Shown here in pieces: positions 1-64,000 of a DNA stretch of 64,000 nt. The DNA is from Pseudoxanthomonas yeongjuensis (lineage in GTDB: Bacteria > Pseudomonadota > Gammaproteobacteria > Xanthomonadales > Xanthomonadaceae): contig NZ_PDWT01000001.1 of assembly GCF_010093345.1 (NCBI RefSeq), forward strand, positions 62,001 through 126,000, given 5' to 3'. The notes under the pieces were generated by a model. The model was not told the origin of the DNA. It did not search any database and saw only the letters and a list, made by a program, of their open reading frames with translations. Numbering within the stretch: position 1 is the stretch's first letter; the number at the start of each line of letters is the position of its first letter. Both the position numbers and the translations under genes were made by a program.

Positions 1-74
1 TCGCCATGCACGTTGACCCGCACGCAGGCGGCGAGGAGGGGAAGCAAGATCAGGAGGAAGGATAGTCGGCGCAT
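1..74 (-). CDS. Putative lipoprotein, N-terminal fragment (cut by window edge)
   Basis: Reading leftwards from an ATG at 72-74, the first 24 codons encode a short Arg-rich start, a run of Leu/Ile and the lipobox L-A-A-C, followed by VRVNVHG. This is a typical type II signal peptide with lipidated Cys at about residue 17. The rest of the gene lies outside the window, so the product cannot be named. It runs in the same direction as bpt, about 160 bases downstream of the bpt stop and separated from it by a palindromic repeat. Confidence 0.6.
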   Translation of the reverse strand, partial: MRRLSFLLILLPLLAACVRVNVHG

Positions 75-123
75 GCGGCGATTCTGGCATGGTCGCGTGG
101 ACCAGAGATGACGAGTGCGGCTC

Positions 124-218
124 GTGGGAACGGCGTCCCCGCCGCGAGCTCTCGATCCTGCATCTGCATCCCGCAACAACGGCAACGGCAAAAGCTCGCG
201 GCGGGGACGCCGCTCCCA
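124..218. repeat. GTGGG-type palindromic (REP-like) element
   Basis: The left arm at 124-150 (head GTGGGAACGGCG) is nearly the reverse complement of the right arm at 192-218 (ending CGCCGCTCCCAG), with about 40 bases between them. It sits just after the bpt stop codon. It belongs to the same broad family as the other GTAG/GTGGG elements in this window. Confidence 0.65.
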
Positions 219-231
219 GGGACTTCGTGCA

Positions 232-957
232 TTACAGCGGAGTGCGGTTCCAGTTCCTGCCGTCGAACGACTCCAGCGGCTGGAAGCGTCGCTTGTAGTC
301 CATCTTGCGGTGGCCCTGGATCCAGTAGCCCAGGTACAGGTGCCGGCGCGATTCGCGCCGCGCCCATTCGATCTGGCGCAGGATCGCCAGCGTGCCCAGG
401 CTGCGGCGTTCCAGATGGGGATCGAAGAAGGTATAGACCGCCGACATCGCTCCCGGGGTGAGGTCGGTGACCGCCACCGCGATCAACCTGCCGTGTTCGC
501 GCAACTCGAGGAAACGACCCTCGGACCAGCTGCCGACCAGGAACTGCTCGAACTCGATCGCGCCGTGGTCGTCCATACCGCCATCGCGATGGCGTGCGGT
601 CAAATAGTGCTGGTAGAGCTCCAGGTGTTCCTCGGTACGTTCGGCGGCGACCACGCGCGCCTCCACTCCGGCATTGCGCGCGGCGCAGCGCCGCTGGCTG
701 CGGTCCGGTTTGAAATCCGCCACCGGGATGCGCACCGCCACGCAGGCGCGGCAACCTTCGCAATGCGGGCGGTAGACCAGGTCGCCGGAACGGCGGAAGC
801 CCCAGCCCAGCGCGGTCGGGTAGAACGCGGCCAGGCGCGGATCGCGCGGATCGAGGACCAGGTCGCGGGCGATGCGCTCCGGCCAGTAGCCGCAGGGGTG
901 TTCGCCGGTGTGGAACAGGCGCAGGTCGTCGGACGGTTGCAGGGAGTCGGTGCCCAT
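232..957 (-). CDS. bpt: Aspartate/glutamate leucyltransferase (Bpt)
   Basis: A 241-residue protein of the bacterial arginyl/leucyl-tRNA-protein transferase family. It transfers Leu from Leu-tRNA to proteins with N-terminal Asp or Glu, creating N-degrons recognised by ClpS. The N-terminal Cys cluster is intact: Cys22 in EHPCGYWP, then Cys66, Cys69 and Cys72 in [10 protein letters not shown]. The C-terminal acyltransferase core ends with the [19 protein letters not shown]-type block and a complete C-terminus. The ATG at 955-957 lies only 3 bases after the stop of the PAP2-like gene, so the two probably form one transcription unit. A REP-like element follows its stop codon. Confidence 0.93.
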
Positions 958-960
958 GGC

Positions 961-1539
961 TCAAGCCATCCCGGACGCCAGCAGGAAAGCGATGCCGGCC
1001 AGCAGTCCGGTGACTGCGCCGGCCAGCAGGTCGCGGGGCACGTGGCGTTGCAATTGCAGCCGCGACCAGGCGACCGCCGCGGCGCAGGCGAAACCCGCCA
1101 GCCCCGCCCACCACGCCACGCTCCACAGCAGGGTGGCGGCGAAGACTACGAAGGCCATGTGCAGCGACAGCTTCCACCAGCGCGCGGTCAGCATCGCCAG
1201 CGCGATCATCGCCGCCGACAGCCCGAGCCCGAGTGCGAGTTCGCGATTATGGCCGTAGCGCATCGCAAGGATCGCCGCCACGACCAGCGCCACCACCAGG
1301 AAACGGTTGAGCGATCTGCGCTCGCCCTTGTTGCTGGCATCCACATGCGCCCAGCGGCCGCGACGCACCTGCCACCACGAATACGCCATGACCACGGCCG
1401 CGAACAGGGCGAAGCCCAAAGCCATCCATGCCGCCGCCCAGCCTTGCCCTCGCGAAATGGCCACGGCCAGTGCCGCCAGCGGCAGCACCAGCATCGGGTG
1501 ACCGAAAATGGAAACGGCGCGGGCGAAGGCCTGGTTCAT
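961..1539 (-). CDS. PAP2-like integral membrane protein
   Basis: A 192-residue, strongly hydrophobic protein with about five predicted membrane segments. Short motifs resemble the phosphatidic-acid-phosphatase type 2 superfamily: HVDASNKGERRSLNR near residue 65, KLSLH at 123-127 (where PAP2 has PSGH), and SRLQLQRHVPRD at 159-170 (the SR-x5-H-x3-D block). The canonical KxxxxxxRP motif is not clear, so activity on lipid phosphates or undecaprenyl pyrophosphate is inferred. It lies upstream of bpt in the same direction and diverges from the EF-hand gene; the 143 bases between those two starts must hold both promoters. Confidence 0.6.
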   Translation of the reverse strand: MNQAFARAVSIFGHPMLVLPLAALAVAISRGQGWAAAWMALGFALFAAVVMAYSWWQVRRGRWAHVDASNKGERRSLNRFLVVALVVAAILAMRYGHNRELALGLGLSAAMIALAMLTARWWKLSLHMAFVVFAATLLWSVAWWAGLAGFACAAAVAWSRLQLQRHVPRDLLAGAVTGLLAGIAFLLASGMA

Positions 1540-1682
1540 GCGGTCAGCATACTGCGGGGGACGTATCGCGTGGGTTGCGACTGTCTGCCGAATGAATGCG
1601 CATGGGTCGCCGTCAACGCCTCCGGGGTAGGGGCGTTAACCGTGGCAGTGGCGGAAACGCGCCACGCCTCCCGGAGATCCAC

Positions 1683-2258
1683 ATGACCCGCAAGACCCTG
1701 CTTATGCTCGCCGTACTCACCGCGCTGTCCGCCGGCACCGCCTTCGCCGCGACCGCGCCCGCAAGCGATTCCCCGCACGCGCCGCGCGCCAGGCTCGACG
1801 CCAATGGCGATGGCGTCATCGACCGCAGCGAAGCGGCCCAGCATCCGCGCCTGGCCGGAAAATTCGATGAACTGGACAAGAACAAGGACGGCAAGCTGGC
1901 GAAAGAGGAAATGCCGCGCCGCCACGGTCGCGGCTTCGGCAAGAACGGCCATGGCCAGCATGGAATGATGACCAGGTTGGACACCGACAAGGACGGTCGT
2001 ATCAGCCGCGCCGAATCGGCCGCTGGCGAAGGCAAGCTGGCTTCGCATTTCGACAAGATGGACGTCAACAAGGATGGCTTCATCGATCGCGCCGACCATG
2101 AGGCCCGTGCCAAGCAGCGCACCGACGAATGGTTCGCCAAGGCCGATGCCGACAAGGACGGCAAGCTCAGCCGTGCCGAAGTGGATGCGTCGCGCGCGCA
2201 TCGGATGGAGCATCGCGGTCCGCGCGGACCGATGCCGGCGGAAAAGCCGGCTAACTGA
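1683..2258 (+). CDS. Exported EF-hand calcium-binding protein, five loops
   Basis: A 191-residue protein with a signal peptide (residues 1-22, cleavage after TAFA). Five canonical EF-hand loops follow, at about residues 39-50 (DANGDGVIDRSE), 65-76 (DKNKDGKLAKEE), 100-111 (DTDKDGRISRAE), 127-138 (DVNKDGFIDRAD) and 155-166 (DADKDGKLSRAE). A His/Arg/Gly-rich linker lies between loops 2 and 3. Each loop has Asp/Asn at positions 1, 3 and 5 and Gly at 6. The start is the ATG at 1683, just after a GGAG ribosome-binding site; reading further upstream would place an Arg-rich stretch before the signal peptide. Ca2+ binding outside the cytoplasm is a firm inference; the role (sensor or buffer) is unknown. 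An intrinsic terminator follows. Confidence 0.85.
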   Translation: MTRKTLLMLAVLTALSAGTAFAATAPASDSPHAPRARLDANGDGVIDRSEAAQHPRLAGKFDELDKNKDGKLAKEEMPRRHGRGFGKNGHGQHGMMTRLDTDKDGRISRAESAAGEGKLASHFDKMDVNKDGFIDRADHEARAKQRTDEWFAKADADKDGKLSRAEVDASRAHRMEHRGPRGPMPAEKPAN

Positions 2259-2279
2259 AACCAGTTGCCTTGCGATCCC

Positions 2280-2309
2280 GACCCATGCCTGTGAAGGCAT
2301 GGGTTTTTT
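2280..2309 (+). terminator. Intrinsic terminator of the EF-hand gene
   Basis: A ten-base stem beginning ACCCATGCCT pairs with its complement across a GTGA loop and runs straight into a T6 tract. It lies 22 bases after the EF-hand stop. Confidence 0.9.
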
Positions 2310-2320
2310 GTGGCTCCCCC

Positions 2321-2398
2321 GTAGGAGCGCCCCTTGGGCGCGAGCTTTTCGTTCCGATCGCGAGAAGATCAAAAGCTCGCGCCCATGGGCGCTCCTAC
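2321..2398. repeat. GTAG-type REP palindrome
   Basis: Head GTAGGAGCGCCC, tail GCGCTCCTAC. The arms carry the inner self-complementary modules CCCTTGGGCGCGAGC and GCTCGCGCCCATGGGC, joined through GAGCTTTT/AAAAGCTC. It lies between two convergent genes (EF-hand and sigma factor). Confidence 0.85.
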
Positions 2399-2408
2399 GG
2401 GGAAGCGG

Positions 2409-3596
2409 TCACCGCAGGAACGCCCAGCCCAGCGCCAAAACCACGAAGGCATTGGCGATGATCACGCCGGTGCGGCCATACATGCTTTCGTAAAGCCAGT
2501 GTTTGCCGGAGCGACCCTTCCGTTCGGCGTCGCGTGCCAGCAATGGCGTCATGATCCGTTGCAGCGGCACCAGGCACTGGTAGTTGATGACCGCCATGCC
2601 GGCCAGCGTATACAGCAGGAGCGGCAGCGGTTGGCGGGTGACGGCGACCAGTACCAGCACGCCCAGGCTGAAGAGCGCGGCGGTGGCGGGATTCATGAAA
2701 ACGAAACCCTTGATCCGTCTGCGTTCGTCCGCTGTTTCGGCGAACCGCAGCAGGCACAAGCCGCCCAGGTAGGCACCCAGCATGCCGCCGACCAGCGCGG
2801 GTCCGACGATGTGCAACTGGCCGCCGAACACCGCTCCCAGTGCGCCGAACGTCACCCCGCCGTTGACGGCCGAGGCCCCCAATCCACCAGCGCCGAGCTT
2901 GCCCGCGCCCGAACCCACCGCGCCGGCGCCCAGCAACGCAGCGGCACTGGCGCCTGGCGCAGCCACCATCAATGCGCTGCTCACGGTCAGCGCGAAGGCC
3001 GCACCCGGCGCCGTGGTGCGCGCGAACTCTCCGAAACGTTTCAGCATTTCCTCGCGCACCGTGCCACGCGCGCGCGACAGGCGCTTGCGCACGGCTGCGT
3101 CGCTCAATCCGAGCAGGCTCGCTACCTGTTGCGAACTCTGTCCCTCGCGGTAATAGAGCAGCAGGGTTTCGCGACTCTCCTCGGGCAGTGCCGAGATGAT
3201 CTCGGTCGCCACGATTTCCTCTTCCGTCTGCAACAGGCGTTCACCGGGCGTGGGTGAAGGATCGGCGGCCATCTGGATCGCCACCTCGGCGCCTCCGCCC
3301 GACAACGGCCGGTTGCGGTTCGCACGCAGGTGGTCGCGGGCCAGGTTGCGGGTGATCTGCCGCAGCCAGGGCAGGAAGCTGGCCGCATTCTTCAGCCGGT
3401 CCAATTGTTGCCAGGCCTTGAGGAAGGCTTCCTGGGCGATGTCCTCGCTGGCGGCCACGTCGCGGGTGATGGCCAGGGCGATGGCGGTGACCGTGTTCTG
3501 GCAGGCGGCGACGATGCGGCCGTAGGCGCCGTGGTCGCCACGGGCGGCGGCCGGCAACTCGGTCTGCAGCATCAGTTCAAGGGTTTCGGCATTCAT
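2409..3596 (-). CDS. ECF-type RNA polymerase sigma factor with C-terminal membrane domain
   Basis: A 395-residue protein. Residues about 20-95 form sigma region 2 (EDIAQEAFLKAWQQLDRLKN and LPWLRQITRNLARDHLR). Residues about 130-190 form region 4 (ALPEESRETLLLYYREGQSS, then an HTH around QQVASLLGLSDAAVRKRLSRAR). A typical ECF factor ends here near 190 residues. This one continues about 205 residues with Ala/Gly-rich hydrophobic stretches at about 198-225, 240-285, 296-320, 325-345 and 373-393, likely four or more membrane passes. The sigma module may therefore be tethered to the inner membrane, with its regulator built in. No separate anti-sigma gene is adjacent. The regulon is unknown. Confidence 0.85.
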   Translation of the reverse strand: MNAETLELMLQTELPAAARGDHGAYGRIVAACQNTVTAIALAITRDVAASEDIAQEAFLKAWQQLDRLKNAASFLPWLRQITRNLARDHLRANRNRPLSGGGAEVAIQMAADPSPTPGERLLQTEEEIVATEIISALPEESRETLLLYYREGQSSQQVASLLGLSDAAVRKRLSRARGTVREEMLKRFGEFARTTAPGAAFALTVSSALMVAAPGASAAALLGAGAVGSGAGKLGAGGLGASAVNGGVTFGALGAVFGGQLHIVGPALVGGMLGAYLGGLCLLRFAETADERRRIKGFVFMNPATAALFSLGVLVLVAVTRQPLPLLLYTLAGMAVINYQCLVPLQRIMTPLLARDAERKGRSGKHWLYESMYGRTGVIIANAFVVLALGWAFLR

Positions 3597-3666
3597 CGGG
3601 TAGGCCTTGCTGGGCGATCAATGTTGCAAGGACGTATCCGCGCCGCGAATGTGACCGGCCTGACTT

Positions 3667-3748
3667 GTGGAAGCGGCGTAAGCCGCGAGCTCTTGCTTTC
3701 ATCAGCACCATGGCAGGAGCAAAAGCTCGCGGCTTACGCCGCTCCCAC
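3667..3748. repeat. GTGG-type REP palindrome (GGCGTAAGCCGC module)
   Basis: GTGGAAGCGGCGTAAGCCGCGAGCT at the left pairs with AGCTCGCGGCTTACGCCGCTCCCAC at the right, with about 30 bases between. It sits between the start of the sigma factor gene and the end of the next gene. The same inner module appears at 53344-53436. Confidence 0.85.
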
Positions 3749-3767
3749 AGATCCCACAGGTGCGGCT

Positions 3768-4280
3768 TCACGGTTTCGGAGGTGGATCGGCCGCGGGAGG
3801 CGTGATCCGCACGCGGATGGCTTCTTCTTCCTGTGCCGGCGGCTGTTCGGCTGCGGGCGTGGGAGCTTGTGCGGGAGGTGCTTGCGGTGGCGCGCGATGA
3901 CGGCTCACCGTGATCAGCGCGGCAATGGCGATCGCGACCAGCAAACCGACCCGGATGCGCCAGGCCAGCGAGCGCTTCTTTGGCTCTTCCGGCAGCTCGG
4001 TACCGGAGAACACCAGCGGACTGCCCTGGCCGGGTCGGGTGCTGGCCAGCAATCCGGCCTGGCGCAGGATTTCGCGTGCGCGCGGCTGGTCTTCGGCACG
4101 GGTCACCCAGACGCTGGGTTGTTGCTTGAGCTTCATCGGTTCGGCATAGCTGAACTGGCCGCCGCGCTTGCTGTGATAGGAGCGGCCATTGGCCAGGTAG
4201 ACCTCGATGCCGGCTTCCTTCAGCAACGCGGCCACGCCTTCCACGGTCTCGATGCGCAAACTGGTGAATACCTGGCGCAT
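3768..4280 (-). CDS. Small single-pass membrane protein, DUF2007-like N-terminus
   Basis: A 170-residue protein. The N-terminal 80 residues (RQVFTSLRIETVEGVAALLK, AGIEVYLANGRSY, later PSVWVTRAEDQPRAREILRQ) have the two-strand, two-helix pattern of the putative signal-transducing DUF2007 fold. One membrane segment follows at about 108-124 (a VGLLVAIAIAALITV core), then a Pro/Ala/Gln-rich tail ending ITPPAADPPPKP. It lies 3 bases downstream of the tesB stop, so it is probably cotranscribed with tesB. Related xanthomonad proteins are often called pathogenicity-like, without a demonstrated function that I can point to. Confidence 0.7.
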   Translation of the reverse strand: MRQVFTSLRIETVEGVAALLKEAGIEVYLANGRSYHSKRGGQFSYAEPMKLKQQPSVWVTRAEDQPRAREILRQAGLLASTRPGQGSPLVFSGTELPEEPKKRSLAWRIRVGLLVAIAIAALITVSRHRAPPQAPPAQAPTPAAEQPPAQEEEAIRVRITPPAADPPPKP

Positions 4281-4283
4281 GGC

Positions 4284-5192
4284 CTATTCCTTCGCCGGGA
4301 CCAGGGCGGCGGTTTCACCGTCGGGAACCACGCGGATGAGTCCTTCCTGCGCGGTGCTGGCCACCAGCTTGCCGTCGCGGGTGAAGATCTGCCCGCGCGC
4401 AAGTCCGCGCGAGTTCTGCGCGCTGGGACTATCGATGGAATACAGCAGCCAGTCGTCGGCGCGGAACGGGCGATGGAACCACAGCGCATGGTCCAGCGAC
4501 GCCATCTGCACATTCGGCTGGTAGTAGCTGATGCCGTGCGGATAGTTGGCGGTGCCCAGCAACTGGAAGTCCGAGGCGTAGGCGAGCAATGCATGGTGCA
4601 GCTCCGGCGCGTCGCCGACCGGCTCGGTCAGGCGGAACCAGACCTGCTGGAAAGGAGGGCGCTTGGGCGGATTGAGTTCGTCGCGTGGATAGACGTGGCG
4701 GAATTCGAACGGTCCGCGCCGCGACAGCCAGCGTTGCACCTTCGGCGGCAGCGTGGCCATGACTTCGGCCGGTACCGCCGGCGCCGGTTCGATGTCCTCG
4801 GGGCGCGGCACTTCCGGCATCGACAGCTGGTGCTCGACGCCGGCTTCGTGCTCCTGGAACGAGGCGGCGCAGAAGAAGATGACCTTGCCGTGCTGGATCG
4901 CGGTCACCCGCCGCACCGAGAAGCTGCCGCCATCGCGGGTCCGGTCCACGTCGTAGACGATCGGGTGCTCGATGTCGCCGGCGCGCAGGAAATAGGCATG
5001 CAGCGAATGGGCCATGCGGCCGCCATCCACGGTGGCCTGCGCCGCCGACAGCGCCTGGCCCAGGACCTGGCCGCCGAACACGTACTTGGTGCCGATGTCG
5101 CGGCTCTGGCCACGGAACAGGTTGTCCTCCAGCCGCTCCAGCGAGAGCAGCTCGATCAGTTCGGAAACGACGGGTTCGGGTGTGGAAGACAA
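4284..5192 (-). CDS. tesB: Acyl-CoA thioesterase II
   Basis: A 302-residue double-hotdog thioesterase that hydrolyses medium- and long-chain acyl-CoA to free fatty acid and CoA in the cytosol. The first hotdog contains YVFGGQVLGQALSAA (37-51) and the HSLHAYFL strand. The second contains the catalytic Asp in ASLDHALWFHRPFR (Asp234), Ser255/Ser257 in DSPSAQNSRGL and Gln282 in STAQEGLIR, matching the Asp/Ser-Thr/Gln triad of TesB. Length is normal for the family. It is followed after 3 bases by the small membrane protein gene. Upstream lies the five-copy repeat array. Confidence 0.95.
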   Translation of the reverse strand: MSSTPEPVVSELIELLSLERLEDNLFRGQSRDIGTKYVFGGQVLGQALSAAQATVDGGRMAHSLHAYFLRAGDIEHPIVYDVDRTRDGGSFSVRRVTAIQHGKVIFFCAASFQEHEAGVEHQLSMPEVPRPEDIEPAPAVPAEVMATLPPKVQRWLSRRGPFEFRHVYPRDELNPPKRPPFQQVWFRLTEPVGDAPELHHALLAYASDFQLLGTANYPHGISYYQPNVQMASLDHALWFHRPFRADDWLLYSIDSPSAQNSRGLARGQIFTRDGKLVASTAQEGLIRVVPDGETAALVPAKE

Positions 5193-5237
5193 GGGGCGGC
5201 GCCTGTGCGGTGCGATGTCCAGGAATTATACCGGCCC

Positions 5238-5646
5238 GTAGGAGCGGGCCTTGTCCGCGATGCTCCTGCGCGATCAGGCCGAAAGGCATCGCGCCCAAGG
5301 GGCGCTCCTACACTTGCTTCCGTAGGAGCGGGCCTTGCCCGCGATGCTCCTGCGCGATCAGGCCGAAAGGCATCGCGCCCAAGGGGCGCTCCTACTCTTG
5401 CTTCCGTAGGAGCGGGCCTTGCCCGCGATGCTCCTGCGCGATCAGGCCGAAAGGCATCGCGCCCAAGGGGCGCTCCTACACTTGCTTCCGTAGGAGCGGG
5501 CCTTGCCCGCGATGCTCCTGAGCGATCTGGCCGAAAGGTATCGCGCCCAAGGGGCGCTCCTACACTTGCTTCGTAGGAGCGGGCCTTGCCCGCGATGCTC
5601 CTGCGCGATCTGGCCGAAAGGCATCGCGCCCAAGGGGCGCTCCTAC
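5238..5646. repeat. Tandem array of five GTAG-type REP units (84-bp period)
   Basis: Five nearly identical units start at 5238, 5322, 5406, 5490 and 5573. Each runs GTAGGAGCGGGCCTTGCCCG, then GATGCTCCTG, CGATCAGGCCGAAAG, GCATCGCGCCC, AAGGGGCGCTCCTAC and a short CACTTGCTTCC linker. Outer arms GTAGGAGC/GCTCCTAC pair, inner GATGC/GCATC pair, and each side carries its own small hairpin (GGGCctTGCCC and GCGCCCaaGGGGCGC), so a unit can fold as a cloverleaf. It fills the whole 450-base gap between tesB and ampD. The last unit supplies the ampD stop codon. Confidence 0.95.
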
Positions 5647-6206
5647 GGGGTCAGGCGCTGCAGGGAGGTCGATTGCATCACCCGATCCCAGGGGAACAAC
5701 GGCCCGGGATCGAGTTTTCGATGCACCAGCACGCCTTCGTCGTCGCTGGCCGCGACTTCGGTGGTGTCCAGATCCTCGTGGCCGGCGATGAATCGCAACG
5801 CAGGCAGTTCGCGTTGCAGCGATTCCAGCAGGCCGAGCAAAGCCACGATCTGCGCCTCCGTATAGGCCTCCTGCATCGACTGCTTGTCCGCCGCCAGCCA
5901 GTCCGGATAGCGGCCGATGTTGACCAGTTCGATGCCGACCGAACGCGGGTTGTAGCCGCGCACATGGTGGGCGATGCGTTCCACGCCCACGTACCGGTGC
6001 ACGCTGCCGTCGCGGTCGATGTAGTAGTGGCCGCTGTTGCCGGTGCCGGAGTCGTAGCGCACTTCTTCGCCGAACCTGCGTGCAGTCTGCAGGTCGGGCA
6101 ATTCGGTGCAGTGGATCACCGCCAGGTCGATATCGCCGCGTGGGCGTTCTTCCAGCAAGCGCTCATAGGGCAGGGGCGACAGGGTCACGGTCGGGGCGGA
6201 AGGCAT
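5643..6206 (-). CDS. ampD: N-acetylmuramoyl-L-alanine amidase, AmpD type
   Basis: A 187-residue cytosolic amidase_2-domain protein that cleaves anhydro-MurNAc-peptides during peptidoglycan recycling and so restrains AmpR-type beta-lactamase induction. The motifs are the zinc His in LAVIHCTELP, the IAHHVRGYNPRSVGIELVN block, and the C-terminal FIAGHEDLDT plus RKLDPGPLFPWDRV, supplying the remaining His/Asp ligands. The ATG at 6204-6206 is chosen; an in-frame TTG at 6269 would add 21 non-conserved residues. The stop TAG (5643-5645) is the reverse complement of the terminal CTA of a REP unit, so the repeat defines the C-terminus RLTP. Confidence 0.92.
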   Translation of the reverse strand: MPSAPTVTLSPLPYERLLEERPRGDIDLAVIHCTELPDLQTARRFGEEVRYDSGTGNSGHYYIDRDGSVHRYVGVERIAHHVRGYNPRSVGIELVNIGRYPDWLAADKQSMQEAYTEAQIVALLGLLESLQRELPALRFIAGHEDLDTTEVAASDDEGVLVHRKLDPGPLFPWDRVMQSTSLQRLTP

Positions 6207-6315
6207 GGCTGGAATGCTAGCACCCACCCGCCGCCCATCCGGCCGGTCGGCTGCAGCCGGCGGGGTCAAGTAAACTGGCCTCCATCGCGGACATCACCTC
6301 CGCCCGGACACGCCG

Positions 6316-6804
6316 ATGCCGCTCAATCCCGATTCCGAACTGGCCAGGCTGATGGCCACGCTGCCACAGGTGGGCAAGGTCGAATGGATCGGCCTGCGTC
6401 CGGCCCGCGACGAATGGATGGTCGAGGTCGAATCCGCCCGGGCGGCGACCGAGGGCGGCCTGCAAGGCGACCGCTACAAGGGCGGTAGCGGCAAGCGCGG
6501 CGTGACCCTGATCCAGGCCGAGCACCTGCCGGCCATTGCCGCGCTGGCAGGCCGCGAAGTGGTGCCGGCGCTGCTGCGCCGTAATCTGGTGGTGTCCGGC
6601 ATTCCGCTGATCGCATTGAAGCAGCGCCGCTTCCGGGTCGGCGAAGTGGTGCTGGAGGGCACCGATTCCTGCGATCCGTGCTCGCGCATGGAAGCCGCAT
6701 TGGGCAGCGGCGGCTACAACGCCATGCGCGGCATGGGCGGCCTGTGCGCACGCATCGTTGCCGGTGGCGACCTGCGCATCGGCGATGAAGTGGTCGCGCT
6801 ATGA
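6316..6804 (+). CDS. MOSC-domain protein
   Basis: A 162-residue single-domain protein of the molybdenum-cofactor sulfurase C-terminal (MOSC/YiiM-like) superfamily. It shows the family's sequence GLQGDRYKGG (47-56), the beta-rich core with TLIQAEHLPAI, and the Cys-containing motif DSCDPCSRMEAALG followed by GYNAMRGMGGLCARIVAGG. The conserved Cys is predicted to bind a sulfur or metal-sulfur ligand; the substrate is not known. Its last four bases (ATGA) overlap the start of the following hydrolase, so the two are translationally coupled. Confidence 0.88.
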   Translation: MPLNPDSELARLMATLPQVGKVEWIGLRPARDEWMVEVESARAATEGGLQGDRYKGGSGKRGVTLIQAEHLPAIAALAGREVVPALLRRNLVVSGIPLIALKQRRFRVGEVVLEGTDSCDPCSRMEAALGSGGYNAMRGMGGLCARIVAGGDLRIGDEVVAL

Positions 6805-7349
6805 GCCGGTCTTCGACAGGCGTGGGCCACTGCATCCTCTCGCATGGCTTCGAAAGCGGTCCGGACGCGACCAAGGTCACCGCGCTGGCCGAAGCCGCCG
6901 AGCGCCTGGGCTGGAGCCACGAGCGTCCGGACTACACCGGTTTCGATGCGCGTCGCGAGATCAGCGAACTCGGCGATGTCGAAGCGCGCCAGGCGCATCT
7001 GCTCGCGCTGGCGACCGCGGCCGCGAAGCGCGGCCCGCTGGTGCTGGCCGGTTCCAGTCTGGGCTCCTATATTTCGGCACGCGTGTCGCTGCAGGTTCCC
7101 ATCGCCGGCTTGTTCCTGATGGCGCCGCCGATAACGATGGGACGCCTGGCCGATCTCGACGCAGCACGCGTGCCGACTTCGATCATCCATGGTTGGGACG
7201 ATGAGCTGATCCCGGCGCAGGCCGTGGTGGACTGGGCATATCCGCGTCGTGCGCGACTATTGCTGGTGAACGATTCGCATCGGTTGTCGGCGCATGTGCA
7301 GGCTTCGGCCGAAGCATTTTCCTCTCTGCTGAAGAGCCTGCACTCTTAA
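6801..7349 (+). CDS. Small alpha/beta hydrolase, YqiA/RBBP9-like
   Basis: A 182-residue minimal alpha/beta hydrolase. The oxyanion region is [15 protein letters not shown]. The nucleophile elbow is [10 protein letters not shown] (Ser86). The acid is probably Asp133 or Asp134 in [10 protein letters not shown], and the catalytic His is 160 in NDSHRLS. It lacks a cap domain and a signal peptide, which suggests a cytosolic carboxylesterase on small esters or thioesters; the substrate is unknown. It overlaps the MOSC gene by four bases (ATGA). A dispersed palindrome separates it from rlmL. Confidence 0.85.
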
Positions 7350-7351
7350 AC

Positions 7352-7446
7352 TCGTCATTCCCGCGCAGGCGGGAACCCAGCGACTTTGGCTTCATGGTCG
7401 CGCGAGGAGCAAAGTCACTGGGTCCCCGCTTGCGCGGGGACGACGA
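7352..7446. repeat. Dispersed palindrome, CGTCATTCCCGC family
   Basis: Outer arms CGTCATTCCCGCGCAGGCGGG and CCCCGCTTGCGCGGGGACGACG enclose an inner pair CCCAGCGACTTTG / CAAAGTCACTGGG. The same architecture recurs at 19921-20020, in reduced form at 15182-15208 and 39095-39172, and inside mfd at 41373-41476. Confidence 0.85.
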
Positions 7447-7470
7447 TTCATTGTTATCGAGGTTTATCCT

Positions 7471-9606
7471 TTGAAATTCTTCGTTTCCTGCGGCAAAGGC
7501 CTGGAATACCTGCTCGTCGACGAGCTGCTGGCGCTGGGCGTGGCCAAGGCCACCGCCACCGTGTCCGGCGCCAATGCCGAAGGCGGACTGGTCGATGCGC
7601 AGCGCGCGGTGTTGTGGTCGCGCCTGGCCAGCCGGGTGCTGTGGCCGATCGGAGAATTCGATTGCCCCGACGAGTTGGCCCTGTACGACGGCGTGGCCGC
7701 GATTGCGTGGCAGCAGCACATGCGTTCCGACCATACCTTGTCGGTGGATGCGCACGTGTCCGGCGATGCGATCACCCACGCGCGCTACGCCGCGCAGCGG
7801 GTCAAGGACGCGGTGGTCGATACGTTGCGCGCGCAAGGACAGGAACGCCCGTCGGTGGATGTCGATCACCCCGACGTGCGCATCAACCTGTCGTTGCGCA
7901 AAGGCAGGGCCATGATCTCCATCGATCTTGGCGGCGGGCCGATGCATCGCCGCGGCTGGCGCAACGTGCAGAACGATGCGCCGTTGAAGGAGAACCTGGC
8001 GGCGGCGGTGTTGATGCGCGGCGGCTGGCCGAAGACCTACCACGAAGGTGGCGCGCTGCTGGATCCGATGTGCGGCAGCGGCACCTTGCTGATCGAAGGC
8101 GCGTTGATGGCGGCCGACGTGGCCCCCGGACTGCAGCGCCACGGGCGTAGCCTGCCTAGTCGCTGGCTGGGTTTCGATACGGACCTCTGGAAAGAGCTGG
8201 TCACCGAAGCGCAGCAACGCGAGGAAGCAGGGCGTTCGATCCTGAAAGAAGCGATGTTCGGCAGCGACATCGACCCGCACGCCGTGCGTGCCGCACGAGA
8301 GAATGCCGAGGTCGCGGGCGTGGCCGACCAGATCGCTTTCAGCGTGCGCGATGTCGCGGAATTGCAGGCGCCGCCATTCGAGCGCGGCACGGTGGTCTGC
8401 AATCCACCCTATGACGAGCGTCTTGCGGCGGACAACGCGCTGTACCGCAAGCTCGGCGACGCGCTGCGGCGCACGGTGCCGCAATGGCGCGCCAGCCTGC
8501 TGTGCGGCAATCCCGAGCTGGCCTATGCCACCGGCCTGCGCGCCAGCAAGAAGTACCAGATCTTCAACGGCGCGATCGAGTGCGCGCTGATCGTCTGCGA
8601 TCCGGTAGGCCCGCCCAAGCAGGAAAGCGCGGTGACGCGCGAACTGTCGGAAGGCGCGCTGATGGTCGCCAACCGCCTGCGCAAGAACCTGCGCAAGCTC
8701 AAGTCGTGGACGACGCGCGAAGGCGTGACCTGCTTCCGCGCCTACGACGCGGACCTACCGGAATATGCGGCCGCCATCGACGTGTACAAGGAAGAATCCG
8801 GCGCCCTGCGCACGTTCCTGCATGTGCAGGAGTACGCCGCGCCGGAGGAGATCCCGGAGGCCGACGTGCGCCGCCGCCGCAACGAACTGCTGGCCGCCGC
8901 GCGCGAAGTGTTCGCGGTCCCGGCCGAGCAGGTCGCGATGAAGTCGCGCGAGCGCGGCAAGGGCGGCAGCAAGTACGGACGCTTCGAACAACGCGGCGAG
9001 CTGCTGCAGGTGCGCGAAAGCGGCGCGCTGCTGCAGGTCAACCTGTTCGACTACCTGGACACCGGACTGTTCCTGGACCATCGTCCGCTGCGCCGGCACA
9101 TGGCGGTCGAGTCGCGCGGCAAGCGCTTCCTCAACCTGTTCTGCTACACCGGCGTGGCCAGCGTGCAGGCGGCGGTGGCAGGCGCCGATTCCACCACCAG
9201 CGTGGACCTGTCGGGGACTTACCTGGAATGGTGCGCGGCCAACCTGGCCTTGAACGGTTTCGCCGGTGCCCAGCATCGTCTGGTCCAGGCCGACGCGATG
9301 CGCTGGCTGGAAGCGGAGAAGAACCGCTACGAGGTGATCTTCTGCGATCCGCCGACGTTCTCCAACTCGGCCCGCGCCGACGACTTCGACGTGCAACGCG
9401 AGCACGTGCGCCTGCTGCGTGCCTGCGTGGATCGCCTGACCACCGAAGGCGTGCTGTACTTCTCCAACAACTTCCGCCGCTTCAAGCTGGACGAGGAAGC
9501 GGTGGCGGAATTCGCCAGCTGCGAGGACATCACGGCGCAGACCATTCCGCCGGATTTCGAGCGGAATCCGCGGATACATCGGTGCTGGCGGTTGACCAGG
9601 AGCTAA
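7471..9606 (+). CDS. rlmL: Bifunctional 23S rRNA methyltransferase RlmL/RlmK
   Basis: A 711-residue fused enzyme that makes m2G2445 (N-terminal RlmL half) and m7G2069 (C-terminal RlmK half). A THUMP RNA-binding domain comes first. The RlmL catalytic module follows with [17 protein letters not shown] (SAM binding) and NPPYDERL. The RlmK half carries the SAM loop [18 protein letters not shown] and the catalytic CDPPTFSNS. Translation begins at TTG (7471-7473), nine bases after a GAGG ribosome-binding site; no ATG lies closer to the conserved [14 protein letters not shown]-terminus. It is complete at both ends. Confidence 0.95.
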
Positions 9607-9722
9607 TCGTCGAGGCGAATGGGTGTCTGCTTTCGACCCGGAGGCGTACGCGCACCGCGTCTTCCCGCCTCCGCATGGGATCGCGGATAGAATCAGCATC
9701 CCACTATTCTTCAAACTGCGAA

Positions 9723-11357
9723 ATGAAAGATACCCCCGGCTGGGCCAATGACTGCTACATCACCGTACACGACGATGACGACTCTCCTTTTGAGGGCGTA
9801 GTCGAGTTGCTGCGTCGTTGCGTCGGGTTTGGACTGGATAACGCGCAGGGTTGGGCGCGGCAAATCAGTCGCAGTGGAAGCGCCCGGCTGGGGCCTTGGA
9901 CGTCGGCAATCGCACATTCCATCCGTGATGAGATGGCGCGTCTGGCGCCGACTTATGGTTGCCGTAAGCTTCGTGTGGCACTGGAGGACCAGTCGGAGCA
10001 GGCTGCGCCCGCCATGACCAGTCTGGCCCAGAAAGCGCATCACGTCCTGAGCGAACTCTTTGGCGAGTGGCCGGCCGACAGTCTCGTTATTGTCAGGCGC
10101 GAATTTCCCGCTTACCTGCGCGTGGATGTGCAGAGCGCGCTGGATTCGCTGACGACCGGCGCTCGTCGCGTGGGAATCCATAGCCGCAATCGCTATGACG
10201 CATCGGACATGGCTGCTCTGATCTCCGAACGCGACCAGGCCAAGCTGGTCGGGGCGCTTCAGTTCGAGGACATCGACATAGGTGAGGGGCAGCCGATACG
10301 CCTCGCGACGAACTGTCTTTCGCTGATCAATGACGAAAAAGTGCCGCTAGCGGTTTGGGTCAACTTGCGTTCCGACTATTCGGAGAGTTTGCAGCTAAGC
10401 GTAGAGGTTCTTGCGCCTCCGGGCGAAGAGGCGGCCGCAAGGACGGTCGCGATGCTTGAGGCGATCGAGGCGGCCGTGGCGCAGGGCCGAAGCTATCGCG
10501 GCAAGATACTCTCGCTGGAAGCGAACGAGACTTTTCGCGGTACGGCCGCGAATGCCTTGACTGTCCACTTCCGCACTCCGGTCGCAGAGCACGAACTTAT
10601 CCTGCCGGATGTCGTGAAGAATGCGTTGGATAGGCATATCATCCGGTTTGCGGCTGAACGCGACGCCCTTAAGTCGCTAGGCCAGTCCGGACGCAAAGGT
10701 GTGCTGTTGTATGGGCCGCCGGGTACGGGCAAGACCCACACCATCCGCTATCTCGCTGAACGCTTGCACGACCACACGACGTTCCTCGTCACGGCTGAGC
10801 AAATAGGGTTGATCGCAGTCTATTTTCGGCTGGCCCGGTTGTTCGCGCCATCGATCATCGTGATCGAAGATGCCGACCTGATCGCACGTCAACGCGAAGA
10901 CATGAATTCGGCTTGCGACGAGGTGATGCTTAACCGTCTCTTGAACGAGATGGACGGCCTGAGGTCCGACGCCGATATCTTTGTCGTCATGACCACAAAC
11001 CGGCCACGGACGCTGGAAACCGCCTTGATCCAGCGCCCAGGCCGCATCGACCACGCCATCGAAGTGCCGGTTCCGGATGCTGTCTGCCGAGGACGCCTGC
11101 TGCATCTTTACGGTGGTTCCTTGGCCATCCAGCCGAAGGAGCATGAGAAGCTGATCGAGCGTACCGAGGGAGTGAGCGCGGCCTTCATTAAGGAAGTTGC
11201 ACGCCGTCTTGCGCAGCAATCCATCAGTGCAAGGCATCCTGGTCAAATCGACGCGGATGACCTTGAAGTCGTCCTGGAGGAAATGCTTTCCGAACGCGAC
11301 GGACTGAACTTGCGGCTTCTCGGGGGCGATGTGGAAGCGATTGCGCAGCCGGGTTGA
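9723..11357 (+). CDS. ClpS-like domain fused to an AAA+ ATPase
   Basis: A 544-residue protein starting at the ATG at 9723. Residues about 10-90 follow the ClpS pattern: CYITVHDDDDSPFEGVVELL matches the adaptor's NDDYTPMEFV region, then a helix, then SGSARLG, and a final RKLRVALED strand. Two acidic residues aligned with the N-degron-binding Asp pair are kept (Asp18, Asp19), but the family Asn is Asp17 and the family His is Ser49. Residues about 100-300 are unassigned. Residues about 305-495 are an AAA module: Walker A GPPGTGKT (331-338), Walker B IIVIEDADLI with Glu-Asp order, sensor 1 MTTNRP, and QRPGRIDHAIEVPVPD (Arg fingers). No protease domain is present. Codon use looks AT-richer than that of rlmL. 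The function is unknown; an adaptor-fused unfoldase is inferred. Confidence 0.8.
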   Translation: MKDTPGWANDCYITVHDDDDSPFEGVVELLRRCVGFGLDNAQGWARQISRSGSARLGPWTSAIAHSIRDEMARLAPTYGCRKLRVALEDQSEQAAPAMTSLAQKAHHVLSELFGEWPADSLVIVRREFPAYLRVDVQSALDSLTTGARRVGIHSRNRYDASDMAALISERDQAKLVGALQFEDIDIGEGQPIRLATNCLSLINDEKVPLAVWVNLRSDYSESLQLSVEVLAPPGEEAAARTVAMLEAIEAAVAQGRSYRGKILSLEANETFRGTAANALTVHFRTPVAEHELILPDVVKNALDRHIIRFAAERDALKSLGQSGRKGVLLYGPPGTGKTHTIRYLAERLHDHTTFLVTAEQIGLIAVYFRLARLFAPSIIVIEDADLIARQREDMNSACDEVMLNRLLNEMDGLRSDADIFVVMTTNRPRTLETALIQRPGRIDHAIEVPVPDAVCRGRLLHLYGGSLAIQPKEHEKLIERTEGVSAAFIKEVARRLAQQSISARHPGQIDADDLEVVLEEMLSERDGLNLRLLGGDVEAIAQPG

Positions 11358-11370
11358 TCGTCAGCCAGCA

Positions 11371-11460
11371 TAGCCCGGGTAAGCGCAGCGCACCCGGGGC
11401 GCTTTGCACCCTCGGAACTCCAGGAGCCGCGGGTGCGGCCGTTGGCCTTACCCGGGCTGC
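11371..11460. repeat. AGCCCGGGTAAGCGC-type inverted repeat
   Basis: TAGCCCGGGTAAGCGCAGCG at the left is matched by GCCTTACCCGGGCTGC at the right, with inner CACCCGGGG and CCGCGGGTG pairing. It opens the 549-base gap between the AAA+ gene and ald. Confidence 0.75.
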
Positions 11461-11499
11461 GCCCGCCCACGGCAGCTGCGAGCCCGCTCCTGCGATGCT

Positions 11500-11747
11500 T
11501 TCAGCGTCTGCGCCGCCCCCCAAGCGCTTCCGCCGACGCTTTTAACGTCATCGTCGAGGTGAAAGGCCTCATCGATGGCGCTTTTTCATCGTCGCCGACG
11601 TTTTCCACATTGAAAGCAACGTCGATACCCCTCTCCGCTGACGTTTCAGCGTCGGCAGAGGCGCTCAAAGGGTCGCGGGTGACGCTTTTTTCGTCAGCAA
11701 TGACGGTAAAAGCTTCGACGCTGAAGTTTTTTCGTGGAGGGCGTCGC
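11500..11747. other. Hairpin-dense non-coding stretch rich in GACGYT/ARCGTC words
   Basis: Within the 549-base gap, some fifteen GACG or CGTC words occur in about 240 bases, and several form small hairpins. CGCTGA-CGTT-TCAGCG is at 11636-11651, TGACG...CGTCA at 11680-11696, and CTTC...GAAG at 11713-11726. Three T-runs of six or more alternate with them. An 82-codon frame crosses it on the minus strand, but its residues have no domain character and it lacks a good start. I see no gene here; its role (transcript 3' region, protein-binding array or remnant) is open. Confidence 0.5.
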
Positions 11748-11774
11748 AAAAAGCGCCGGCGCTGGCGCTTTTTT
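11748..11774. terminator. Strong bidirectional intrinsic terminator
   Basis: AAAAAGCGCC pairs with GGCGCTTTTTT around GGCGCT. It has A and T tracts on opposite sides, so it can end transcription from the AAA+ side and from ald. Confidence 0.85.
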
Positions 11775-11815
11775 ACCGGATCAGGCGACCGAGGACAGGA
11801 AGCGCCTTGGGCGTT

Positions 11816-11881
11816 GTGGGAGCGACGTCAGTCGCGAAGGCTTTACCGATTGAGTCGCATCGCGACTGACGTCGCTCCCAC
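11816..11881. repeat. GTGGG-type REP palindrome (GACGTCAGTCGC module)
   Basis: GTGGGAGCGACGTCAGTCGC at the left, GCGACTGACGTCGCTCCCAC at the right, with a short loop. It lies 25 bases after the ald stop. Confidence 0.9.
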
Positions 11882-11906
11882 AACAACCGCTACGCGATCA
11901 GGCGGA

Positions 11907-13022
11907 TCAGCCCAGCGCTTTCGCCGCAGGCACGTATTCGTAGCCCAGCACGTCGGCGACAGCCTTGTAGGTGACCTTGCCGTCGTGCACGTTCAAGCCG
12001 TTGAGCAGATGCTCGTCGTCCAGCAGCGCTTGCCGGGCGCCCTTGTTCGCGAGTTGCACGGCGAAGGGCAGGGTGGCGTTGGTCAAGGCGAAGGTCGAGG
12101 TGCGGGCCACGCCGCCGGGCATGTTGGCGACGCAGTAGTGGATGATGCCGTCCACTTCGTAGGTCGGATCCTGGTGGGTGGTCGCCTTGCTGGTTTCGAA
12201 GCAGCCGCCCTGGTCGATGGCCACGTCCACCAGCACCGATCCGGCGCGCATCAGCTTCAATTGCGAGCGCGCGATCAGCTTGGGCGCGGCGGCGCCGGGG
12301 ATCAGCACCGCGCCGATCACCAGGTCGGTTTCGGGCAGACGCTCCTCGATCGCGTCGTGGGTGGAATAGATCGTGGTCAGGCGATCGCCGTACAACTCGT
12401 CCAGGTATTTCAGCCGGTCCAATGAACGATCCACGACGGTCACGCGGGCGCTCATGCCCATGGCGATGCGCGCGGCATTGATGCCGACCACGCCGCCGCC
12501 GATCACCAACACTTCCGCCGGCTTCACCCCGGGTACGCCGCCGAGCAACATGCCGGAACCGCCCTGCGCCTTTTCCAGCGCATGCGCGCCGGCCTGGATC
12601 GACATGCGCCCGGCCACTTCGCTCATCGGCGCCAGCAGCGGCAGGCCGCCCTTGCGGTCGGTGACGGTTTCGTAGGCGATGCAGGTCGCGCCGGAGGCCA
12701 CCAACGCCTTGGTCTGCTCGGGATCGGGCGCGAGGTGCAGGTAGGTATAGAGCACCTGGCCGGGGCGCAGCATCGCGCATTCCACCGGCTGCGGTTCCTT
12801 GACCTTGATGATCATGTCGGCGCGCTGGAATAGTTCCGCCGCGCTATCGACGATCTGCGCACCGGCGCGCACATACATCTCGTCGACCAGGCCGATGCCC
12901 TTGCCGCCATCGTGCTGGACCAGGACGCTATGGCCATTGGTGACCAGCTCGCGGGCACCGGCCGGGGTCAGGCCGATGCGGTACTCGTTGTTCTTGATTT
13001 CCTTGGGGACGCCGATCAGCAT
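11907..13022 (-). CDS. ald: Alanine dehydrogenase
   Basis: A 371-residue NAD-dependent L-alanine dehydrogenase (alanine + NAD+ + water to pyruvate + ammonium + NADH). Active-site residues are present: Arg15 in EYRIGLTP, Lys75 in KVKEPQP and His96 in YTYLHLAPD, as is the nucleotide loop [15 protein letters not shown]. The ATG at 13020-13022 follows a GGAGA ribosome-binding site; an upstream GTG would add nine residues. It lies 62 bases downstream of a pyruvate-type aminotransferase in the same direction. This suggests that the alanine made by transamination is recycled to pyruvate while nitrogen is released as ammonium. Confidence 0.95.
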
Positions 13023-13084
13023 TTTTCTCTCCAGTTGCGGTAAGGGCATGCGCGTGGGGAGCGCTGGGCGGACTGTCCGATAAT

Positions 13085-14476
13085 TTACGCCGTCGCGCGC
13101 AGGGTGTCCGCCAGCACTTCGAAGATCCGGTCGATGTGCGGCTTCTCCACGATCAGCGGCGGCGACAGGGCCAGCACGTCGCCGGTGAGGCGGGTCAGCA
13201 GGTTGCCGTGGTTGAAGGCGCGGGTGAACACGTCGTAGCCGCGGGTGCCGGGCGCGTCCGGGCGCGGGGCCAGTTCGATGGCGCCGATCAGGCCGTAGTT
13301 GCGGATGTCGACGACGTTGGGCAGGCCCTTGAGCGAATGGATGGCTTCCTGCCAGTAGTCGCCCAGTTCGATCGCCTTGTCGAACAGGTTTTCCTCGGCA
13401 TAGGTGTCCAGGGTCGCGATCGCCGCGGCGCAGGCCAGCGGGTGGCCGGAATAGGTGTAGCCATGGAACAGGTCGATGGCGTTGTCCGGACCCTGCATGA
13501 AGGCATCGTGGATGTCGTCGGAAACCAGCACCGCGCCCATCGGCACGCAGCCGTTGGTCAGGCCCTTGGCGGCGGTGATCATGTCCGGCTGCACGCCGAA
13601 GCGTTGCGCGGCGAAAGCGTTGCCGACGCGGCCGAAGCCGGTGATCACTTCGTCGAAGATCAGCAGGATGCCGTGTTTGGTGCAGAGTTCGCGGATGCGC
13701 TTGAGGTAGCCGTCGGGCGGGATCACCACGCCGGCCGAGCCGGAGATCGGTTCGATGATGACCGCAGCGATGGTGGAAGCATCATGCAACGCAACCATGC
13801 GTTCCAGGTCCTCGGCCAGTTCGATGCCGTATTCCGGCAAGCCTTTGGAAAACGCATTGCGGCCCAGGTCCAGGGTGTGGCGCAGGTGGTCCACGCCAGG
13901 CAGGCCGGGGCCGAACCACTTGCGGTTGTTGGGCAGGCCGCCGACCGAGATGCCGCCGAAACCGACGCCGTGATAAGCCTTCTCGCGACCGATTAGGCGC
14001 GTGCGCTGGCCCTCGCCGCGTGCGCGGTGGTAGGCGATGGCCATCTTCAGCGCGCTGTCCACCGACTCGGAGCCGGAGTTGGTATAGAAGACGTGGTTGA
14101 GGTTGCCCGGCGCCAGTTCGGCCAGGCGTTCGGCCAGCACGAACGGCAGCGGCGAACTCATGGAGAAGTTGGGGGCGAAATCCAGGGTCTCGATCTGGGT
14201 CTTGACCGCTTCGACGATCCGCGGCCGCGAATGGCCCGCGTTGCAGCACCACAGCCCGGCGGTGGCATCGAGGATCTCGCGTCCGTCCACGGACTTGTAG
14301 TACATGCCCGAAGCGCTGGCCAACAGGCGTGGCGCGGCCTTGAACTGCTTGTTGGCGGTGAACGGCATCCAGAAGGCGTCCATGGACGCGGGTGCTCGGG
14401 TCGCCTGGCTGGCGTAGTGCTCGGCGAAAGCGTGTTCGGCCAGGACGGCATTGCCGGGGGAGGAATCTGCGCTCAT
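13085..14476 (-). CDS. Class III omega-amino acid:pyruvate aminotransferase
   Basis: A 463-residue PLP enzyme resembling beta-alanine:pyruvate transaminases. It shows NSGSESVDSALKMA (phosphate-binding cup), the Asp275 motif IFDEVITGFGRVG that contacts the pyridine nitrogen, and Schiff-base Lys304 in TAAKGLTNG. Given its place in a putrescine cluster, GABA and beta-alanine are likely amino donors and pyruvate the acceptor; that is inference, not visible in the residues. It is first in an operon with ald and is transcribed divergently from the XRE-cupin regulator across a 154-base region with paired operator-like sites. Confidence 0.88.
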   Translation of the reverse strand: MSADSSPGNAVLAEHAFAEHYASQATRAPASMDAFWMPFTANKQFKAAPRLLASASGMYYKSVDGREILDATAGLWCCNAGHSRPRIVEAVKTQIETLDFAPNFSMSSPLPFVLAERLAELAPGNLNHVFYTNSGSESVDSALKMAIAYHRARGEGQRTRLIGREKAYHGVGFGGISVGGLPNNRKWFGPGLPGVDHLRHTLDLGRNAFSKGLPEYGIELAEDLERMVALHDASTIAAVIIEPISGSAGVVIPPDGYLKRIRELCTKHGILLIFDEVITGFGRVGNAFAAQRFGVQPDMITAAKGLTNGCVPMGAVLVSDDIHDAFMQGPDNAIDLFHGYTYSGHPLACAAAIATLDTYAEENLFDKAIELGDYWQEAIHSLKGLPNVVDIRNYGLIGAIELAPRPDAPGTRGYDVFTRAFNHGNLLTRLTGDVLALSPPLIVEKPHIDRIFEVLADTLRATA

Positions 14477-14534
14477 CGGACGGGCTCCGTGGGGTGCCGG
14501 GGGAAAGGTTCGCGCAGCTTATCGCGTTGAAAAA

Positions 14535-14594
14535 ACTTTACAACTGGCCCGATATTCGACTGGAAATTGACCGTATCCTTACGCCATGTAAAGT
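14535..14594. promoter_or_regulatory. Divergent promoter with paired ACTTTACA / TGTAAAGT sites
   Basis: ACTTTACA at 14535-14542 and its exact reverse complement TGTAAAGT at 14587-14594 face each other 44 bases apart. Rightwards, TTGACC (14567-14572) and TAAAGT (14589-14594), 16 bases apart, make a plausible promoter for the regulator. Leftwards, TTTCCA (14561-14566) and TGTAAA (14537-14542), 18 apart, make one for the aminotransferase. Each palindrome half thus covers a -10 box, as expected for operators of the adjacent regulator. Confidence 0.55.
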
Positions 14595-14630
14595 ATCCAG
14601 CAACATTGGTTCAAGCATGAAAGGGCGGGG

Positions 14631-15179
14631 ATGGACATCGGCGCGCGCCTGCAGCTGGTTCGCAAATCCAAGGATCTCAGCCAGCGCGAGCTGGCCAAGC
14701 GGGTCGGCGTGACCAACAGCACCATCTCCCTGATCGAACAGAACAAGGTCAGCCCGTCGGTGAGTTCGCTAAAGAAGGTGCTGGACGGCATCCCGATCTC
14801 GCTCGCCGACTTCTTCACCCTGGATCTGGACATCGGCCTGCCCGACAGCCCGTTCTACAGCGCCGACGAACTGCCGGACGTGGGCAGCAACGGGGTCCAT
14901 TATTTCCTGGTCGGCCAGCACCGCCCGCAACGGCAGATGTGCATCCTGCGCGAGGTGATGCCGCCGGGCACCGACACTGGCGCCAGCATGTTGTTGCACG
15001 AAGGCGAGGAAGGCGGGGTGGTGGTGGAAGGCGAGGTCGAAGTGACGGTGGGCGACCAGGTGCGGGTGCTGCGTGCGGGCGAGGCCTATTATTTCGAGAG
15101 CAGGGTGCCGCACCGGTTCCGCAATACCGGTGAGGTGGAGGCGGTGATCTTCAGTGCGAATACGCCGGCGACTTTCTAG
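14631..15179 (+). CDS. puuR: XRE-cupin transcriptional regulator, PuuR type
   Basis: A 182-residue regulator. An N-terminal Cro/CI helix-turn-helix (about residues 6-60, SQRELAKRVGVTNSTISLIE) is joined to a C-terminal cupin (about 105-175, with HEGEEGGVVVEGEVEV and a final VPHRFRNTG). This architecture and size match PuuR, the repressor of putrescine utilisation, whose cupin senses putrescine. Its place between the aminotransferase-ald operon and puuC supports the assignment. The likely binding sites are the inverted TGTAAAGT boxes just upstream, which implies autoregulation. Related regulators of other amine pathways share the architecture. Confidence 0.82.
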   Translation: MDIGARLQLVRKSKDLSQRELAKRVGVTNSTISLIEQNKVSPSVSSLKKVLDGIPISLADFFTLDLDIGLPDSPFYSADELPDVGSNGVHYFLVGQHRPQRQMCILREVMPPGTDTGASMLLHEGEEGGVVVEGEVEVTVGDQVRVLRAGEAYYFESRVPHRFRNTGEVEAVIFSANTPATF

Positions 15180-15181
15180 GT

Positions 15182-15490
15182 TCGTCATCCCCGCGAAGGC
15201 GGGGATCGCTCTTCGCTCTTCGCTCTTGTCTAGGCATAAAGCGTTTCGCGCGATGCGCGAGTCACTTTCTTTGCTTGTGCAAAGAAGCGCTCCACAACAG
15301 CCGAATGGCTGGTCAAGTAACCAAAGAAACACACCCTGCGGCGCGCCCGGCGATGAAGCCGTTGGGTTCGCAAGCGGGCCGGGACAACCGTAAGACACAT
15401 CCTGTGTCTACGGAAACGGCGCACATCCATGTGCGCCGCCCCTACGGGGTTTTACCCGGCCCGCTTGCCGCGCCTCACGGGATTCTTGGC
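15182..15490. repeat. Composite intergenic repeat region
   Basis: This fills most of the 387-base gap before puuC. First comes a short CGTCATCCCCGCGAAGGCGG palindrome (15182-15208). From about 15230 a longer repeat-like block follows, with the small palindrome CTTTGCTTGTGCAAAG, the phrase GTAACCAAAGAAACACACCC and a Gly/Cys/Pro-coding GC-rich tail containing GGCGCACATCCATGTGCGCC and GCGGGCCGGG/CCCGGCCCGC pairs. No gene with a plausible start or domain is seen. The puuC promoter probably lies in the AT-richer 15500-15560. Confidence 0.55.
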
Positions 15491-15566
15491 AACAGCAACA
15501 GCCACAGCGTTCTTGCACTTGTTCGTGTAACTTACTTTTGTCGGCATTTCATTCGAGGCATCCCCC

Positions 15567-17069
15567 ATGAACGCACCCCGCACCCGTGACAGCTGGCAGG
15601 CTCTTGCCGATGGTTTGAAGATCCGCACCCAGGCTTTCATCGATGGAAAGTACGTCGATGCCGCGTCGGGCAAGGCCTTTGATTGCATCAGTCCGATCGA
15701 CGGACGTTCGCTGGGTCGCGTGGCCGAGTGCGCGGCCGAGGACATAGAGCGGGCGGTGATCGCCGCAAGGCGCAGTTTCGACTCGGGGGCGTGGTCGGAA
15801 GCGAAGCCGACCTATCGCAAGAAAGTGCTGCTCAAGTTCGCGCAGTTGATCGAGCAATACGGAGACGAGCTCGCGCTGCTCGAATCGCTGGACATGGGCA
15901 AGCCGGTGACCGACGCGCGCCAGGTCGATGTCGCCGCGACGATCCGCTGCATGGCCTGGACCGGCGAGGCGCTGGACAAGGTCTATGGCGAGGTCGCGGC
16001 GACCGGTCCGGGCGAACTGGGGCTGGTCACGCGCGAGCCGCTGGGCGTGGTCGGGGCGATCGTGCCGTGGAATTTCCCGCTGCTGATGGCGACGTGGAAA
16101 CTGGCGCCGGCGCTGGCCATGGGCAATTCGGTGGTGCTGAAGCCTTCGGAGAAATCGCCGCTCACTGCGATCCGGCTGGCGGAAATCGCGATGGAAGCCG
16201 GCCTTCCCGCGGGCGTGTTCAACGTCGTTCCCGGATTCGGCAGGGAGGCGGGCGAGCCGCTGGCATTGCACATGGATGTGGACGGGCTGGTGTTCACCGG
16301 TTCCACCGCGGTCGGCAAGCAACTGCTGCAATGCGCGGGGCGCTCCAATCTCAAGCGCGCCTACATGGAGTGCGGCGGCAAGAGTCCCAACCTGGTGTTC
16401 GCCGACGCGCACGACCTGGACAAGGCGGCCGAGGCGGCGGCCAGCGGCATCTTCTACAACCAGGGCGAGGTCTGCACCGCCGCGTCGCGGTTGCTGGTGG
16501 AGCGTTCGATCAAGGACGAATTCGTCGCCCGTGTGGTCGAGGCCGGAAGGAAGATGCAGCCGCGCCATCCGTTCGAACCCGGCGCGCCGATGGGCGCGAT
16601 GGTCGACGAGACGCAGACCGGGCGCGTGCTCGGCTACATCGAAAAAGGCGTCGCCGAGGGCGCGAAGCTGGTGCTGGGCGGCAAGCGCGCCGACACCGTG
16701 CCCGGCGGCAGCTATATCGAACCGACCGTGTTCGACGAGGTTTCGCCCGAGCACACCATCTCGCGCGAGGAAATCTTCGGCCCGGTGCTGTCGGTGATCG
16801 CCTTCGACAACGAAGAGCAGGCGCTGCGCATGGCCAACGACACCGAGTACGGCCTGGCCGCCGGCGTATGGACCCGCGATATCAGCCGCGCCCATCGCGT
16901 CGCGCGCAAGCTGCGCGCCGGCAGCGTGTGGGTGAACTACTGGGACGGCGGCGACATGACCGCGCCGTTCGGCGGCTACAAGCAGTCCGGCAACGGCCGC
17001 GACAAGTCGCTGCATGCCTTCGACAAGTACACCGAGATGAAGGCGACCTGGATCAACCTGGAAAGCTGA
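15567..17069 (+). CDS. puuC: Gamma-glutamyl-gamma-aminobutyraldehyde dehydrogenase
   Basis: A 500-residue NAD(P)-dependent aldehyde dehydrogenase. Catalytic residues are Asn169 (IVPWNFPLLMATW), Glu268 (YMECGGKSPN) and Cys303 (NQGEVCTAASR). The C-terminal VNYWDGGDMTAPFGGYKQSG segment is characteristic of the PuuC/betaine-aldehyde group. It oxidises gamma-glutamyl-gamma-aminobutyraldehyde to gamma-glutamyl-GABA, and may also take 4-aminobutanal produced by SpuC. The gene follows the regulator in the same direction after a 387-base repeat-filled gap, so it likely has its own promoter. Confidence 0.92.
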   Translation: MNAPRTRDSWQALADGLKIRTQAFIDGKYVDAASGKAFDCISPIDGRSLGRVAECAAEDIERAVIAARRSFDSGAWSEAKPTYRKKVLLKFAQLIEQYGDELALLESLDMGKPVTDARQVDVAATIRCMAWTGEALDKVYGEVAATGPGELGLVTREPLGVVGAIVPWNFPLLMATWKLAPALAMGNSVVLKPSEKSPLTAIRLAEIAMEAGLPAGVFNVVPGFGREAGEPLALHMDVDGLVFTGSTAVGKQLLQCAGRSNLKRAYMECGGKSPNLVFADAHDLDKAAEAAASGIFYNQGEVCTAASRLLVERSIKDEFVARVVEAGRKMQPRHPFEPGAPMGAMVDETQTGRVLGYIEKGVAEGAKLVLGGKRADTVPGGSYIEPTVFDEVSPEHTISREEIFGPVLSVIAFDNEEQALRMANDTEYGLAAGVWTRDISRAHRVARKLRAGSVWVNYWDGGDMTAPFGGYKQSGNGRDKSLHAFDKYTEMKATWINLES

Positions 17070-17078
17070 TTCAAACTG

Positions 17079-17151
17079 TAGGAGCGGCCCTTGGCCGCGA
17101 TGCTTTTGCGCGACGGGAGGAAGAGCATCGCGGCCAAGGGCCGCTCCTACA
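17079..17151. repeat. GTAG-type REP palindrome (GGCCCTTGGCCGC module)
   Basis: GTAGGAGCGGCCCTTGGCCG at the left and its complement at the right (GGCCAAGGGCCGCTCCTAC), with GATGC/GCATC inner pairing. It lies between puuC and the MFS gene. Confidence 0.9.
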
Positions 17152-17200
17152 CGGCGCTCTGATCTGCCAGAATCCGACGGTCTCCGCCTGATCATCGCCA

Positions 17201-18472
17201 ATGACCACTGCCGCCCTTCCTGCCAACTCCCCGCGCCGGGTCCTGTTCGCCAGCCTGATCGGCACCACCATCGAGTTCTTCGATTTCTACATCTACGCCA
17301 CGGCGTCGGTGATCGTTTTCCCGATGCTGTTCTTCCCGGAAAGCGATCCCGCCACCGCGACGCTGCAGTCGTTGGCCACGTTCGCGTTGGCTTTCTTCGC
17401 GCGCCCGGTGGGCTCGGCGCTGTTCGGGCATTTCGGCGATCGCATCGGCCGCAAGGCGACGCTGGTGGCGGCGTTGTTGACCATGGGCTTGTCCACGATC
17501 GCCATCGGCCTGTTGCCGACCTACGACAGCATCGGCGTGCTCGCGCCATTGCTGCTGGCCTTGTGCCGTTTCGGCCAGGGCCTGGGCCTGGGTGGGGAAT
17601 GGGGCGGCGCGGTGTTGCTGGCGACGGAAAACGCGCCACCGGGAAAACGCGCCTGGTACGGCATGTTTCCGCAGCTGGGCGCACCGATCGGCTTCCTCTG
17701 CTCCACCGGCATCTTCCTGCTGCTGACCGAGGTCATGGACGACGCGCAGTTCCTGGCCTGGGGCTGGCGCATCCCGTTCCTGGCCAGCGCCGCGCTGGTG
17801 TTCGTCGGCCTGTGGGTGCGCCTGCGCATCGCCGAGACGCCTGATTTCCAGAAGACGCTGGACCGGGGCGAGCGCGTGCGCCTGCCGATGCTGTCGGTAC
17901 TGCGCGATCATCCGCGCGCATTGCTGGCGGGGACCTTCGCACTGGTCGCCACCTTCGTCCTGTTCTACCTGATGACCGTGTTCACCCTGGGCTGGGCGAC
18001 CGCGAAGCTGGGCTATACCCGCGAACAGTTCCTGCTGATGCAGATGGTCGCGGTGCTGTTCTTCGCCGCGGGCATCCCGGTGTCCGCGCTGTACGCGGAT
18101 CGGACCGGGCGACGCGCGGCGATGATCGTGGCGACCCTGGCGATCATCGTCTTCGGTCTGGCTTACGGGCCGCTTTTCAGTTCCGGAAGCCATGCCGTGG
18201 TCCTGTTGTTCCTGATCGTGGGCATGGTCATCACCGGCCTGACCTATGGGCCCTGCGGCGCTTTCCTCGCTGAAATGTTCCCGACCGCGGTGCGCTACAC
18301 CGGCTCCTCGCTCGCCTTCAACCTGGCCGGCATCCTCGGCGCTTCACTGGCGCCATACATCGCGACACTGCTGGCCGGGAAATACGGCGTGGCCTACGTG
18401 GGCTATTACCTGTCGGCGGCGGCGCTGTTGACCCTGGTCGCGCTGCTGCTTTCGCCGAAAGAGAAAGCGTAA
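17201..18472 (+). CDS. MFS transporter, metabolite:proton symporter family
   Basis: A 423-residue, twelve-helix inner-membrane transporter of the ProP/ShiA/KgtP-like metabolite:H+ symporter group. Signatures are GTTIEFFDFYIYATA in helix 1, FGDRIGRKATLV between helices 2 and 3, the FGQGLGLGGEWGGAVLL motif of helix 4, YADRTGRRAAM in the second half, and FLAEMFPTAVRYTGSSLAFN near helix 11. The substrate is unknown; its place among the puu genes suggests an organic cation or acid from polyamine breakdown. It sits downstream of puuC with a REP between. Confidence 0.87.
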   Translation: MTTAALPANSPRRVLFASLIGTTIEFFDFYIYATASVIVFPMLFFPESDPATATLQSLATFALAFFARPVGSALFGHFGDRIGRKATLVAALLTMGLSTIAIGLLPTYDSIGVLAPLLLALCRFGQGLGLGGEWGGAVLLATENAPPGKRAWYGMFPQLGAPIGFLCSTGIFLLLTEVMDDAQFLAWGWRIPFLASAALVFVGLWVRLRIAETPDFQKTLDRGERVRLPMLSVLRDHPRALLAGTFALVATFVLFYLMTVFTLGWATAKLGYTREQFLLMQMVAVLFFAAGIPVSALYADRTGRRAAMIVATLAIIVFGLAYGPLFSSGSHAVVLLFLIVGMVITGLTYGPCGAFLAEMFPTAVRYTGSSLAFNLAGILGASLAPYIATLLAGKYGVAYVGYYLSAAALLTLVALLLSPKEKA

Positions 18473-18505
18473 CGATTTGTCCCCCAAGGGGGCTTCCTTC
18501 GGGGC

Positions 18506-18605
18506 GTAGATCCGAGCTTGCTCGGATGCTTTTGCTTTGTAGGTCCGAGCTTGCTCGGATGATTTTGATCCTGCGCCGAGAGCATCCGAGCAAGCTCGGA
18601 CCTAC
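18506..18605. repeat. GTAG-type REP with duplicated head (CCGAGCTTGCTCGG module)
   Basis: Two heads, GTAGATCCGAGCTTGCTCGG (18506) and GTAGGTCCGAGCTTGCTCGG (18539), precede one tail, CCGAGCAAGCTCGGACCTAC, so the element is a partial tandem duplication. It lies between the convergent MFS and puuB genes. Confidence 0.85.
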
Positions 18606-18615
18606 AAGGCTATGG

Positions 18616-19905
18616 CTACCACAGCGCGTCGCGCAGCTTGTACCAGGCCATGGCCGCGACCAGCATCGGTGTGCGCAGGGCGCGGCCGCCGGGGAAGGGC
18701 AGATGCGGGATCCTGGCGAACAGGTCCAGGCGTTCCGACTGTCCGCGTATCGCTTCGGAAATCAGCTTGCCGGCGAGTCCGGTCGCGATCACGCCGTGGC
18801 CGGAGAATCCTTGGGCGAAGTACACATTGGGCGTCAGCCGTCCGAAGTGCGGTGCGCGGTTGAGCGAGATGTCGATGTAGCCGCCCCACACGTATTCGAT
18901 CTCCACGTCGGCCAGTTGCGGGAACACGCGGCGCATGCGCCGGGTCATGGTGCCGCGCAGGTCGGGTGGGGGCAGGGTGGAATAGCTGGCGCGGCCGCCG
19001 AACAGCAGCCGGTGGTCGCGACTGCGCCGAAAGTAATCCAGCGCCCAGTTGGTGTCGGCGACGGCCATGTCGTTGCGGATCAGACCGCGCGCGCGCTCCT
19101 CGCCCAGCGGCACGGTCGCGCCTATGTAGGTGCCGACCGGCATGATCTTCGAATCCAGTTCCGGCGCGACGCCATGCACCAGCGCGTTGCCGGCGAGGAT
19201 CGCGAAGTCGCAATGCACTTCGCCTTCGGCGGTCTTGAACACGGGTCTCGTGCCACGCACCAGCTGCGTCACCCGTGAGTGCTCGCAGATCCGCACGCCC
19301 GCCGACATCGCAGCCCGCGCCAGGCCCAGCGCGTATTCGAGTGGATGCAGGTGGCCGCTTTGCGGGTCGTACATCGCGCCGAGATAGCGGTCGCTGGCGA
19401 GTTCGGCGCGCAAGCGTTCGTGGTCCCACCATTCGACCGGATAGTCGTAGCGATGGTTGAAATCCTCGATCGCCGATCTGATTTCATGTTCCTGGCGCGG
19501 CTTGATCGGCACCGTGGCATGGCCATCGCGCCAGTCGCACTGGATGTCGTGCCTGCGGATGCGCTCGCGCAGCCACTGCAGGCCTTCGCGGGAGAGGTCG
19601 AACATTTTCCGCGCATCGTCGAAGCCGACCAGCGATTCCAGCTTGGCCTCGCCGCAGCCGAAACCGGCGATGGCCTGGCCGCCGTTGCGCCCGGAAGCGC
19701 CCCAGCCGACGCGCTCGGCTTCCAGCACGACGACCTTGTAGCCGGCTTCGGCCAGCTCCAGCGCTGCGGACAGGCCGGTGTAGCCGGCGCCGAGGATGCA
19801 GATGTCGGCGTCGATGCGGCCTTGCAACGCGGGTTGCTGCGGCAGCGGGGTGGCGCTGGCGGCGTACCAGGAGGGGGGGTAGGCGGACTGCTCTGCGGAC
19901 ACCAT
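18616..19905 (-). CDS. puuB: Gamma-glutamylputrescine oxidase
   Basis: A 429-residue FAD-dependent amine oxidase of the DadA/PuuB type. The dinucleotide loop is ICILGAGYTGLSAALELAEAG (near residue 30), followed by WGASGRNGGQAIAGFGCG, with the C-terminal FAD contact GFSGHGVIATGLAGKLI. It oxidises gamma-glutamylputrescine to gamma-glutamyl-gamma-aminobutyraldehyde, releasing ammonia and H2O2. The ATG at 19903-19905 follows GAGAGA. Reading further upstream would translate a dispersed repeat (FRWDDD), so the shorter start is used. It is downstream of puuA in the same direction. Confidence 0.9.
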   Translation of the reverse strand: MVSAEQSAYPPSWYAASATPLPQQPALQGRIDADICILGAGYTGLSAALELAEAGYKVVVLEAERVGWGASGRNGGQAIAGFGCGEAKLESLVGFDDARKMFDLSREGLQWLRERIRRHDIQCDWRDGHATVPIKPRQEHEIRSAIEDFNHRYDYPVEWWDHERLRAELASDRYLGAMYDPQSGHLHPLEYALGLARAAMSAGVRICEHSRVTQLVRGTRPVFKTAEGEVHCDFAILAGNALVHGVAPELDSKIMPVGTYIGATVPLGEERARGLIRNDMAVADTNWALDYFRRSRDHRLLFGGRASYSTLPPPDLRGTMTRRMRRVFPQLADVEIEYVWGGYIDISLNRAPHFGRLTPNVYFAQGFSGHGVIATGLAGKLISEAIRGQSERLDLFARIPHLPFPGGRALRTPMLVAAMAWYKLRDALW

Positions 19906-19920
19906 CAATCTCTCGGTATC

Positions 19921-20020
19921 GTCGTCCCAGCGAAAGCTGGGATCCATTTTGATCTTGCTCTGCGCAAGGCGTTTGGAAAGGCAAGATCAAAATGGGTTCC
20001 AGCCTGCGCTGGAATGACGG
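19921..20020. repeat. Dispersed palindrome, CGTCGTCCCAGC family
   Basis: Arms CGTCCCAGCGAAAGCTGGGA and CCAGCCTGCGCTGGAATGACG enclose ATCCATTTTGATCTTGC / GCAAGATCAAAATGGGTT. It is the same architecture as 7352-7446 but with a different inner palindrome. It lies between puuA and puuB. Confidence 0.85.
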
Positions 20021-20047
20021 CAACAAAGCAGGCGGCTATCGGTTCCA

Positions 20048-21442
20048 TCACACCGCGCGCAGATACCAGTCGTATTCCAGCGTCGTCACCTGGGTTTCGA
20101 ACGTCAGCATTTCCTTGAGCTTCTGCTGCCCATAGATATGCCGGAACGATTCCCCGAACTGCTCGCGGATGAAATCGCTGTCCATGAAATCGCCGATGGA
20201 CTGGCGCCAGTACGGGGTGCGGATCTCGGTCTGTTCGTAGGCGTTGCCGACCACCGGCGTGCCGGGATCGAAACCCTTCTCCAGGCCGTGCAGCATGCCG
20301 GCGAGGACTGCGGCGGTGACCAGATAGGGGTTGGCGTCGGCGCCGGCGATGCGGTGTTCGATGCGGGTATTGGCCTGGTTGCTGTGCGGGATGCGCATGG
20401 CCACGGTGCGGTTGTTGTAGCCCCAGGCGTCGTTGAGCGGGACGAAGGCATTGAGCACGAAGCGCCGGTAGCTGTTGGCGTGCGGGGCGAACAGCAGCAG
20501 GCTGTCCCTGGCGCTGCGCTGCAGGCCGCCGATGGCGTGTTTCAAGGTGTTGGCCGGCGCATCCGGAGTGGAAGCGAAGATGTTGTCGCCCTGCTGGTCC
20601 AGCACGCTGACGTGGATGTGCAGACCGTTGCCGGCCTGTTCGACGAACGGCTTGGCCATGAAACTGGCCTGCATGTCCTGCTGCTGGGCCACCGCCTTGA
20701 TCGCGCGCTTGAGCATGATCGCGTCGTCGCAGGCCAGCAACGCGTCGTCGCGGTGCTTGAGGTTGATCTCGAACTGGCCGGGCGCGTATTCGGCCACGGC
20801 GGTGTCGGCGGGAATTCCCTGTGCCTGGCACGCCGACGACACCGCATCGGTGAAGCCGCGGTAATCGTTGAGGTCTTCCATGTAATAGACCTGGGTACTG
20901 CTGCTGCGCCGGCCGGTGACCGGATTAACCGGCGTGCGCGGCTTGCCGTCGGCGTCCAGGCGGGCATCGAACAGGTAGAACTCCAGCTCCACCGCGACCA
21001 CCGGTTTCAGGCCGCGTGCGCTGTAACGCTGCAGCACGCGCTTCAGGACTTCGCGAGGGTTGGCTTCGAAGGTCCCGCCTTGCGCATCCTCCATCGACAG
21101 CAGCAATTGCGCCATCGGTCGCGGCGACCATGGCACCGGCCGCAGCGAGCCCGGCACCGGCCGGCAGATCCGGTCCTCATCGCCGATGTCGTAGCCCAGG
21201 CCGGTTTCCTCGACCGTGTTGCCGGTGATGTCGGTGGCGATCAGCGACATCGGCAGGCATACCCCGTCGGCATAGACCTTTTCCAGCGCATCGCGGGTGA
21301 TGCGCTTACCGCGCAACAGGCCGTTCATGTCCGGCAGCAGCAGGTCCACCAGCTCGCAGTCTGACAACCGTTGCAGGGTGGTCGCGTCCATGGCGGGAAG
21401 CGCGGATCCGTCGGAAGAGAGAGCGTCTGGATTGCGGGTCAT
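20048..21442 (-). CDS. puuA: Gamma-glutamylputrescine synthetase (glutamine synthetase family)
   Basis: A 464-residue GS-fold ligase joining glutamate to putrescine with ATP. It has the N-terminal beta-grasp (LLPDMNGLLRGKRI), metal/ATP-site elements VAVELEFYLF and YAPGQFEINL, the GNGLHIHVSVLDQQ loop, and the YRRFVLNAFVP plus ANTRIEHRIAGADANPYL blocks. The regulatory adenylylation Tyr loop of GlnA is absent, as expected for PuuA. It is transcribed leftwards with puuB and divergently from puuD. A second, clearly distinct GS paralogue lies 1 kb away. Confidence 0.9.
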   Translation of the reverse strand: MTRNPDALSSDGSALPAMDATTLQRLSDCELVDLLLPDMNGLLRGKRITRDALEKVYADGVCLPMSLIATDITGNTVEETGLGYDIGDEDRICRPVPGSLRPVPWSPRPMAQLLLSMEDAQGGTFEANPREVLKRVLQRYSARGLKPVVAVELEFYLFDARLDADGKPRTPVNPVTGRRSSSTQVYYMEDLNDYRGFTDAVSSACQAQGIPADTAVAEYAPGQFEINLKHRDDALLACDDAIMLKRAIKAVAQQQDMQASFMAKPFVEQAGNGLHIHVSVLDQQGDNIFASTPDAPANTLKHAIGGLQRSARDSLLLFAPHANSYRRFVLNAFVPLNDAWGYNNRTVAMRIPHSNQANTRIEHRIAGADANPYLVTAAVLAGMLHGLEKGFDPGTPVVGNAYEQTEIRTPYWRQSIGDFMDSDFIREQFGESFRHIYGQQKLKEMLTFETQVTTLEYDWYLRAV

Positions 21443-21652
21443 GATGGCGTCGCGGGCGGTTCGCGGCAGCTTAGCAGAGAACCTGCGCCGTCAAGAATAC
21501 TCAACGCGCCGAAAGACGGGTGAGGCCCGAAACGACCTGAAATGGTGCGGCAATGCAACATTACGGGGATAAAAACGGTAATCCGGAAGCCCGTGTTGTA
21601 AAAATAAAACGGGCAGGTTAAGTTGCGGGCAAGCTTTTTCGAGCCTCCCCCG
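21443..21652. promoter_or_regulatory. Divergent puuA-puuD promoter region
   Basis: This 210-base gap separates two divergent starts. Its right half (21541-21625) is markedly AT-rich (GGGGATAAAAACGG, TGTTGTAAAAATAAAAC) in an otherwise GC-rich region, and contains the interrupted palindrome GCCCGT...ACGGGC at about 21589-21614. Promoters for both operons must be here. I do not see an exact TGTAAAGT box; TTGTAAAAA is the nearest. Confidence 0.5.
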
Positions 21653-22408
21653 ATGACCAGCCCGCCGCTGGTCGGCCTGCCCACCGACCGTAAGCAAATC
21701 GGTCCACACCCGTTCCTCGCGGTCGGCGAGAAGTACGTGCGCGCCGTGGTGGAAGGGGCGCAGGCATTGCCGATCCTGCTGCCGACCCTGCAACCCGCCT
21801 TGCCGCTCGAACAATGGCTGGAACGGGTCGATGGGATCCTGCTGACCGGTTCGACCAGCAACATCGAGCCCCACCATTACAGCGACGAACCCAGTTACGA
21901 AGGCAACGTCCACGACCCGGCGCGCGACGCCACCAGCCTGCCGCTGGTGAAACTGGCGGTGGAAAGGGGCGTGCCGCTGCTGGCGGTCTGCCGCGGTTTC
22001 CAGGAAGTGAACGTCGCCTTCGGCGGCAGCCTGTACCAGAAGGTGCACGAACATCCCGGCTATCTGGATCATCGCGAGAATCTCGACGATCCGCTCGACC
22101 AGCAATACGCGCCGGTGCATGCGGTGACCTTCAATCCGGGCGGCCTGCTGGCCGGCATCGCCGGAACGCCTTCGGAGCGGGTCAATTCGCTGCACGGGCA
22201 GGGCGTGGCGCGTCTGGGCAAGGGTTTGAAGGTGGAAGCAGTCGCGCCCGATGGCCTGGTCGAGGCTTTCCGCCATGAAGGCCCGGGTTTCCTGCTCGGC
22301 GTGCAATGGCATCCGGAATGGCGTGTCACCGAAAATCCCTTTTACCTCGGCATATTCAAGGCCTTCGGCGATGCCTGCCGGGCGCGTGCCGCACAACGCA
22401 ACCACTGA
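21653..22408 (+). CDS. puuD: Gamma-glutamyl-GABA hydrolase, class I GATase fold
   Basis: A 251-residue peptidase-C26 type amidohydrolase releasing GABA and glutamate from gamma-glutamyl-GABA. The nucleophile is Cys113 in PLLAVCRGFQEVNVAFGGSL, and the catalytic His220/Glu222 lie in GVQWHPEWRV. The early DGILLTGSTSNIEPHHY segment is typical of the family. The ATG at 21653 is chosen; a TTG at 21623 with a better-placed GGCAGG upstream is an alternative that would add ten residues. It is the first gene of a rightward run with the second GS gene. Confidence 0.93.
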   Translation: MTSPPLVGLPTDRKQIGPHPFLAVGEKYVRAVVEGAQALPILLPTLQPALPLEQWLERVDGILLTGSTSNIEPHHYSDEPSYEGNVHDPARDATSLPLVKLAVERGVPLLAVCRGFQEVNVAFGGSLYQKVHEHPGYLDHRENLDDPLDQQYAPVHAVTFNPGGLLAGIAGTPSERVNSLHGQGVARLGKGLKVEAVAPDGLVEAFRHEGPGFLLGVQWHPEWRVTENPFYLGIFKAFGDACRARAAQRNH

Positions 22409-22418
22409 AAGTGAGCCT

Positions 22419-23801
22419 ATGAGCCAACGCCCGACCCGCAAGAAGGCCGTCTCCGAGAAACCCGAAAGCTCGTTGCGGCGCTGGCTCAAGGAGCGCCACA
22501 TCACCGAGGTCGAATGCCTGGTGCCGGACATCACCGGCATCGCCCGCGGCAAGATCATCCCTGCCGACAAGTTCTCCCACGATTACGGCACGCGCCTGCC
22601 GGAAGGCATCTTCGCCACCACGGTCACCGGCGATTACCCGGATGACTACTACGAACTGACTTCGCCTTCGGATTCGGACATGTTCCTGCGCCCGGACCCG
22701 GACACGGTACGCATGGTGCCGTGGGCCACCGATCCCACCGCGCAGGTGATCCACGACTGCTATACGAAAGACGGGAAGCCGCACGACCTGGCCCCGCGCA
22801 ACGTGTTGCGGCGCGTGCTGGCCGCCTACGACGAGGCGGGCCTGCGTCCCGTGGTGGCGCCGGAGCTGGAATTCTTCCTGGTGCAGAAGAACACCGATCC
22901 GGATTTCCCGCTGCTGCCGCCGGCCGGCCGTTCCGGGCGCCCGGAAACCGCGCGCCAGTCGTATTCGATCGACGCGGTCAACGAGTTCGATCCTATCCTC
23001 GACCTGATGTACGACTATTGCGATGCGATGGAACTGGACGTGGACACGCTGATCCACGAATCCGGCGCCGCGCAACTGGAAGTCAATTTCCTGCATGCCG
23101 ATGCGTTGTCGCGCGCCGACCAGGTGTTCCTGTTCAAGCGCACCATGCGCGAGGCGGCGATGCGTCACGGCATCTACGCCACCTTCCTGGCCAAGCCGAT
23201 GGAGAACGAGCCCGGCAGCGCCATGCACATCCACCAGAGCCTGCTGGACAAGAAGGGCAACAACGTTTTCACCGGCAAGACCGAAGGCACCCAGAGCAAG
23301 GTCTTCGGCCAGTACCTGGGCGGCCTGCAGAAATACGTGCCGATGGCGATGGCGTTCTTCGCCCCCAACGTGAATTCCTACCGCCGCCTGGCGTTGGGCC
23401 AGGTGGCGCCGATCAACGTGCAGTGGGGCTACGACAACCGCACCTGCGGCTTGCGCGTGCCGATGGACACGCCGGAGAACACGCGCGTGGAAAGCCGCTT
23501 CGCCGGTTCCGACGCAAATCCTTACCTGGCCATGGCCGGGACCCTGGCCTGCGGCTTGCTCGGCATCCAGGAAAAACTCAAGCCGACCGCGCCGCTGTCC
23601 AGCAGCGCGCAGGACGTGGGCTTCGAGCTGCCCCGTTCGCTGGGCGAGGCGCTGGACGAACTGGAAACCTGCGAGCCGCTGAAGGACCTGATGGGCGCGC
23701 GCTTCGTGCGCGCCTATGTTTCGGTGAAGCGCAAGGAATACGAAACCTTCTTCCGCGTGATCAGCTCGTGGGAGCGGGAGTTTCTGCTGTTGAACGTTTG
23801 A
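22419..23801 (+). CDS. Glutamine synthetase family protein, second PuuA-like ligase
   Basis: A 460-residue GS-fold protein. Like PuuA it has a short N-terminal domain (LVPDITGIARGKIIPADKF), then APELEFFLV, LEVNFLHADALSRAD, the GSAMHIHQSLLDKKGNN loop and NTRVESRFAGSDANPYLAM. It differs from the first PuuA over most of its length, so it is a paralogue rather than a recent duplicate. It could ligate glutamate to another amine (spermidine, cadaverine, ethanolamine) or act on putrescine under other conditions. It begins 10 bases after the puuD stop, in one operon. Confidence 0.85.
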   Translation: MSQRPTRKKAVSEKPESSLRRWLKERHITEVECLVPDITGIARGKIIPADKFSHDYGTRLPEGIFATTVTGDYPDDYYELTSPSDSDMFLRPDPDTVRMVPWATDPTAQVIHDCYTKDGKPHDLAPRNVLRRVLAAYDEAGLRPVVAPELEFFLVQKNTDPDFPLLPPAGRSGRPETARQSYSIDAVNEFDPILDLMYDYCDAMELDVDTLIHESGAAQLEVNFLHADALSRADQVFLFKRTMREAAMRHGIYATFLAKPMENEPGSAMHIHQSLLDKKGNNVFTGKTEGTQSKVFGQYLGGLQKYVPMAMAFFAPNVNSYRRLALGQVAPINVQWGYDNRTCGLRVPMDTPENTRVESRFAGSDANPYLAMAGTLACGLLGIQEKLKPTAPLSSSAQDVGFELPRSLGEALDELETCEPLKDLMGARFVRAYVSVKRKEYETFFRVISSWEREFLLLNV

Positions 23802-23805
23802 TTTT

Positions 23806-23900
23806 GTAGGAGCGCCCATGGGCGCGGGCGGGAATTTCCCGTCTCTACGGAATTTTCCGCGTAGTGTTATTCGTACGGTCGCGCCCATGGGCGCTCCTAC
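23806..23900. repeat. GTAG-type REP palindrome (GCCCATGGGCGC module)
   Basis: GTAGGAGCGCCCATGGGCGC at the left, GCGCCCATGGGCGCTCCTAC at the right. The loop contains GGGAATTTCCCG and GGAATTTTCC. It lies between the GS paralogue and spuC. Confidence 0.9.
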
Positions 23901-23919
23901 ATGAACTTTTGGAGTCTCC

Positions 23920-25299
23920 ATGGACCACCTCGACACCCGCACCCTGCAACAGCTCGATGCCGCGCACCATTTGCATCCGTTCAGCGACAATGCGGCGCTG
24001 GCGAAGAAGGGAACGCGCATCCTGACCCGCGGCGAAGGCTGCTATGTCTGGGATGCGGAAGGGCACAAGCTGCTCGATGCCTTCGCCGGGTTGTGGTGCG
24101 TCAATGTCGGCTACGGCCGCAAGGAGCTGGGCGAGGCCGCGTCGAAGCAGATGACCCAGCTGGCCTACTACAACAGCTTCTTCCAGTGCACCACCGAGCC
24201 GACCATCCAGCTCGCCGCCAAGCTCGCCGAGCTGACGCCCGCCGACCTCAACCACGCGTTCTTCACCAACTCCGGTTCCGAGGCCAACGACACCATCCTG
24301 CGCCTGGTCCGGCATTTCTGGGCGGTGCAGGACCAGCCGCGGAAGAACATCTTCATCGGCCGCCACGACGGCTACCACGGCACGACCATGGCCGGCGCCA
24401 GCCTTGGCGGGATGAAGGGCATGCACAAGCAGGGCGGGCTGCCGATTCCCGACATCCACCACATCGATCCGCCGTTCTGGTTCGCCGATGGCGGCGACCT
24501 GGACCCGGACGAATACGGCCTGGTCGCGGCGCGGCGGTTGGAAGCGAAAATCCTCGAACTCGGTCCCGAACGCGTCGCCGCCTTCATAGGCGAACCGATC
24601 ATGGGCGCGATCGGCGTGTACATCCCGCCGATGACCTACTGGCCGGAGATCGAACGCATCTGCCGCAAGTACGACGTGCTGCTGGTCGCCGACGAAGTGA
24701 TCTGCGGCTTCGGCCGCACCGGCGAATGGTTCGCTGCGGATTACTTCGGTTTCACCCCCGATGTCATGACCCTGGCCAAGGGCATCACCTCGGGTTACAT
24801 CCCGCTGGGCGCGGCCATGTTCAACGACCGCGTGGCGGGGGTGCTGGCCAACCAGGGTGGCGAGCTGGCCCACGGCTGCACCTATTCGGGGCATCCGGTA
24901 TGCACCGCGGTGGCGCTCGAGAACATCCGCATCCTGCAGGACGAGAAGATCGTCGAGACCTGCAAGGCCGACACGGCGCCGTACCTCGCCCAGCGCTGGT
25001 CAGAGCTGGGCGAACACCGCCTGGTCGGCGAGGCGCGCATCGCCGGCATGGTCGGCGCGCTGGAGCTTGTGCCGGACAAGAACGCGCCTGGAAAGAGCGG
25101 GCGTGCATTCTTCGATGATCGCGGTAAAGTGGGTCAGCTGTGTCGCGACAAGGCATTGGCCAACGGGCTGATCCTGCGTGCGACCTACGATGCCATGCTG
25201 TTGTCGCCGCCCTTGATCATCAGCCGGGCCCAGATCGACGAGTTGTTCGAGAAGACCTGGAAAGCGTTGAACGAGACCGCCGCGGAGCTGGGCCTGTAG
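23920..25299 (+). CDS. spuC: Putrescine:pyruvate aminotransferase, SpuC type
   Basis: A 459-residue class III aminotransferase with FTNSGSEANDTILRLVRHFW (PLP phosphate cup), GRHDGYHGTTMAGASLGGM, Asp258 in VADEVICGFGRTG and Schiff-base Lys287 in TLAKGITSG. The DAFAGLWCVNVGYGRKEL opening and overall length match Pseudomonas SpuC, which moves an amino group from putrescine or cadaverine to pyruvate, giving 4-aminobutanal and alanine. It precedes the polyamine ABC transporter genes by 83 bases in the same direction. It offers a route to GABA that bypasses gamma-glutamylation. Confidence 0.88.
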   Translation: MDHLDTRTLQQLDAAHHLHPFSDNAALAKKGTRILTRGEGCYVWDAEGHKLLDAFAGLWCVNVGYGRKELGEAASKQMTQLAYYNSFFQCTTEPTIQLAAKLAELTPADLNHAFFTNSGSEANDTILRLVRHFWAVQDQPRKNIFIGRHDGYHGTTMAGASLGGMKGMHKQGGLPIPDIHHIDPPFWFADGGDLDPDEYGLVAARRLEAKILELGPERVAAFIGEPIMGAIGVYIPPMTYWPEIERICRKYDVLLVADEVICGFGRTGEWFAADYFGFTPDVMTLAKGITSGYIPLGAAMFNDRVAGVLANQGGELAHGCTYSGHPVCTAVALENIRILQDEKIVETCKADTAPYLAQRWSELGEHRLVGEARIAGMVGALELVPDKNAPGKSGRAFFDDRGKVGQLCRDKALANGLILRATYDAMLLSPPLIISRAQIDELFEKTWKALNETAAELGL

Positions 25300-25382
25300 T
25301 CGGGAAAGGAAACAACGTGCATCCGCGTTTCGCGGGATGCGAATGCCAACAAGCAAGCCCTTTGGGCCATTGGGAGAATGCG

Positions 25383-26507
25383 ATGAAGCTGCGAGTGCTG
25401 GGTGCAATCATCGCCGCCTGTACGCTGGTTGCGTGCGGCGGCAAGGACGACGACAAGGCGGCGACGGCTGCCGCAGGTGGCGAGAAGAGCGTCAACGTCT
25501 ACAACTGGTCCGATTACATCGCCGAGGACACGATTCCCAACTTCGAGAAGGCGACCGGGATCAAGGTCACCTACGACGTGTTCGACAGCAATGAAGTGCT
25601 GGAGACCAAGTTGCTGGCCGGCGCCAGCGGCTACGACGTGGTGGTGCCGACCCTCAACTTCCTCGGCCGCCAGATCCAGGCCGGCGTGTTCCTGCCGCTG
25701 GACAAGTCGAAGATCCCCAACTACGCCAACCTCGATCCGGAAGCCATGAAGCGCCTGGAATCGCAGGACCCGGGCAACAAGTACGCCGTCCCGTACATGT
25801 GGGGCACCACCGGCATCGGCTACAACGTCGACAAGGTCAAGGCCGCGTTCGGCAGCACCGACGTCACCAAGAGCCTGGACCTGGTGTTCAAGCCGGAGAA
25901 CATCTCCAAGCTCAAGAGCTGCGGGGTGACGTTCCTGGATACGCCGTCCGAGCTGATCCCGATCACGCTCAACTACCTGGGCGAGGATCCGAACAGCACC
26001 GACCCGGCGGTGATCAACAAGGCCGCGGTGTTGCTGAAGAGCATCCGCCCTTATGTCAGCAACTTCCATTCCTCGCAGTACATCGATGCGCTGGCCAATG
26101 GCGACATCTGCCTGGTGGTGGGCTGGTCCGGCGACATCATCCAGGCGCGCGACCGCGCCGAGGAAGCGGGCAATGGCGTGCACATCGCCTATTCCATTCC
26201 CAAGGAAGGCGCGCCGCTCTGGTTCGACATGCTGTCGATTCCCAAGGATGCGAAGAACCTGGACAGTGCCTACGCGTTCATCAACTACCTGCTGGACCCG
26301 CAGGTGATGGCCAACAACTCCAACTTCATCAGCTACCCCAATGCGGTGCCGAAGTCGAAGGCCCTGATGGACAAGAGCATCACCGAAGACCCGACCATCT
26401 ATCCGCCGCCGGAGGTGGCTGCGAAGCTGTTCACCTTCGCCATCATTCCGCCGGAAGTGGACAAGCTCTACACCCGGATCTGGACCGAGCTGAAGACCGG
26501 GAAGTGA
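25383..26507 (+). CDS. potF: Polyamine ABC transporter substrate-binding lipoprotein
   Basis: A 374-residue class II periplasmic binding protein of the PotD/PotF/SpuD group. The signal ends in lipobox LVAC (Cys18), so the protein is likely lipid-anchored. Polyamine-site features include VYNWSDYIAEDTIPNFEKAT, the VPYMWGTTGIGYN segment and VVGWSGDIIQA. The ATG at 25383 gives the signal peptide; longer readings start inside spuC. A perfect stem-loop follows the stop, separating this highly needed component from the rest of the operon. Confidence 0.93.
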   Translation: MKLRVLGAIIAACTLVACGGKDDDKAATAAAGGEKSVNVYNWSDYIAEDTIPNFEKATGIKVTYDVFDSNEVLETKLLAGASGYDVVVPTLNFLGRQIQAGVFLPLDKSKIPNYANLDPEAMKRLESQDPGNKYAVPYMWGTTGIGYNVDKVKAAFGSTDVTKSLDLVFKPENISKLKSCGVTFLDTPSELIPITLNYLGEDPNSTDPAVINKAAVLLKSIRPYVSNFHSSQYIDALANGDICLVVGWSGDIIQARDRAEEAGNGVHIAYSIPKEGAPLWFDMLSIPKDAKNLDSAYAFINYLLDPQVMANNSNFISYPNAVPKSKALMDKSITEDPTIYPPPEVAAKLFTFAIIPPEVDKLYTRIWTELKTGK

Positions 26508-26516
26508 ATGTGCGGA

Positions 26517-26542
26517 CGGGGCAGGCAGCGATGCCTGCCCCG
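26517..26542 (+). promoter_or_regulatory. Perfect 11-bp stem-loop after potF
   Basis: CGGGGCAGGCA pairs exactly with TGCCTGCCCCG around the tetraloop GCGA (GNRA type). No T-run follows, so it is not a classical terminator. In binding-protein-dependent operons such intercistronic hairpins typically protect the upstream binding-protein mRNA; that role is inferred here. Confidence 0.65.
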
Positions 26543-26582
26543 ATTCGTTGTTGAGGCATCAAACAGGTCGGGTATCGTTTCC

Positions 26583-27215
26583 ATGCATATCGCCATCCTC
26601 ACTTTCCAGGGTTTCAACGAGCTCGATTCCCTCATCGCCCTCGGCGTGCTCAATCGCATCAAAAGGCCGGGCTGGCGGGTCACGCTGGCCTGTCCCGAGC
26701 CGGCGGTCACGTCGATGAACGGTGTTGTCGTGCATGCCCAGGCCACTTTGGCCGAGGCTTGCGCGGCGGATGCGGTCATCGTCGGAAGCGGCATCCAGAC
26801 CAGGGAGATCGCAAACGATCCGGAGCTCATGGCGCAGCTCAAGCTGGATCCCGCGCGCCAACTGATCGGCGCCCAATGTTCCGGCACGCTGCTTCTGGCG
26901 AAGCTCGGTCTGCTTGGCGGTGTTCCCGCATGCACGGACCTGACAACCAAACCCTGGGTGCAGGAAGCCGGCATCGAGGTCATCGATCGGCCGTTTCATG
27001 CGCGGGGGAATGTGGCGACCGCGGGGGGCTGCCTCGCATCGCAGTACCTCGCAGCCTGGATCATCGCGCGCTTCGAGGGAGAGGAAGCGGCGAGGAATGC
27101 GCTTCACTACGTCGCCCCGGTCGGAGAGAAAGAAGAATATGTCTCGCGTGCCATGAGGAATATCGCTCAGGCCGGCGAATCGCTTGCGTCGGAGCGGACT
27201 CGAAGGTCGGCTTGA
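26583..27215 (+). CDS. DJ-1/PfpI family protein
   Basis: A 210-residue protein of the DJ-1/ThiJ/PfpI superfamily. The likely nucleophile is Cys99 in IGAQCSGTLLLAKLG, with the conserved acidic residue Glu13 in FQGFNELDSLIALGVLNR. It resembles GATase1-like isocyanide-hydratase-type proteins more than proteases. The start is the ATG at 26583, after which the MHIAILTFQGF strand begins. It interrupts the pot operon, 41 bases after the potF hairpin and 34 before potG, in the same direction. Codon use is a little less GC-biased than that of its neighbours. The role in polyamine metabolism is unknown; detoxifying reactive aldehydes is one possibility. Confidence 0.82.
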   Translation: MHIAILTFQGFNELDSLIALGVLNRIKRPGWRVTLACPEPAVTSMNGVVVHAQATLAEACAADAVIVGSGIQTREIANDPELMAQLKLDPARQLIGAQCSGTLLLAKLGLLGGVPACTDLTTKPWVQEAGIEVIDRPFHARGNVATAGGCLASQYLAAWIIARFEGEEAARNALHYVAPVGEKEEYVSRAMRNIAQAGESLASERTRRSA

Positions 27216-27248
27216 TTTTTTGGGCGTCACGACATTCTGGGGACAACG

Positions 27249-28391
27249 ATGGCAATCGAACAGTTGAACGGAACCAAGGACACGGCCGGCAGCGCCAAGG
27301 CTGCTGAGGACTACCTGCGCATCGTCGACGTGCGCAAGGAATTCGACGGCTTCGTCGCGGTCGAGGACACCGACCTGTCGATCCGCAAGGGCGAGATCTT
27401 CGCCTTGCTCGGTGGCTCCGGTTGCGGCAAGTCGACCCTGCTGCGCTGCCTGGGCGGGTTCGAGACCCCCACCTCCGGCAAGATCTACCTCGACGGCCAG
27501 TTGATGAATGGCCTGCCGCCGTACGAGCGCCCGATCAACATGATGTTCCAGTCCTATGCGCTGTTCCCGCACATGACCGTGGAGCAGAACATCGCCTTCG
27601 GCCTGAAGCAGGACGGCATGGCCAAGGACGCGATCAGGAAACGCGTGGAGGAAATGCTCGCGCTGGTGCAACTGGGCAAGCTGGCCAAGCGCAAGCCGCA
27701 TCAATTATCCGGTGGCCAGCAGCAACGCGTCGCCCTGGCGCGATCGCTGGCCAAGGGCCCGAAGCTGCTGCTGCTGGACGAGCCGATGGGCGCGCTGGAC
27801 AAGAAGCTGCGCTCGCAGATGCAGCTGGAGCTGGTCAACATCATCGAGACCTCCGGCGTGACCTGCGTGATGGTCACTCACGACCAGGAAGAGGCCATGA
27901 CCATGGCCACGCGCATCGCCCTGATGGATTCCGGGCGCATCCGCCAGGTCGGCACCCCGGACGAGATCTACGAATCGCCGACCAGCCGTTTCGCCGCCGA
28001 GTTCATCGGCTCGGTCAACATGTTCCAGGGCAAGGTCGACGAGGACAAGGCCGACTACGTCACCATCGTCTCGCCATCGCTCGATGCGCCGATCTACGTC
28101 GGCCACGGCATCTCCGGTTTCGAAGGCCAGGATGTGTCCTTCGGCGTGCGCCCGGAGAAGGTCCACATCAGCAAGGAAGAACCCGCGCAGCCGTACAACA
28201 AGGCCCGTGGCAAGATCGAGGACATCGCCTATTTCGGCAGCCACTCGGTGTTCCATGTGCGCCTGCCCAGCGGCTTCAAGTTCATGGCCAACTTCGCCAA
28301 CCAGCAGCGCTGGGCCAGCGAAGGCATGACCTGGGGAGACGAGGTCTGGGTGTCGTGGGGCGACAACGAAGGCGTGGTGCTGACCTCATGA
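27249..28391 (+). CDS. potG: Polyamine ABC transporter ATP-binding protein
   Basis: A 380-residue ABC ATPase energising putrescine/spermidine import at the inner membrane. Walker A is GGSGCGKST (55-63), followed by the signature [15 protein letters not shown], Walker [13 protein letters not shown] and switch His in [13 protein letters not shown]. The C-terminal TOBE regulatory domain (from about 290) has GVRPEKVHI. Length and order match PotG. The stop overlaps the potH start (ATGA), so they are translationally coupled. Confidence 0.95.
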
Positions 28392-29299
28392 ACGCCACGA
28401 TGCTGAAGAAAATATTCCCGCATCCGCGCTGGGCGGTGATCTCGGTTCCCTACCTGTGGCTGCTGGTGTTCTTCGCCATCCCGTTCCTGATCGTACTGAA
28501 GATCTCGTTCTCCAAGCTGGCCATCGCCATGCCGCCGTACACGCCGATCATGGAGTACGTGGACAACGCGGTGTCGCTTAAATTGAACCTGACCAACTAC
28601 ATCGGCCTGTTCACCGATTCGCAGTACGTGCAGGCCTACCTGAGCTCGATCAAGATCGCCGCCATCTCCACCTTCCTGGCGTTGCTGATCGGCTATCCGA
28701 TGGCCTACGTGATTGCAAAATTACCGCCGTCGGCGCGCAACATCGCGATGATGCTGGTGATCCTGCCGTCATGGACCTCGTTCCTGATCCGGGTCTATGC
28801 CTGGATCGGAATCCTCAAGCCCAACGGCCTGCTCAACGACGTGCTGTTGAAGCTGCACCTGATCAGCGAGCCGCTGCAGATCTCCAACACGCCGACCGCC
28901 GCCTATATCGGCATCGTCTATTGCTACCTGCCGTTCATGGTGCTGCCGCTGTACACCAACCTGGTCAAGCACGACCACCGGTTGCTGGAAGCCGCCTACG
29001 ACCTGGGCGCCAAGCCGTGGAAGGCGTTCCTGAAGATCACCTTGCCCCTGTCCCGGGCCGGCATCATCGCCGGCTGCATGCTGGTGATGATTCCCGTGGT
29101 AGGTGAGTTCGTCATCCCCGAATTGCTCGGCGGCCCCGACACGCTGATGATAGGCCGGGTGTTGTGGAACGAATTCTTCAACAACCGCGACTGGCCGACC
29201 GCCTCGGCGGTGGCGATCGTGATGCTGTTGCTGCTGATGATCCCGATCCTGATCTTCAACCGCGTGCAACAGAACGAGATCGAGGGGAGGCTGACATGA
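28388..29299 (+). CDS. potH: Polyamine ABC transporter permease PotH
   Basis: A 303-residue inner-membrane permease with six predicted helices. The cytoplasmic EAA loop, LLEAAYDLGAKPWKAFLKIT followed by LPLSRAG, contacts the ATPase. The N-terminal WLLVFFAIPFLIVLKISFSK helix is typical of PotB/PotH. The start is the ATG overlapping the potG stop by four bases, and its own stop overlaps potI the same way. Confidence 0.95.
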   Translation: MNATMLKKIFPHPRWAVISVPYLWLLVFFAIPFLIVLKISFSKLAIAMPPYTPIMEYVDNAVSLKLNLTNYIGLFTDSQYVQAYLSSIKIAAISTFLALLIGYPMAYVIAKLPPSARNIAMMLVILPSWTSFLIRVYAWIGILKPNGLLNDVLLKLHLISEPLQISNTPTAAYIGIVYCYLPFMVLPLYTNLVKHDHRLLEAAYDLGAKPWKAFLKITLPLSRAGIIAGCMLVMIPVVGEFVIPELLGGPDTLMIGRVLWNEFFNNRDWPTASAVAIVMLLLLMIPILIFNRVQQNEIEGRLT

Positions 29300-30138
29300 G
29301 CGGCCTGCTCAAGCGCTGGCCGACCTGGCTGGTCCTGGGGCTGGGATTCGCCTTCCTGTACCTGCCGATCCTGGTGCTGATGTTCTATTCGTTCAACGAG
29401 AACAAGCTGGCCACGGTCTGGTCCGGCTTCTCGCTGAAGTGGTACGCCAAGTTGCTGCAGAACGACCAGATGCTGGGTGCGGCGTGGATCAGCATCAAGA
29501 TCGCCTTCTTCACCGCGACCGCCGCGGTGATCCTGGGCACATTGGCGGCGCTGGTGATGACGCGGATGCGGCGCTTCCCGGGCAAGACCCTGTTCGGCGC
29601 GCTGATCACCGCGCCGCTGGTGATGCCGGAAGTGATCCTGGGGCTGTCGGTGCTGATGCTGTTCATGTCCTTGGGCGAGGTGATCGGCCTGGCGCCGCGC
29701 GGGGTGGTTTCGATCTGGATCGCGCACGTCACCTTCACCCTGGCCTTCGTCACCGTGGTGCTTTCCTCGCGCATGGCCGAGCTGGACAAATCGCTGGAGG
29801 AAGCGGCGATGGACCTGGGCGCGAACCGGGTCAAGGTGTTCTTCCTGATCACCTTGCCGATCATCGCGCCGGCGATCATTTCCGGCTGGCTGCTGGCTTT
29901 CACCCTGTCGCTGGACGACGTGGTGGTGGCCAGTTTCGTCTCCGGGCCCAGCTCGACCACCTTGCCGATGGTGATCTTCTCCTCGGCCCGGCGCGGCCTC
30001 AATCCACAGGTCAACGCCCTGGCCACGATCATGATCGTGGTCGTCTCCGCCGGCGCCTTCCTCGGCTGGTGGCTGATGTATCGCGAAGAGAAGCGCAAGC
30101 AGCGGGATATGCAGTTGGCGTTGCAGGGGAGCGAGTAG
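29296..30138 (+). CDS. potI: Polyamine ABC transporter permease PotI
   Basis: A 280-residue permease with six helices, beginning WLVLGLGFAFLYLPILVLMF. The EAA loop is LEEAAMDLGANRVKVFFLIT. It pairs with PotH to form the channel. The last codons GGG AGC GAG TAG run into an array of 7-base repeats: the stop codon is part of the first GAGTAGC unit. Confidence 0.94.
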   Translation: MSGLLKRWPTWLVLGLGFAFLYLPILVLMFYSFNENKLATVWSGFSLKWYAKLLQNDQMLGAAWISIKIAFFTATAAVILGTLAALVMTRMRRFPGKTLFGALITAPLVMPEVILGLSVLMLFMSLGEVIGLAPRGVVSIWIAHVTFTLAFVTVVLSSRMAELDKSLEEAAMDLGANRVKVFFLITLPIIAPAIISGWLLAFTLSLDDVVVASFVSGPSSTTLPMVIFSSARRGLNPQVNALATIMIVVVSAGAFLGWWLMYREEKRKQRDMQLALQGSE

Positions 30139-30303
30139 CGAGTAGTGAGGAACGAGTAGCGAGGAACGAGGGGCGAGTAGTGAGAAGTGAGTAGGGTTCC
30201 GGGCTCTCTTGCTGCCCTTTTCAGGGTGTGGTTCTGTTTTCAGTATTAGGTTCTCGCTCCTCACTCCTCACTCATTCCTCACTCCTCGCTCCTCGTTCCT
30301 AGC
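30133..30303. repeat. Heptamer inverted-repeat array at the potI stop codon
   Basis: Nine perfectly phased 7-base units start at 30133, 30140, 30147, 30154, 30161, 30168, 30175, 30182 and 30189 (GAGTAGC, GAGTAGT, GAGGAAC, GAGTAGC, GAGGAAC, GAGGGGC, GAGTAGT, GAGAAGT, GAGTAGG). After about 55 unique bases, a right arm (30250-30303) holds the same kind of units in reverse complement (GCTCCTC, ACTCCTC, GTTCCT). Together they can form a long imperfect hairpin. Two similar arrays follow phoB and bepA. Confidence 0.9.
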
Positions 30304-30340
30304 CACAATACTGATTCCTCGATTACCCCTGCAAAAGCCC

Positions 30341-31702
30341 ATGACCGTCGAAACCATCAATCCCGCCACCGGCAAGATCGAATACACCCTCGAGCTGATG
30401 GACGCCGCCGCCATCGAAGCCATCCTGGCGGCTTCCGCCTCCGCGTTCCCGCAATGGTCCGCGCGTCCGTTGCCTGAGCGCGGCGATCTGTTGCGCAAGG
30501 TGGGCGCGCAACTGCGCATCCGCCGCGACGATATCCAGAAGATCATGACCGCCGAGATGGGCAAGCTGCGCAAGGAGGCGCTGGCTGAAATCGACAAATG
30601 CGCCGATGCCTGCGACTACTACGCCGAACATGCGGCCGTTTATCTCGAGGACCAGCCGATCGCCACCGAAGCCAGCAGCAGCTATGTGCGTTTCGAGCCG
30701 ATCGGGTGCGTGCTGGCGGTGATGCCGTGGAATTTCCCGATCTGGCAGGTGTTCCGTTTCCTTGCCCCGGCGCTGATGGCGGGCAACGTGGCAGTGCTCA
30801 AGCACGCGAGCAACGTGCCGCGCTGCGCCGACGTCATCGCCGAAGCGCTGCGCGATGCCGGCATTCCGCCGGGCGTGTTCGCCGCCTTGCATATCGACAA
30901 CGACCAGGCCGCCGACGTGCTGCGCGACAAACGCGTCGCCGCGGTGACCCTGACCGGCAGCGAGCGGGCGGGGCGCTCCATCGCCGCCAATGCCGGCGAC
31001 CAGTTGAAGAAGTGCGTGATGGAACTGGGCGGCAGCGATGCCTTCGTGGTGCTGGAGGACGCCGACCTGGACAAGACCGTGGCCGGTGCGGTGGCCTCGC
31101 GCTTCGGCAACGCCGGCCAGACCTGCATCGCGGCCAAGCGTTTCATCGTGGTCGAGGGCATCGCCGATGCCTTCGTGCAGCGTTTCGTCGAAGCGGCCGC
31201 GAGGCTGGAGCTCGGCGATCCGCAGGACGAGGCGACCACGCTGGCGCCGATGGCGCGCCAGGACCTGCGCGACGAACTGCACAAGCAGGTCCAGGCCAGC
31301 ATCGCCAGGGGCGCCAAGCCTTTGCTCGGCTGCGAGCCTAGTGCTTCGTATGCGGGTTATCCGGCCTCCATCCTCGATGCGGTGGTGCCAGGCATGCCGG
31401 CCTATGAGGAGGAACTGTTCGGGCCGGTCGCCAGCATCCTGCGGGTCGCGGACGAGGCCGAAGCGGTGCGGGTGGCCAACGACACCACGTTCGGCCTGGG
31501 CGGCAGCGTCTGGACCGGCGATCGCGAACGCGGCAACCGGGTGGCGCGGCAGCTGCAATGCGGCGCGGCCTTCGTCAATGCGGTGGTCAAGAGCGATGCG
31601 CGCCTGCCGTTCGGCGGGACCAAGCGTTCCGGTTTCGGCCGCGAACTGGCCGAGCATGGCATCCATGAGTTCATGAACATCAAGTCGGTCTACGTGGCCT
31701 GA
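30341..31702 (+). CDS. sad: Succinate-semialdehyde dehydrogenase (NAD type, Sad/YneI-like)
   Basis: A 453-residue aldehyde dehydrogenase. Motifs are VMPWNFPIWQVFRF (catalytic Asn), MELGGSDAFVVLEDADL (Glu), FGNAGQTCIAAKRF (Cys) and LPFGGTKRSGFGRELAEHG at the C-terminus. The short N-terminus and these signatures fit the YneI/Sad subgroup, oxidising succinate semialdehyde to succinate, the last step of GABA use. The start is the ATG at 30341, just beyond the heptamer array. It follows the pot genes in the same direction and completes the putrescine-to-succinate route. Confidence 0.88.
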   Translation: MTVETINPATGKIEYTLELMDAAAIEAILAASASAFPQWSARPLPERGDLLRKVGAQLRIRRDDIQKIMTAEMGKLRKEALAEIDKCADACDYYAEHAAVYLEDQPIATEASSSYVRFEPIGCVLAVMPWNFPIWQVFRFLAPALMAGNVAVLKHASNVPRCADVIAEALRDAGIPPGVFAALHIDNDQAADVLRDKRVAAVTLTGSERAGRSIAANAGDQLKKCVMELGGSDAFVVLEDADLDKTVAGAVASRFGNAGQTCIAAKRFIVVEGIADAFVQRFVEAAARLELGDPQDEATTLAPMARQDLRDELHKQVQASIARGAKPLLGCEPSASYAGYPASILDAVVPGMPAYEEELFGPVASILRVADEAEAVRVANDTTFGLGGSVWTGDRERGNRVARQLQCGAAFVNAVVKSDARLPFGGTKRSGFGRELAEHGIHEFMNIKSVYVA

Positions 31703-31712
31703 CCTTAGCGTT

Positions 31713-31789
31713 GTAGGAGCGGGCCTTGCCCGCGATACTCTTCCCCCGCGATCAGGCTGAAAGGCATCGCGCCCAAGGGACGCTCCTAC
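31713..31789. repeat. GTAG-type REP with unlike side modules
   Basis: The left arm GTAGGAGCGGGCCTTGCCCG and right arm GCGCCCAAGGGACGCTCCTAC have different inner modules, as in the 5238-5646 array, joined by CGATCAGGCTGAAAGG. Confidence 0.88.
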
Positions 31790-31879
31790 GAGGATATGGA
31801 TGGAACAGAGGGTTACGACAGTCGCCATTCCATAGCGACCTGACCGGGGCCATCTTCTGCTCACCGAAAAGGAGCCGCC

Positions 31880-32743
31880 ATGAACACCACCGCCACTTCT
31901 TCCACACCCGCCCGCGTCGCCCGCAAGATCCGCGGCCGCCCCACTTCCGATGGCGCCGGGGTCAAGCTGACGCGCGTGATCGGCGGGCCCGACCTACCGG
32001 AACTGGATCCGTTCCTGTTGCTGGACGAATTCGGCACCGACCGCGCCGAGGACTACATCGCCGGTTTCCCCAGCCATCCGCATCGCGGTTTCGAGACCGT
32101 CACCTACATGCTGGACGGGCGCATGCGCCACAAGGACAACCACGGCAACGAAGGCCTGCTCACTCCCGGCAGCGTGCAGTGGATGACCGCCGGGCGCGGC
32201 CTGGTCCATTCGGAAATGCCGGAACAGGAATCCGGGCGCATGCGCGGCTTCCAACTGTGGGTGAACCTGCCCGCGCGCGAGAAGATGACCGATCCGAAGT
32301 ACCAGGAATTCGCGCCGGAAAACATTCCCGTGGCCAAGCCGTCGGCGGGCGTCAGCGTCAAGGTGATCGCGGGGAAGGTGGGCGAAGTGATCGGTCCGAT
32401 CGCGCAGCCCGCTACGGACCCTGTGTACCTGGACATCTCGCTCGACGCCGGAAAGGCATGGGATTACGCATTGCCCGAAGGCCACAATGCCTTCGCCTAT
32501 GTGTTCGAAGGCGCGGCCACGGTAGGTGAGGGCGATGAAGCCCGCGCACTGGAGACCCATGAGATGGCTGTGCTCGGCGGCGGCGACCTGCTGCAACTGC
32601 GTGCAGGCGCGCAGGCAGCACGATTGATCGTGGTCGCCGGCCGGCCGTTGCGCGAGCCGGTGATGCGCCATGGCCCGTTCGTGATGAACACCAAGCAGGA
32701 ACTGATGCAGGCCTTCGTCGATTTCCAGGAAGGCCGGTTCTGA
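31880..32743 (+). CDS. Pirin family protein
   Basis: A 287-residue bicupin. The N-terminal cupin carries all four metal ligands: His66 and His68 in FPSHPHRGFETVTYML, then His110 and Glu112 in GLVHSEMP. Family members bind Fe or another metal; some show quercetinase activity and others regulate by protein contact. The C-terminal cupin holds AFAYVFEGAATVG and lacks ligands, as usual. A good GGAG ribosome-binding site precedes the ATG. It is followed 57 bases later by an NAD-binding oxidoreductase gene. Confidence 0.93.
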   Translation: MNTTATSSTPARVARKIRGRPTSDGAGVKLTRVIGGPDLPELDPFLLLDEFGTDRAEDYIAGFPSHPHRGFETVTYMLDGRMRHKDNHGNEGLLTPGSVQWMTAGRGLVHSEMPEQESGRMRGFQLWVNLPAREKMTDPKYQEFAPENIPVAKPSAGVSVKVIAGKVGEVIGPIAQPATDPVYLDISLDAGKAWDYALPEGHNAFAYVFEGAATVGEGDEARALETHEMAVLGGGDLLQLRAGAQAARLIVVAGRPLREPVMRHGPFVMNTKQELMQAFVDFQEGRF

Positions 32744-32800
32744 TCGGTCCATGTGCGTCTACGCTGGATTTCGATTTCTTCTCCTGCAAGGAATGACCCG

Positions 32801-33448
32801 ATGAGAATTGCCCTGATCGGCGCCAGTGGTTACGTCGGCGCAAAATTACGCGAGGAAGCGCTGCAACGCGGCCACCACGTGGTTGCCATCGTCCGCGATC
32901 CCTCCAAGCTTCCCGCACACGACGCGCTCACCACCAGGCAGGCCGATGTCTACGACTCGGCCAATGTCGCGGCCGCGGTAGCCGGCAGCGATGTCGTGCT
33001 CAGCGCCTTCAGTTCGGCCGGTGAAGCCGAAGACGTGCAGGCCAGGCATGTGCGCGCCTATCGATCCATCGTGGCCGGCACCAAGCATGCAGGCATCAAT
33101 CGGCTGGTCGTGATCGGCGGCGCGGGCAGCCTGTTCGTCGCTCCCGGCGTGCAACTGGTGGACACCGATGAATTTCCCGCCGAGTGGAAGCCTGGTGCGC
33201 GCGGCGCACGGGACGCGTTGGCGGACCTGCAGAAGGAAACGGAGCTGGATTGGGCATTCGTCTCGCCACCGCCGATGCTGGTTCCCGGGGAGCGCACCGG
33301 CAAGTTCAAGCTGGGCGGCGATGAAGTGCCGCCCATGCGTAACGGGCAGCCGGCGAGCATTTCCACCGGCGACCTGGCGGTCGCGGTGCTGGACGAGATA
33401 GAGAAGCCGAAACACCATCGGCAGCGTTTCAGCGTTTTCGCAGCCTGA
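32801..33448 (+). CDS. NAD(P)-binding flavin-reductase-like oxidoreductase
   Basis: A 215-residue atypical short-chain protein (NAD(P)H-binding, BLVRB/YwnB-like). The N-terminal Rossmann loop is IALIGASGYVGAKL (residues 7-13 GASGYVG). SDVVLSAFS and RLVVIGGAGSLFV are conserved strands, and WAFVSPPPMLVPGERTGKF marks the substrate side. There is no YxxxK pair. The start is the ATG at 32801 after CAAGGAAT. It probably shares a transcript with the pirin gene, and a strong terminator follows its stop. Confidence 0.85.
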   Translation: MRIALIGASGYVGAKLREEALQRGHHVVAIVRDPSKLPAHDALTTRQADVYDSANVAAAVAGSDVVLSAFSSAGEAEDVQARHVRAYRSIVAGTKHAGINRLVVIGGAGSLFVAPGVQLVDTDEFPAEWKPGARGARDALADLQKETELDWAFVSPPPMLVPGERTGKFKLGGDEVPPMRNGQPASISTGDLAVAVLDEIEKPKHHRQRFSVFAA

Positions 33449-33458
33449 GTGGTCGCAT

Positions 33459-33489
33459 GAAAAAAGCCGGGCGATGCCCGGCTTTTTGT
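33459..33489 (+). terminator. Intrinsic terminator
   Basis: AAAAAAGCCGGGC and GCCCGGCTTTTT flank a GAT loop. It ends the pirin-oxidoreductase unit 11 bases after the stop and could also serve the opposing gene. Confidence 0.92.
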
Positions 33490-33546
33490 TGCAGCGTCGC
33501 CGATTGTCGGGAGACGCGGAGGGGATTCACCGAGCGGTAACGTCGG

Positions 33547-34011
33547 TCACTTTCCCGAAACCAGGTAGCTGGCGCCTGCGCTGACGTCCAGTTGGCTCGC
33601 CATGGATTGCAGCCGGTCCAGTTCCTCTGGCGATTCGGCGTCGATCCAGATCTGCGCATACTGGTCCTTGCCGAGCTTGACCACGGTGATCCGTCGCGAA
33701 GCAGCGTAGGCCTCATCGCGTCCGGCGAGTTCGGGCACGTACCAGTGCAGCGATTCGCCGGAGAAGACGCCGGATTCCGCGCGCTGCGAGCGGCTGAAGC
33801 GTATATCCGGGTCGCGCGTGGTCAGCATCACGTTGAGCGAATGGCGGCCATCATCGGAACGGGCCTTGCAGGCAAGGAAGCCGGTGTTCGCTTGTTCGTC
33901 CCACTGCAGGCCCGAGCCAGGCGGCAGTGCCGGACAGCGTGAAGCCGCCTGCTGGGCCAGGACGGTACCCGGCAGGCACAGCAGGGCGGCAAGGAGGTAG
34001 AGGGTCTTCAT
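33547..34011 (-). CDS. Secreted hypothetical protein
   Basis: A 154-residue protein with a signal peptide (MKTLYLLAALLCLPGTVLA, then QQ). The mature part has two Cys (in SRCPALPPG and TGFLACKARSDDG) that could form a disulfide. It continues with alternating beta-like segments (HSLNVMLTTRD, ESLHWYVPEL, YAQIWIDAE). I do not recognise the family. It lies convergent to the NAD-binding gene and has no obvious partner. About 190 bases upstream hold no gene that I can see. Confidence 0.65.
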   Translation of the reverse strand: MKTLYLLAALLCLPGTVLAQQAASRCPALPPGSGLQWDEQANTGFLACKARSDDGRHSLNVMLTTRDPDIRFSRSQRAESGVFSGESLHWYVPELAGRDEAYAASRRITVVKLGKDQYAQIWIDAESPEELDRLQSMASQLDVSAGASYLVSGK

Positions 34012-34206
34012 TGGCGGTTCCCCTGGAAGGGCCAGCGCGTCATGCGGATGGCCGGGTTCAATGGTTGCGGATGCCCCAGGGCGTCGCGTCCTGCCCTGGC
34101 GTTCATGGGCCCGGAGACCACCCAGGAGCCCGGTTCGACGGTCTTCCCCACCATCGGACCGTCCCGACCTTAGCCCAGCCTCCGCTTGATGGCAATGTCG
34201 CAGTGC

Positions 34207-34236
34207 TCAAAAAAGCCGGGAAATCCCCGGCTTTTC
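34207..34236 (-). terminator. Intrinsic terminator of aqpZ
   Basis: On the minus strand, AAAAGCCGGGG and CCCGGCTTTTTT enclose ATTT. It starts about 22 bases after the aqpZ stop. Confidence 0.9.
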
Positions 34237-34257
34237 CATTGCGTGGATCCAACCCGG

Positions 34258-34998
34258 TCAGGGATTGCCGACGATGTCGGGCTCGTCGCGCCCCAGCCAG
34301 CCATAGAGCATGCCGCCGATCAGGCCGCCCAGGATCGGTGCCAGCCAGAACAGCCAGAGCTGGCCGATGGCGCCGGAACCGGCGAACAGGGCCACGCCGA
34401 CCGAACGCGCCGGGTTCACCGAGGTGTTGGTGATCGGGATGCTGATCAGGTGGATCAGGGTCAGGGCCAGGCCGATCGCGATCGGGGCGAAGCCGGAGGG
34501 TGCGCTCTTGTGGGTCGAGCCCATGATCACGATCAGGAAGAACGCGGTCAGCACCACTTCGCACAGGAACGCCGCGGCGACCGTGTAGCCGCCTGGCGAC
34601 AGCGCGCCATAGCCGTTGCTGGCGAAGGCGCCGGCGGTGTCGGGGACGATGGCGAAACCGCCGCCGCCCTTGGCGATCTGCAGCAGGATGAAGCCGGCCG
34701 CGATTGCGCCCAGTACTTGCGCAACGATGTAGGGCAGCAGGTCCCTGGCCGGGAAGCGCCCACCGGCCCACAGGCCGAAACTCACCGCCGGATTGAAGTG
34801 GGCGCCGGAGATGTGCCCGAACGCATAGGCGCCGGTCAGCACGGTCAGGCCGAAGGCCAGGGCCACGCCGACGAAACCGATGCCCAGTGGATTGCCGTCG
34901 CCGCCGAACTTCGCTGCCAGCACCGCGCTGCCGCAACCGCCCAGCACCAGCCAGAACGTGCCGAGGAACTCGGCCACGAGTTTCTTCCCAAGATTCAT
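34258..34998 (-). CDS. aqpZ: Aquaporin Z
   Basis: A 246-residue MIP channel with six helices and two NPA half-helices, [13 protein letters not shown] (69-71) and [11 protein letters not shown] (195-197). Selectivity-filter residues fit a water-specific channel: His in [10 protein letters not shown] and Arg198 after the second NPA. The start is the ATG at 34996-34998; longer readings add a Gly/Ser-rich leader encoded by an upstream sequence. Inner-membrane water permeation is the expected role. Confidence 0.95.
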
Positions 34999-35104
34999 GC
35001 TGCCCCCAGAGGATCGTGAGCCGCCAAGCGGCGGCTCACGCAAAATAGCGCAGGCATGGGGAGGGATTGTTGTGTTTTCGTTAGTGGCTTGGCCCTGTCA
35101 CTTT

Positions 35105-35227
35105 GTAGGAGCGACGCCCCCCCAAGGGGACCTCCTTCGGGCCGCAAGTCGCGACCGGGCAGCGGCAATGCACGGGATTGTCCAATGCGGCCCAGGTGTA
35201 TGGGTTCGCGACTTGCGTCGCTCCTAC
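35105..35227. repeat. GTAG-type REP, interrupted
   Basis: Head GTAGGAGCGACGCCCCCCCA, then CCGCAAGTCGCGACC. The tail GGGTTCGCGACTTGCGTCGCTCCTAC pairs with GTAGGAGCGACG and CGCAAGTCGCGA but not with the C7 insert CCCCCCCAAGGGGACCTCC. It looks like an element carrying a short insertion in its left arm. Confidence 0.75.
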
Positions 35228-35247
35228 AGTCCCCGATATCGGCTTGA

Positions 35248-36111
35248 CTACCGCTCCGGCAGCGGGATGAATTCGGTCTCGCCCGGGATCTGGCCGAAGT
35301 TTCCATCCAGCCAATCCTGCTTGGCCTGCTCGATGCGTTCCTTCGAACTGGAGACGAAGTTCCACCACATGTGCCGTGGGGCATCCAGCGGCTCGCCGCC
35401 CAGCAGCATCGCCTTGAGCGGTGTCTTCGCGCGCAGCACGGGCCGCGTGCCCGGGTCCAGCAGTACCAGGTGCTTGTCCGGGATGTCCGCGCCATCCAGT
35501 TGCGCTTCGCCTTCCAGCACATAGAGCGCGCGCTCGACAGCGTGGTCGTCGATGGCGAGTTCGGCATCGGCTTCCAGGTCGATGGCGACGTTGAAGGTGT
35601 CGGCGAACACCCGCACCGGCGATTCCTCGCCAAAGGCACGCCCGGCGATCACCCGCAGGAAGGCGCCATCGCGACGCCATTGCGGCAGGCTGGCGGCGGC
35701 GTGATGGTGGAATTCCGGTGCGGTTTCCTCGTCCGTTTTCGGCAGCGCCACCCAGGTCTGCATGCCGTGCACGTCGTGGCCGCGTCCGCGCTCATCGGCA
35801 GGGGTGCGTTCGGAGTGGGCGATGCCGCGTCCGGCGGTCATCCAGTTGACGTCGCCGGGCCGGATCACTTGTTCCGAGCCGAGCGTGTCCTTGTGGTTGA
35901 TCGCGCCGGCCCAGAGGAAGGTGACCGTGGCCAGGCCGATATGCGGATGCGGGCGCACATCGATGCCGCGACCGGGCTCGAACAGCGCCGGGCCCATGTG
36001 GTCGACGAACACGAACGGGCCGACGCTGCGCGCCTGCAGGCTGGGCACGGCGCGGCGCACTTCGAAGCCGCCACCGAGGTCGTGGGTTCGGGGAGTGATG
36101 ATCGTGGTCAT
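35248..36111 (-). CDS. Pirin family protein (second)
   Basis: A 287-residue bicupin. Metal ligands are His55 and His57 (VRPHPHIGLATVTFLW), His99 and Glu101 (GIAHSERTP). The last third contains ALYVLEGEAQL and the conserved ending HMWWNFVSSSKERIEQAKQ. It is closer to the YhhW/YhaK-type bacterial pirins (quercetin 2,3-dioxygenase-like) than to the pirin at 31880. The ATG is preceded by an AGGAGG ribosome-binding site. Monocistronic, between REP elements on both sides. Confidence 0.93.
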   Translation of the reverse strand: MTTIITPRTHDLGGGFEVRRAVPSLQARSVGPFVFVDHMGPALFEPGRGIDVRPHPHIGLATVTFLWAGAINHKDTLGSEQVIRPGDVNWMTAGRGIAHSERTPADERGRGHDVHGMQTWVALPKTDEETAPEFHHHAAASLPQWRRDGAFLRVIAGRAFGEESPVRVFADTFNVAIDLEADAELAIDDHAVERALYVLEGEAQLDGADIPDKHLVLLDPGTRPVLRAKTPLKAMLLGGEPLDAPRHMWWNFVSSSKERIEQAKQDWLDGNFGQIPGETEFIPLPER

Positions 36112-36213
36112 GCGGGCCTCCTGGGGTTGGCGGCAGGATCGCACAGGAAGATGCAAGGCTCGACCCGCGCAAGGGAATGGATTGTTGCGTTGACGGGTAG
36201 GTGCAACCTTTGT

Positions 36214-36305
36214 GTGGGAGCGGCGTCAGCCGCGAACAGGAAATCACCAGCGCAAGAGTGGTGGTAATTCAAATCTGTAGCTTTCGCGGCTGACGCCGCT
36301 CCCAC
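36214..36305. repeat. GTGGG-type REP palindrome (GGCGTCAGCCGC module)
   Basis: GTGGGAGCGGCGTCAGCCGC at the left, GCGGCTGACGCCGCTCCCAC at the right, with a 50-base centre. It lies between the second pirin and nfi. Confidence 0.9.
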
Positions 36306-36324
36306 AGAGCCACTCATTCCCGAA

Positions 36325-37047
36325 TCAGGCAGGGTCGTCGTGTTCCAGCAACGCCAGCTGCACCTCGCCGCGTCGCGATGCCAGGCGGTCGGCCAGGCGC
36401 GTCGGTTCCGGCAATCGATATTCACGCAGCGTGCGCATGACCCATTCGACCGAGGTATCCATCGAAATCCGGTGCCCCGGCGAAACGATCAGCGGATTGC
36501 AGCGCAGCTTGCTGCGCAGGGCCCAGCCGATCTGTTCCCCGCTATGGATCAAGGGCGTGCGGTCGCCGGGCGCAGGTCCCGGATCGTCATGGCGTCCGGC
36601 CAGCACCCTCTTGGCGACACCCAGCGTGGCGAGGCCGGTGGTCACGCCGAAATGCGCAGCGATCCCCAGCCGGCGCGGATGGGCGATGCCCTGTCCATCG
36701 ACGAAGACCAGGTCCGGGGTGCGCGTCAGCATCGCCAGCGCGGCGACCAGCGCCGGCAATTCGCGGAAACTGAGCAGGCCCGGAACATAGGGCATGGAAG
36801 TCGCGACCCGTGCGATGTGCGATTCCAGCGGTTGCAGGGTATCGGCATCCAGCAGCACAGCGGCGGCGCGGGTGATCGTTCCTTCCCCCTCGAAACCGAC
36901 ATCGAATCCCGCCAGCAGTTTCGGCGCTGGAAAATCATCCTCCAGGGAAACACGTTTCGCCAGTTCGGCCTGCAAGCTGCGTGCCGCCGCGGAGCTGCCG
37001 TCCCAATCGCCGAATACGTTCGCGGCGGATTCCGTGTTCGCGTCCAT
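36325..37047 (-). CDS. nfi: Endonuclease V (deoxyinosine 3' endonuclease)
   Basis: A 240-residue repair nuclease that nicks DNA one base 3' of deoxyinosine. The catalytic carboxylates are Asp49 ([11 protein letters not shown]), Glu96 ([10 protein letters not shown]) and Asp117 ([18 protein letters not shown]). The PYVPG wedge (86-90) that recognises the lesion is present. Complete and of normal length. It lies 63 bases downstream of a DNA ligase gene in the same direction, suggesting a small repair pair, although that ligase carries a signal peptide. Confidence 0.95.
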
Positions 37048-37110
37048 GCACGCAGGTTAGCCGACGTGCGTTGGCATTGCGTGCAGGCCATGCGGGAAGG
37101 GCTCGCTTTC

Positions 37111-37974
37111 CTACTCGGGATCCGGTGGCGGTGGATCCAGGCGGATGCGCTGGAACCGCGCGAAACGCGGCAGGCCCTTGCTGGTCAGCCCGTTGTAGCG
37201 ATAGGTCACCAGGCTGCCGATCGGCGGCGGGTTGGCGCGTTGCGCATCGCTGAAGCCGGAGCCCAGGCGGAACCGCCTGCCATCGGGCAGCTGCATCACC
37301 AGGGCGCCGAGCAGGCCCGTGTATTTGCCTTTTCCCGGCGCATGCGCGACGACACGCGCTTCGGCATCTTCGTAGAGCTTGTACTTTATCAAGTCGTCGC
37401 TACGACCGACCCGGTAAAGCGCTCCCCGCCGATGCAGGACCAGACCTTCGCCACCACCGGCGGCGACTTGCATCAGCCGTGCCTCGAGCTCAGTGGAATT
37501 GGCGAGGTGGAACTGGGTAACCGGTTGCAGCCAGGCGATGCCGGTCGCGGACAGCAGCGTACGCATGCGCAGGACCCGCGACTCGAACGTACCGCCCTGC
37601 GCGGGCAGGTCGAAGACCATGAAGCGCACCTTGCGCCAGGCACGATCATCGGCTGCACCCGCACGTACCAGGCCACTGACTTCGTCGAAACGTCCGCGTC
37701 CGATCCAGAGTTCGCCATCCATCGGAATATTCGGCCAGCCGGCGGTGAACCATCGCGGCGGAACGATCGGTTGCCCGGTGCGGGTGATCAAGCGTTGCCC
37801 GTCCCAGCGGCCACGCACGCCATCGAGTTTTTCGCTGACCCAGTAGTCTGGAACATCGAGGCCATCATGATAGGTCGTGGCCAGCATCAGCGGGGGCAGG
37901 TCGGCTTCACCTGCGCGTGATGGCAGCGACGGCAAGCACGACAACAACAGCAGCAAGAAGACGCGCAGGTTCAT
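37111..37974 (-). CDS. ligE: Periplasmic ATP-dependent DNA ligase, LigE type
   Basis: A 287-residue minimal ATP-dependent ligase. A signal peptide (about 1-21, ending SRAG) precedes the adenylation domain. The AMP-accepting Lys49 is in SEKLDGVRGRWDG. Nucleotidyltransferase motifs continue with MDGELWIG, FMVFDLPAQ, EGLVLHRRGALY and LIKYKLYEDAE, and a short OB domain ends the protein. There is no DNA-binding domain, as in Lig E of competent Proteobacteria, where export suggests joining nicks in extracellular or incoming DNA. Located just upstream of nfi. Confidence 0.9.
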   Translation of the reverse strand: MNLRVFLLLLLSCLPSLPSRAGEADLPPLMLATTYHDGLDVPDYWVSEKLDGVRGRWDGQRLITRTGQPIVPPRWFTAGWPNIPMDGELWIGRGRFDEVSGLVRAGAADDRAWRKVRFMVFDLPAQGGTFESRVLRMRTLLSATGIAWLQPVTQFHLANSTELEARLMQVAAGGGEGLVLHRRGALYRVGRSDDLIKYKLYEDAEARVVAHAPGKGKYTGLLGALVMQLPDGRRFRLGSGFSDAQRANPPPIGSLVTYRYNGLTSKGLPRFARFQRIRLDPPPPDPE

Positions 37975-38162
37975 GTACTCGATCCTTGAGTTTGAGCCGA
38001 TGGGAGGCGCATGCCTTGCGCCTGGTCAAAGCCTACGGTCCGGCGAGGCGGTGCCCAATCGGGATTGGACGAGTCGTCCTGTAGGAAAACACCGTGTCCT
38101 GCAAGCGCGCGGGGATGACGGACTCCCTGTTTTGTCCCCCAAGGCGACTTCCTTACGGGGCG

Positions 38163-38230
38163 TAGAGCCGAGCTTGCTCGGCTGCTTTTGATCTTCTCGC
38201 CAGGAGCAGCCGAGCAAGCTCGGCTCTACA
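38163..38230. repeat. GTAG-type REP palindrome (CCGAGCTTGCTCGG module)
   Basis: GTAGAGCCGAGCTTGCTCGG at the left, CCGAGCAAGCTCGGCTCTAC at the right. It is preceded by CCCCAAGGCGACTTCCTTACGG, which also precedes the same module at 18506. Confidence 0.88.
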
Positions 38231-38251
38231 AGAGCCCGTTCGATTTCTGGC

Positions 38252-38800
38252 TCAGTACCGGTCCCGGGTCAGCGTGGGTTTGCCGTCGGGTCCGGTGCCG
38301 ACCCGGTAGACCAGGTCGTACTGGTCGTCGGAGATCGCGTCCACCGGCTGCCCCGACAGCGCCGCCACGATGTCCGGCACGGTGTTGCTGTGTCCGACCA
38401 CCAGCACGGTGCCGTGCGCATGGGCCGCGCGCAGTTGCGATGCGAGCGCCGTTGCCGGAATTTGCGCATCGTAGATCGCGATCCCGATGCCGTGCGCGTC
38501 GGCGGCGGGTTGCGCGGTCTGTTGAGTGCGTCGGAAACCGGTGGCATAGGCGACGCTCAACGGCGCGTCCGCCAGCAATCGCGCGAGACTTCGCGCGCGT
38601 GCCTTGCCGGTTTCGCTCAGGGAGGGATCCCGTGCATCGTCGGTGCTTTTCTCTGCGTGTCGCACGATCACGAATGTGGCCGCGGCATCGATATCTTTCG
38701 CCATGGGGGTGCTGCTGCAGGCGGCCAACGCCAACAGCAACAGGCAGGCAGCGAGGCGGATCGGCTTAACGATACGGTCGACTGAGGAAATCATATGCAT
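38252..38800 (-). CDS. Histidine phosphatase superfamily lipoprotein
   Basis: A 182-residue SixA/phosphoglycerate-mutase-like protein. A signal with lipobox LAAC (Cys28) anchors it outside the cytoplasm. The phosphate-accepting His48 is in FVIVRHAEKS. The second His is in VLVVGHSNTVPDIV. The characteristic LSETGKARARSLARLL and ATGFRRTQQTAQP segments are present. The size fits a small branch-2 phosphatase; the substrate is unknown. ATG codons at 38800 and 38794 are both possible starts. Confidence 0.85.
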   Translation of the reverse strand: MHMISSVDRIVKPIRLAACLLLLALAACSSTPMAKDIDAAATFVIVRHAEKSTDDARDPSLSETGKARARSLARLLADAPLSVAYATGFRRTQQTAQPAADAHGIGIAIYDAQIPATALASQLRAAHAHGTVLVVGHSNTVPDIVAALSGQPVDAISDDQYDLVYRVGTGPDGKPTLTRDRY

Positions 38801-38831
38801 GCGGGCCTGTAGGTATTCAGAACTTTTGTGT

Positions 38832-39035
38832 TCAGAAGCGGATGAACCAGGGAATGACGATCAGCGCCATGCCGATGGCCACCATCAGCAGTGTGCTGGA
38901 GATGAAGTACGGGAAGATCATCAGGACCATGCCGCACAGCGCGGGCACCAGCGCTTTCTGGTTCTTCCCGTACCAGAAGAAGCCGAAGCCGATCGATCCG
39001 AACAACAAGCCCCAGAGCAGCGATGCGGTATCCAT
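38832..39035 (-). CDS. Small integral membrane protein
   Basis: A 67-residue protein of mostly hydrophobic residues. Three likely membrane segments are LLWGLLFGSIGFGFFWYG, ALVPALCGMVLMIFPYFI and TLLMVAIGMALIVIPWFI, with GKNQK in the first loop. Similar small proteins of unknown role occur in related genomes. The coding pattern and length look genuine; the function is unknown. Confidence 0.7.
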   Translation of the reverse strand: MDTASLLWGLLFGSIGFGFFWYGKNQKALVPALCGMVLMIFPYFISSTLLMVAIGMALIVIPWFIRF

Positions 39036-39094
39036 GGCGATCTCGTTCGATTCTGGTGCTGGGAGGATTAGACCAGAGAAATAGGGTAAGGATC

Positions 39095-39172
39095 GAATGG
39101 CACTTACTTGCGCCGTTGTAGAGCGATTCCCGCCTGCGCGGGAATGACGAACCCCTTAAGTAAGTGCCATTC
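39095..39172. repeat. MITE-like element with 15-bp terminal inverted repeats
   Basis: GAATGGCACTTACTT (39095-39109) is exactly the reverse complement of AAGTAAGTGCCATTC (39158-39172). The 48-base centre contains the palindrome GATTCCCGCCTGCGCGGGAA of the CGTCATTCCCGC family. The right end is 3 bases from the mfd stop. Confidence 0.75.
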
Positions 39173-39175
39173 GGG

Positions 39176-42100
39176 TCAGGACTTGGCCAGCGCCGCCAGC
39201 AGCCCGCGCGCCGCATTGAAGCGGTCGGCCGGTTCCGGCAGCGGCAGCTTGATCCGCAGCTTGTCCGATCCGTCCATAGCGTAGAGCTTCGGCTGTTTCT
39301 GGATCATCTGGATCACCGACATCGGGTCGATGTTGGGCTGCGCTTCGAACACGATGCGCCCGCCGTTCTCGCCCAGGTCCAGCTTGCGGATGCCCAGTGC
39401 GGTGGCGGCGAGCTTGAGTTCGGCGATGGCGAACAGGTGCTTGGCCGGATCGGGCAGCAGGCCGAAGCGGTCGATCATTTCCACCTGCAGGTCGCGCAGC
39501 TCATCGACGTCCTGCGCGCTGCTCACGCGCTTGTACAGGGTCAGGCGGGTGTGCACGTCGGGCAGGTAGTCGTGCGGGATCAGCGACGGCAGGTGCAATT
39601 CGACTTCCGCGCCATGCGCGGTGCCGGCGTCGGTGTCCGGCAACTTGCCCAGGCGGATCGAGCGCACCGCGCGTTCCAGCAACTCCGTGTACAGGCTGAA
39701 GCCGATCTCGGCCATCTGCCCGCTCTGGTCCTCGCCGAGCAGTTCGCCGGCGCCGCGGATCTCCAGATCGTGGGTCGCCAGAGTGAAACCGGCACCCAGC
39801 TCGTCCATCGCCGCGATCGCATCCAGGCGGCGCTGCGCGTCGCCGGTCATGCTGCGTTTGTCGGGCACGACCAGATACGCATAGGCGCGATGATGGGAGC
39901 GGCCGACGCGGCCGCGCAGCTGGTGCAACTGGGCCAGGCCGAAACGGTCGGCGCGATTGATGACGATGGTGTTGGCGTTGGGGATGTCGATGCCGGATTC
40001 GATGATCGTCGTGCACAACAGCACGTTGAAGCGCTGCTTCTGGAAATCCAGCATCACCTGTTCCAGCTCGCGTTCGGGCATCTGTCCGTGGGCCACGCCG
40101 ATGCGCGCCTCGGGCACCAGCTGCTGCAGGTCGTTGCGCATGCGGCCGATGCTTTCCACGTCGTTGTGCAGGAAATACACCTGGCCGCCGCGGGCCAGCT
40201 CGCGCTGGAACGATTCGCGCAGCAGCGGTCCGTCCCACGGCGTGATGAAGGTCTGCACCGCCAGCCGGTTCGGCGGCGGGGTGGCGATGATGGACAGGTC
40301 GCGCAGGCCGGCCATGGCCATGTTGAGCGTGCGCGGGATCGGCGTCGCGGTCAGCGTCAACAAATGCACGTTGGCGCGTAGTGCCTTCAACGCTTCCTTC
40401 TGGCGCACGCCGAAGCGCTGTTCCTCGTCCACGATCACCAGACCCAGGTCCTTGAACTTCACGTCCGCCTGCAACAGGCGGTGGGTGCCGACGATCACGT
40501 CCAGGGTGCCTTCGGAAACCTTCTCCAGTTCTGCCTTGATCTCCTTGGCGCTCTTGAAGCGCGACAGCACCTCGACCTTCAACGGCCAGTCGGCGAAGCG
40601 GTCGCGGAAATTGCGGTAATGCTGTTCGGCCAGCAGCGTGGTCGGCACCAGCACCGCGACCTGCTTGCCGGCACTGGCCGCGGCGAACGCGGCGCGTACC
40701 GCGACCTCGGTCTTGCCGAAGCCGACGTCGCCGCAGACCACGCGATCCATCGGCTGGGCCGACTGCAGGTCGCGCAGCACCGCTTCGATCGCATGGTGCT
40801 GGTCGGGGGTTTCCTCGAACGGGAAGCCGGCCGCGAACGGTTCGTACATCGCCCGGTCCAGGTGCAGCGCGAGGCCGGCGCGCGCCTGTCGGCGCGCCTG
40901 GATCTCGAGCAGTTCGGCGGCCACGTCGCGGACCTTTTCCGCGGCCTTGCGCTTGGCCTTGGTCCAGGCTTCGCCGCCCAGCGAATGCAGCGGCGCGGTT
41001 TCCACCGACGCGCCGGAATAACGGCTGATCAGGTGCAGCTGCGCGACCGGCACGTACAGGCGATCGCCCTTGGCGTATTCGATTTCCAGGTATTCGCCGG
41101 GCGTGCCGCCGGCTTCCAGCACGACCAGACCGCGATAACGGCCGACGCCGTGGTCCTCGTGGACGATGGGCGCGCCTTCGCTCAGCTCGCCCAGATCGCG
41201 GATGATCGCTTCGGGTTCGCGCCCCGTGCGCCGGCGCCGGTGCGGCTGGGTGGCGCGTTCGGGGAACAGTTGGCGCTCGGTGAGCACCGCGATCCGCGGA
41301 TGATCGAGGGCGAAGCCGTCTTCGAATGGGGCGACTGCTATCGCGAAGCGTGGACCTCCGATACCAATCGAATCGTCGTTCCCGCGAAAGCGGGAATCGA
41401 GTGACTTTGCTTTAGGTTTTGTTTCAACGGCAGAAGCGAAAGTCGCTGGGTCCCCGCTTTCGCGGGGATGACGACCTGAAAGAAAATCGGTAAAGCTCGC
41501 CACTACCTCCGGCACCAATCCCGCTGCCTGCATGACTTCCATCAACGCTTCGCGGCGTCCCGGCGAATCGGCTGCCACCATCACCCGTCCCGGATAACTC
41601 GACAGGAACGACTTCACCGCGGCCGCGGGCTCGACATCCTTGGCCGCCAGCGGCAACACCGGCACCGGTTGTTCGCCCAGTGCCTGCGCTTCCTCGCGTC
41701 GTGGGTGGTCGGGTCCGCAGACCTCGATGCGCGCGTTGCGGTTGAGGCGTTCGCGCAACGCATCCGGCGGCAGGTACAGCTCGTCCGGCGGCAGCAGCGG
41801 ACGCTCGATGTCATGGCGGCGCTGCTCGTAGCGGTTGCCGGTCTGGGCCCAGAAGGCTTCGGCGGCTTCGTAGGCGCCTTCGGCGATCAGCGGCATCGCG
41901 CTGCCGTCGAGGTAATCGAACAAGGTCGCGGTCTGTTCGAAGAACAGCGGCAGGTAGTACTCGACGCCCGCGGGCGCGATGCCCGACTTGAGGTCCTGGT
42001 ACAGCGAGCTGCGCCGGGTGTCCACATCGAAGCGTTCGCGCAGCGCATCCAGGGCGCGCTGCAGGGACGGGTCGTCCAGCGGTACTTCGCGCCCGGGCAG

Positions 42101-42775
42101 CATCTTCACCGCCTCGGTCTTTTCCAGCGAGCGCTGGGTTTCCGGATCGAAGGCGCGGATCGAATCGATCGTGTCGTCCAGCAACTCGATCCGCAGCGGC
42201 GCCTCGGCGCCCATCGGATACACGTCCAGCAATCCGCCGCGGATGGCGAAGTCGCCCGGGTCCAGCACCTGCGGCACGTTGCGGTAACTGGCGGCTTCCA
42301 GGCGGCGTTTTTCCTGGTCGAAGTCGAGTTTCTGACCGACGCGCAGGTCGAAGCTGCCGCCGACCACGTAGCGCAACGGTGGCAGGCGCTGCATCAGCGT
42401 CTGCACCGGCACCACCACGATGCCGCGTTTCAGCGTGGGCAGCGTGTGCAGGGCCGCCAGGCGCTGGGAAATGATGTCCGGATGCGGGCTGAAGCGGTCG
42501 TAGGCCAGGGTTTCCCAGTCGGGGAACGGGAACACCGGCAAATCGGAATCCGTGCCGAGCAGGGTCTGCAGGTCGGATTCCAGCTGGTGCGCGCCGTGGG
42601 TGTCGCGGGCGACCGCCAGCAACGGACCATCGTGGGCCCCGGCGGCGCGGGCGATGAACCAGGCCAGCGCCGTGGGCGAGGCCGGGGCCCGCCACCAGGC
42701 GCGCAGGTGCTTGCCCTTGGGGAGTGGCGGGAGGGGGGAATGCAGAGGTTTCGGGGATTTCGGATCGGAAGTCAT
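39176..42775 (-). CDS. mfd: Transcription-repair coupling factor
   Basis: A 1199-residue translocase that removes RNA polymerase stalled at lesions and recruits UvrA. The N-terminal UvrB-like module is present (LLAVARDTHGAHQLESDL, FPDWETLAYDRFSPHPD). The RNA polymerase interaction domain has HEDHGVGRYRGLVVLE. The superfamily-2 motor has GDVGFGKTEVAVRAAF (Walker A), VDEEQRFGVRQKE (II), TLTATPIPRTL (III), HGQMPERELEQVM, TTIIESGIDIPNANT and QLRGRVGRS (VI). A UvrA-binding-type C-terminus follows. The ATG at 42773-42775 is chosen over a GTG 39 bases upstream. Residues about 434-468 (RHPRESGDPA... SRFRGNDD) are encoded by a dispersed repeat inserted in frame. Confidence 0.96.
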   Translation of the reverse strand: MTSDPKSPKPLHSPLPPLPKGKHLRAWWRAPASPTALAWFIARAAGAHDGPLLAVARDTHGAHQLESDLQTLLGTDSDLPVFPFPDWETLAYDRFSPHPDIISQRLAALHTLPTLKRGIVVVPVQTLMQRLPPLRYVVGGSFDLRVGQKLDFDQEKRRLEAASYRNVPQVLDPGDFAIRGGLLDVYPMGAEAPLRIELLDDTIDSIRAFDPETQRSLEKTEAVKMLPGREVPLDDPSLQRALDALRERFDVDTRRSSLYQDLKSGIAPAGVEYYLPLFFEQTATLFDYLDGSAMPLIAEGAYEAAEAFWAQTGNRYEQRRHDIERPLLPPDELYLPPDALRERLNRNARIEVCGPDHPRREEAQALGEQPVPVLPLAAKDVEPAAAVKSFLSSYPGRVMVAADSPGRREALMEVMQAAGLVPEVVASFTDFLSGRHPRESGDPATFASAVETKPKAKSLDSRFRGNDDSIGIGGPRFAIAVAPFEDGFALDHPRIAVLTERQLFPERATQPHRRRRTGREPEAIIRDLGELSEGAPIVHEDHGVGRYRGLVVLEAGGTPGEYLEIEYAKGDRLYVPVAQLHLISRYSGASVETAPLHSLGGEAWTKAKRKAAEKVRDVAAELLEIQARRQARAGLALHLDRAMYEPFAAGFPFEETPDQHHAIEAVLRDLQSAQPMDRVVCGDVGFGKTEVAVRAAFAAASAGKQVAVLVPTTLLAEQHYRNFRDRFADWPLKVEVLSRFKSAKEIKAELEKVSEGTLDVIVGTHRLLQADVKFKDLGLVIVDEEQRFGVRQKEALKALRANVHLLTLTATPIPRTLNMAMAGLRDLSIIATPPPNRLAVQTFITPWDGPLLRESFQRELARGGQVYFLHNDVESIGRMRNDLQQLVPEARIGVAHGQMPERELEQVMLDFQKQRFNVLLCTTIIESGIDIPNANTIVINRADRFGLAQLHQLRGRVGRSHHRAYAYLVVPDKRSMTGDAQRRLDAIAAMDELGAGFTLATHDLEIRGAGELLGEDQSGQMAEIGFSLYTELLERAVRSIRLGKLPDTDAGTAHGAEVELHLPSLIPHDYLPDVHTRLTLYKRVSSAQDVDELRDLQVEMIDRFGLLPDPAKHLFAIAELKLAATALGIRKLDLGENGGRIVFEAQPNIDPMSVIQMIQKQPKLYAMDGSDKLRIKLPLPEPADRFNAARGLLAALAKS
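41373..41476. repeat. Dispersed palindrome inserted in frame within mfd
   Basis: CGTCGTTCCCGCGAAAGCGGG at the left and CCCCGCTTTCGCGGGGATGACG at the right, with inner GAGTGACTTTGCTT / GCGAAAGTCGCTGGG. It closely resembles the intergenic copy at 7352-7446. Its length keeps the mfd frame open. Confidence 0.88.
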
Positions 42776-42902
42776 CGGCACGCAAAACAGCAGCAGCGCC
42801 GGATGCGGTCGCACCCAGCGCGGGAAAGGGCGTGCAGTTTAACGTGCGGGTGGGTCAGGGCATGTCAGCAGTCATCGGCGGAAGGACGATCCGCTCTGTG
42901 CC

Positions 42903-43178
42903 CTAGGCTTCGGCGGTCACCGGATCGATGATCGTGGTCACCTCGGACACGCGGTTGGCGGGGAAGCCGCCCTGCCTGGCGTGTTCGCGAACCATCGCCT
43001 CGTCCGGTGCGATATAGACGCAGTACACCTTGTCGCCGGTGACATAGCTCTGCTGCCACTGGATCTGCGGGCCCATGCCCTCCAGCACGCTGCATGACTT
43101 CTGCGAGATGGCCTTGAGTTCGCTCGCCGACAATTTTCCGGCGCCGGGGATTTCACGTTCGATCAGATATCTGGGCAT
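42903..43178 (-). CDS. DUF4242 / SCO4226-type nickel-binding protein
   Basis: A 91-residue protein opening MPRYLIEREIPGAGKLSASE, with SVLEGMGPQIQWQQSYVTGDKV, YCVYIAPDEAMVREHARQ and GFPANRVSEVTTIIDP. This is the ferredoxin-like fold of the DUF4242 group, whose Streptomyces member SCO4226 binds nickel. The role is unknown; related genes often accompany oxidoreductases. It lies 36 bases downstream of the methyltransferase gene in the same direction. Confidence 0.82.
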   Translation of the reverse strand: MPRYLIEREIPGAGKLSASELKAISQKSCSVLEGMGPQIQWQQSYVTGDKVYCVYIAPDEAMVREHARQGGFPANRVSEVTTIIDPVTAEA

Positions 43179-43214
43179 TGCGGTGCTCCTGTAGGATGGG
43201 TTCGCGGACCGCGT

Positions 43215-44267
43215 TCACGGCCGTGCTTCAAGGACCAGGTTGAAAGGAGTCTCGGTGGCGCGGCGGAAGCGGCTGAAACCGCCTTCGTCGACCATGATCG
43301 AACGCAGCCGCGCTTCACCGGCTTGCGCGCCGAGCGCGGGTCCGTGGCGGGCCAGCGACACCGGCACGCAGATCTGCGAGGACGCGCCGTAGTACACGCG
43401 GCCGACCGGATTGAGGTTGTCCTCGACCTTGTCGCCGGCGAACGGTTCCACCAGCAGGCAGTGGCCGTCGGCTTTCAGTGCCTGGTGGGCGTGGCGCGCG
43501 GCGCCGGCGGGGTCGCCCATGTCGTGCAGGCAATCGAAGAAGGCGATCAGGTCGAAGTCGCGGTCGGAATAACCCGTCGCGTCCGCGACCTCGAAGCGTG
43601 CGTTGTCCACGCCTGCGGCCATCGCGCGCTCGCTGGCGATGCGGATCGATTCGGGGTGGTAGTCGTAGCCGATGAACTGCGAATCCGGGAATGCCTTGGC
43701 CATCAGCACGGTGCTGGCGCCGTGGCCGCAGCCGACATCGGCGACCTTGCCGTTGCGTGCGAGTTTCTCCACCACGCCATCCAGCGCCGGCAGCCATTCG
43801 CCGAGCAGATGCGCGTGATAACCGGCGCGGAAGAAACGCTCGGTGCCGTGGAACAGGCAGGGGTGGTGTTCACCCCATTCCATGCCCTGGCCGCTGCGGA
43901 AATTCTCCACGGTGCGATCCAGCGTATGGAAGGTGTCCTCGACGATGTTGTAGGCGCCAGGCAGGTCGACCGGGCCATCCGGATCGGCCAGGCACAGGGC
44001 CTGTTCGTTGCTCAGCCTGTAGCGGCCGCTGCCGGCGTCGTAGCTGACGTAACCGCCAGCGGCCTGGTTGCCCAGCCACTCGCGGAGGTAGCGTTCGTGG
44101 GTGCCGGTGCGTGCGGCCAGTTCGGCGGGCGTGGCGGGCTCGCTGGCCAGTGCGCGGTAAAGGCCCAGGCGGTCGCCGACCAGCATCAGGCTGGCGCTGA
44201 TCGCGGCGCCCAGGTCGCCGACCGCCTTGCCCAGGAAGTCGTTGAGTTTTGCTTCGTCTATGTTCAT
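43215..44267 (-). CDS. Class I SAM-dependent methyltransferase with N-terminal winged helix
   Basis: A 350-residue protein. The N-terminal 110 residues form a winged-helix/dimerisation domain like that of small-molecule O-methyltransferases (LASEPATPAELAARTGTHER, YLREWLGNQAAGGYVSYD). The Rossmann domain begins VADVGCGHGASTVLMAKAF (motif I), with FIGYDYHPESI and LIAFFDCLHDMGDPAGAARH (post-motifs). The start is the ATG at 44265-44267; the longer frame has no conserved residues and runs into a repeat. The substrate is unknown. It is upstream of the DUF4242 gene. Confidence 0.87.
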   Translation of the reverse strand: MNIDEAKLNDFLGKAVGDLGAAISASLMLVGDRLGLYRALASEPATPAELAARTGTHERYLREWLGNQAAGGYVSYDAGSGRYRLSNEQALCLADPDGPVDLPGAYNIVEDTFHTLDRTVENFRSGQGMEWGEHHPCLFHGTERFFRAGYHAHLLGEWLPALDGVVEKLARNGKVADVGCGHGASTVLMAKAFPDSQFIGYDYHPESIRIASERAMAAGVDNARFEVADATGYSDRDFDLIAFFDCLHDMGDPAGAARHAHQALKADGHCLLVEPFAGDKVEDNLNPVGRVYYGASSQICVPVSLARHGPALGAQAGEARLRSIMVDEGGFSRFRRATETPFNLVLEARP

Positions 44268-44366
44268 GCGCGGCTCTTCGCTGGAGCGCGGCAGGGCCTG
44301 CCGCAGGCTCCCCATCACAGGCAACGCATTGGCATGTAGGAGGCGGACAGGCGGGCCAGAGCCCTT

Positions 44367-44435
44367 GTAGGAGCGACGTCGGTCGCGAAGGGCCTTGCAA
44401 GGATGAAGTCGCATCGCGGCTTACGCCGCTCCCAC
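44367..44435. repeat. Chimeric GTAG-type REP with unlike arms
   Basis: The left arm GTAGGAGCGACGTCGGTCGC carries the GACGTC module. The right arm GCATCGCGGCTTACGCCGC, ending CTCCCAC, carries the GGCGTAAGCC module and a CCCAC rather than CTAC end. The following AGCTCCCAC unit is repeated twice more, to 44453. Confidence 0.75.
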
Positions 44436-44455
44436 AGCTCCCACAGCTCCCAGGG

Positions 44456-45001
44456 TCAGGACTCGTTTAGGTCCAGCACCATCCGCACCAGACCGGGAGT
44501 GTCGTCTTCACGCTGGCGCTTGAAGTTCAGGGACTGGGCCAGTTGCAGCATGGGGTGGTTGTGGTCCAGCACGTCGCCGTACAGGCGGTCCAGCTTCTTG
44601 GTGCGGGCCCATTTCACCAGTTTGCGCATCAACTGGCGGCCAAGGCCCTGGCCGGCGATGAAATGGCTGACCAGGATGGCGAATTCGGCCTCGCGGGTGC
44701 GCGGGACGATCGAGGTCCGCGCCACGGCGCCGACCAGGGCCTCGCCCGGCGGCAGGTTTTCTGCGGCGACCAGGGCGAACTCCGAACGCGGGTCGGGATG
44801 GCACAGGCGGTAGGCCATCTCCGGGGTCAGTTCCTTCAGGGTGTAGAGGAAGCGATGCCGTACTTCCTCCGGGCCCAGCAGCGGGAACGCGCCGAGGATC
44901 GGTTCGGCATCTTCGGGCCGGATCGGGCGGATCAGCAGCTCGCGGCCGTTGGGCAGGCGGAAGTGCTCGTGCCAGGGCGGAAGGCGTTTATGGCCGGTCA
45001 T
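44456..45001 (-). CDS. GNAT family N-acetyltransferase
   Basis: A 181-residue acetyltransferase. The fold starts with LIRPIRPEDAEPILGAFPLL; the acetyl-CoA loop is FIAGQGLGRQLMRKLVKWAR (the Q-x-x-G-x-G/A pattern as QGLGRQ) and is followed by LDRLYGDVLDHNHPML and LAQSLNFKRQ. It resembles the C-terminal GNAT domain of Pat/YfiQ-type protein acetyltransferases, but there is no acyl-CoA ligase domain. The substrate is unknown. Confidence 0.85.
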   Translation of the reverse strand: MTGHKRLPPWHEHFRLPNGRELLIRPIRPEDAEPILGAFPLLGPEEVRHRFLYTLKELTPEMAYRLCHPDPRSEFALVAAENLPPGEALVGAVARTSIVPRTREAEFAILVSHFIAGQGLGRQLMRKLVKWARTKKLDRLYGDVLDHNHPMLQLAQSLNFKRQREDDTPGLVRMVLDLNES

Positions 45002-45078
45002 GAATTCATGCTCGCATGAAAGCCGGTTTGCGGGGAGTGACAGCGGGCATTGGCGGAGGCGTGGCGTAATGCATCGAT

Positions 45079-46038
45079 TCAGCCGGCAGGCAGGGTCCGG
45101 GGCTTGCGCAGGCGCGACACCAGCTTCACCACCAGCAGTACGACGATGCCGGCCACGATGCCGACCGCGGCGTTGAACAGCATGGACACCAGCCCGCCGG
45201 CCGCGCCCTGCGCGTAGGGCTCGATGAAGTGGTGGAGCGGAGCCACGCCGTGGACCAGGATGCCGCCGCCGACCAGGAACATCGCCGCGGTGCCGGCGAT
45301 GGAAAGGAATTTCATCAGGTAGGGCGTGCTGCGCAGGATGCCGGTGCCGAGGCTGCGCTTGAAACGCGCCCAGGCATCGCCGCCGCCGTCGCGGTTCAAC
45401 GCCAGGCCGGCATCGTCCAGCTTGACGATGCCCGCGACCAGTCCGTACACGCCGATGGTCATGACCAGGGCGATGGCCACCAGGGTCAGCAATTGCTCCA
45501 TGAAGGTGCGCCCGGCCAGCGTGCCCAGCGAGATCACGATGATCTCGGCCGACAGGATGAAGTCGGTGCGGATCGCGCCGCCGATCTTGTCCTTCTCGAA
45601 CGCCACCATGTCCACTTTCTCGTCCTGCACGGCCTGCACCAGCTCGGCGTGGTGCTTGCCGTCCTCGTCCTTGTCGTGCAGGAGCTTGTGCGCCAGTTTT
45701 TCCACGCCCTCGAAGCACAGGAAGGCGCCGCCGATCATCATCAGCGGCGTCACCAGCGGGATGTTGTAGCCGCGGCCGTGCAGCCACGCTTCCAGCGCGC
45801 TGATCGCCAGCGCCGCGGGCACCAGGATGGCCTTGTTGACCAGCGAACCCTTGGCCACCGCCCATACCACCGGCAGTTCGCGGTCGGCGTTGACGCCGGT
45901 GACCTGCTGCGCGTTGAGCGCCAGGTCGTCGCCCAGTACGCCGGCGGTCTTCTTCGCGGCGACCTTGGTCATCAACGACACGTCGTCCAGCAGGGTGGCG
46001 ATGTCGTCGATCAGGGCGAACAGGCTGGATCCGGCCAT
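45079..46038 (-). CDS. DUF808 / YedI family inner-membrane protein
   Basis: A 319-residue multi-pass protein. The N-terminus ([60 protein letters not shown]) is diagnostic for the YedI/DUF808 family. About six to eight hydrophobic segments follow, with a charged cytoplasmic loop ([20 protein letters not shown]). The function is not established in any species that I know of. The ATG at 46036-46038 gives the conserved start. It lies 77 bases downstream of the GNAT gene's start codon, in tandem with it. Confidence 0.88.
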
Positions 46039-46110
46039 GTGGGGGTGTCGGTGCATTGAGCGGGAAGGGTGCGATTCTCGCATATGCATCGCTGGCGGCC
46101 GATGGCGTGC

Positions 46111-46197
46111 GCAGGAGCGCCCCATGCTTGTAGGGGCATGGGCGCGACGCCTTTGCCGTGTTTCCGGAAGAGCGGTCGCGCCCATGGGCGCTCCTAC
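46111..46197. repeat. REP palindrome with interrupted left module
   Basis: GCAGGAGCGCCCCATGCTTG then TAGGGGCATGGGCGCGAC forms the left part; GTCGCGCCCATGGGCGCTCCTAC the right. The left GCCCATGGGC module is split by CTTGTAGGGG. The final CTAC includes the reverse complement of the rlmJ stop codon. Confidence 0.78.
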
Positions 46198-47048
46198 TCG
46201 GTCTTCAGCCACTCCAGCCGGGTCATCGCTCCGGCTTCGCCCAGCGCCTTCTTCAGCAGCGGCAACGCGGGCGCGATCTGCTGGTCGAACTGCCACGGCG
46301 GATTGAGGATCGCCAGCCCGCTGCCGTTCAGCCGCAGCGGCGAATCGTCGGGGCGGATCTGCAGTTCCGCCAATAGGACGGATTTTGCCGGTAGGGCCGC
46401 GGCCTTGCGGAAGAACGGCTGCAGGCTGCGGCGCTGCTTGATCGGGTACCAGATCGCATAGGTCGCCTGCGGCCAGCGTTCCAGCGCATCGCGCACGGTG
46501 GCGATGATCTGCGGGTATTCGTTGTCCTGCACTTCGTAGGGCGGGTCGATCAGGACCAGACCGCGGGCGAACCGGGCCGTGCCGATCTTCGGCGGCAGCA
46601 TCGCCTTGATCGCGCCATAGCCATCGCGGGCATGCACGGCGACGCGCGGGTCATGGGCGAACAGTTCCTTCAGCGCCTGCGCTTCCTCCGGCTGCAATTC
46701 GCAGGCGGCCAGCCGGTCCTGTTCGCGCAGCGCCTGCGCCACCAGCAGCGGCGAGCCCGGGTAGGCGATCAACGCGCCGACCGGGTTGTTGGCTTCCACC
46801 GCGCGCAGGTAGCGTTCCACCACCTCGGGCATCTTCGCTTCGCCCATCAGCCTGAGGATGCCGGCGTCGGCCTCGCCGGTCTTGCGGCTCTCCGGCGCGG
46901 CCAGCAGGTAACGGCCGCGTCCGGCATGGGTGTCCAGGACGAAGAACGGCGCGTCCTTCTTCTTCAGCGCATCCAGCAAGGCCAGCAGCACGATGTGCTT
47001 GAGCACGTCGGCATGGTTGCCGGCATGGAAGGCGTGTCTGTAGTTCAT
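46194..47048 (-). CDS. rlmJ: 23S rRNA (adenine2030-N6)-methyltransferase
   Basis: A 284-residue methyltransferase making m6A2030 in 23S rRNA. The N-terminus [20 protein letters not shown] is nearly invariant in the family. SAM/catalytic elements are [15 protein letters not shown] and [11 protein letters not shown] (the DPPY motif), followed by [11 protein letters not shown] and [12 protein letters not shown]. Its stop TAG lies in a REP element. Its start is only 31 bases from the divergent creB start, so the two promoters overlap each other's 5' regions. Confidence 0.95.
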
Positions 47049-47079
47049 GGTCGACAGGATAGCCGGTATCCTGCGGACC

Positions 47080-47772
47080 ATGCCCCTGGTCCTGATCGCC
47101 GAAGACGAACCCGCCATTGCCGACGCGGTGCTGTATGCGTTGCGCAGCGAAGGCATGGAGGCCGAACACTGCCTGCTGGGACGCGAAGTCGCGCCGCGGG
47201 TGCGGGCCGGCGGCGTGGACGTGGTGGTGCTTGACGTCGGCCTGCCGGATCGCAGCGGTTTCGACGTGTGCCGCGAGCTGCGCGGCTCCAGGGAAGCATG
47301 GGTCAGCGAGGTGCCGGTGATCTTCCTGACCGCGCGCAACGACGAGATCGACCGGGTGCTGGGCCTGGAACTGGGCGCCGACGACTACATGGCCAAGCCG
47401 TTCTCGCCACGTGAGCTGGTGGCCCGCGTGCGTGCGCGCCTGCGCCGCAGCCATACCGATGCCATGCCGCCGAACGAAGTCATGCATGGCGATTTCCAGC
47501 TGGATCGCGAAGGCCACCGCATCCGCTTCCGCGGCAGGATCCTCGACCTGACCCGTTACGAATACGTACTGTTGGAAGCCTTGCTGCAGCGCCCCGGCGC
47601 CATCCTCAGCCGCGCGCAACTGATGGACCGCGGTTGGGACAGCGATGCCGACAGCGCCGACCGCACGGTCGATACGCATATCAAGACCCTGCGCGCCAAG
47701 CTGCGAGCGGCTGGTGCCGAATCCGATCCCATCCGCACCCACCGCGGCCTCGGCTACGCCCTGGAACCCTGA
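47080..47772 (+). CDS. creB: Response regulator CreB
   Basis: A 230-residue OmpR-type regulator. The receiver has the phospho-acceptor Asp52 (VVVLDVGLPDRSGFDV), acidic pocket EDE (8-10), Thr84 and Lys106 (ADDYMAKPFSPRELVARV). The C-terminal winged helix has ILDLTRYEYVLLEALLQRPG and VDTHIKTLRAKLRAAG. Gene order creB-creC-creD and the cre-tag-like site upstream of creD support the assignment. In Aeromonas and Stenotrophomonas relatives this system links cell-wall stress to beta-lactamase and envelope genes. creC starts 1 base after its stop. Confidence 0.9.
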   Translation: MPLVLIAEDEPAIADAVLYALRSEGMEAEHCLLGREVAPRVRAGGVDVVVLDVGLPDRSGFDVCRELRGSREAWVSEVPVIFLTARNDEIDRVLGLELGADDYMAKPFSPRELVARVRARLRRSHTDAMPPNEVMHGDFQLDREGHRIRFRGRILDLTRYEYVLLEALLQRPGAILSRAQLMDRGWDSDADSADRTVDTHIKTLRAKLRAAGAESDPIRTHRGLGYALEP

Positions 47773-47773
47773 C

Positions 47774-49204
47774 GTGCGCCTGGGCCTGCGCCTGTTCCTG
47801 GGATTCTTCCTGATCGTCGGGCTGGCCGCGTTCTTCGTCATGCGCGTGTTCGTGAACGAGGTCAAGCCCGGCGTGCGCCAGGCCATGGAATCGACCCTGG
47901 TCGATGCGGCCAATGTGCTGGCGGTGATGGCGGCGGACGACCTCAAGTCCGGGAATCTCGCCGATGGCCGCTTCGTGCGCGAGCTGGCCCTGGCCCGGCA
48001 GCGCGAGTTGAACGCCACGGTCTGGCAATTCCCGAAGCGTCGCATCGACTACCGGGTCAGCATCACCGATGCGCGCGGCATCGTCGTCTACGATTCGACC
48101 GGCCGCGATACCGGCCGCGACAATTCGCGATGGAACGACGTGTACCGCACCCTGCACGGCGAGTATGGCGCACGTTCCAGCCCCGAAGTGCCGGGCGACG
48201 AAACCCGCACGGTGATGCACGTCGCCGCGCCGGTCCGCGATGGCGACAAGCTGATCGGCGTGCTGACCCTGTCGCAGCCCAACCACACCTTCGAGCCCTT
48301 CATCGCCGCCAGCCAGCGCAACATCATCCGCCGCGGCGGATGGCTGATCGGTCTGTCGGCGCTGATCGGGGTGCTGATGACCTGGTGGCTGATGCGCGGC
48401 ATCAACCGCCTCAACCGCTATGCGCAGGCGGTGAGCGCAGGCGAACGGGTCGCCCCGTTGCCGCCGCGTCGCGACGAGATCGGCGACCTGGGCCGCGCAG
48501 TCGAGGAAATGCGCCGCAAGCTGGAAGGCAAGGCCTACGTCGAGCAATACGTGCAGTCGCTGACCCACGAGATGAAGAGCCCGCTGGCGGCGATCCGCGG
48601 CGCGGCGGAACTGCTGCAGGAGCCGCTGCCGGAAGCCGAGCGCCAGCGCTTCGCCCACCACATCCAGACCCAGGAGCAGCGTCTCACCGAAACCATCGAC
48701 AAGCTGCTGGCGCTGGCCGAAGTGGAGCAGCATGGCTGGCTGCAGAAGCGCGAGGCGGTGGGCATAGACGAGTTGCTCAGGCAGGTTGCGGAAGGCGTCG
48801 ACGCGAAACTCGCTGCGGCCGGCCTGGATCTGTCGATGGAGGTGCACGATCCGCAGGCCACCGTGCAGGGCGATGCCTATCTGTTGCGACAGGCAGTGGC
48901 GAACCTGCTGGACAACGCGATCGCGTTTTCGCCCGTTGGCGGGAAAGTGGCCCTGTCCAGTGCGATTGACGAGGGCATGCTCGAAATCCACGTCGAAGAC
49001 CAGGGTCCCGGCATCCCGGATTACGCGCACGAGCGCGTGTTCGAGCGTTTCTATTCGCTGGCACGGCCAGGCACCGGCTTGCGCAGCTCCGGTCTGGGTC
49101 TGCCGTTCGTGCGCGAAGTGGCGCGGTTGCATGGCGGCGATGCGGAACTGCGTAACCTGCAAACGGGTGGGGCAATGGCAATCCTGCGCCTGCCGACAGG
49201 CTGA
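47774..49204 (+). CDS. creC: Sensor histidine kinase CreC
   Basis: A 476-residue membrane kinase. It begins at GTG (47774), one base after the creB TGA, and RLGLRLFLGFFLIVGLAAFF is membrane helix 1. A periplasmic sensor of about 160 residues (ITDARGIVVYDSTGRDTGRD) is closed by helix 2 (LIGLSALIGVLMTWWL). HAMP and the phospho-acceptor His in LTHEMKSPLAAIRGAAELL follow. The ATPase domain has N box ANLLDNAIAFSP, G1 VEDQGPGIP and G2 GLRSSGLGLPFV. Complete. Confidence 0.92.
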   Translation: MRLGLRLFLGFFLIVGLAAFFVMRVFVNEVKPGVRQAMESTLVDAANVLAVMAADDLKSGNLADGRFVRELALARQRELNATVWQFPKRRIDYRVSITDARGIVVYDSTGRDTGRDNSRWNDVYRTLHGEYGARSSPEVPGDETRTVMHVAAPVRDGDKLIGVLTLSQPNHTFEPFIAASQRNIIRRGGWLIGLSALIGVLMTWWLMRGINRLNRYAQAVSAGERVAPLPPRRDEIGDLGRAVEEMRRKLEGKAYVEQYVQSLTHEMKSPLAAIRGAAELLQEPLPEAERQRFAHHIQTQEQRLTETIDKLLALAEVEQHGWLQKREAVGIDELLRQVAEGVDAKLAAAGLDLSMEVHDPQATVQGDAYLLRQAVANLLDNAIAFSPVGGKVALSSAIDEGMLEIHVEDQGPGIPDYAHERVFERFYSLARPGTGLRSSGLGLPFVREVARLHGGDAELRNLQTGGAMAILRLPTG

Positions 49205-49210
49205 CCCCCC

Positions 49211-49284
49211 GTAGGAGCGGGCCTTGCCCGCGATGCTTTTCGGCCAGATCGCGGAAGAGCATCGCGGGCAAGGCCCGCTCCTAC
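49211..49284. repeat. GTAG-type REP palindrome (GGGCCTTGCCCGC module)
   Basis: GTAGGAGCGGGCCTTGCCCG at the left, CGGGCAAGGCCCGCTCCTAC at the right, GATGCT/AGCATC inside. It lies between creC and creD. Confidence 0.92.
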
Positions 49285-49297
49285 GTTATGGGATGAC

Positions 49298-49313
49298 TTC
49301 ACACAGGCTTCAA
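49298..49313 (+). promoter_or_regulatory. Candidate cre tag upstream of creD
   Basis: TTCAC-ACAGGC-TTCAA matches the CreB binding tag TTCAC-N6-TTCAC at nine of ten fixed bases. It is 67 bases upstream of the creD start, where CreB-activated promoters carry it. Confidence 0.6.
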
Positions 49314-49379
49314 ACTCCCCTCAAACCTCCTCCACACACCCGCTTCAGGCTGTGCCCCGTGTTCAACCCGGGGCAAACC

Positions 49380-50753
49380 ATGAAATCTCTGAAACTGTTG
49401 TTGCGCTTCCTTACCGTCGGCGGCCTGGTGCTGCTGTTGCTGATTCCGCTGATGATGATCCGCGGCGCCATCCATGATCGCCAGGCATTCCGTGCCCAGG
49501 CCGTGCAGCGGGTTTCGCAAAGCATGGCCGGACCGCAGCAGCTGGTCGGTCCGTTGCGCGTGATCCCGTGGCGGGAATCGCGTCCGGTCAAGGAGACCGA
49601 TGCCGAGGGCAAACCGGCTATCCGCAACGAAGTGGTCGAGGGCTATGTGCTGCAGACGCCGAAAACCATGCGCGTGCAGGGCGGGTTGAAACCCGATGTG
49701 CGCCGCATTGGCCTGTACAACGTGCGCGTGTTCGAGTGGCAGGCAGGACTGAAGGCGGGATTCGATCCGCTGCAACTCGCAGCGGTCCCCGGACGTACCT
49801 ATGGGCAGCCCTATCTGGTGCTGGGCCTGGGCGACGTGCGTGGACTGGTCGGCACACCCGATTTCAAGGTCGATGGCGCTGCGGTGGCGCTGGAGTCCGG
49901 AACCCAGGCCATGTCCGAACGCCTGCATGGCATGCATGCCAACCTGCCGGTGATGATCGGCGAGTTGTTGCCCGCCAGCCGCATCGATGCGAATTTCCGT
50001 TTGAACGGCACCCAGTCGCTGGGCATCGCGCCGATTGCCGACAGCAACCAGATCAATCTGGGTTCCACCTGGCCACACCCTTCGTTCGCCGGACGCTTCC
50101 TGCCCAACCAGCGACGCATCCAGGCGGATGGTTTCAGTGCGGAGTGGGAGATCTCGTCGCTCGCCAGCGCCGCGCAATCGCAGTTGCTCAAGGGCGAGGG
50201 GCTGCTGACCAGGCGCGACAGCGCCGTTGCGGGAGAATACGGCGAGTCGCAGGGCGCGGGCGCCAGCGCGATAGACAGCGTGGAAGTCAGTCTGGTCGAT
50301 CCGGTCGATGTCTATACCCAGGCCGACCGCGCCAGCAAGTATGGAATCCTGTTCGTGGTACTGACCTTCGTCGGCTTCGCCTTGTTCGAACTGATCAAGC
50401 GCCTGCCGATCCATCCGCTGCAGTACCTGCTGGTCGGACTGGCGCTGGCGATCTTCTTCCTGCTGCTGCTCAGCCTGTCCGAGCACATCGAGTTCGTGAA
50501 GGCGTACCTGGTCTCGGCGGTGGCCTGCATAGGGCTGCAGTTCGTGTACCTGTCCGGGGTGCTGAAGAGTTGGCTGCGAGCGGCGGGATTCGCGGTGATG
50601 CTGACCGCGCTGTACGGGGTTCTCTACAGCCTGCTGATCTCCGAGGACAACGCTTTGCTGATGGGATCGCTGTTGCTGTTCGGCATCCTCGCTGCGATCA
50701 TGTGGATCACGCGCAAGGTGGACTGGTACGAACTGGGCTCCTCGCTGCGTTGA
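49380..50753 (+). CDS. creD: Inner membrane protein CreD
   Basis: A 457-residue envelope protein. An N-terminal membrane helix (LRFLTVGGLVLLLLIPLMMI) precedes a large periplasmic domain of about 290 residues (WHPSFAGRFLP-like region WPHPSFAGRFLPNQR, GFSAEWEISSLA). At the C-terminus are five or six helices with DVYTQADRASKYGILFVVLT, FELIKRLPIHPLQYLLVGLA and SLSEHIEFVKAYLVSA. These blocks are the CreD hallmarks. CreD is the main output of CreBC and protects against colicin/beta-lactam-type envelope stress. A REP and a candidate cre tag separate it from creC. Confidence 0.94.
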   Translation: MKSLKLLLRFLTVGGLVLLLLIPLMMIRGAIHDRQAFRAQAVQRVSQSMAGPQQLVGPLRVIPWRESRPVKETDAEGKPAIRNEVVEGYVLQTPKTMRVQGGLKPDVRRIGLYNVRVFEWQAGLKAGFDPLQLAAVPGRTYGQPYLVLGLGDVRGLVGTPDFKVDGAAVALESGTQAMSERLHGMHANLPVMIGELLPASRIDANFRLNGTQSLGIAPIADSNQINLGSTWPHPSFAGRFLPNQRRIQADGFSAEWEISSLASAAQSQLLKGEGLLTRRDSAVAGEYGESQGAGASAIDSVEVSLVDPVDVYTQADRASKYGILFVVLTFVGFALFELIKRLPIHPLQYLLVGLALAIFFLLLLSLSEHIEFVKAYLVSAVACIGLQFVYLSGVLKSWLRAAGFAVMLTALYGVLYSLLISEDNALLMGSLLLFGILAAIMWITRKVDWYELGSSLR

Positions 50754-50758
50754 GCCGG

Positions 50759-51160
50759 ATGGAAACCATGCTCAACGCAGAAGCCGTGCACAAGCGCGCC
50801 TGCCGCGTACTGCCGGAGGTCCTCGCGACCTCCGGCGTATTGCTGGAGGACGAAAGCCCGAACGGGATCGCCGCCTTGCTGTTTCCCCTGCGACGCAAGT
50901 CCAATGGTGCGGTGGCGTTCCACCTGTCGATTGAAACGATGGACGCATTGCGAGCCGATCCACGTAATTTCCTGATGGCCGCACTCGAAGCACGAGAGAA
51001 GCTCAGTCGGCACGGAGCGCGATCCGCCTACCGGCCCTGGCGGTCGGTACGGATGCCTGATCCGGGCGAGGCCGCATATTTCACATCGAGGACCGACGGA
51101 AGGGCATCCATCGTGGTCATTCCTTCGGAACGCCTCGCGGTCTATTTATGGCGCGATTGA
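50759..51160 (+). CDS. Hypothetical protein downstream of creD
   Basis: A 133-residue protein starting at ATG 50759, five bases after the creD stop, so it is likely cotranscribed. Visible segments are VHKRACRVLPEVLATSGVLL, LLFPLRRKSNGAVAFHLSI, NFLMAALEAREKLSRHG and YFTSRTDGRASIVVIPSERL. It looks like a small mixed alpha/beta cytosolic protein without a signal or membrane segments. I do not recognise the family. Its place suggests membership of the CreB regulon. Confidence 0.6.
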   Translation: METMLNAEAVHKRACRVLPEVLATSGVLLEDESPNGIAALLFPLRRKSNGAVAFHLSIETMDALRADPRNFLMAALEAREKLSRHGARSAYRPWRSVRMPDPGEAAYFTSRTDGRASIVVIPSERLAVYLWRD

Positions 51161-51229
51161 CCGGACCCAGCCCCGGCCGGTGGCGTGCGTGGGCATCCAT
51201 GGAAGAAACCGCGCACGTCATCGGCCTTC

Positions 51230-51553
51230 GTAGGAGCGCCCCTTGGGCGCGATGCCCTTCGGCCAGATCGCCGCAAGAGCATCGCGGGCAAGGCCCGCTC
51301 CTACGAGATGCTGTAGGAGCGCCCCTTGGGCGCGATGCCCTTCGGTCAGGTCGCCGCAAGTGCATCGCGGGCAAGGCCCGCTCCTACGAGATGTTGTAGG
51401 AGCGCCCCTTGGGCGCGATGCCCTTCGGTCAGGTCGCCGCAAGTGCATCGCGGGCAAGGCCCGCTCCTACGAGATGTTGTAGGAGCGCCCCTTGGGCGCG
51501 ATGCCCTTCGGCCAGATCGCCGCAAGAGCATCGCGGGCAAGGCCCGCTCCTAC
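51230..51553. repeat. Tandem array of four GTAG-type REP units (83-bp period)
   Basis: Units start at 51230, 51313, 51396 and 51479. Each reads GTAGGAGCGCCCCTTGGGCG, CGATGCCCTTCGG, TCAGGTCGCCGCAAG, GCATCGCGGGC, AAGGCCCGCTCCTAC and an ACGAGATGTT linker. The left module is CCCTTGGGCGC and the right GGGCAAGGCCC, the mirror arrangement of the array at 5238-5646. It fills the 396-base gap before the PAP2 gene. Confidence 0.95.
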
Positions 51554-51556
51554 GCG

Positions 51557-52108
51557 TCATGCGAACAGGTTCACGCCCGGTACCAGCCACAGCGAAACCC
51601 CGGCCAGTGCCGTGCCGATGCCCAGCGCGGCGAGCACATCGCTCGGATAGTGCAGTCCCAGCACCACCCGCGAAACCGCCACGCTGGCGGTGAACGGGAT
51701 CAGTAGCGCCGCCAATGCCGGGTAATGCGCTATCGCCACGATGCTGAAGGCCACTGCGTGCAGCGTATGCCCCGAAGGGAAACTGAATTCATCCAGCGGC
51801 GCCACCCATGCGCGGATGCGTACGTCGGATGCGAAGGGGCGCGGCCGGCGGGTCCAGCGCTTGAGCAGCTTGTACAGGGTCAGCGCGATCACGCCGGTCG
51901 CGGCCATGTGCGCGGAAGCGGCCAGCCCGTCCATGCCGTCGGCCCCGACCAGCGCAGCCATCAGTACATACCAGAACACCCCGTCGCCGAGGCGACTGAT
52001 GGCGGCAAAGAAGCGACGAAGGCCCTTCCACTCGCCCCAGTGGTTGGCGCGCAGGCACCAGCCGCTGTCGCGGCCGCGGAGCAGTTCACGCGATGGCAAT
52101 GGACGCAT
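51557..52108 (-). CDS. PAP2 family phosphatase
   Basis: A 183-residue membrane phosphatase. All three PAP2 motifs are complete: KRWTRRPRPF (K-x6-RP), FPSGHTLHAV (PSGH) and SRVVLGLHYPSDVLA (SR-x5-H-x3-D). It likely dephosphorylates undecaprenyl pyrophosphate, phosphatidic acid or a sugar-lipid phosphate at the periplasmic face. The ATG at 52106-52108 follows GAGGAAAG and lies inside the 3' end of the glycosyltransferase gene, an overlap of 23 bases. The two genes are thus coupled and may act on the same lipid. Confidence 0.9.
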   Translation of the reverse strand: MRPLPSRELLRGRDSGWCLRANHWGEWKGLRRFFAAISRLGDGVFWYVLMAALVGADGMDGLAASAHMAATGVIALTLYKLLKRWTRRPRPFASDVRIRAWVAPLDEFSFPSGHTLHAVAFSIVAIAHYPALAALLIPFTASVAVSRVVLGLHYPSDVLAALGIGTALAGVSLWLVPGVNLFA

Positions 52109-53234
52109 GGGCTTTCCTCGAGTCGGCGAGTCCGCAGAGCAGGGCATCGAAATCGGTGGCGACCTGTTCCGGGTGCAGGGCCTGCATGGCCCGGTGCGCG
52201 TTCCCGGCCAGCGTCCGGCGCAGCGCGTCGTCGTCGGCCAGCTTCACTGCCGCGGCGATGAAATCGGCATCGTTGTCCACGGCCGCGCCCTCGATGCCGT
52301 TGCGCAGGTGTTCGCGCGCCGCACCATAATCGAAGGCGACCGTGACCACGCCGCTGGCCATGGCCTCAAGCGTGGTGTTGCCGAAGGTTTCGCTGTGGCT
52401 GGGGAACAGGAACAGGTCGGCGCTGGCGAAGTGCCGCGCGACTTCGGCGCCACGCTGCAACCCGCAGAAGATGAAATCGGGATGTTCCTGCGCAAGTTTC
52501 GCCCGTGCCGGCCCATCCCCGACCCAGACCAGGCGCGCGTCGGGGCGATTGCGCTGCAATTGGCGGAACGCGCGCACGGCCAGGTCGAGGTTCTTTTCCG
52601 GCGCGATCCGGCCCAGGTAGATGACCGCAAGGTCGCCTTCGCCCAGGCCCCAGGAACTGCGCAGCAGACGGTCGCGACGCGAGGGATCGAACTGTTCGGT
52701 ATCGACCGCGCGCGCCAGTCGCGCGACTTTCCTGAAACCCTGCGCCTGCAGGAAGTCCGCCAACTCGCGGGTCGGTACCAGAGTGGCGTCGCCGCCATTG
52801 TGGAAGCGGCGCATCCAGCGCAGCGCAGTGCCTTCCAGGAAAGGCATGCCGTAATCGCGCATGTACTGGTCGAAGCGGGTGTGGAAACCGGTGGCGGCGG
52901 GAATGCCCAGCTTGCGGGCCGCGCGCAGCGCCGACCAGCCCAGTGGGCCTTCCGTGGCCACGTAGACGGCATCCGGGCGCGAATCGGTCCAGCGGCGGAG
53001 CAGGGTGGTGGTCGCCGGCAGGCCGAACCTCAGGCCCGGATAGCGCGGCAGCCCCGCGCCGCGCACGAGTAGCGTGTCGGCGGAGATTGCGATTCCTTCG
53101 TCGGCGTCCTGGCGCGGACGTACCAGCATCAGTTCGTGGCCACGCGCACGCAGGCCATGCTCCAACCCCTGCACGGTCAGGGCGACGCCGTTGATCTCCG
53201 GCGGATACGTCTCGGTGACGATGGCATAGCGCAT
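52086..53234 (-). CDS. Glycosyltransferase family 4 (GT-B) protein
   Basis: A 382-residue GT-B enzyme. The N-terminal half opens with AIVTETYPPEINGVALTVQG and contains TGFHTRFDQYMRDYG. The donor half has VIYLGRIAPEKNLDLAVRAF, DARLVWVGDGPARAKL, LFLFPSHSETFGNTTLEAMA (E-x7-E catalytic pair) and a GVVTVAFDYGAAREHL end. It resembles MgtA/PimB/SqdX-type transferases that glycosylate diacylglycerol or phosphoinositol lipids; the acceptor is not evident. The ATG at 53232-53234 follows GGAG. Overlaps the PAP2 gene. Confidence 0.9.
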   Translation of the reverse strand: MRYAIVTETYPPEINGVALTVQGLEHGLRARGHELMLVRPRQDADEGIAISADTLLVRGAGLPRYPGLRFGLPATTTLLRRWTDSRPDAVYVATEGPLGWSALRAARKLGIPAATGFHTRFDQYMRDYGMPFLEGTALRWMRRFHNGGDATLVPTRELADFLQAQGFRKVARLARAVDTEQFDPSRRDRLLRSSWGLGEGDLAVIYLGRIAPEKNLDLAVRAFRQLQRNRPDARLVWVGDGPARAKLAQEHPDFIFCGLQRGAEVARHFASADLFLFPSHSETFGNTTLEAMASGVVTVAFDYGAAREHLRNGIEGAAVDNDADFIAAAVKLADDDALRRTLAGNAHRAMQALHPEQVATDFDALLCGLADSRKAHASIAIA

Positions 53235-53343
53235 GCGCAGCTCCACGTTTTGCGCATGCTGGACGTGGGGCATGAAGCGGGTGTTTCAGCGTCATGACCG
53301 GAAGATGACGCGGCTCACCTAAGAATCGCGATGCCGCGTCCTT

Positions 53344-53436
53344 GTGGGAGCGGCGTAAGCCGCGAAGGCGACAATCCCGGGGCATCGATTCACCTGGCAT
53401 CGACAGGCTTCCGTTCGCGGCTTACGCCGCTCCCAC
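53344..53436. repeat. GTGGG-type REP palindrome (GGCGTAAGCCGC module)
   Basis: GTGGGAGCGGCGTAAGCCGC at the left, GCGGCTTACGCCGCTCCCAC at the right, with a 52-base centre. It lies between the glycosyltransferase start and the end of the GFA gene. Confidence 0.9.
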
Positions 53437-53451
53437 AAAGTTGAATGCGGG

Positions 53452-53898
53452 TCAGTCGTCGGCCGCGTCGAATTCCACGTCCGGTATCCAGAGCTTCAAC
53501 CATCGGGAAACCTTTTCGTCCGCGTCCAGCAGCTGCGGCGAAGCCGGAACCGGCGCCATAAATCCGCTGTCCCCGTCCAGGCATCCGATATTCACCGCGC
53601 CGTAGACGCGATCGGCGTGCTCGAAAGCGACCGCGACCAGCACGCCGCATTGGCTGCAGAGCAGGAAGTCGGCGGTGCCGGATCCCTGCCGGTACCTGTG
53701 CAGGGCGCCTTCGCGCACCGATATCGAGAGTCGACCAGTGGGGTCCGAGACATAGGCCGCCCCGTGCTTGCGGCAGAACGGACAATCGCATGCGCGCGGG
53801 GTGAAGTCCGTCGGGTGCCGTTCGGTTGAAAAGCCGATGCGCAACCGGCCGCAATGGCAGCTGCCATGGAAAATGATCGCATTGCTGGTCGGCGGCAT
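53452..53898 (-). CDS. GFA-type zinc-binding protein
   Basis: A 148-residue protein of the glutathione-dependent formaldehyde-activating (GFA/CENP-V) fold. Zinc ligands are in GSCHCGRLRIG (two Cys), CDCPFCRKHGAAY (three Cys) and LLCSQCGVLVA (two Cys). Although named for formaldehyde activation, most members have unknown substrates. The start is the ATG at 53896-53898; reading further upstream adds a basic leader without conservation. It is separated from the NTF2-like gene by about 160 bases with no gene seen. Confidence 0.9.
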   Translation of the reverse strand: MPPTSNAIIFHGSCHCGRLRIGFSTERHPTDFTPRACDCPFCRKHGAAYVSDPTGRLSISVREGALHRYRQGSGTADFLLCSQCGVLVAVAFEHADRVYGAVNIGCLDGDSGFMAPVPASPQLLDADEKVSRWLKLWIPDVEFDAADD

Positions 53899-54060
53899 TA
53901 TCCGTCCCCGTTTCGAACGAACTGACTGGACTGGCTTGCGAACGAGGCGGCTTCGACGCCGATCAATTGCAGTTGCCGAAGCGCTCCGGTGCACGGCTGG
54001 ACTGCTTTCCGGCGACGTCCGGGGCCTGGCTGCCGGAGGGGGTCCGGCTCGAATGAATGC

Positions 54061-54432
54061 TCAGGCCCCAAGATAGTTTTCCGGAACGGGAATGCCTTGA
54101 AGCCGGAAAAACGACAACTGGTCGAAGTAGCCCCGTTGGAAGACGATCTCGTCGTTCTGCACATGGAAGAAGCCACAGCCACGCAGGCCGGTGGGATCGC
54201 TCCATTCCAGGATCGCCCACTGGCCGTCCTCGAAGATGTTCTCGATGAGGCAGGTCATTTCCGCGCGGCCGAACTCCGTGCGGAACATCCGCCGGATGGC
54301 CTCGCGGCCGAGCAGGGGGTCCATGACCACCTGATGGTTCGTCGCATCCGCCGCGTAGAGCGAGGCGATGCCATCCACGTCCGCCTTGTTGAAGCGGGAG
54401 ACCCACTCCTGGACTAGTTGCTTTGGCGACAT
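54061..54432 (-). CDS. SnoaL/NTF2-like protein
   Basis: A 123-residue alpha+beta-barrel protein: N-terminal helix SPKQLVQEWVSRFNKADVDG, then IASLYAADATNHQVVMDPLL, REAIRRMFRTEF, IENIFEDGQWAILEW and GCGFFHVQNDEIVFQRGYFD. The pattern is that of ketosteroid-isomerase/SnoaL-like proteins, and FDQ near the end is a common feature. The ligand and reaction are unknown. It lies 45 bases after the aldo/keto reductase start codon, in the same direction. Confidence 0.85.
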   Translation of the reverse strand: MSPKQLVQEWVSRFNKADVDGIASLYAADATNHQVVMDPLLGREAIRRMFRTEFGRAEMTCLIENIFEDGQWAILEWSDPTGLRGCGFFHVQNDEIVFQRGYFDQLSFFRLQGIPVPENYLGA

Positions 54433-54477
54433 TCGATGGCTCCTGGATTCCTGGACGGGATGGATCTTCGTTCGCGG

Positions 54478-55440
54478 TCATGGCGCGCCGGTGCCTCGCA
54501 CCGCTTCCAGCAGCGCATACCATTCCTCGCGGCTCAACTCGACCGCATCGGCCTGGCAACTGGCGACCAGGCGTTGCGGATTGGTGGTGCCGATGATCGG
54601 CTGGATGCCGGCCGGATGCTTCAACAACCAGGCCAGGAGTATGGCTTCGGACGCGACTCCCTTCGCTTCCGCCAGTCGCGCCACCCGTTCCGCGGCCGGA
54701 TGCAATTCCTTCGCAGGCGTGCCGGCGGACAGCTTGCCGCCGGCCAGGGGCGACCAAGCCTGGACCAGGATCCCGTATTCGCGGCAGTAATCCAGGGTGC
54801 GTCCCGCGCCGGTGTCGCCGGGCTGGTTGAACAGGAGGCCGTCGGAAATCATCCGGTGATGCAGCAGGCTCAGTTCCACCTGGTTGACCACCAGCGGCTG
54901 CTCCAGCTGTTCCTGCAACAGCGAAATCTGCGCCGCACTGTGGTTGCTCACGCCGAAATGCAGGACCTTGCCGCTGCTTTGCAGATGATCGAAGGCGCGG
55001 GCCACTTCCGCCGGTTCCATCAGCGGATCCGGGCGATGCAGCAGCAACAGGTCCAGATGATCCGTGTCCAGCCGCTTGAGCGTCCCTTCCACCGAACGCA
55101 CGATGTGGCCGCGGCTGAAATCGTAGCGCGCCGGGCTGCCGGCTCCGGGATCGCCGGCGACGCGGATTCCGCACTTGGACTGCAGCACGATGCGCCCGCG
55201 CAGTTCCGGGATCTGCCGCAGGGCTTCGCCGAACAATTGCTCCGACTTGCCGCGGGCGTAGATGTCGGCGTGGTCGAACAGGGCGATGCCCTGTTCCAGC
55301 GCGGTCTCGACCAGCTTCAGCGTCGCCGATATTTCCGCGGCGGTGATCGCGGTGTCGTCCCAGGCGCGGCTCAGCTGCATGCAGCCATAGGCGATGCGCG
55401 GAACATCGAGTTCGGTGTGCGGGATCCGGCAGGTCTTCAA
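54478..55440 (-). CDS. Aldo/keto reductase (YdhF-like)
   Basis: A 320-residue NADPH-dependent TIM-barrel oxidoreductase. The catalytic tetrad is visible as Asp and Tyr in FDHADIYARGKSEQL, Lys in VLQSKCGIRV and His in LDLLLLHRPDPLMEP. The cofactor end has IIGTTNPQRLVASCQ. The IPHTELDVPRIAYGCMQLSR start matches the YdhF subgroup. It reduces aldehydes or ketones; the physiological substrate is unknown. Confidence 0.9.
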   Translation of the reverse strand: MKTCRIPHTELDVPRIAYGCMQLSRAWDDTAITAAEISATLKLVETALEQGIALFDHADIYARGKSEQLFGEALRQIPELRGRIVLQSKCGIRVAGDPGAGSPARYDFSRGHIVRSVEGTLKRLDTDHLDLLLLHRPDPLMEPAEVARAFDHLQSSGKVLHFGVSNHSAAQISLLQEQLEQPLVVNQVELSLLHHRMISDGLLFNQPGDTGAGRTLDYCREYGILVQAWSPLAGGKLSAGTPAKELHPAAERVARLAEAKGVASEAILLAWLLKHPAGIQPIIGTTNPQRLVASCQADAVELSREEWYALLEAVRGTGAP

Positions 55441-55492
55441 GCCACGGCCCTCTTGTCGACGATGGCGGATTGTCCAGCTTTTGCTGCGACGC

Positions 55493-57022
55493 TTACAACA
55501 CGAACGGCTTGAACGCCACGCCCAGTCCGGCCATGTCCTCGGGTTCGCCGATCAGGTCGGTGCGCAGCAGCGGGCGCGCCTCGATCCAGTGCTTGGAAAC
55601 GACCAGGCCGAGCTTGTCGCCGTCGACGCTGAGTTCCAGCTTCGGGATCGGCTCGGCGTCGTGCGCACGGTGCAGCAGCACCGCCAGGCGCAGCAACGCG
55701 GCCTTGCGCCGGGCGCTGAGCATCAGCCGGTCGGGGATCGGGTCGAAGGCGGATTTGGGGATGCCGCGCCGATGCGTCCGCACCAGCGCCGCCAGCACCT
55801 GCTGTTCCTGGCGCGAGAAACCGGCGATGTCCGAATGCTCCAGCAGGTACGCGCCATGCACGTGGTACTGGCTGTGGGCCACGGCCAGGCCGATCTCGTG
55901 CAGGCGCGCGGCCCAGCCGAGCTGGCGCGCGTCGTCGTCGTCCAGCGCCCAGCTTTCCGCGACCTGTTCGAACAGGCGCATCGCGGTGCCTTCCACGCGC
56001 GCGGCCTGGATCTCGTCGATGCCGTAACGCCGGGTCAGCGCCGCCACCGAGGCCTCGCGCGGATCGTTGTCGCCGCCGCGGCCGAGCATGTCGTAGAGGA
56101 TGCCTTCGCGCATCGCCGCCTTGCTCACGATCAGCCGCTGCAGGCCGAGCGCTTCGAATGCCGCTTCCAGCACCAGCACGCCGCCGGCGATGATCGGGCG
56201 ACGGTCGCTGGACAGGCCGGGCAGGTCGATCCTGTCGATGTGGTCGGCCATCAGCAGTCGATCGCGCAGCTGCGGCAGGGCCTCGGCGGTGATCGCGCCC
56301 TTGGTCAGCTTCATCGCCGCGCAGATATCGCCGATGGCCTTGTGCGTGCCCGAGGAGCCCAGCGCCTCGTGCCAGCCCAGTGCCCGGTACAGGCCGGCGA
56401 ACTGCTGGAACTCGGTGCCGATCTCGGTCAGCGCATCCTTCCAGCGCTTCTTCGACAGCTTGCCGCCGGGGAAGAAGCGGCGGGTGCTGGCGATGCAGCC
56501 GACCTGCAGGCTCTCGCGTTCGATATGTTCGAAGCCGCGGCCGATGATGAATTCGGTGGAGCCGCCGCCGATATCGATCACCAGCCGCAACTGCCCGGGC
56601 TTGGGCGGTTGCGCGTGGGCGACGCCAAGGTAGATCAGGCGCGCTTCCTCGCGCCCGGACACCACTTCGATCGCATGGCCCAGCGCGGTTTCCGCCGGGA
56701 CCAGGAAGTTCTGCGGCGAGGAAAGCTGGCGCACGGTGTTGGTGGCCAGCGCGCGCACCCGCAGCGAAGGGATGTCGCGGATGCGCTGGCCGAAACGGGC
56801 GAGGCATTCCAGGCCGCGCTGCCGCGCTTCGGCGGAAAGGCCGCCCTTGCCGTCCAGGCCGTCGGCCATGCGCACGGTCTCGCGCAGGCGATCGACAACG
56901 CGCAACTGGCCCAGCGTGTAACGCGCCACGACCATGTGGAAGCTGTTGGAACCGATGTCGACGGCGGCGAACTGGTCGCCGTCCTGCAAAGGGGGGGAGA
57001 TGGAGGCGACGGCGAAGGGCAT
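55493..57022 (-). CDS. ppx: Exopolyphosphatase / guanosine pentaphosphate phosphatase
   Basis: A 509-residue Ppx/GppA enzyme. The ASKHA ATPase-fold motifs are AAVDIGSNSFHMVVARY (P-loop-like), VIDIGGGSTEFIIGRG (second phosphate loop) and EEARLIYLGVAH. The C-terminal HD-like domain follows (RLHEIGLAVAHSQYHVHGAY, LEHSDIAGFSRQEQ). It degrades long-chain polyphosphate and may cleave pppGpp. It is the last gene of the phoB-phoR-ppk-ppx run, 121 bases beyond ppk with a REP between. Confidence 0.94.
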   Translation of the reverse strand: MPFAVASISPPLQDGDQFAAVDIGSNSFHMVVARYTLGQLRVVDRLRETVRMADGLDGKGGLSAEARQRGLECLARFGQRIRDIPSLRVRALATNTVRQLSSPQNFLVPAETALGHAIEVVSGREEARLIYLGVAHAQPPKPGQLRLVIDIGGGSTEFIIGRGFEHIERESLQVGCIASTRRFFPGGKLSKKRWKDALTEIGTEFQQFAGLYRALGWHEALGSSGTHKAIGDICAAMKLTKGAITAEALPQLRDRLLMADHIDRIDLPGLSSDRRPIIAGGVLVLEAAFEALGLQRLIVSKAAMREGILYDMLGRGGDNDPREASVAALTRRYGIDEIQAARVEGTAMRLFEQVAESWALDDDDARQLGWAARLHEIGLAVAHSQYHVHGAYLLEHSDIAGFSRQEQQVLAALVRTHRRGIPKSAFDPIPDRLMLSARRKAALLRLAVLLHRAHDAEPIPKLELSVDGDKLGLVVSKHWIEARPLLRTDLIGEPEDMAGLGVAFKPFVL

Positions 57023-57063
57023 GCGCGAATACTAACTTATGGACCCAGTCCGGTTGGCAGATT

Positions 57064-57136
57064 GCAGGAGCGGGCCTTGCCCGCGATGCTTTTCACGCGT
57101 TGGTGCAAGAGCATCGCGGGCAAGGCCCGCTCCTAC
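57064..57136. repeat. REP palindrome (GGGCCTTGCCCGC module)
   Basis: GCAGGAGCGGGCCTTGCCCG at the left (head GCAG instead of GTAG) and CGGGCAAGGCCCGCTCCTAC at the right. It lies between ppk and ppx. Confidence 0.9.
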
Positions 57137-57143
57137 AAGAGGG

Positions 57144-59243
57144 TCAGACTTTCGCCAGCAACGCCGCCTGCGCCGAATACGCAGCTTCGCCTTCGGCCGG
57201 CGACAGCTTGTGGTATTCGCCGTCGGCGTCCAGTTCCCAGGCGTTGCAATTGTCGTCCAGGTAATTCTGCAGCGCTTCCTTGAACACGCGCCTGGCCAGG
57301 TCCTCATCGAGGATCGGGAAACAGGTTTCCACGCGGTGCAGCAGGTTGCGTTCCAGCCAGTCGGCGCTGGCGCAATAGAGCTCGGGATCGCCGTCGTTGC
57401 CGAACCAGTAGATGCGGCTGTGTTCGAGGAAGCGGCCGACGATCGAACGCACGCGGATGTTCTCCGACACGCCGGGCACGCCGGGGCGCAGCGCGCAGGC
57501 GCCGCGCACGATCATGTCGATCCTGACCCCGGCCTGCGAAGCGGCATACAGCGCTCGGATGATCCGCGGCTCGTTGATCGCGTTGATCTTGACGATGATG
57601 CGGCCCTGCTTGCCGGCGCGCGCCAGCTTCGCTTCGCGCTCGATCTTCTTCAGCAGGCCGGCGTGCAGGGTGAACGGCGACTGCAGCAGGCGTTTCAGCT
57701 TGGTCGACGGGGCCAGGCCCGAGAGTTGCTGGAATAGCAGGTGCACGTCGTTGCCGATGTCGGGGTCGGCGGTGATCAGACCCAGGTCGGTGTATGCGCG
57801 GGCGGTGCCGCTGTGGTAGTTGCCGGTGCCCAGGTGCACGTAACGACGCAGCTTGCGGCCCTCGCGACGCACGATCAGCAACATCTTGCCATGGGTCTTG
57901 AAACCGACCACGCCATACACGACCTGCACTCCGGCTTCCTGCAGGCGGTCGGCGACACCCAGGTTGGCGTCCTCGTCGAAGCGCGCGCGCAGCTCGACCA
58001 CCACGGTCACGTCCTTGCCGTTGCGCGCGGCCAGGATCAGCGCGTCGACGATCGCCGAATCCTTGCCGGTGCGGTACAGGGTCTGCTTGATCGCCAGCAC
58101 GTTGGGATCGACGGCGGCCTGGCGGATAAGTTCGGGCACGGGGGTGAAGGCGTCGAACGGATGGTGCATCAGTACATCGCCGTCGTCCACCGTCTCGAAC
58201 ATCGAATCCATCCCGCGCAAGGTGCGAGGACTGAACGGCGGATACTTGAGTTCGGGCTTGTCGGCCAGGTCGTAGACCTGGATCACGCGGTTGAGGTTGA
58301 CCGATCCGTCGATCAGGTAGACCGCGTTCTCGGGCAAGTCGAAGTTCTTCAACAGCGTGCGCACGATCGGCTTGGGACAGTCCCTGGCGATCTCCAGCCG
58401 CACCGCCGGGTTGTAGCCGCGACCGATCAGTTCGTCGCGCAGGGCCAGGGCCAGGTTTTCCACCTCGGCCTCGTCCACCACCAGTTCGGAATTGCGCGTC
58501 ACCCGGAACTGATAGGCGCCCTTCACCTCCATGCCCGGGAACATCTCGTCGGCGAATGCGGAGAGCACCGACGACAGCAGCACGAAATCGTGTTCGCCAC
58601 CGGACACGCGCTGCGGCAGGTGGATGATGCGCGGCAGCGAACGCGGCGCACGCACGATGGCCATGTGCCCGGCGCGGCCGAATGCGTCCTTGCCCTTCAG
58701 CACCACCACGATGTTCAGCGACTTGTTGAGGATCTTCGGGAACGGATGCGAAGGATCCAGCCCCAGCGGCGACAGTACGGGCATGATCTCGTTGCGGAAA
58801 TAGGCGCGCAGCCAGCGGGTCTGGCGCGCGTTCCAGCTGTCGCGGCTGAGCACGCGCACGCCGGCCTCGGCCAGGCCCGGGCGCAATACTTCGTTCCAGC
58901 AACGGTACTGGGCGTCGACCAGCAGGGCGGCGCGCTCGTGGATCTTGTTGAGCACGGTGGCCGGGCTCATGCCATCGGCCGCGGCCGGCAGGCCGAAATC
59001 CATCGCATGGCGCGTGGTCGCGGCGCGGATCTCGAAGAATTCGTCCAGATTGGTGCAGGAAATGCACAGGAAGCGCAGTCGCTCCAGCAACGGCACCTGC
59101 GGATCCAGCGCCTGGGCCAGCACGCGGAAGTTGAAATCCAGTTGCGACAGTTCGCGGTTGAGGTACAGCGCCGGGTCGCGCAGCGGATCGCCCTCGGTCG
59201 GCATGGCGATGGCGGGCAGGGCGGCAGGCAGGGCGGCGGTCAT
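57144..59243 (-). CDS. ppk1: Polyphosphate kinase 1
   Basis: A 699-residue enzyme that makes polyphosphate from ATP through a phosphohistidine. The N-terminal domain begins LYLNRELSQLDFNFRVLAQA, followed by LRFLCISCTNLDEFFEIRAA. The autophosphorylated His lies in VVGFKTHGKMLLIVRREG, with RYVHLGTGNYHSGTARAYTD after it. The second catalytic region has ELYCASADWLERNLLHRVE. The start ATG overlaps the phoR stop (ATGA), so translation is coupled to the phosphate sensor. Confidence 0.96.
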   Translation of the reverse strand: MTAALPAALPAIAMPTEGDPLRDPALYLNRELSQLDFNFRVLAQALDPQVPLLERLRFLCISCTNLDEFFEIRAATTRHAMDFGLPAAADGMSPATVLNKIHERAALLVDAQYRCWNEVLRPGLAEAGVRVLSRDSWNARQTRWLRAYFRNEIMPVLSPLGLDPSHPFPKILNKSLNIVVVLKGKDAFGRAGHMAIVRAPRSLPRIIHLPQRVSGGEHDFVLLSSVLSAFADEMFPGMEVKGAYQFRVTRNSELVVDEAEVENLALALRDELIGRGYNPAVRLEIARDCPKPIVRTLLKNFDLPENAVYLIDGSVNLNRVIQVYDLADKPELKYPPFSPRTLRGMDSMFETVDDGDVLMHHPFDAFTPVPELIRQAAVDPNVLAIKQTLYRTGKDSAIVDALILAARNGKDVTVVVELRARFDEDANLGVADRLQEAGVQVVYGVVGFKTHGKMLLIVRREGRKLRRYVHLGTGNYHSGTARAYTDLGLITADPDIGNDVHLLFQQLSGLAPSTKLKRLLQSPFTLHAGLLKKIEREAKLARAGKQGRIIVKINAINEPRIIRALYAASQAGVRIDMIVRGACALRPGVPGVSENIRVRSIVGRFLEHSRIYWFGNDGDPELYCASADWLERNLLHRVETCFPILDEDLARRVFKEALQNYLDDNCNAWELDADGEYHKLSPAEGEAAYSAQAALLAKV

Positions 59244-60580
59244 GCTATCTGGCTCTGGGAGGAGGGGCGCGGCGTGGAATCGGGTTCGCGCGGGTGCACG
59301 CGGTCGGCGTTGAAATGGATCGAGAACAGGCTGCCCTGGCCGACTTCGCTTTCGACCTCGAGCCGCGCCTGGTGCAGGTTCAACACGTGCTTGACGATGG
59401 AAAGACCCAGGCCCGTGCCGCCGCTTTCGCGCGAGCGGCTGGTGGACACGCGGTAGAAGCGCTCGGTGATGCGGGGCAGGTGCGCCTGCGGGATGCCGTA
59501 ACCGGTGTCTCGCACGCTCAATACCGCGCCGTCGCCTTCGCGCGCGAAGCGCAGCGTGATCGTGCCGCCGACCGGGGTGTAACGCACGGCGTTGCTGACC
59601 AGGTTGGAGAAGGCGCTGTGCAATTCCTTGTTGGAACCCCACAGATCGAAGCCGGCTTCGTCCTGGACCACCAGGTTGTGGCGGCGCTGGCTGAGCGCTT
59701 CGGCCTCGCGCTTCAGCGTGGCCAGCATCGGCGCCATCGCCACGCTTTCGTCGGGCAGGCTGTCCTGCGCTTCCAGCCGCGACAGGGTCAGCAGGTCCTC
59801 GACCAGCTGGGTCATGCGCTGGGACTGCTTCTGCATCTCCGACAGGATCGGCGCCCAGTCGGGGAAGTCGGTCGGGTCCAGCATGTCCAGGTAGCCGTGG
59901 ACCACGGTCAGCGGCGTGCGCAGTTCGTGCGAGACGTTGGCGACGAAATCCTGGCGCATCTGTTCCAGCCGCAACATCTTGCTGACGTCGCGTGCGACCA
60001 GCAGCCAGTACTCGTCCGAGTACGAAATCAGGCGCAGGTTGAGGCGCAGTTCCGGATCCACCGGCGAGGCCGCGTCCAGCATCGGTTCGGCATTGCGGCC
60101 CGCCGCCAGCCAGTGCGATAGCGGCAATGGTTGCAGGCGATCGCCGAGCGAGGTGCCCAGGCTGGAGCGTTGCAGGCCGAGCAGCGTGGTCGCCGCCTTG
60201 TTGAACCACTGCACGCGCTGGGTGTTCCGGTCCACCACCACGACCGCATCGGGCAAGGCGTCGGCGGCGGCGCGGTAGGCGCGCAGCAAGTCCAGCAAGT
60301 GGCGCTTGCGCGTGCGCATTTCCGACTGGCCGCGGTAGAGCAGGCGATCGAGCTCGTTCCATACACCCTCGCCGTGCACGGACTGGATGCGTTGCCGTGC
60401 GGTCAGCCGCAACAACACCTTGCGCAGGCGCCAGTAATGCCAGGCCACCACGCCCAGCGCCGCCACGGTCAGCACCAGCCAGACATGGCCCAGCAACCAG
60501 CCCAGCAACACGGCGGCAGCAAGTACCGCGACCAGTTGGCCGAGAGTCTTGAACCAGGCGGAGCGGAAGTGGAGGGGCAT
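59240..60580 (-). CDS. phoR: Phosphate regulon sensor kinase PhoR
   Basis: A 446-residue kinase. Two N-terminal membrane helices (AVLAAAVLLGWLLGHVWLVL continuing to VAWHYW) lack a large periplasmic loop, as in PhoR. A PAS domain has VVVDRNTQRVQWFNKAA. The phospho-acceptor is in FVANVSHELRTPLTVVHGYL. The ATPase has NLVSNAVRYTP, VRDTGYGIP and GGTGLGLSIVKHVL. The ATG at 60578-60580 is chosen; further upstream the frame translates the heptamer array ([14 protein letters not shown]), which is not protein-like. The ppk start overlaps its stop. Confidence 0.94.
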   Translation of the reverse strand: MPLHFRSAWFKTLGQLVAVLAAAVLLGWLLGHVWLVLTVAALGVVAWHYWRLRKVLLRLTARQRIQSVHGEGVWNELDRLLYRGQSEMRTRKRHLLDLLRAYRAAADALPDAVVVVDRNTQRVQWFNKAATTLLGLQRSSLGTSLGDRLQPLPLSHWLAAGRNAEPMLDAASPVDPELRLNLRLISYSDEYWLLVARDVSKMLRLEQMRQDFVANVSHELRTPLTVVHGYLDMLDPTDFPDWAPILSEMQKQSQRMTQLVEDLLTLSRLEAQDSLPDESVAMAPMLATLKREAEALSQRRHNLVVQDEAGFDLWGSNKELHSAFSNLVSNAVRYTPVGGTITLRFAREGDGAVLSVRDTGYGIPQAHLPRITERFYRVSTSRSRESGGTGLGLSIVKHVLNLHQARLEVESEVGQGSLFSIHFNADRVHPREPDSTPRPSSQSQIA

Positions 60581-60588
60581 GGGGGGCA

Positions 60589-60780
60589 GGAGCGAGGAGT
60601 GAGGGAGGAACGAGGAGCGAGGAACGAGAAACGAGGAACGAGGAACGAGGGATGCGTGGATATGGGGGCTCGGGAAGCGGGAATGATATGAGTGAAGCAT
60701 TACAGACTACCCATTCCCCCCTCACTTCTCACTCCTCCCCACTCACTCCTCGTTTCTCGTTCCTCGCTCCTCGCTCCTCA
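60589..60780. repeat. Heptamer inverted-repeat array between phoB and phoR
   Basis: Left arm 60589-60653 holds GAGGAGT, GAGGAAC, GAGGAGC, GAGGAAC, GAGAAAC, GAGGAAC, GAGGAAC and GAGGGAT in 7-base phase, with one four-base slip at 60601. About 65 bases follow, then a right arm (60717-60780) with the reverse-complement units ACTTCTC, ACTCCTC, GTTTCTC, GTTCCTC, GCTCCTC and GCTCCTC. The phoB stop codon (60778-60780) is the edge of the right arm. Confidence 0.9.
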
Positions 60781-61467
60781 CACCGACGCCGAGAACCGGT
60801 AGCCCGAACCCCGCACCGTCTGCACCATGTTTTCCACCCCGTGCGGCTCCAGGGTCTTGCGCAGGCGGCGGATATGCACGTCCACGGTGCGTTCTTCCAC
60901 GTACACGCTGCCCCCCCAGACATGGTCCAGCAATTGGGTGCGGCTGTAGACGCGCTCGGGGTGGGTCATGAAGAAATGCAGCAGGCGGTATTCGGTCGGC
61001 CCGATCGGCACTGGCGCGTCGCCGGCGAACACGCGATGCGCGGCGCCGTCGATGCGCAGCCCGCCGATGGCGATGCTGCCGTCCTCGTCGTCCTCGCGCG
61101 AACGGCGCATCACCGCGCGGATCCGCGCCAGCAGCTCGCGCGCCGAGAAGGGTTTGACCACGTAATCGTCGACTCCGGCCTCGAGCCCGCCGACGCGATC
61201 GTTCTCTTCGCCGCGCGCGGTGAGCATGATGATCGGCACGTCGCGGGTCAGCGCATCCTTGCGCCAGCGCCGGGCCAGTTCCAGGCCGCTGGTGCCGGGC
61301 AGCATCCAGTCGAGCAGGATCAGGTCGGGGACGCGATCCGCGATCGCGGTCTGGGCCTCGCGGGCGTCGCCGGCATGCACGGGCTCGAAATCGCCCTTGC
61401 GCAGGGCGAAGGCGACCATGTCGCGGATCGCGGGCTCGTCATCGACGATCAGAATGTGCTTTTGCAT
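60778..61467 (-). CDS. phoB: Phosphate regulon response regulator PhoB
   Basis: A 229-residue OmpR-family activator. In the receiver are the acidic pair in [20 protein letters not shown], Asp53 in [16 protein letters not shown] and the Lys in [18 protein letters not shown]. The DNA-binding winged helix has [20 protein letters not shown] and [20 protein letters not shown]. The start ATG at 61465-61467 follows AGGA. A Pho-box-like direct repeat 64 bases upstream predicts autoactivation. Its stop abuts the heptamer array before phoR. Confidence 0.95.
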
Positions 61468-61530
61468 ATCGAGTCCTGCGCCAGGCCGTTCCGGCATTGT
61501 CATCCATGGCGGCAAGTAAACGACGTTTTT

Positions 61531-61548
61531 GTGACCATAAGGTGACAG
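61531..61548 (-). promoter_or_regulatory. Pho box upstream of phoB
   Basis: On the minus strand the sequence CTGTCACCTTATGGTCAC contains TGTCA and GGTCA exactly 11 bases apart, separated by an A/T-containing hexamer, which is the PhoB direct-repeat format. It is 64 bases upstream of phoB. Confidence 0.65.
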
Positions 61549-61616
61549 TGCCGGCCGGGATGGCGGGAATGGCCGGGTCGTGGGGGGGGCAGATGACAGG
61601 GTGGTTGCAGGGTGGG

Positions 61617-61775
61617 GAGGGACGAGAAACGAGAAACGAGGAGTGAGGAGTGAGGAGTGAGGAGTGAGGAGTGAGGAGAACCGCCGGGAGCTGAAACGCA
61701 GAGGACAGACCTGATCCCGACACCGCCTCTCGCCTCTCGCCTCTCGTTTCTCGTTCCTCGTTCCTCGTTCCTCAC
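61617..61775. repeat. Heptamer inverted-repeat array at the bepA stop codon
   Basis: Left arm 61617-61680: GAGGGAC, GAGAAAC, GAGAAAC, then GAGGAGT five times in exact 7-base phase, then GAGGAGAA. The right arm (about 61724-61775) holds GCCTCTC three times, GTTTCTC, and GTTCCTC three times. Seen from bepA, the array starts two bases after its TAG. It lies between the phoB promoter and the end of bepA. Confidence 0.92.
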
Positions 61776-63416
61776 CTAACGCCGATCCACATCCGGGTCG
61801 CGGATTCCCTGGCGGCGCAATTCCAGCACCTGCGGGGTGATGGTGGCGATCCGCGAATCGATGCGCGCGCGGGCGTAATAGTCCAGGTCCTCGCGCTTCT
61901 TCAAGGTCTGCAGCTGGATCAGCGCCTGTTCCGGGCGGCCATTGAGGAAGGCGGCCTCGGCATACGCTTCGCCGGCGCGCGCCAGGTCGCCGGCCAGTTC
62001 GTTGGAGCGGGCGAAATTCTGCTGGAACACCGGATCGTCGGCGGATCTACCAAGCAGGGGACGCAGTACGGCCTGCGCTCGCTGTCCGGCTTCGCGGCCA
62101 CCTTGTTCGTTCAACATTTGCGCATAGGTCAGGGCCACGGCGCGGTTGTTGGGTGCCTGCTGCAGCAACCGGTTGAACCGCTGGTTGGCCAGTGCCGCCT
62201 TGCCGGCGCGCGATTCCGCTTCGCCCATCGCCAACTCCAGCCACAGGTTGCCCGGGTGTTTTTCCAGCAACGGCTCCAGGTCGGCGGCCGCCGCGCCGGG
62301 GCTGTTGCCGCGCAACCGGGCCAGGGCCAGGCCGTATTTCTGCGCGTCGCTGAGTCCTTTCGCGCTGGCCAGGCGGATCCGCTCGTATTCGCCGATCGCT
62401 GCGCCGGGTGTGTCTGCACTGAGCACGCGCAGGCGCTCCTTGGCCCAGTCGAACTGGCCGCTGCCGCCCTTGGCCGCATCGCCCACCGAAACGAGCAGGG
62501 AGCTCGGCAACAGCGGGTTGAGGAGGCCGGGTATGGCATAGGAGGGATTGCGCGGGATCTGTTCGGTCTGGGTGCCGCCTGGTGTGGTGGTGGTCACCGA
62601 GATGCTGTTTTCCTTGGCGATCTGTTCGGCGCGCTGGCGCGCTTCGCTGATCCGGGTGATGGTCACCGGGTGGGTCTGCAGGTAGTCGGGGGTGCGTTCG
62701 CGGTCGCCGCCGCGGTTGCCGCGCATGGCCTGCGACATGCGTTCGAAGAACCCGGCCATCGCTTCCACGTCGTAACCGGCGCGGGCCAGGGTATAGATGC
62801 CGATCCGGTCGGCTTCGGATTCATTGCTGCGGGTGTAGTCGATCTGGCGCTGGGCGATCAGGCCCATGGCGCTGGCCACCGCGGCCTGGGAGGCGTTGCT
62901 GCCCGAATCGCCGCCGGCGGCCTGGGCCAGCACGATCGCGCCCAGCATGCCCAGCAGGATCGGGATCTGGTCGCGCTGCGCGCGTTCCGCCCCGCGCAGG
63001 ACGTGCTGCTGGGTGACGTGGGCGATTTCATGCGAAAGCACCGCCGCGACTTCGTCCTCGCGCTCGGCGGTGAGGATCAGCCCGGCATTGACCCCGATGT
63101 AACCGCCCAGGGTGGCGAAGGCATTGATCTGCCGGTCCTTGAGCAGGAAGAAATTGAACGGCTGGCGCGGCTGGTCGCTGTCGGCGCCCAAGTGGCCACC
63201 CATGTTCTGCAGCCAGTCGTCCAGCAACGGGTCTTCCAGCAGGTAACCGTAATTGCGCAACTCGCGCAGCATCATGCCGCCGTATTCGGCCTGCCGCGCC
63301 GGGGTCAGCAGTTCGCCTGCGGAAGAGCCGATGTCCGGAAGTTTGGAGTCCTGGGCCGGCGCCAGCGGGGCCGCCAGGGCCAGGGTCAGGGCGACAGCGA
63401 GCAGGGAAGGGCGCAA
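61776..63416 (-). CDS. bepA: M48 family metalloprotease, BepA/YfgC type
   Basis: A 546-residue periplasmic protease-chaperone that monitors outer-membrane protein (LptD) assembly. The signal peptide ends about residue 21 (APLAPAQ). The zinc site is HEIAH (129-133), with the third ligand Glu in [36 protein letters not shown] is typical, and a C-terminal TPR region of about 200 residues follows ([37 protein letters not shown]). Translation starts at TTG (63414-63416); no ATG would preserve the signal peptide. A heptamer array follows its stop. Confidence 0.93.
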
Positions 63417-63604
63417 GCAATACTCCGGCAGAGGGGTGGAACAAGTAAGTGGGATACGTAGATGGGAATCGCGAAGGGAGGATGACGGCTGGCGCTGGCT
63501 GTCGAGTGAACATCCGGTTAATCCGCAGCGTTCCAGTTCGCGGGCTGGTAACGCCGGGGCATGCCACCATAGTCTCCTGACCCCGATTGCCGCCGAGAAT
63601 TCCC

Positions 63605-63919
63605 GTGTCCGATGCAGTTGTTGCTGGAAAACCCGAGATCATCCTTTACACCACGGCCATCTGCCCTTATTGCGTAGCCGCCAAGAACTTCCTCAAGAGC
63701 AAGGGCCAGAGCTGGACCGAGGTGCGGATCGACACCGACCCGGTTGCGCGCGAAAAGATGATGGCCGCGACACGGCGCAGCAGCGTGCCGCAGATATTCA
63801 TCGGCCAGACCCATGTCGGTGGCTATGACGACCTGGTCGCACTGCACCGCGCCGGCAAGCTGGAGCCGCTTTTCGCCGGTCTGGCAGATGGAGAACAGGC
63901 CTACGGAGAGCAGGCATGA
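63605..63919 (+). CDS. grxC: Monothiol-sized dithiol glutaredoxin (Grx3 type)
   Basis: A 104-residue glutaredoxin with active site CPYC (Cys20, Cys23) in YTTAICPYCVAAKNFL. The glutathione-binding SSVPQIFIGQTHVGGYDDL contains the cis-Pro and GGYDD motif. It reduces disulfides and glutathionylated proteins in the cytosol. A GTG at 63605 is taken as the start; a TTG 18 bases earlier is possible. Its stop overlaps the next start (ATGA). It diverges from bepA. Confidence 0.9.
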   Translation: MSDAVVAGKPEIILYTTAICPYCVAAKNFLKSKGQSWTEVRIDTDPVAREKMMAATRRSSVPQIFIGQTHVGGYDDLVALHRAGKLEPLFAGLADGEQAYGEQA

Positions 63920-64000
63920 GCGACAAGACCGGGAACGAAGACGATCGCCTGGCCGAGTTCACCCGGTTCCGCCAGCGCATGAACGAGCGCATTCTCGCCG
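63916..64000 (+). CDS. Partial gene, possibly carboxymuconolactone-decarboxylase family
   Basis: The first 28 codons encode MSDKTGNEDDRLAEFTRFRQ and then RMNERILA, cut by the window end. The ATG overlaps the glutaredoxin stop, so the two genes are coupled. The RQRMNERIL phrase resembles the start of xanthomonad carboxymuconolactone-decarboxylase-like (AhpD-related) proteins, which would fit a thiol-redox context, but the fragment is too short to be sure. Confidence 0.45.
   Translation, partial: MSDKTGNEDDRLAEFTRFRQRMNERILA

Follow-up and report, generated by a model that had tools for sequence, protein, structure and literature searches.

A ClpS-type domain fused to an AAA module without pore loop 1 in Pseudoxanthomonas yeongjuensis: a candidate stand-alone remodelling ATPase

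Introduction

ClpS is known as a free-standing protein, an adaptor that supplies the protease ClpAP with N-degron substrates. A homologous N-domain occurs in the eukaryotic N-recognins, of which UBR1 is part of an E3 ligase and has no ATPase role. ClpX carries a C4 zinc-binding domain at the N terminus of its own AAA+ module. Among proteins with a single AAA module, Bcs1 acts as a chaperone/translocase, and YjoB of Bacillus subtilis is a putative substrate-specific chaperone that is not known to have a ClpS domain.

Here we describe a gene that joins elements of these systems in one chain. It lies in a 64,000-nucleotide stretch of the Pseudoxanthomonas yeongjuensis genome (contig NZ_PDWT01000001.1, positions 62,001 to 126,000), which is called the window below. 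A preliminary description, made from the sequence alone, had proposed that a ClpS-patterned domain is fused here to an AAA ATPase without a protease, and that the product could be a self-contained unfoldase or a defense ATPase. Features are collected in Table 1.

Table 1. Features of the locus, in window coordinates
Feature	Position	Strand	Basis
Segment inserted relative to a congener (G026)	9607..11812		Empty site in L157; end positions approximate
Gene: ClpS-like domain, middle domain, AAA	9723..11357	+	ORF, 544 aa, start ATG 9723
ClpS-like N-domain, residues 1-92 (Pfam match 11-77)	9723..9998	+	PF02617, 26.7 bits; AF2 and Foldseek, top matches all ClpS
HDDDD, residues 16-20 (ClpS L33, N34, D35, D36, Y37 positions)	9768..9782	+	Column counts against host ClpS
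Ser49 at ClpS His66 position	9867..9869	+	Alignment column counts
Middle domain, residues 93-300	9999..10622	+	No Pfam family; conserved motifs; profile A3; low-confidence model
Single AAA module, residues 301-520	10623..11282	+	PF00004, 82.6 bits; phmmer to Cdc48 D1/D2
Walker A GPPGTGKT, residues 331-338	10713..10736	+	Sequence
Pore-loop-1 deletion site, about 8 residues	10800..10820	+	phmmer gap and family alignment
Swapped Walker B Glu382-Asp383 (IEDAD)	10866..10871	+	Sequence and alignment
Putative Arg fingers R438, R441 (RPGR)	11034..11045	+	Invariant in alignment A1
Dispersed repeat, common in genus	11363..11458		Genus-wide repeat matches
Palindrome with 25-nt arms (100% complementary), dispersed repeat frequent in genus	11813..11884		Similar palindrome at empty site

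One gene, one chain

The reading frame is unbroken and intact over all of its codons. DNA likeness to the nearest relative, on a contig of a Lysobacterales metagenome-assembled genome (L003), starts at position 9720, three bases before the ATG, which supports that codon as the start. An artefact of assembly or frame can be ruled out, since the same fusion is found in L003, a different genome that shares no other DNA with the window; ClpS motifs in 44 of the 52 loci retrieved from other genomes (some of them duplicates) argue further against it. The covalent union of ClpS and AAA parts in a single gene is thus real.

A ClpS-type N-domain

Scanned in isolation, the N-domain matches the Pfam ClpS family over residues 11-77 with 26.7 bits (E 4.8e-6, cut-off 23); scored within the full chain, the same match reaches 22.6 bits, slightly under the cut-off. 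The N-domain of L003 scores 30.9 bits, and ClpS is matched by all 14 family N-domains scanned, with a best E of 2.8e-17. An AlphaFold (AF2) model of residues 1-100 alone, built template-free from two sequences, has a mean pLDDT of 82 (about 95 in the core) and the strand-helix-helix-strand-helix-strand order of the ClpS fold. When this model was compared with the PDB by Foldseek, the best 36 matches were all ClpS structures (TMt 0.69-0.87, rmsd mostly 1.5-2.0 Å). Profile and predicted fold agree with the pattern read at the outset, and the N-domain is a genuine ClpS-type fold; the outcome that would have refuted the preliminary description, no ClpS likeness of residues 1-95 by either approach, did not occur. 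The host genome also encodes a normal ClpS (118.6 bits).

The pocket compared with ClpS and UBR1

Pocket columns were counted in 28 aligned family members against the host ClpS. Aspartate is kept at the D35 position in all 28 (Asp18 in the window protein), and the Thr38 and Pro39 positions are kept in 27. The L33 position has become His in 27 of the 28, giving the family-specific His16 of the window protein; the N34 position is Asp in the window protein; and the His66 position holds Glu or Asp in 26 members and Ser49 in the window protein. Of the amine-binding set N34, D35 and H66, the window protein therefore keeps only D35. Neither the gatekeeper position M40, which is variable and often acidic, nor the pocket position M62 is conserved, so that N-degron binding may be lost. 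E79 and K84, by which ClpS contacts ClpA, are both missing from every member (0/28), a loss that is consistent with action in cis. Fold, Pfam match and the Asp35/Thr38/Pro39 site are thus common to ClpS and the window protein; ClpS, however, is free, whereas here the domain is fused to an AAA module and the His66, M40, E79 and K84 positions are not kept.

The preliminary description had stressed the replaced ligand histidine. The replacement stands, with Ser49 aligned to His66 and Asp18 to Asp35, but it deserves less weight than it was given: relatives are acidic at this position, and the N-domain of human UBR1, which binds type-2 N-degrons, has Asp263 there (PMC8346999). A lost histidine accordingly does not exclude binding of N-termini. 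The acid is what UBR1 shares with most family members; the setting differs, a ligase in the one case and an AAA ATPase in the other.

Changes of this kind could also mean that the ClpS-type domain has been repurposed as a protein-protein or assembly module, holding a specific folded partner by another face and no longer reading N-termini. The unconserved His66, M40 and M62 positions, the nearly invariant new His at position 33 and the frequent acid at position 40 speak for such a change of use, as does the exchange or absence of N-domains among subfamilies (see “A modular family”). We find it doubtful nonetheless, because the Asp35/Thr38/Pro39 rim of the pocket is almost invariant, and a pure scaffold would not need that.

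An AAA module without pore loop 1

Alignment A1 shows no change in Walker A, the Glu-Asp Walker B, the sensor Asn or the arginines of RPGR, save for Gly/Pro variation inside Walker A; the single module, its motifs and the Bcs1-like signature noted earlier are all present. Among the AAA domains in the PDB, phmmer places those of Cdc48/p97 nearest, and the alignment to Cdc48 leaves a gap of 8-9 residues precisely over pore loop 1. When the family was aligned with FtsH, Cdc48 and phage proteins of the Bcs1-like kind, all members compared had this deletion of about 8 residues, shortened to 5 in the row of Sinorhizobium garamanticum; the preliminary description had overlooked it. The missing segment, the loop with which FtsH and Cdc48 grip their substrates, is MFVGVGAS in FtsH and MWYGESES in Cdc48 D2, so that the aromatic-hydrophobic-Gly pore loop 1 characteristic of threading unfoldases is absent from all of them.

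This deletion bears directly on the self-contained N-degron unfoldase suggested at first, in which the ClpS part would capture destabilizing N-termini and the AAA ring would thread and unfold the captured protein, alone or for a host protease. A ClpS fold with its Asp35 site retained, an AAA sequence that by phmmer is closest to Cdc48 among solved structures, and the tolerance of the UBR1 N-domain for an acid at position 66 are all in keeping with that proposal. Its threading step is weakened by the loss of pore loop 1 throughout the members compared. No protease domain was found in the window protein by Pfam, as had been claimed, no HbYX motif was seen by inspection of its C terminus (...EAIAQPG), and no protease gene was found nearby. 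We consider an N-degron unfoldase unlikely.

Bcs1 likewise has no conserved pore loop (PMC11143374), and the swapped Glu-Asp Walker B is common to the family and the Bcs1-like phage proteins. A whole-chain Foldseek search ranked YjoB first (PDB 7w42; 411 columns, about 20% identity) and placed Bcs1 within the top 50, and the two best matches in a viral library are named BCS1. Outside the AAA module the match to YjoB is soft, because the middle domain is weakly modelled (pLDDT about 30-65). A short pore loop 1, a Glu-Asp Walker B, a single AAA module and the whole-chain fold match link the family to Bcs1, whereas the family is bacterial and bears ClpS or C4 N-domains, and the window protein yields no match to BCS1_N, either among the best 25 of 29 Pfam matches or in scans of the N-domain and middle domain at E up to 10. 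No hydrophobic segment, such as the N-terminal transmembrane helix of Bcs1 would form, was seen by inspection of the window protein. In the AAA tree, the family forms its own clade (90/95, long branches) apart from the Bcs1-like and Cdc48/FtsH rows; given this separation, loss of the pore loop may be convergent and the function may differ. The resemblance to Bcs1 is one of form and does not prove membership.

A modular family

Between the N-domain and the AAA module, the motifs DIDIG and YRGK-LS-E are conserved family-wide, and a sequence comparison of this middle domain with the PDB gave nothing convincing. The profile A3, built on the middle domain, was used to find the family in genome contigs. 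Under a strict search of such contigs, L003 was the only close relative (72% identity), and among the matches listed from other searched Lysobacterales genomes none carried the non-AAA part. In the phylum sample, A3 found six genomes, all of one large-genome genus, probably Bradyrhizobium; within that genus 50 of 99 genomes were positive. The family is apparently sparse and undescribed.

Domain order varies among its members. A ClpS domain, a C4 finger, the middle domain and the AAA module follow one another in 40 of the 52 loci retrieved from the large-genome genus (some duplicates), and the same order recurs in L187, from a second family of that order of bacteria. The best Pfam family for the C4 finger is the ClpX type in 5 of 9 cases (best E 2.6e-6). 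The window protein and L003 have the ClpS domain without the finger. In a distant homologue from a gammaproteobacterium (G307; contig L040, 721-2322, minus strand), a ClpX-type finger (35.8 bits, cut-off 27) stands ahead of the middle domain and AAA module with no ClpS domain, and plasmid proteins of Rhizobium, Sinorhizobium and Mesorhizobium, together with L186, consist of middle domain and AAA module only. Across these architectures, then, the recognition module is gained, lost or swapped ahead of a constant middle domain and AAA module. The C4 segments of the relatives match the N-terminal zinc-binding domain of ClpX, which the window protein does not have; in ClpX, however, this finger sits on the ClpX AAA+ module, and in the relatives on a classic-type AAA.

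At three loci in the genus of G780 (L045, L113 and L124), the ClpS region is apparently truncated or frameshifted while the middle domain and AAA module are intact; this damage suggests repeated N-domain loss. An in-frame N-domain upstream of the Sinorhizobium numidicum gene (query residues 32-98) was dismissed: the match lies in sequence outside the gene and is due to chance. Viral contigs yielded no ClpS fusion, their matches sharing the AAA module only, save for one protein of a large phage (L052, 5848-7272, plus strand, on a 211 kb contig) that has a possible relative of the middle domain and an AAA module with a similarly short pore loop 1.

Acquisition, selection and flanking DNA

As first noted, the gene is richer in AT than its neighbors: its GC3 is 0.69 against 0.85-0.88, and its codon use is atypical. 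At the DNA level, the window and L003 are alike in the gene alone. In the congener G026, rlmKL and ald lie only about 80 bp apart, a stretch that includes a palindromic repeat; in the window the corresponding gap is 2.3 kb. Horizontal acquisition in this lineage, proposed before, remains the best reading of these data. The downstream non-coding DNA had been called odd; in part it consists of dispersed repeats of the genus. Short, imperfect hairpins with T runs at their ends (GACGCTTTT-type) are densely arrayed over positions 11500-11790, and some of this array is found again, at 69%, in the congener G019. An Rfam match to mir-489 (11799-11893), under the gathering score, was dismissed as an artefact of the palindrome. 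Elsewhere in the window, tandem DNA repeats at 5180-5620, whose predicted frames repeat RRSGPCPRCSCAIRPKGIAPKGRSY, lie beside an acyl-CoA thioesterase-like gene (4284-5192).

Insertion in this lineage and atypical codon use might be expected of an acquired gene in non-functional decay. Against that stand the intact frame, the invariant motifs and a dN/dS between the window and L003 of about 0.16 for the whole gene and 0.19 for the ClpS part, ratios that point clearly to purifying selection; decay is extremely improbable.

Gene neighborhoods and the defense reading

The window gene is isolated, as had been observed. When neighbors in other genomes were surveyed, as had been suggested, neither a recurrent operon partner nor an adjoining protease gene was found across the family loci covered. 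The commonest context of the relatives is chromosomal backbone, with genes for a rhodanese, a SerA-like protein, a tannase/feruloyl esterase, MarR, an enoyl-CoA hydratase, a chemotaxis transducer and DHDPS. What looked like a second copy of the gene proved to be an MFS transporter, merged in the clustering.

On rhizobial plasmids (L034-L038), homologues without the N-domain, possibly the y4kL family of pNGR234a, occur near nif genes (fdxB, nifX-associated; L038), near groES/groEL with TlpA and hemN (L034, L035), and near cytochrome P450, SDR and prenyl synthase genes resembling a gibberellin operon (L037).

An IetA-type ATPase defending against phages or mobile elements would fit the sporadic distribution, the insertion in this lineage and the matches of the AAA module to IetA profiles (80 bits in PADLOC, about 77 bits in NCBIfam). 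The likeness is confined to the AAA part, however, and at 76.6 bits falls far under the curated equivalog cut-off of 510; no IetS-like partner or defense genes were found in the neighborhood, and the relatives are located in ordinary backbone or symbiosis regions. The suggestion of a defense ATPase thus lacks support, and we regard it as very unlikely.

Proposed mechanism and outlook

We give an even chance to a stand-alone, non-threading AAA remodelling ATPase that has its own binding module of the ClpS type. The ClpS-type domain, together with the ClpX-type C4 finger in most relatives, would bind a partner protein, probably held by its free N-terminus at the conserved Asp35 site. Driven by ATP, a ring, whose assembly we infer, would then shift this partner, dissociate it or refold it in the manner of Bcs1 or YjoB, with no threading through a pore-loop-1 paddle and no hand-over to a protease. 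Its AAA motor has no gripping loop of the kind found in protein shredders, and the family may act in remodelling rather than destroying chosen proteins. More tentatively, the protein may be a bacterial N-recognin, in which a UBR1-like, acid-containing ClpS pocket reads N-termini and the pore-loop-less AAA ring remodels or releases the marked protein; this is possible but not probable.

The modules are individually known, and the combination of ClpS or C4 recognition domains with a pore-loop-less AAA appears to be new. Literature searches (y4kL, ClpS fusions, and ClpS with a ClpX zinc domain in Bradyrhizobium) found no description, subscription papers being mostly outside their scope, which supports the earlier view of an undescribed system. 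ClpS and the ClpX zinc finger, as interchangeable modules on an AAA without a threading loop, would uncouple N-terminal recognition from degradation. The family offers a single-chain system for asking what ClpS-type recognition does without a protease, and whether a UBR1-like acidic pocket still reads N-termini. Should it prove to be an N-recognin, it would represent a branch of the N-degron pathway that does not end in degradation and in which Clp-type recognition modules (ClpS, the ClpX zinc finger) can be exchanged for one another.
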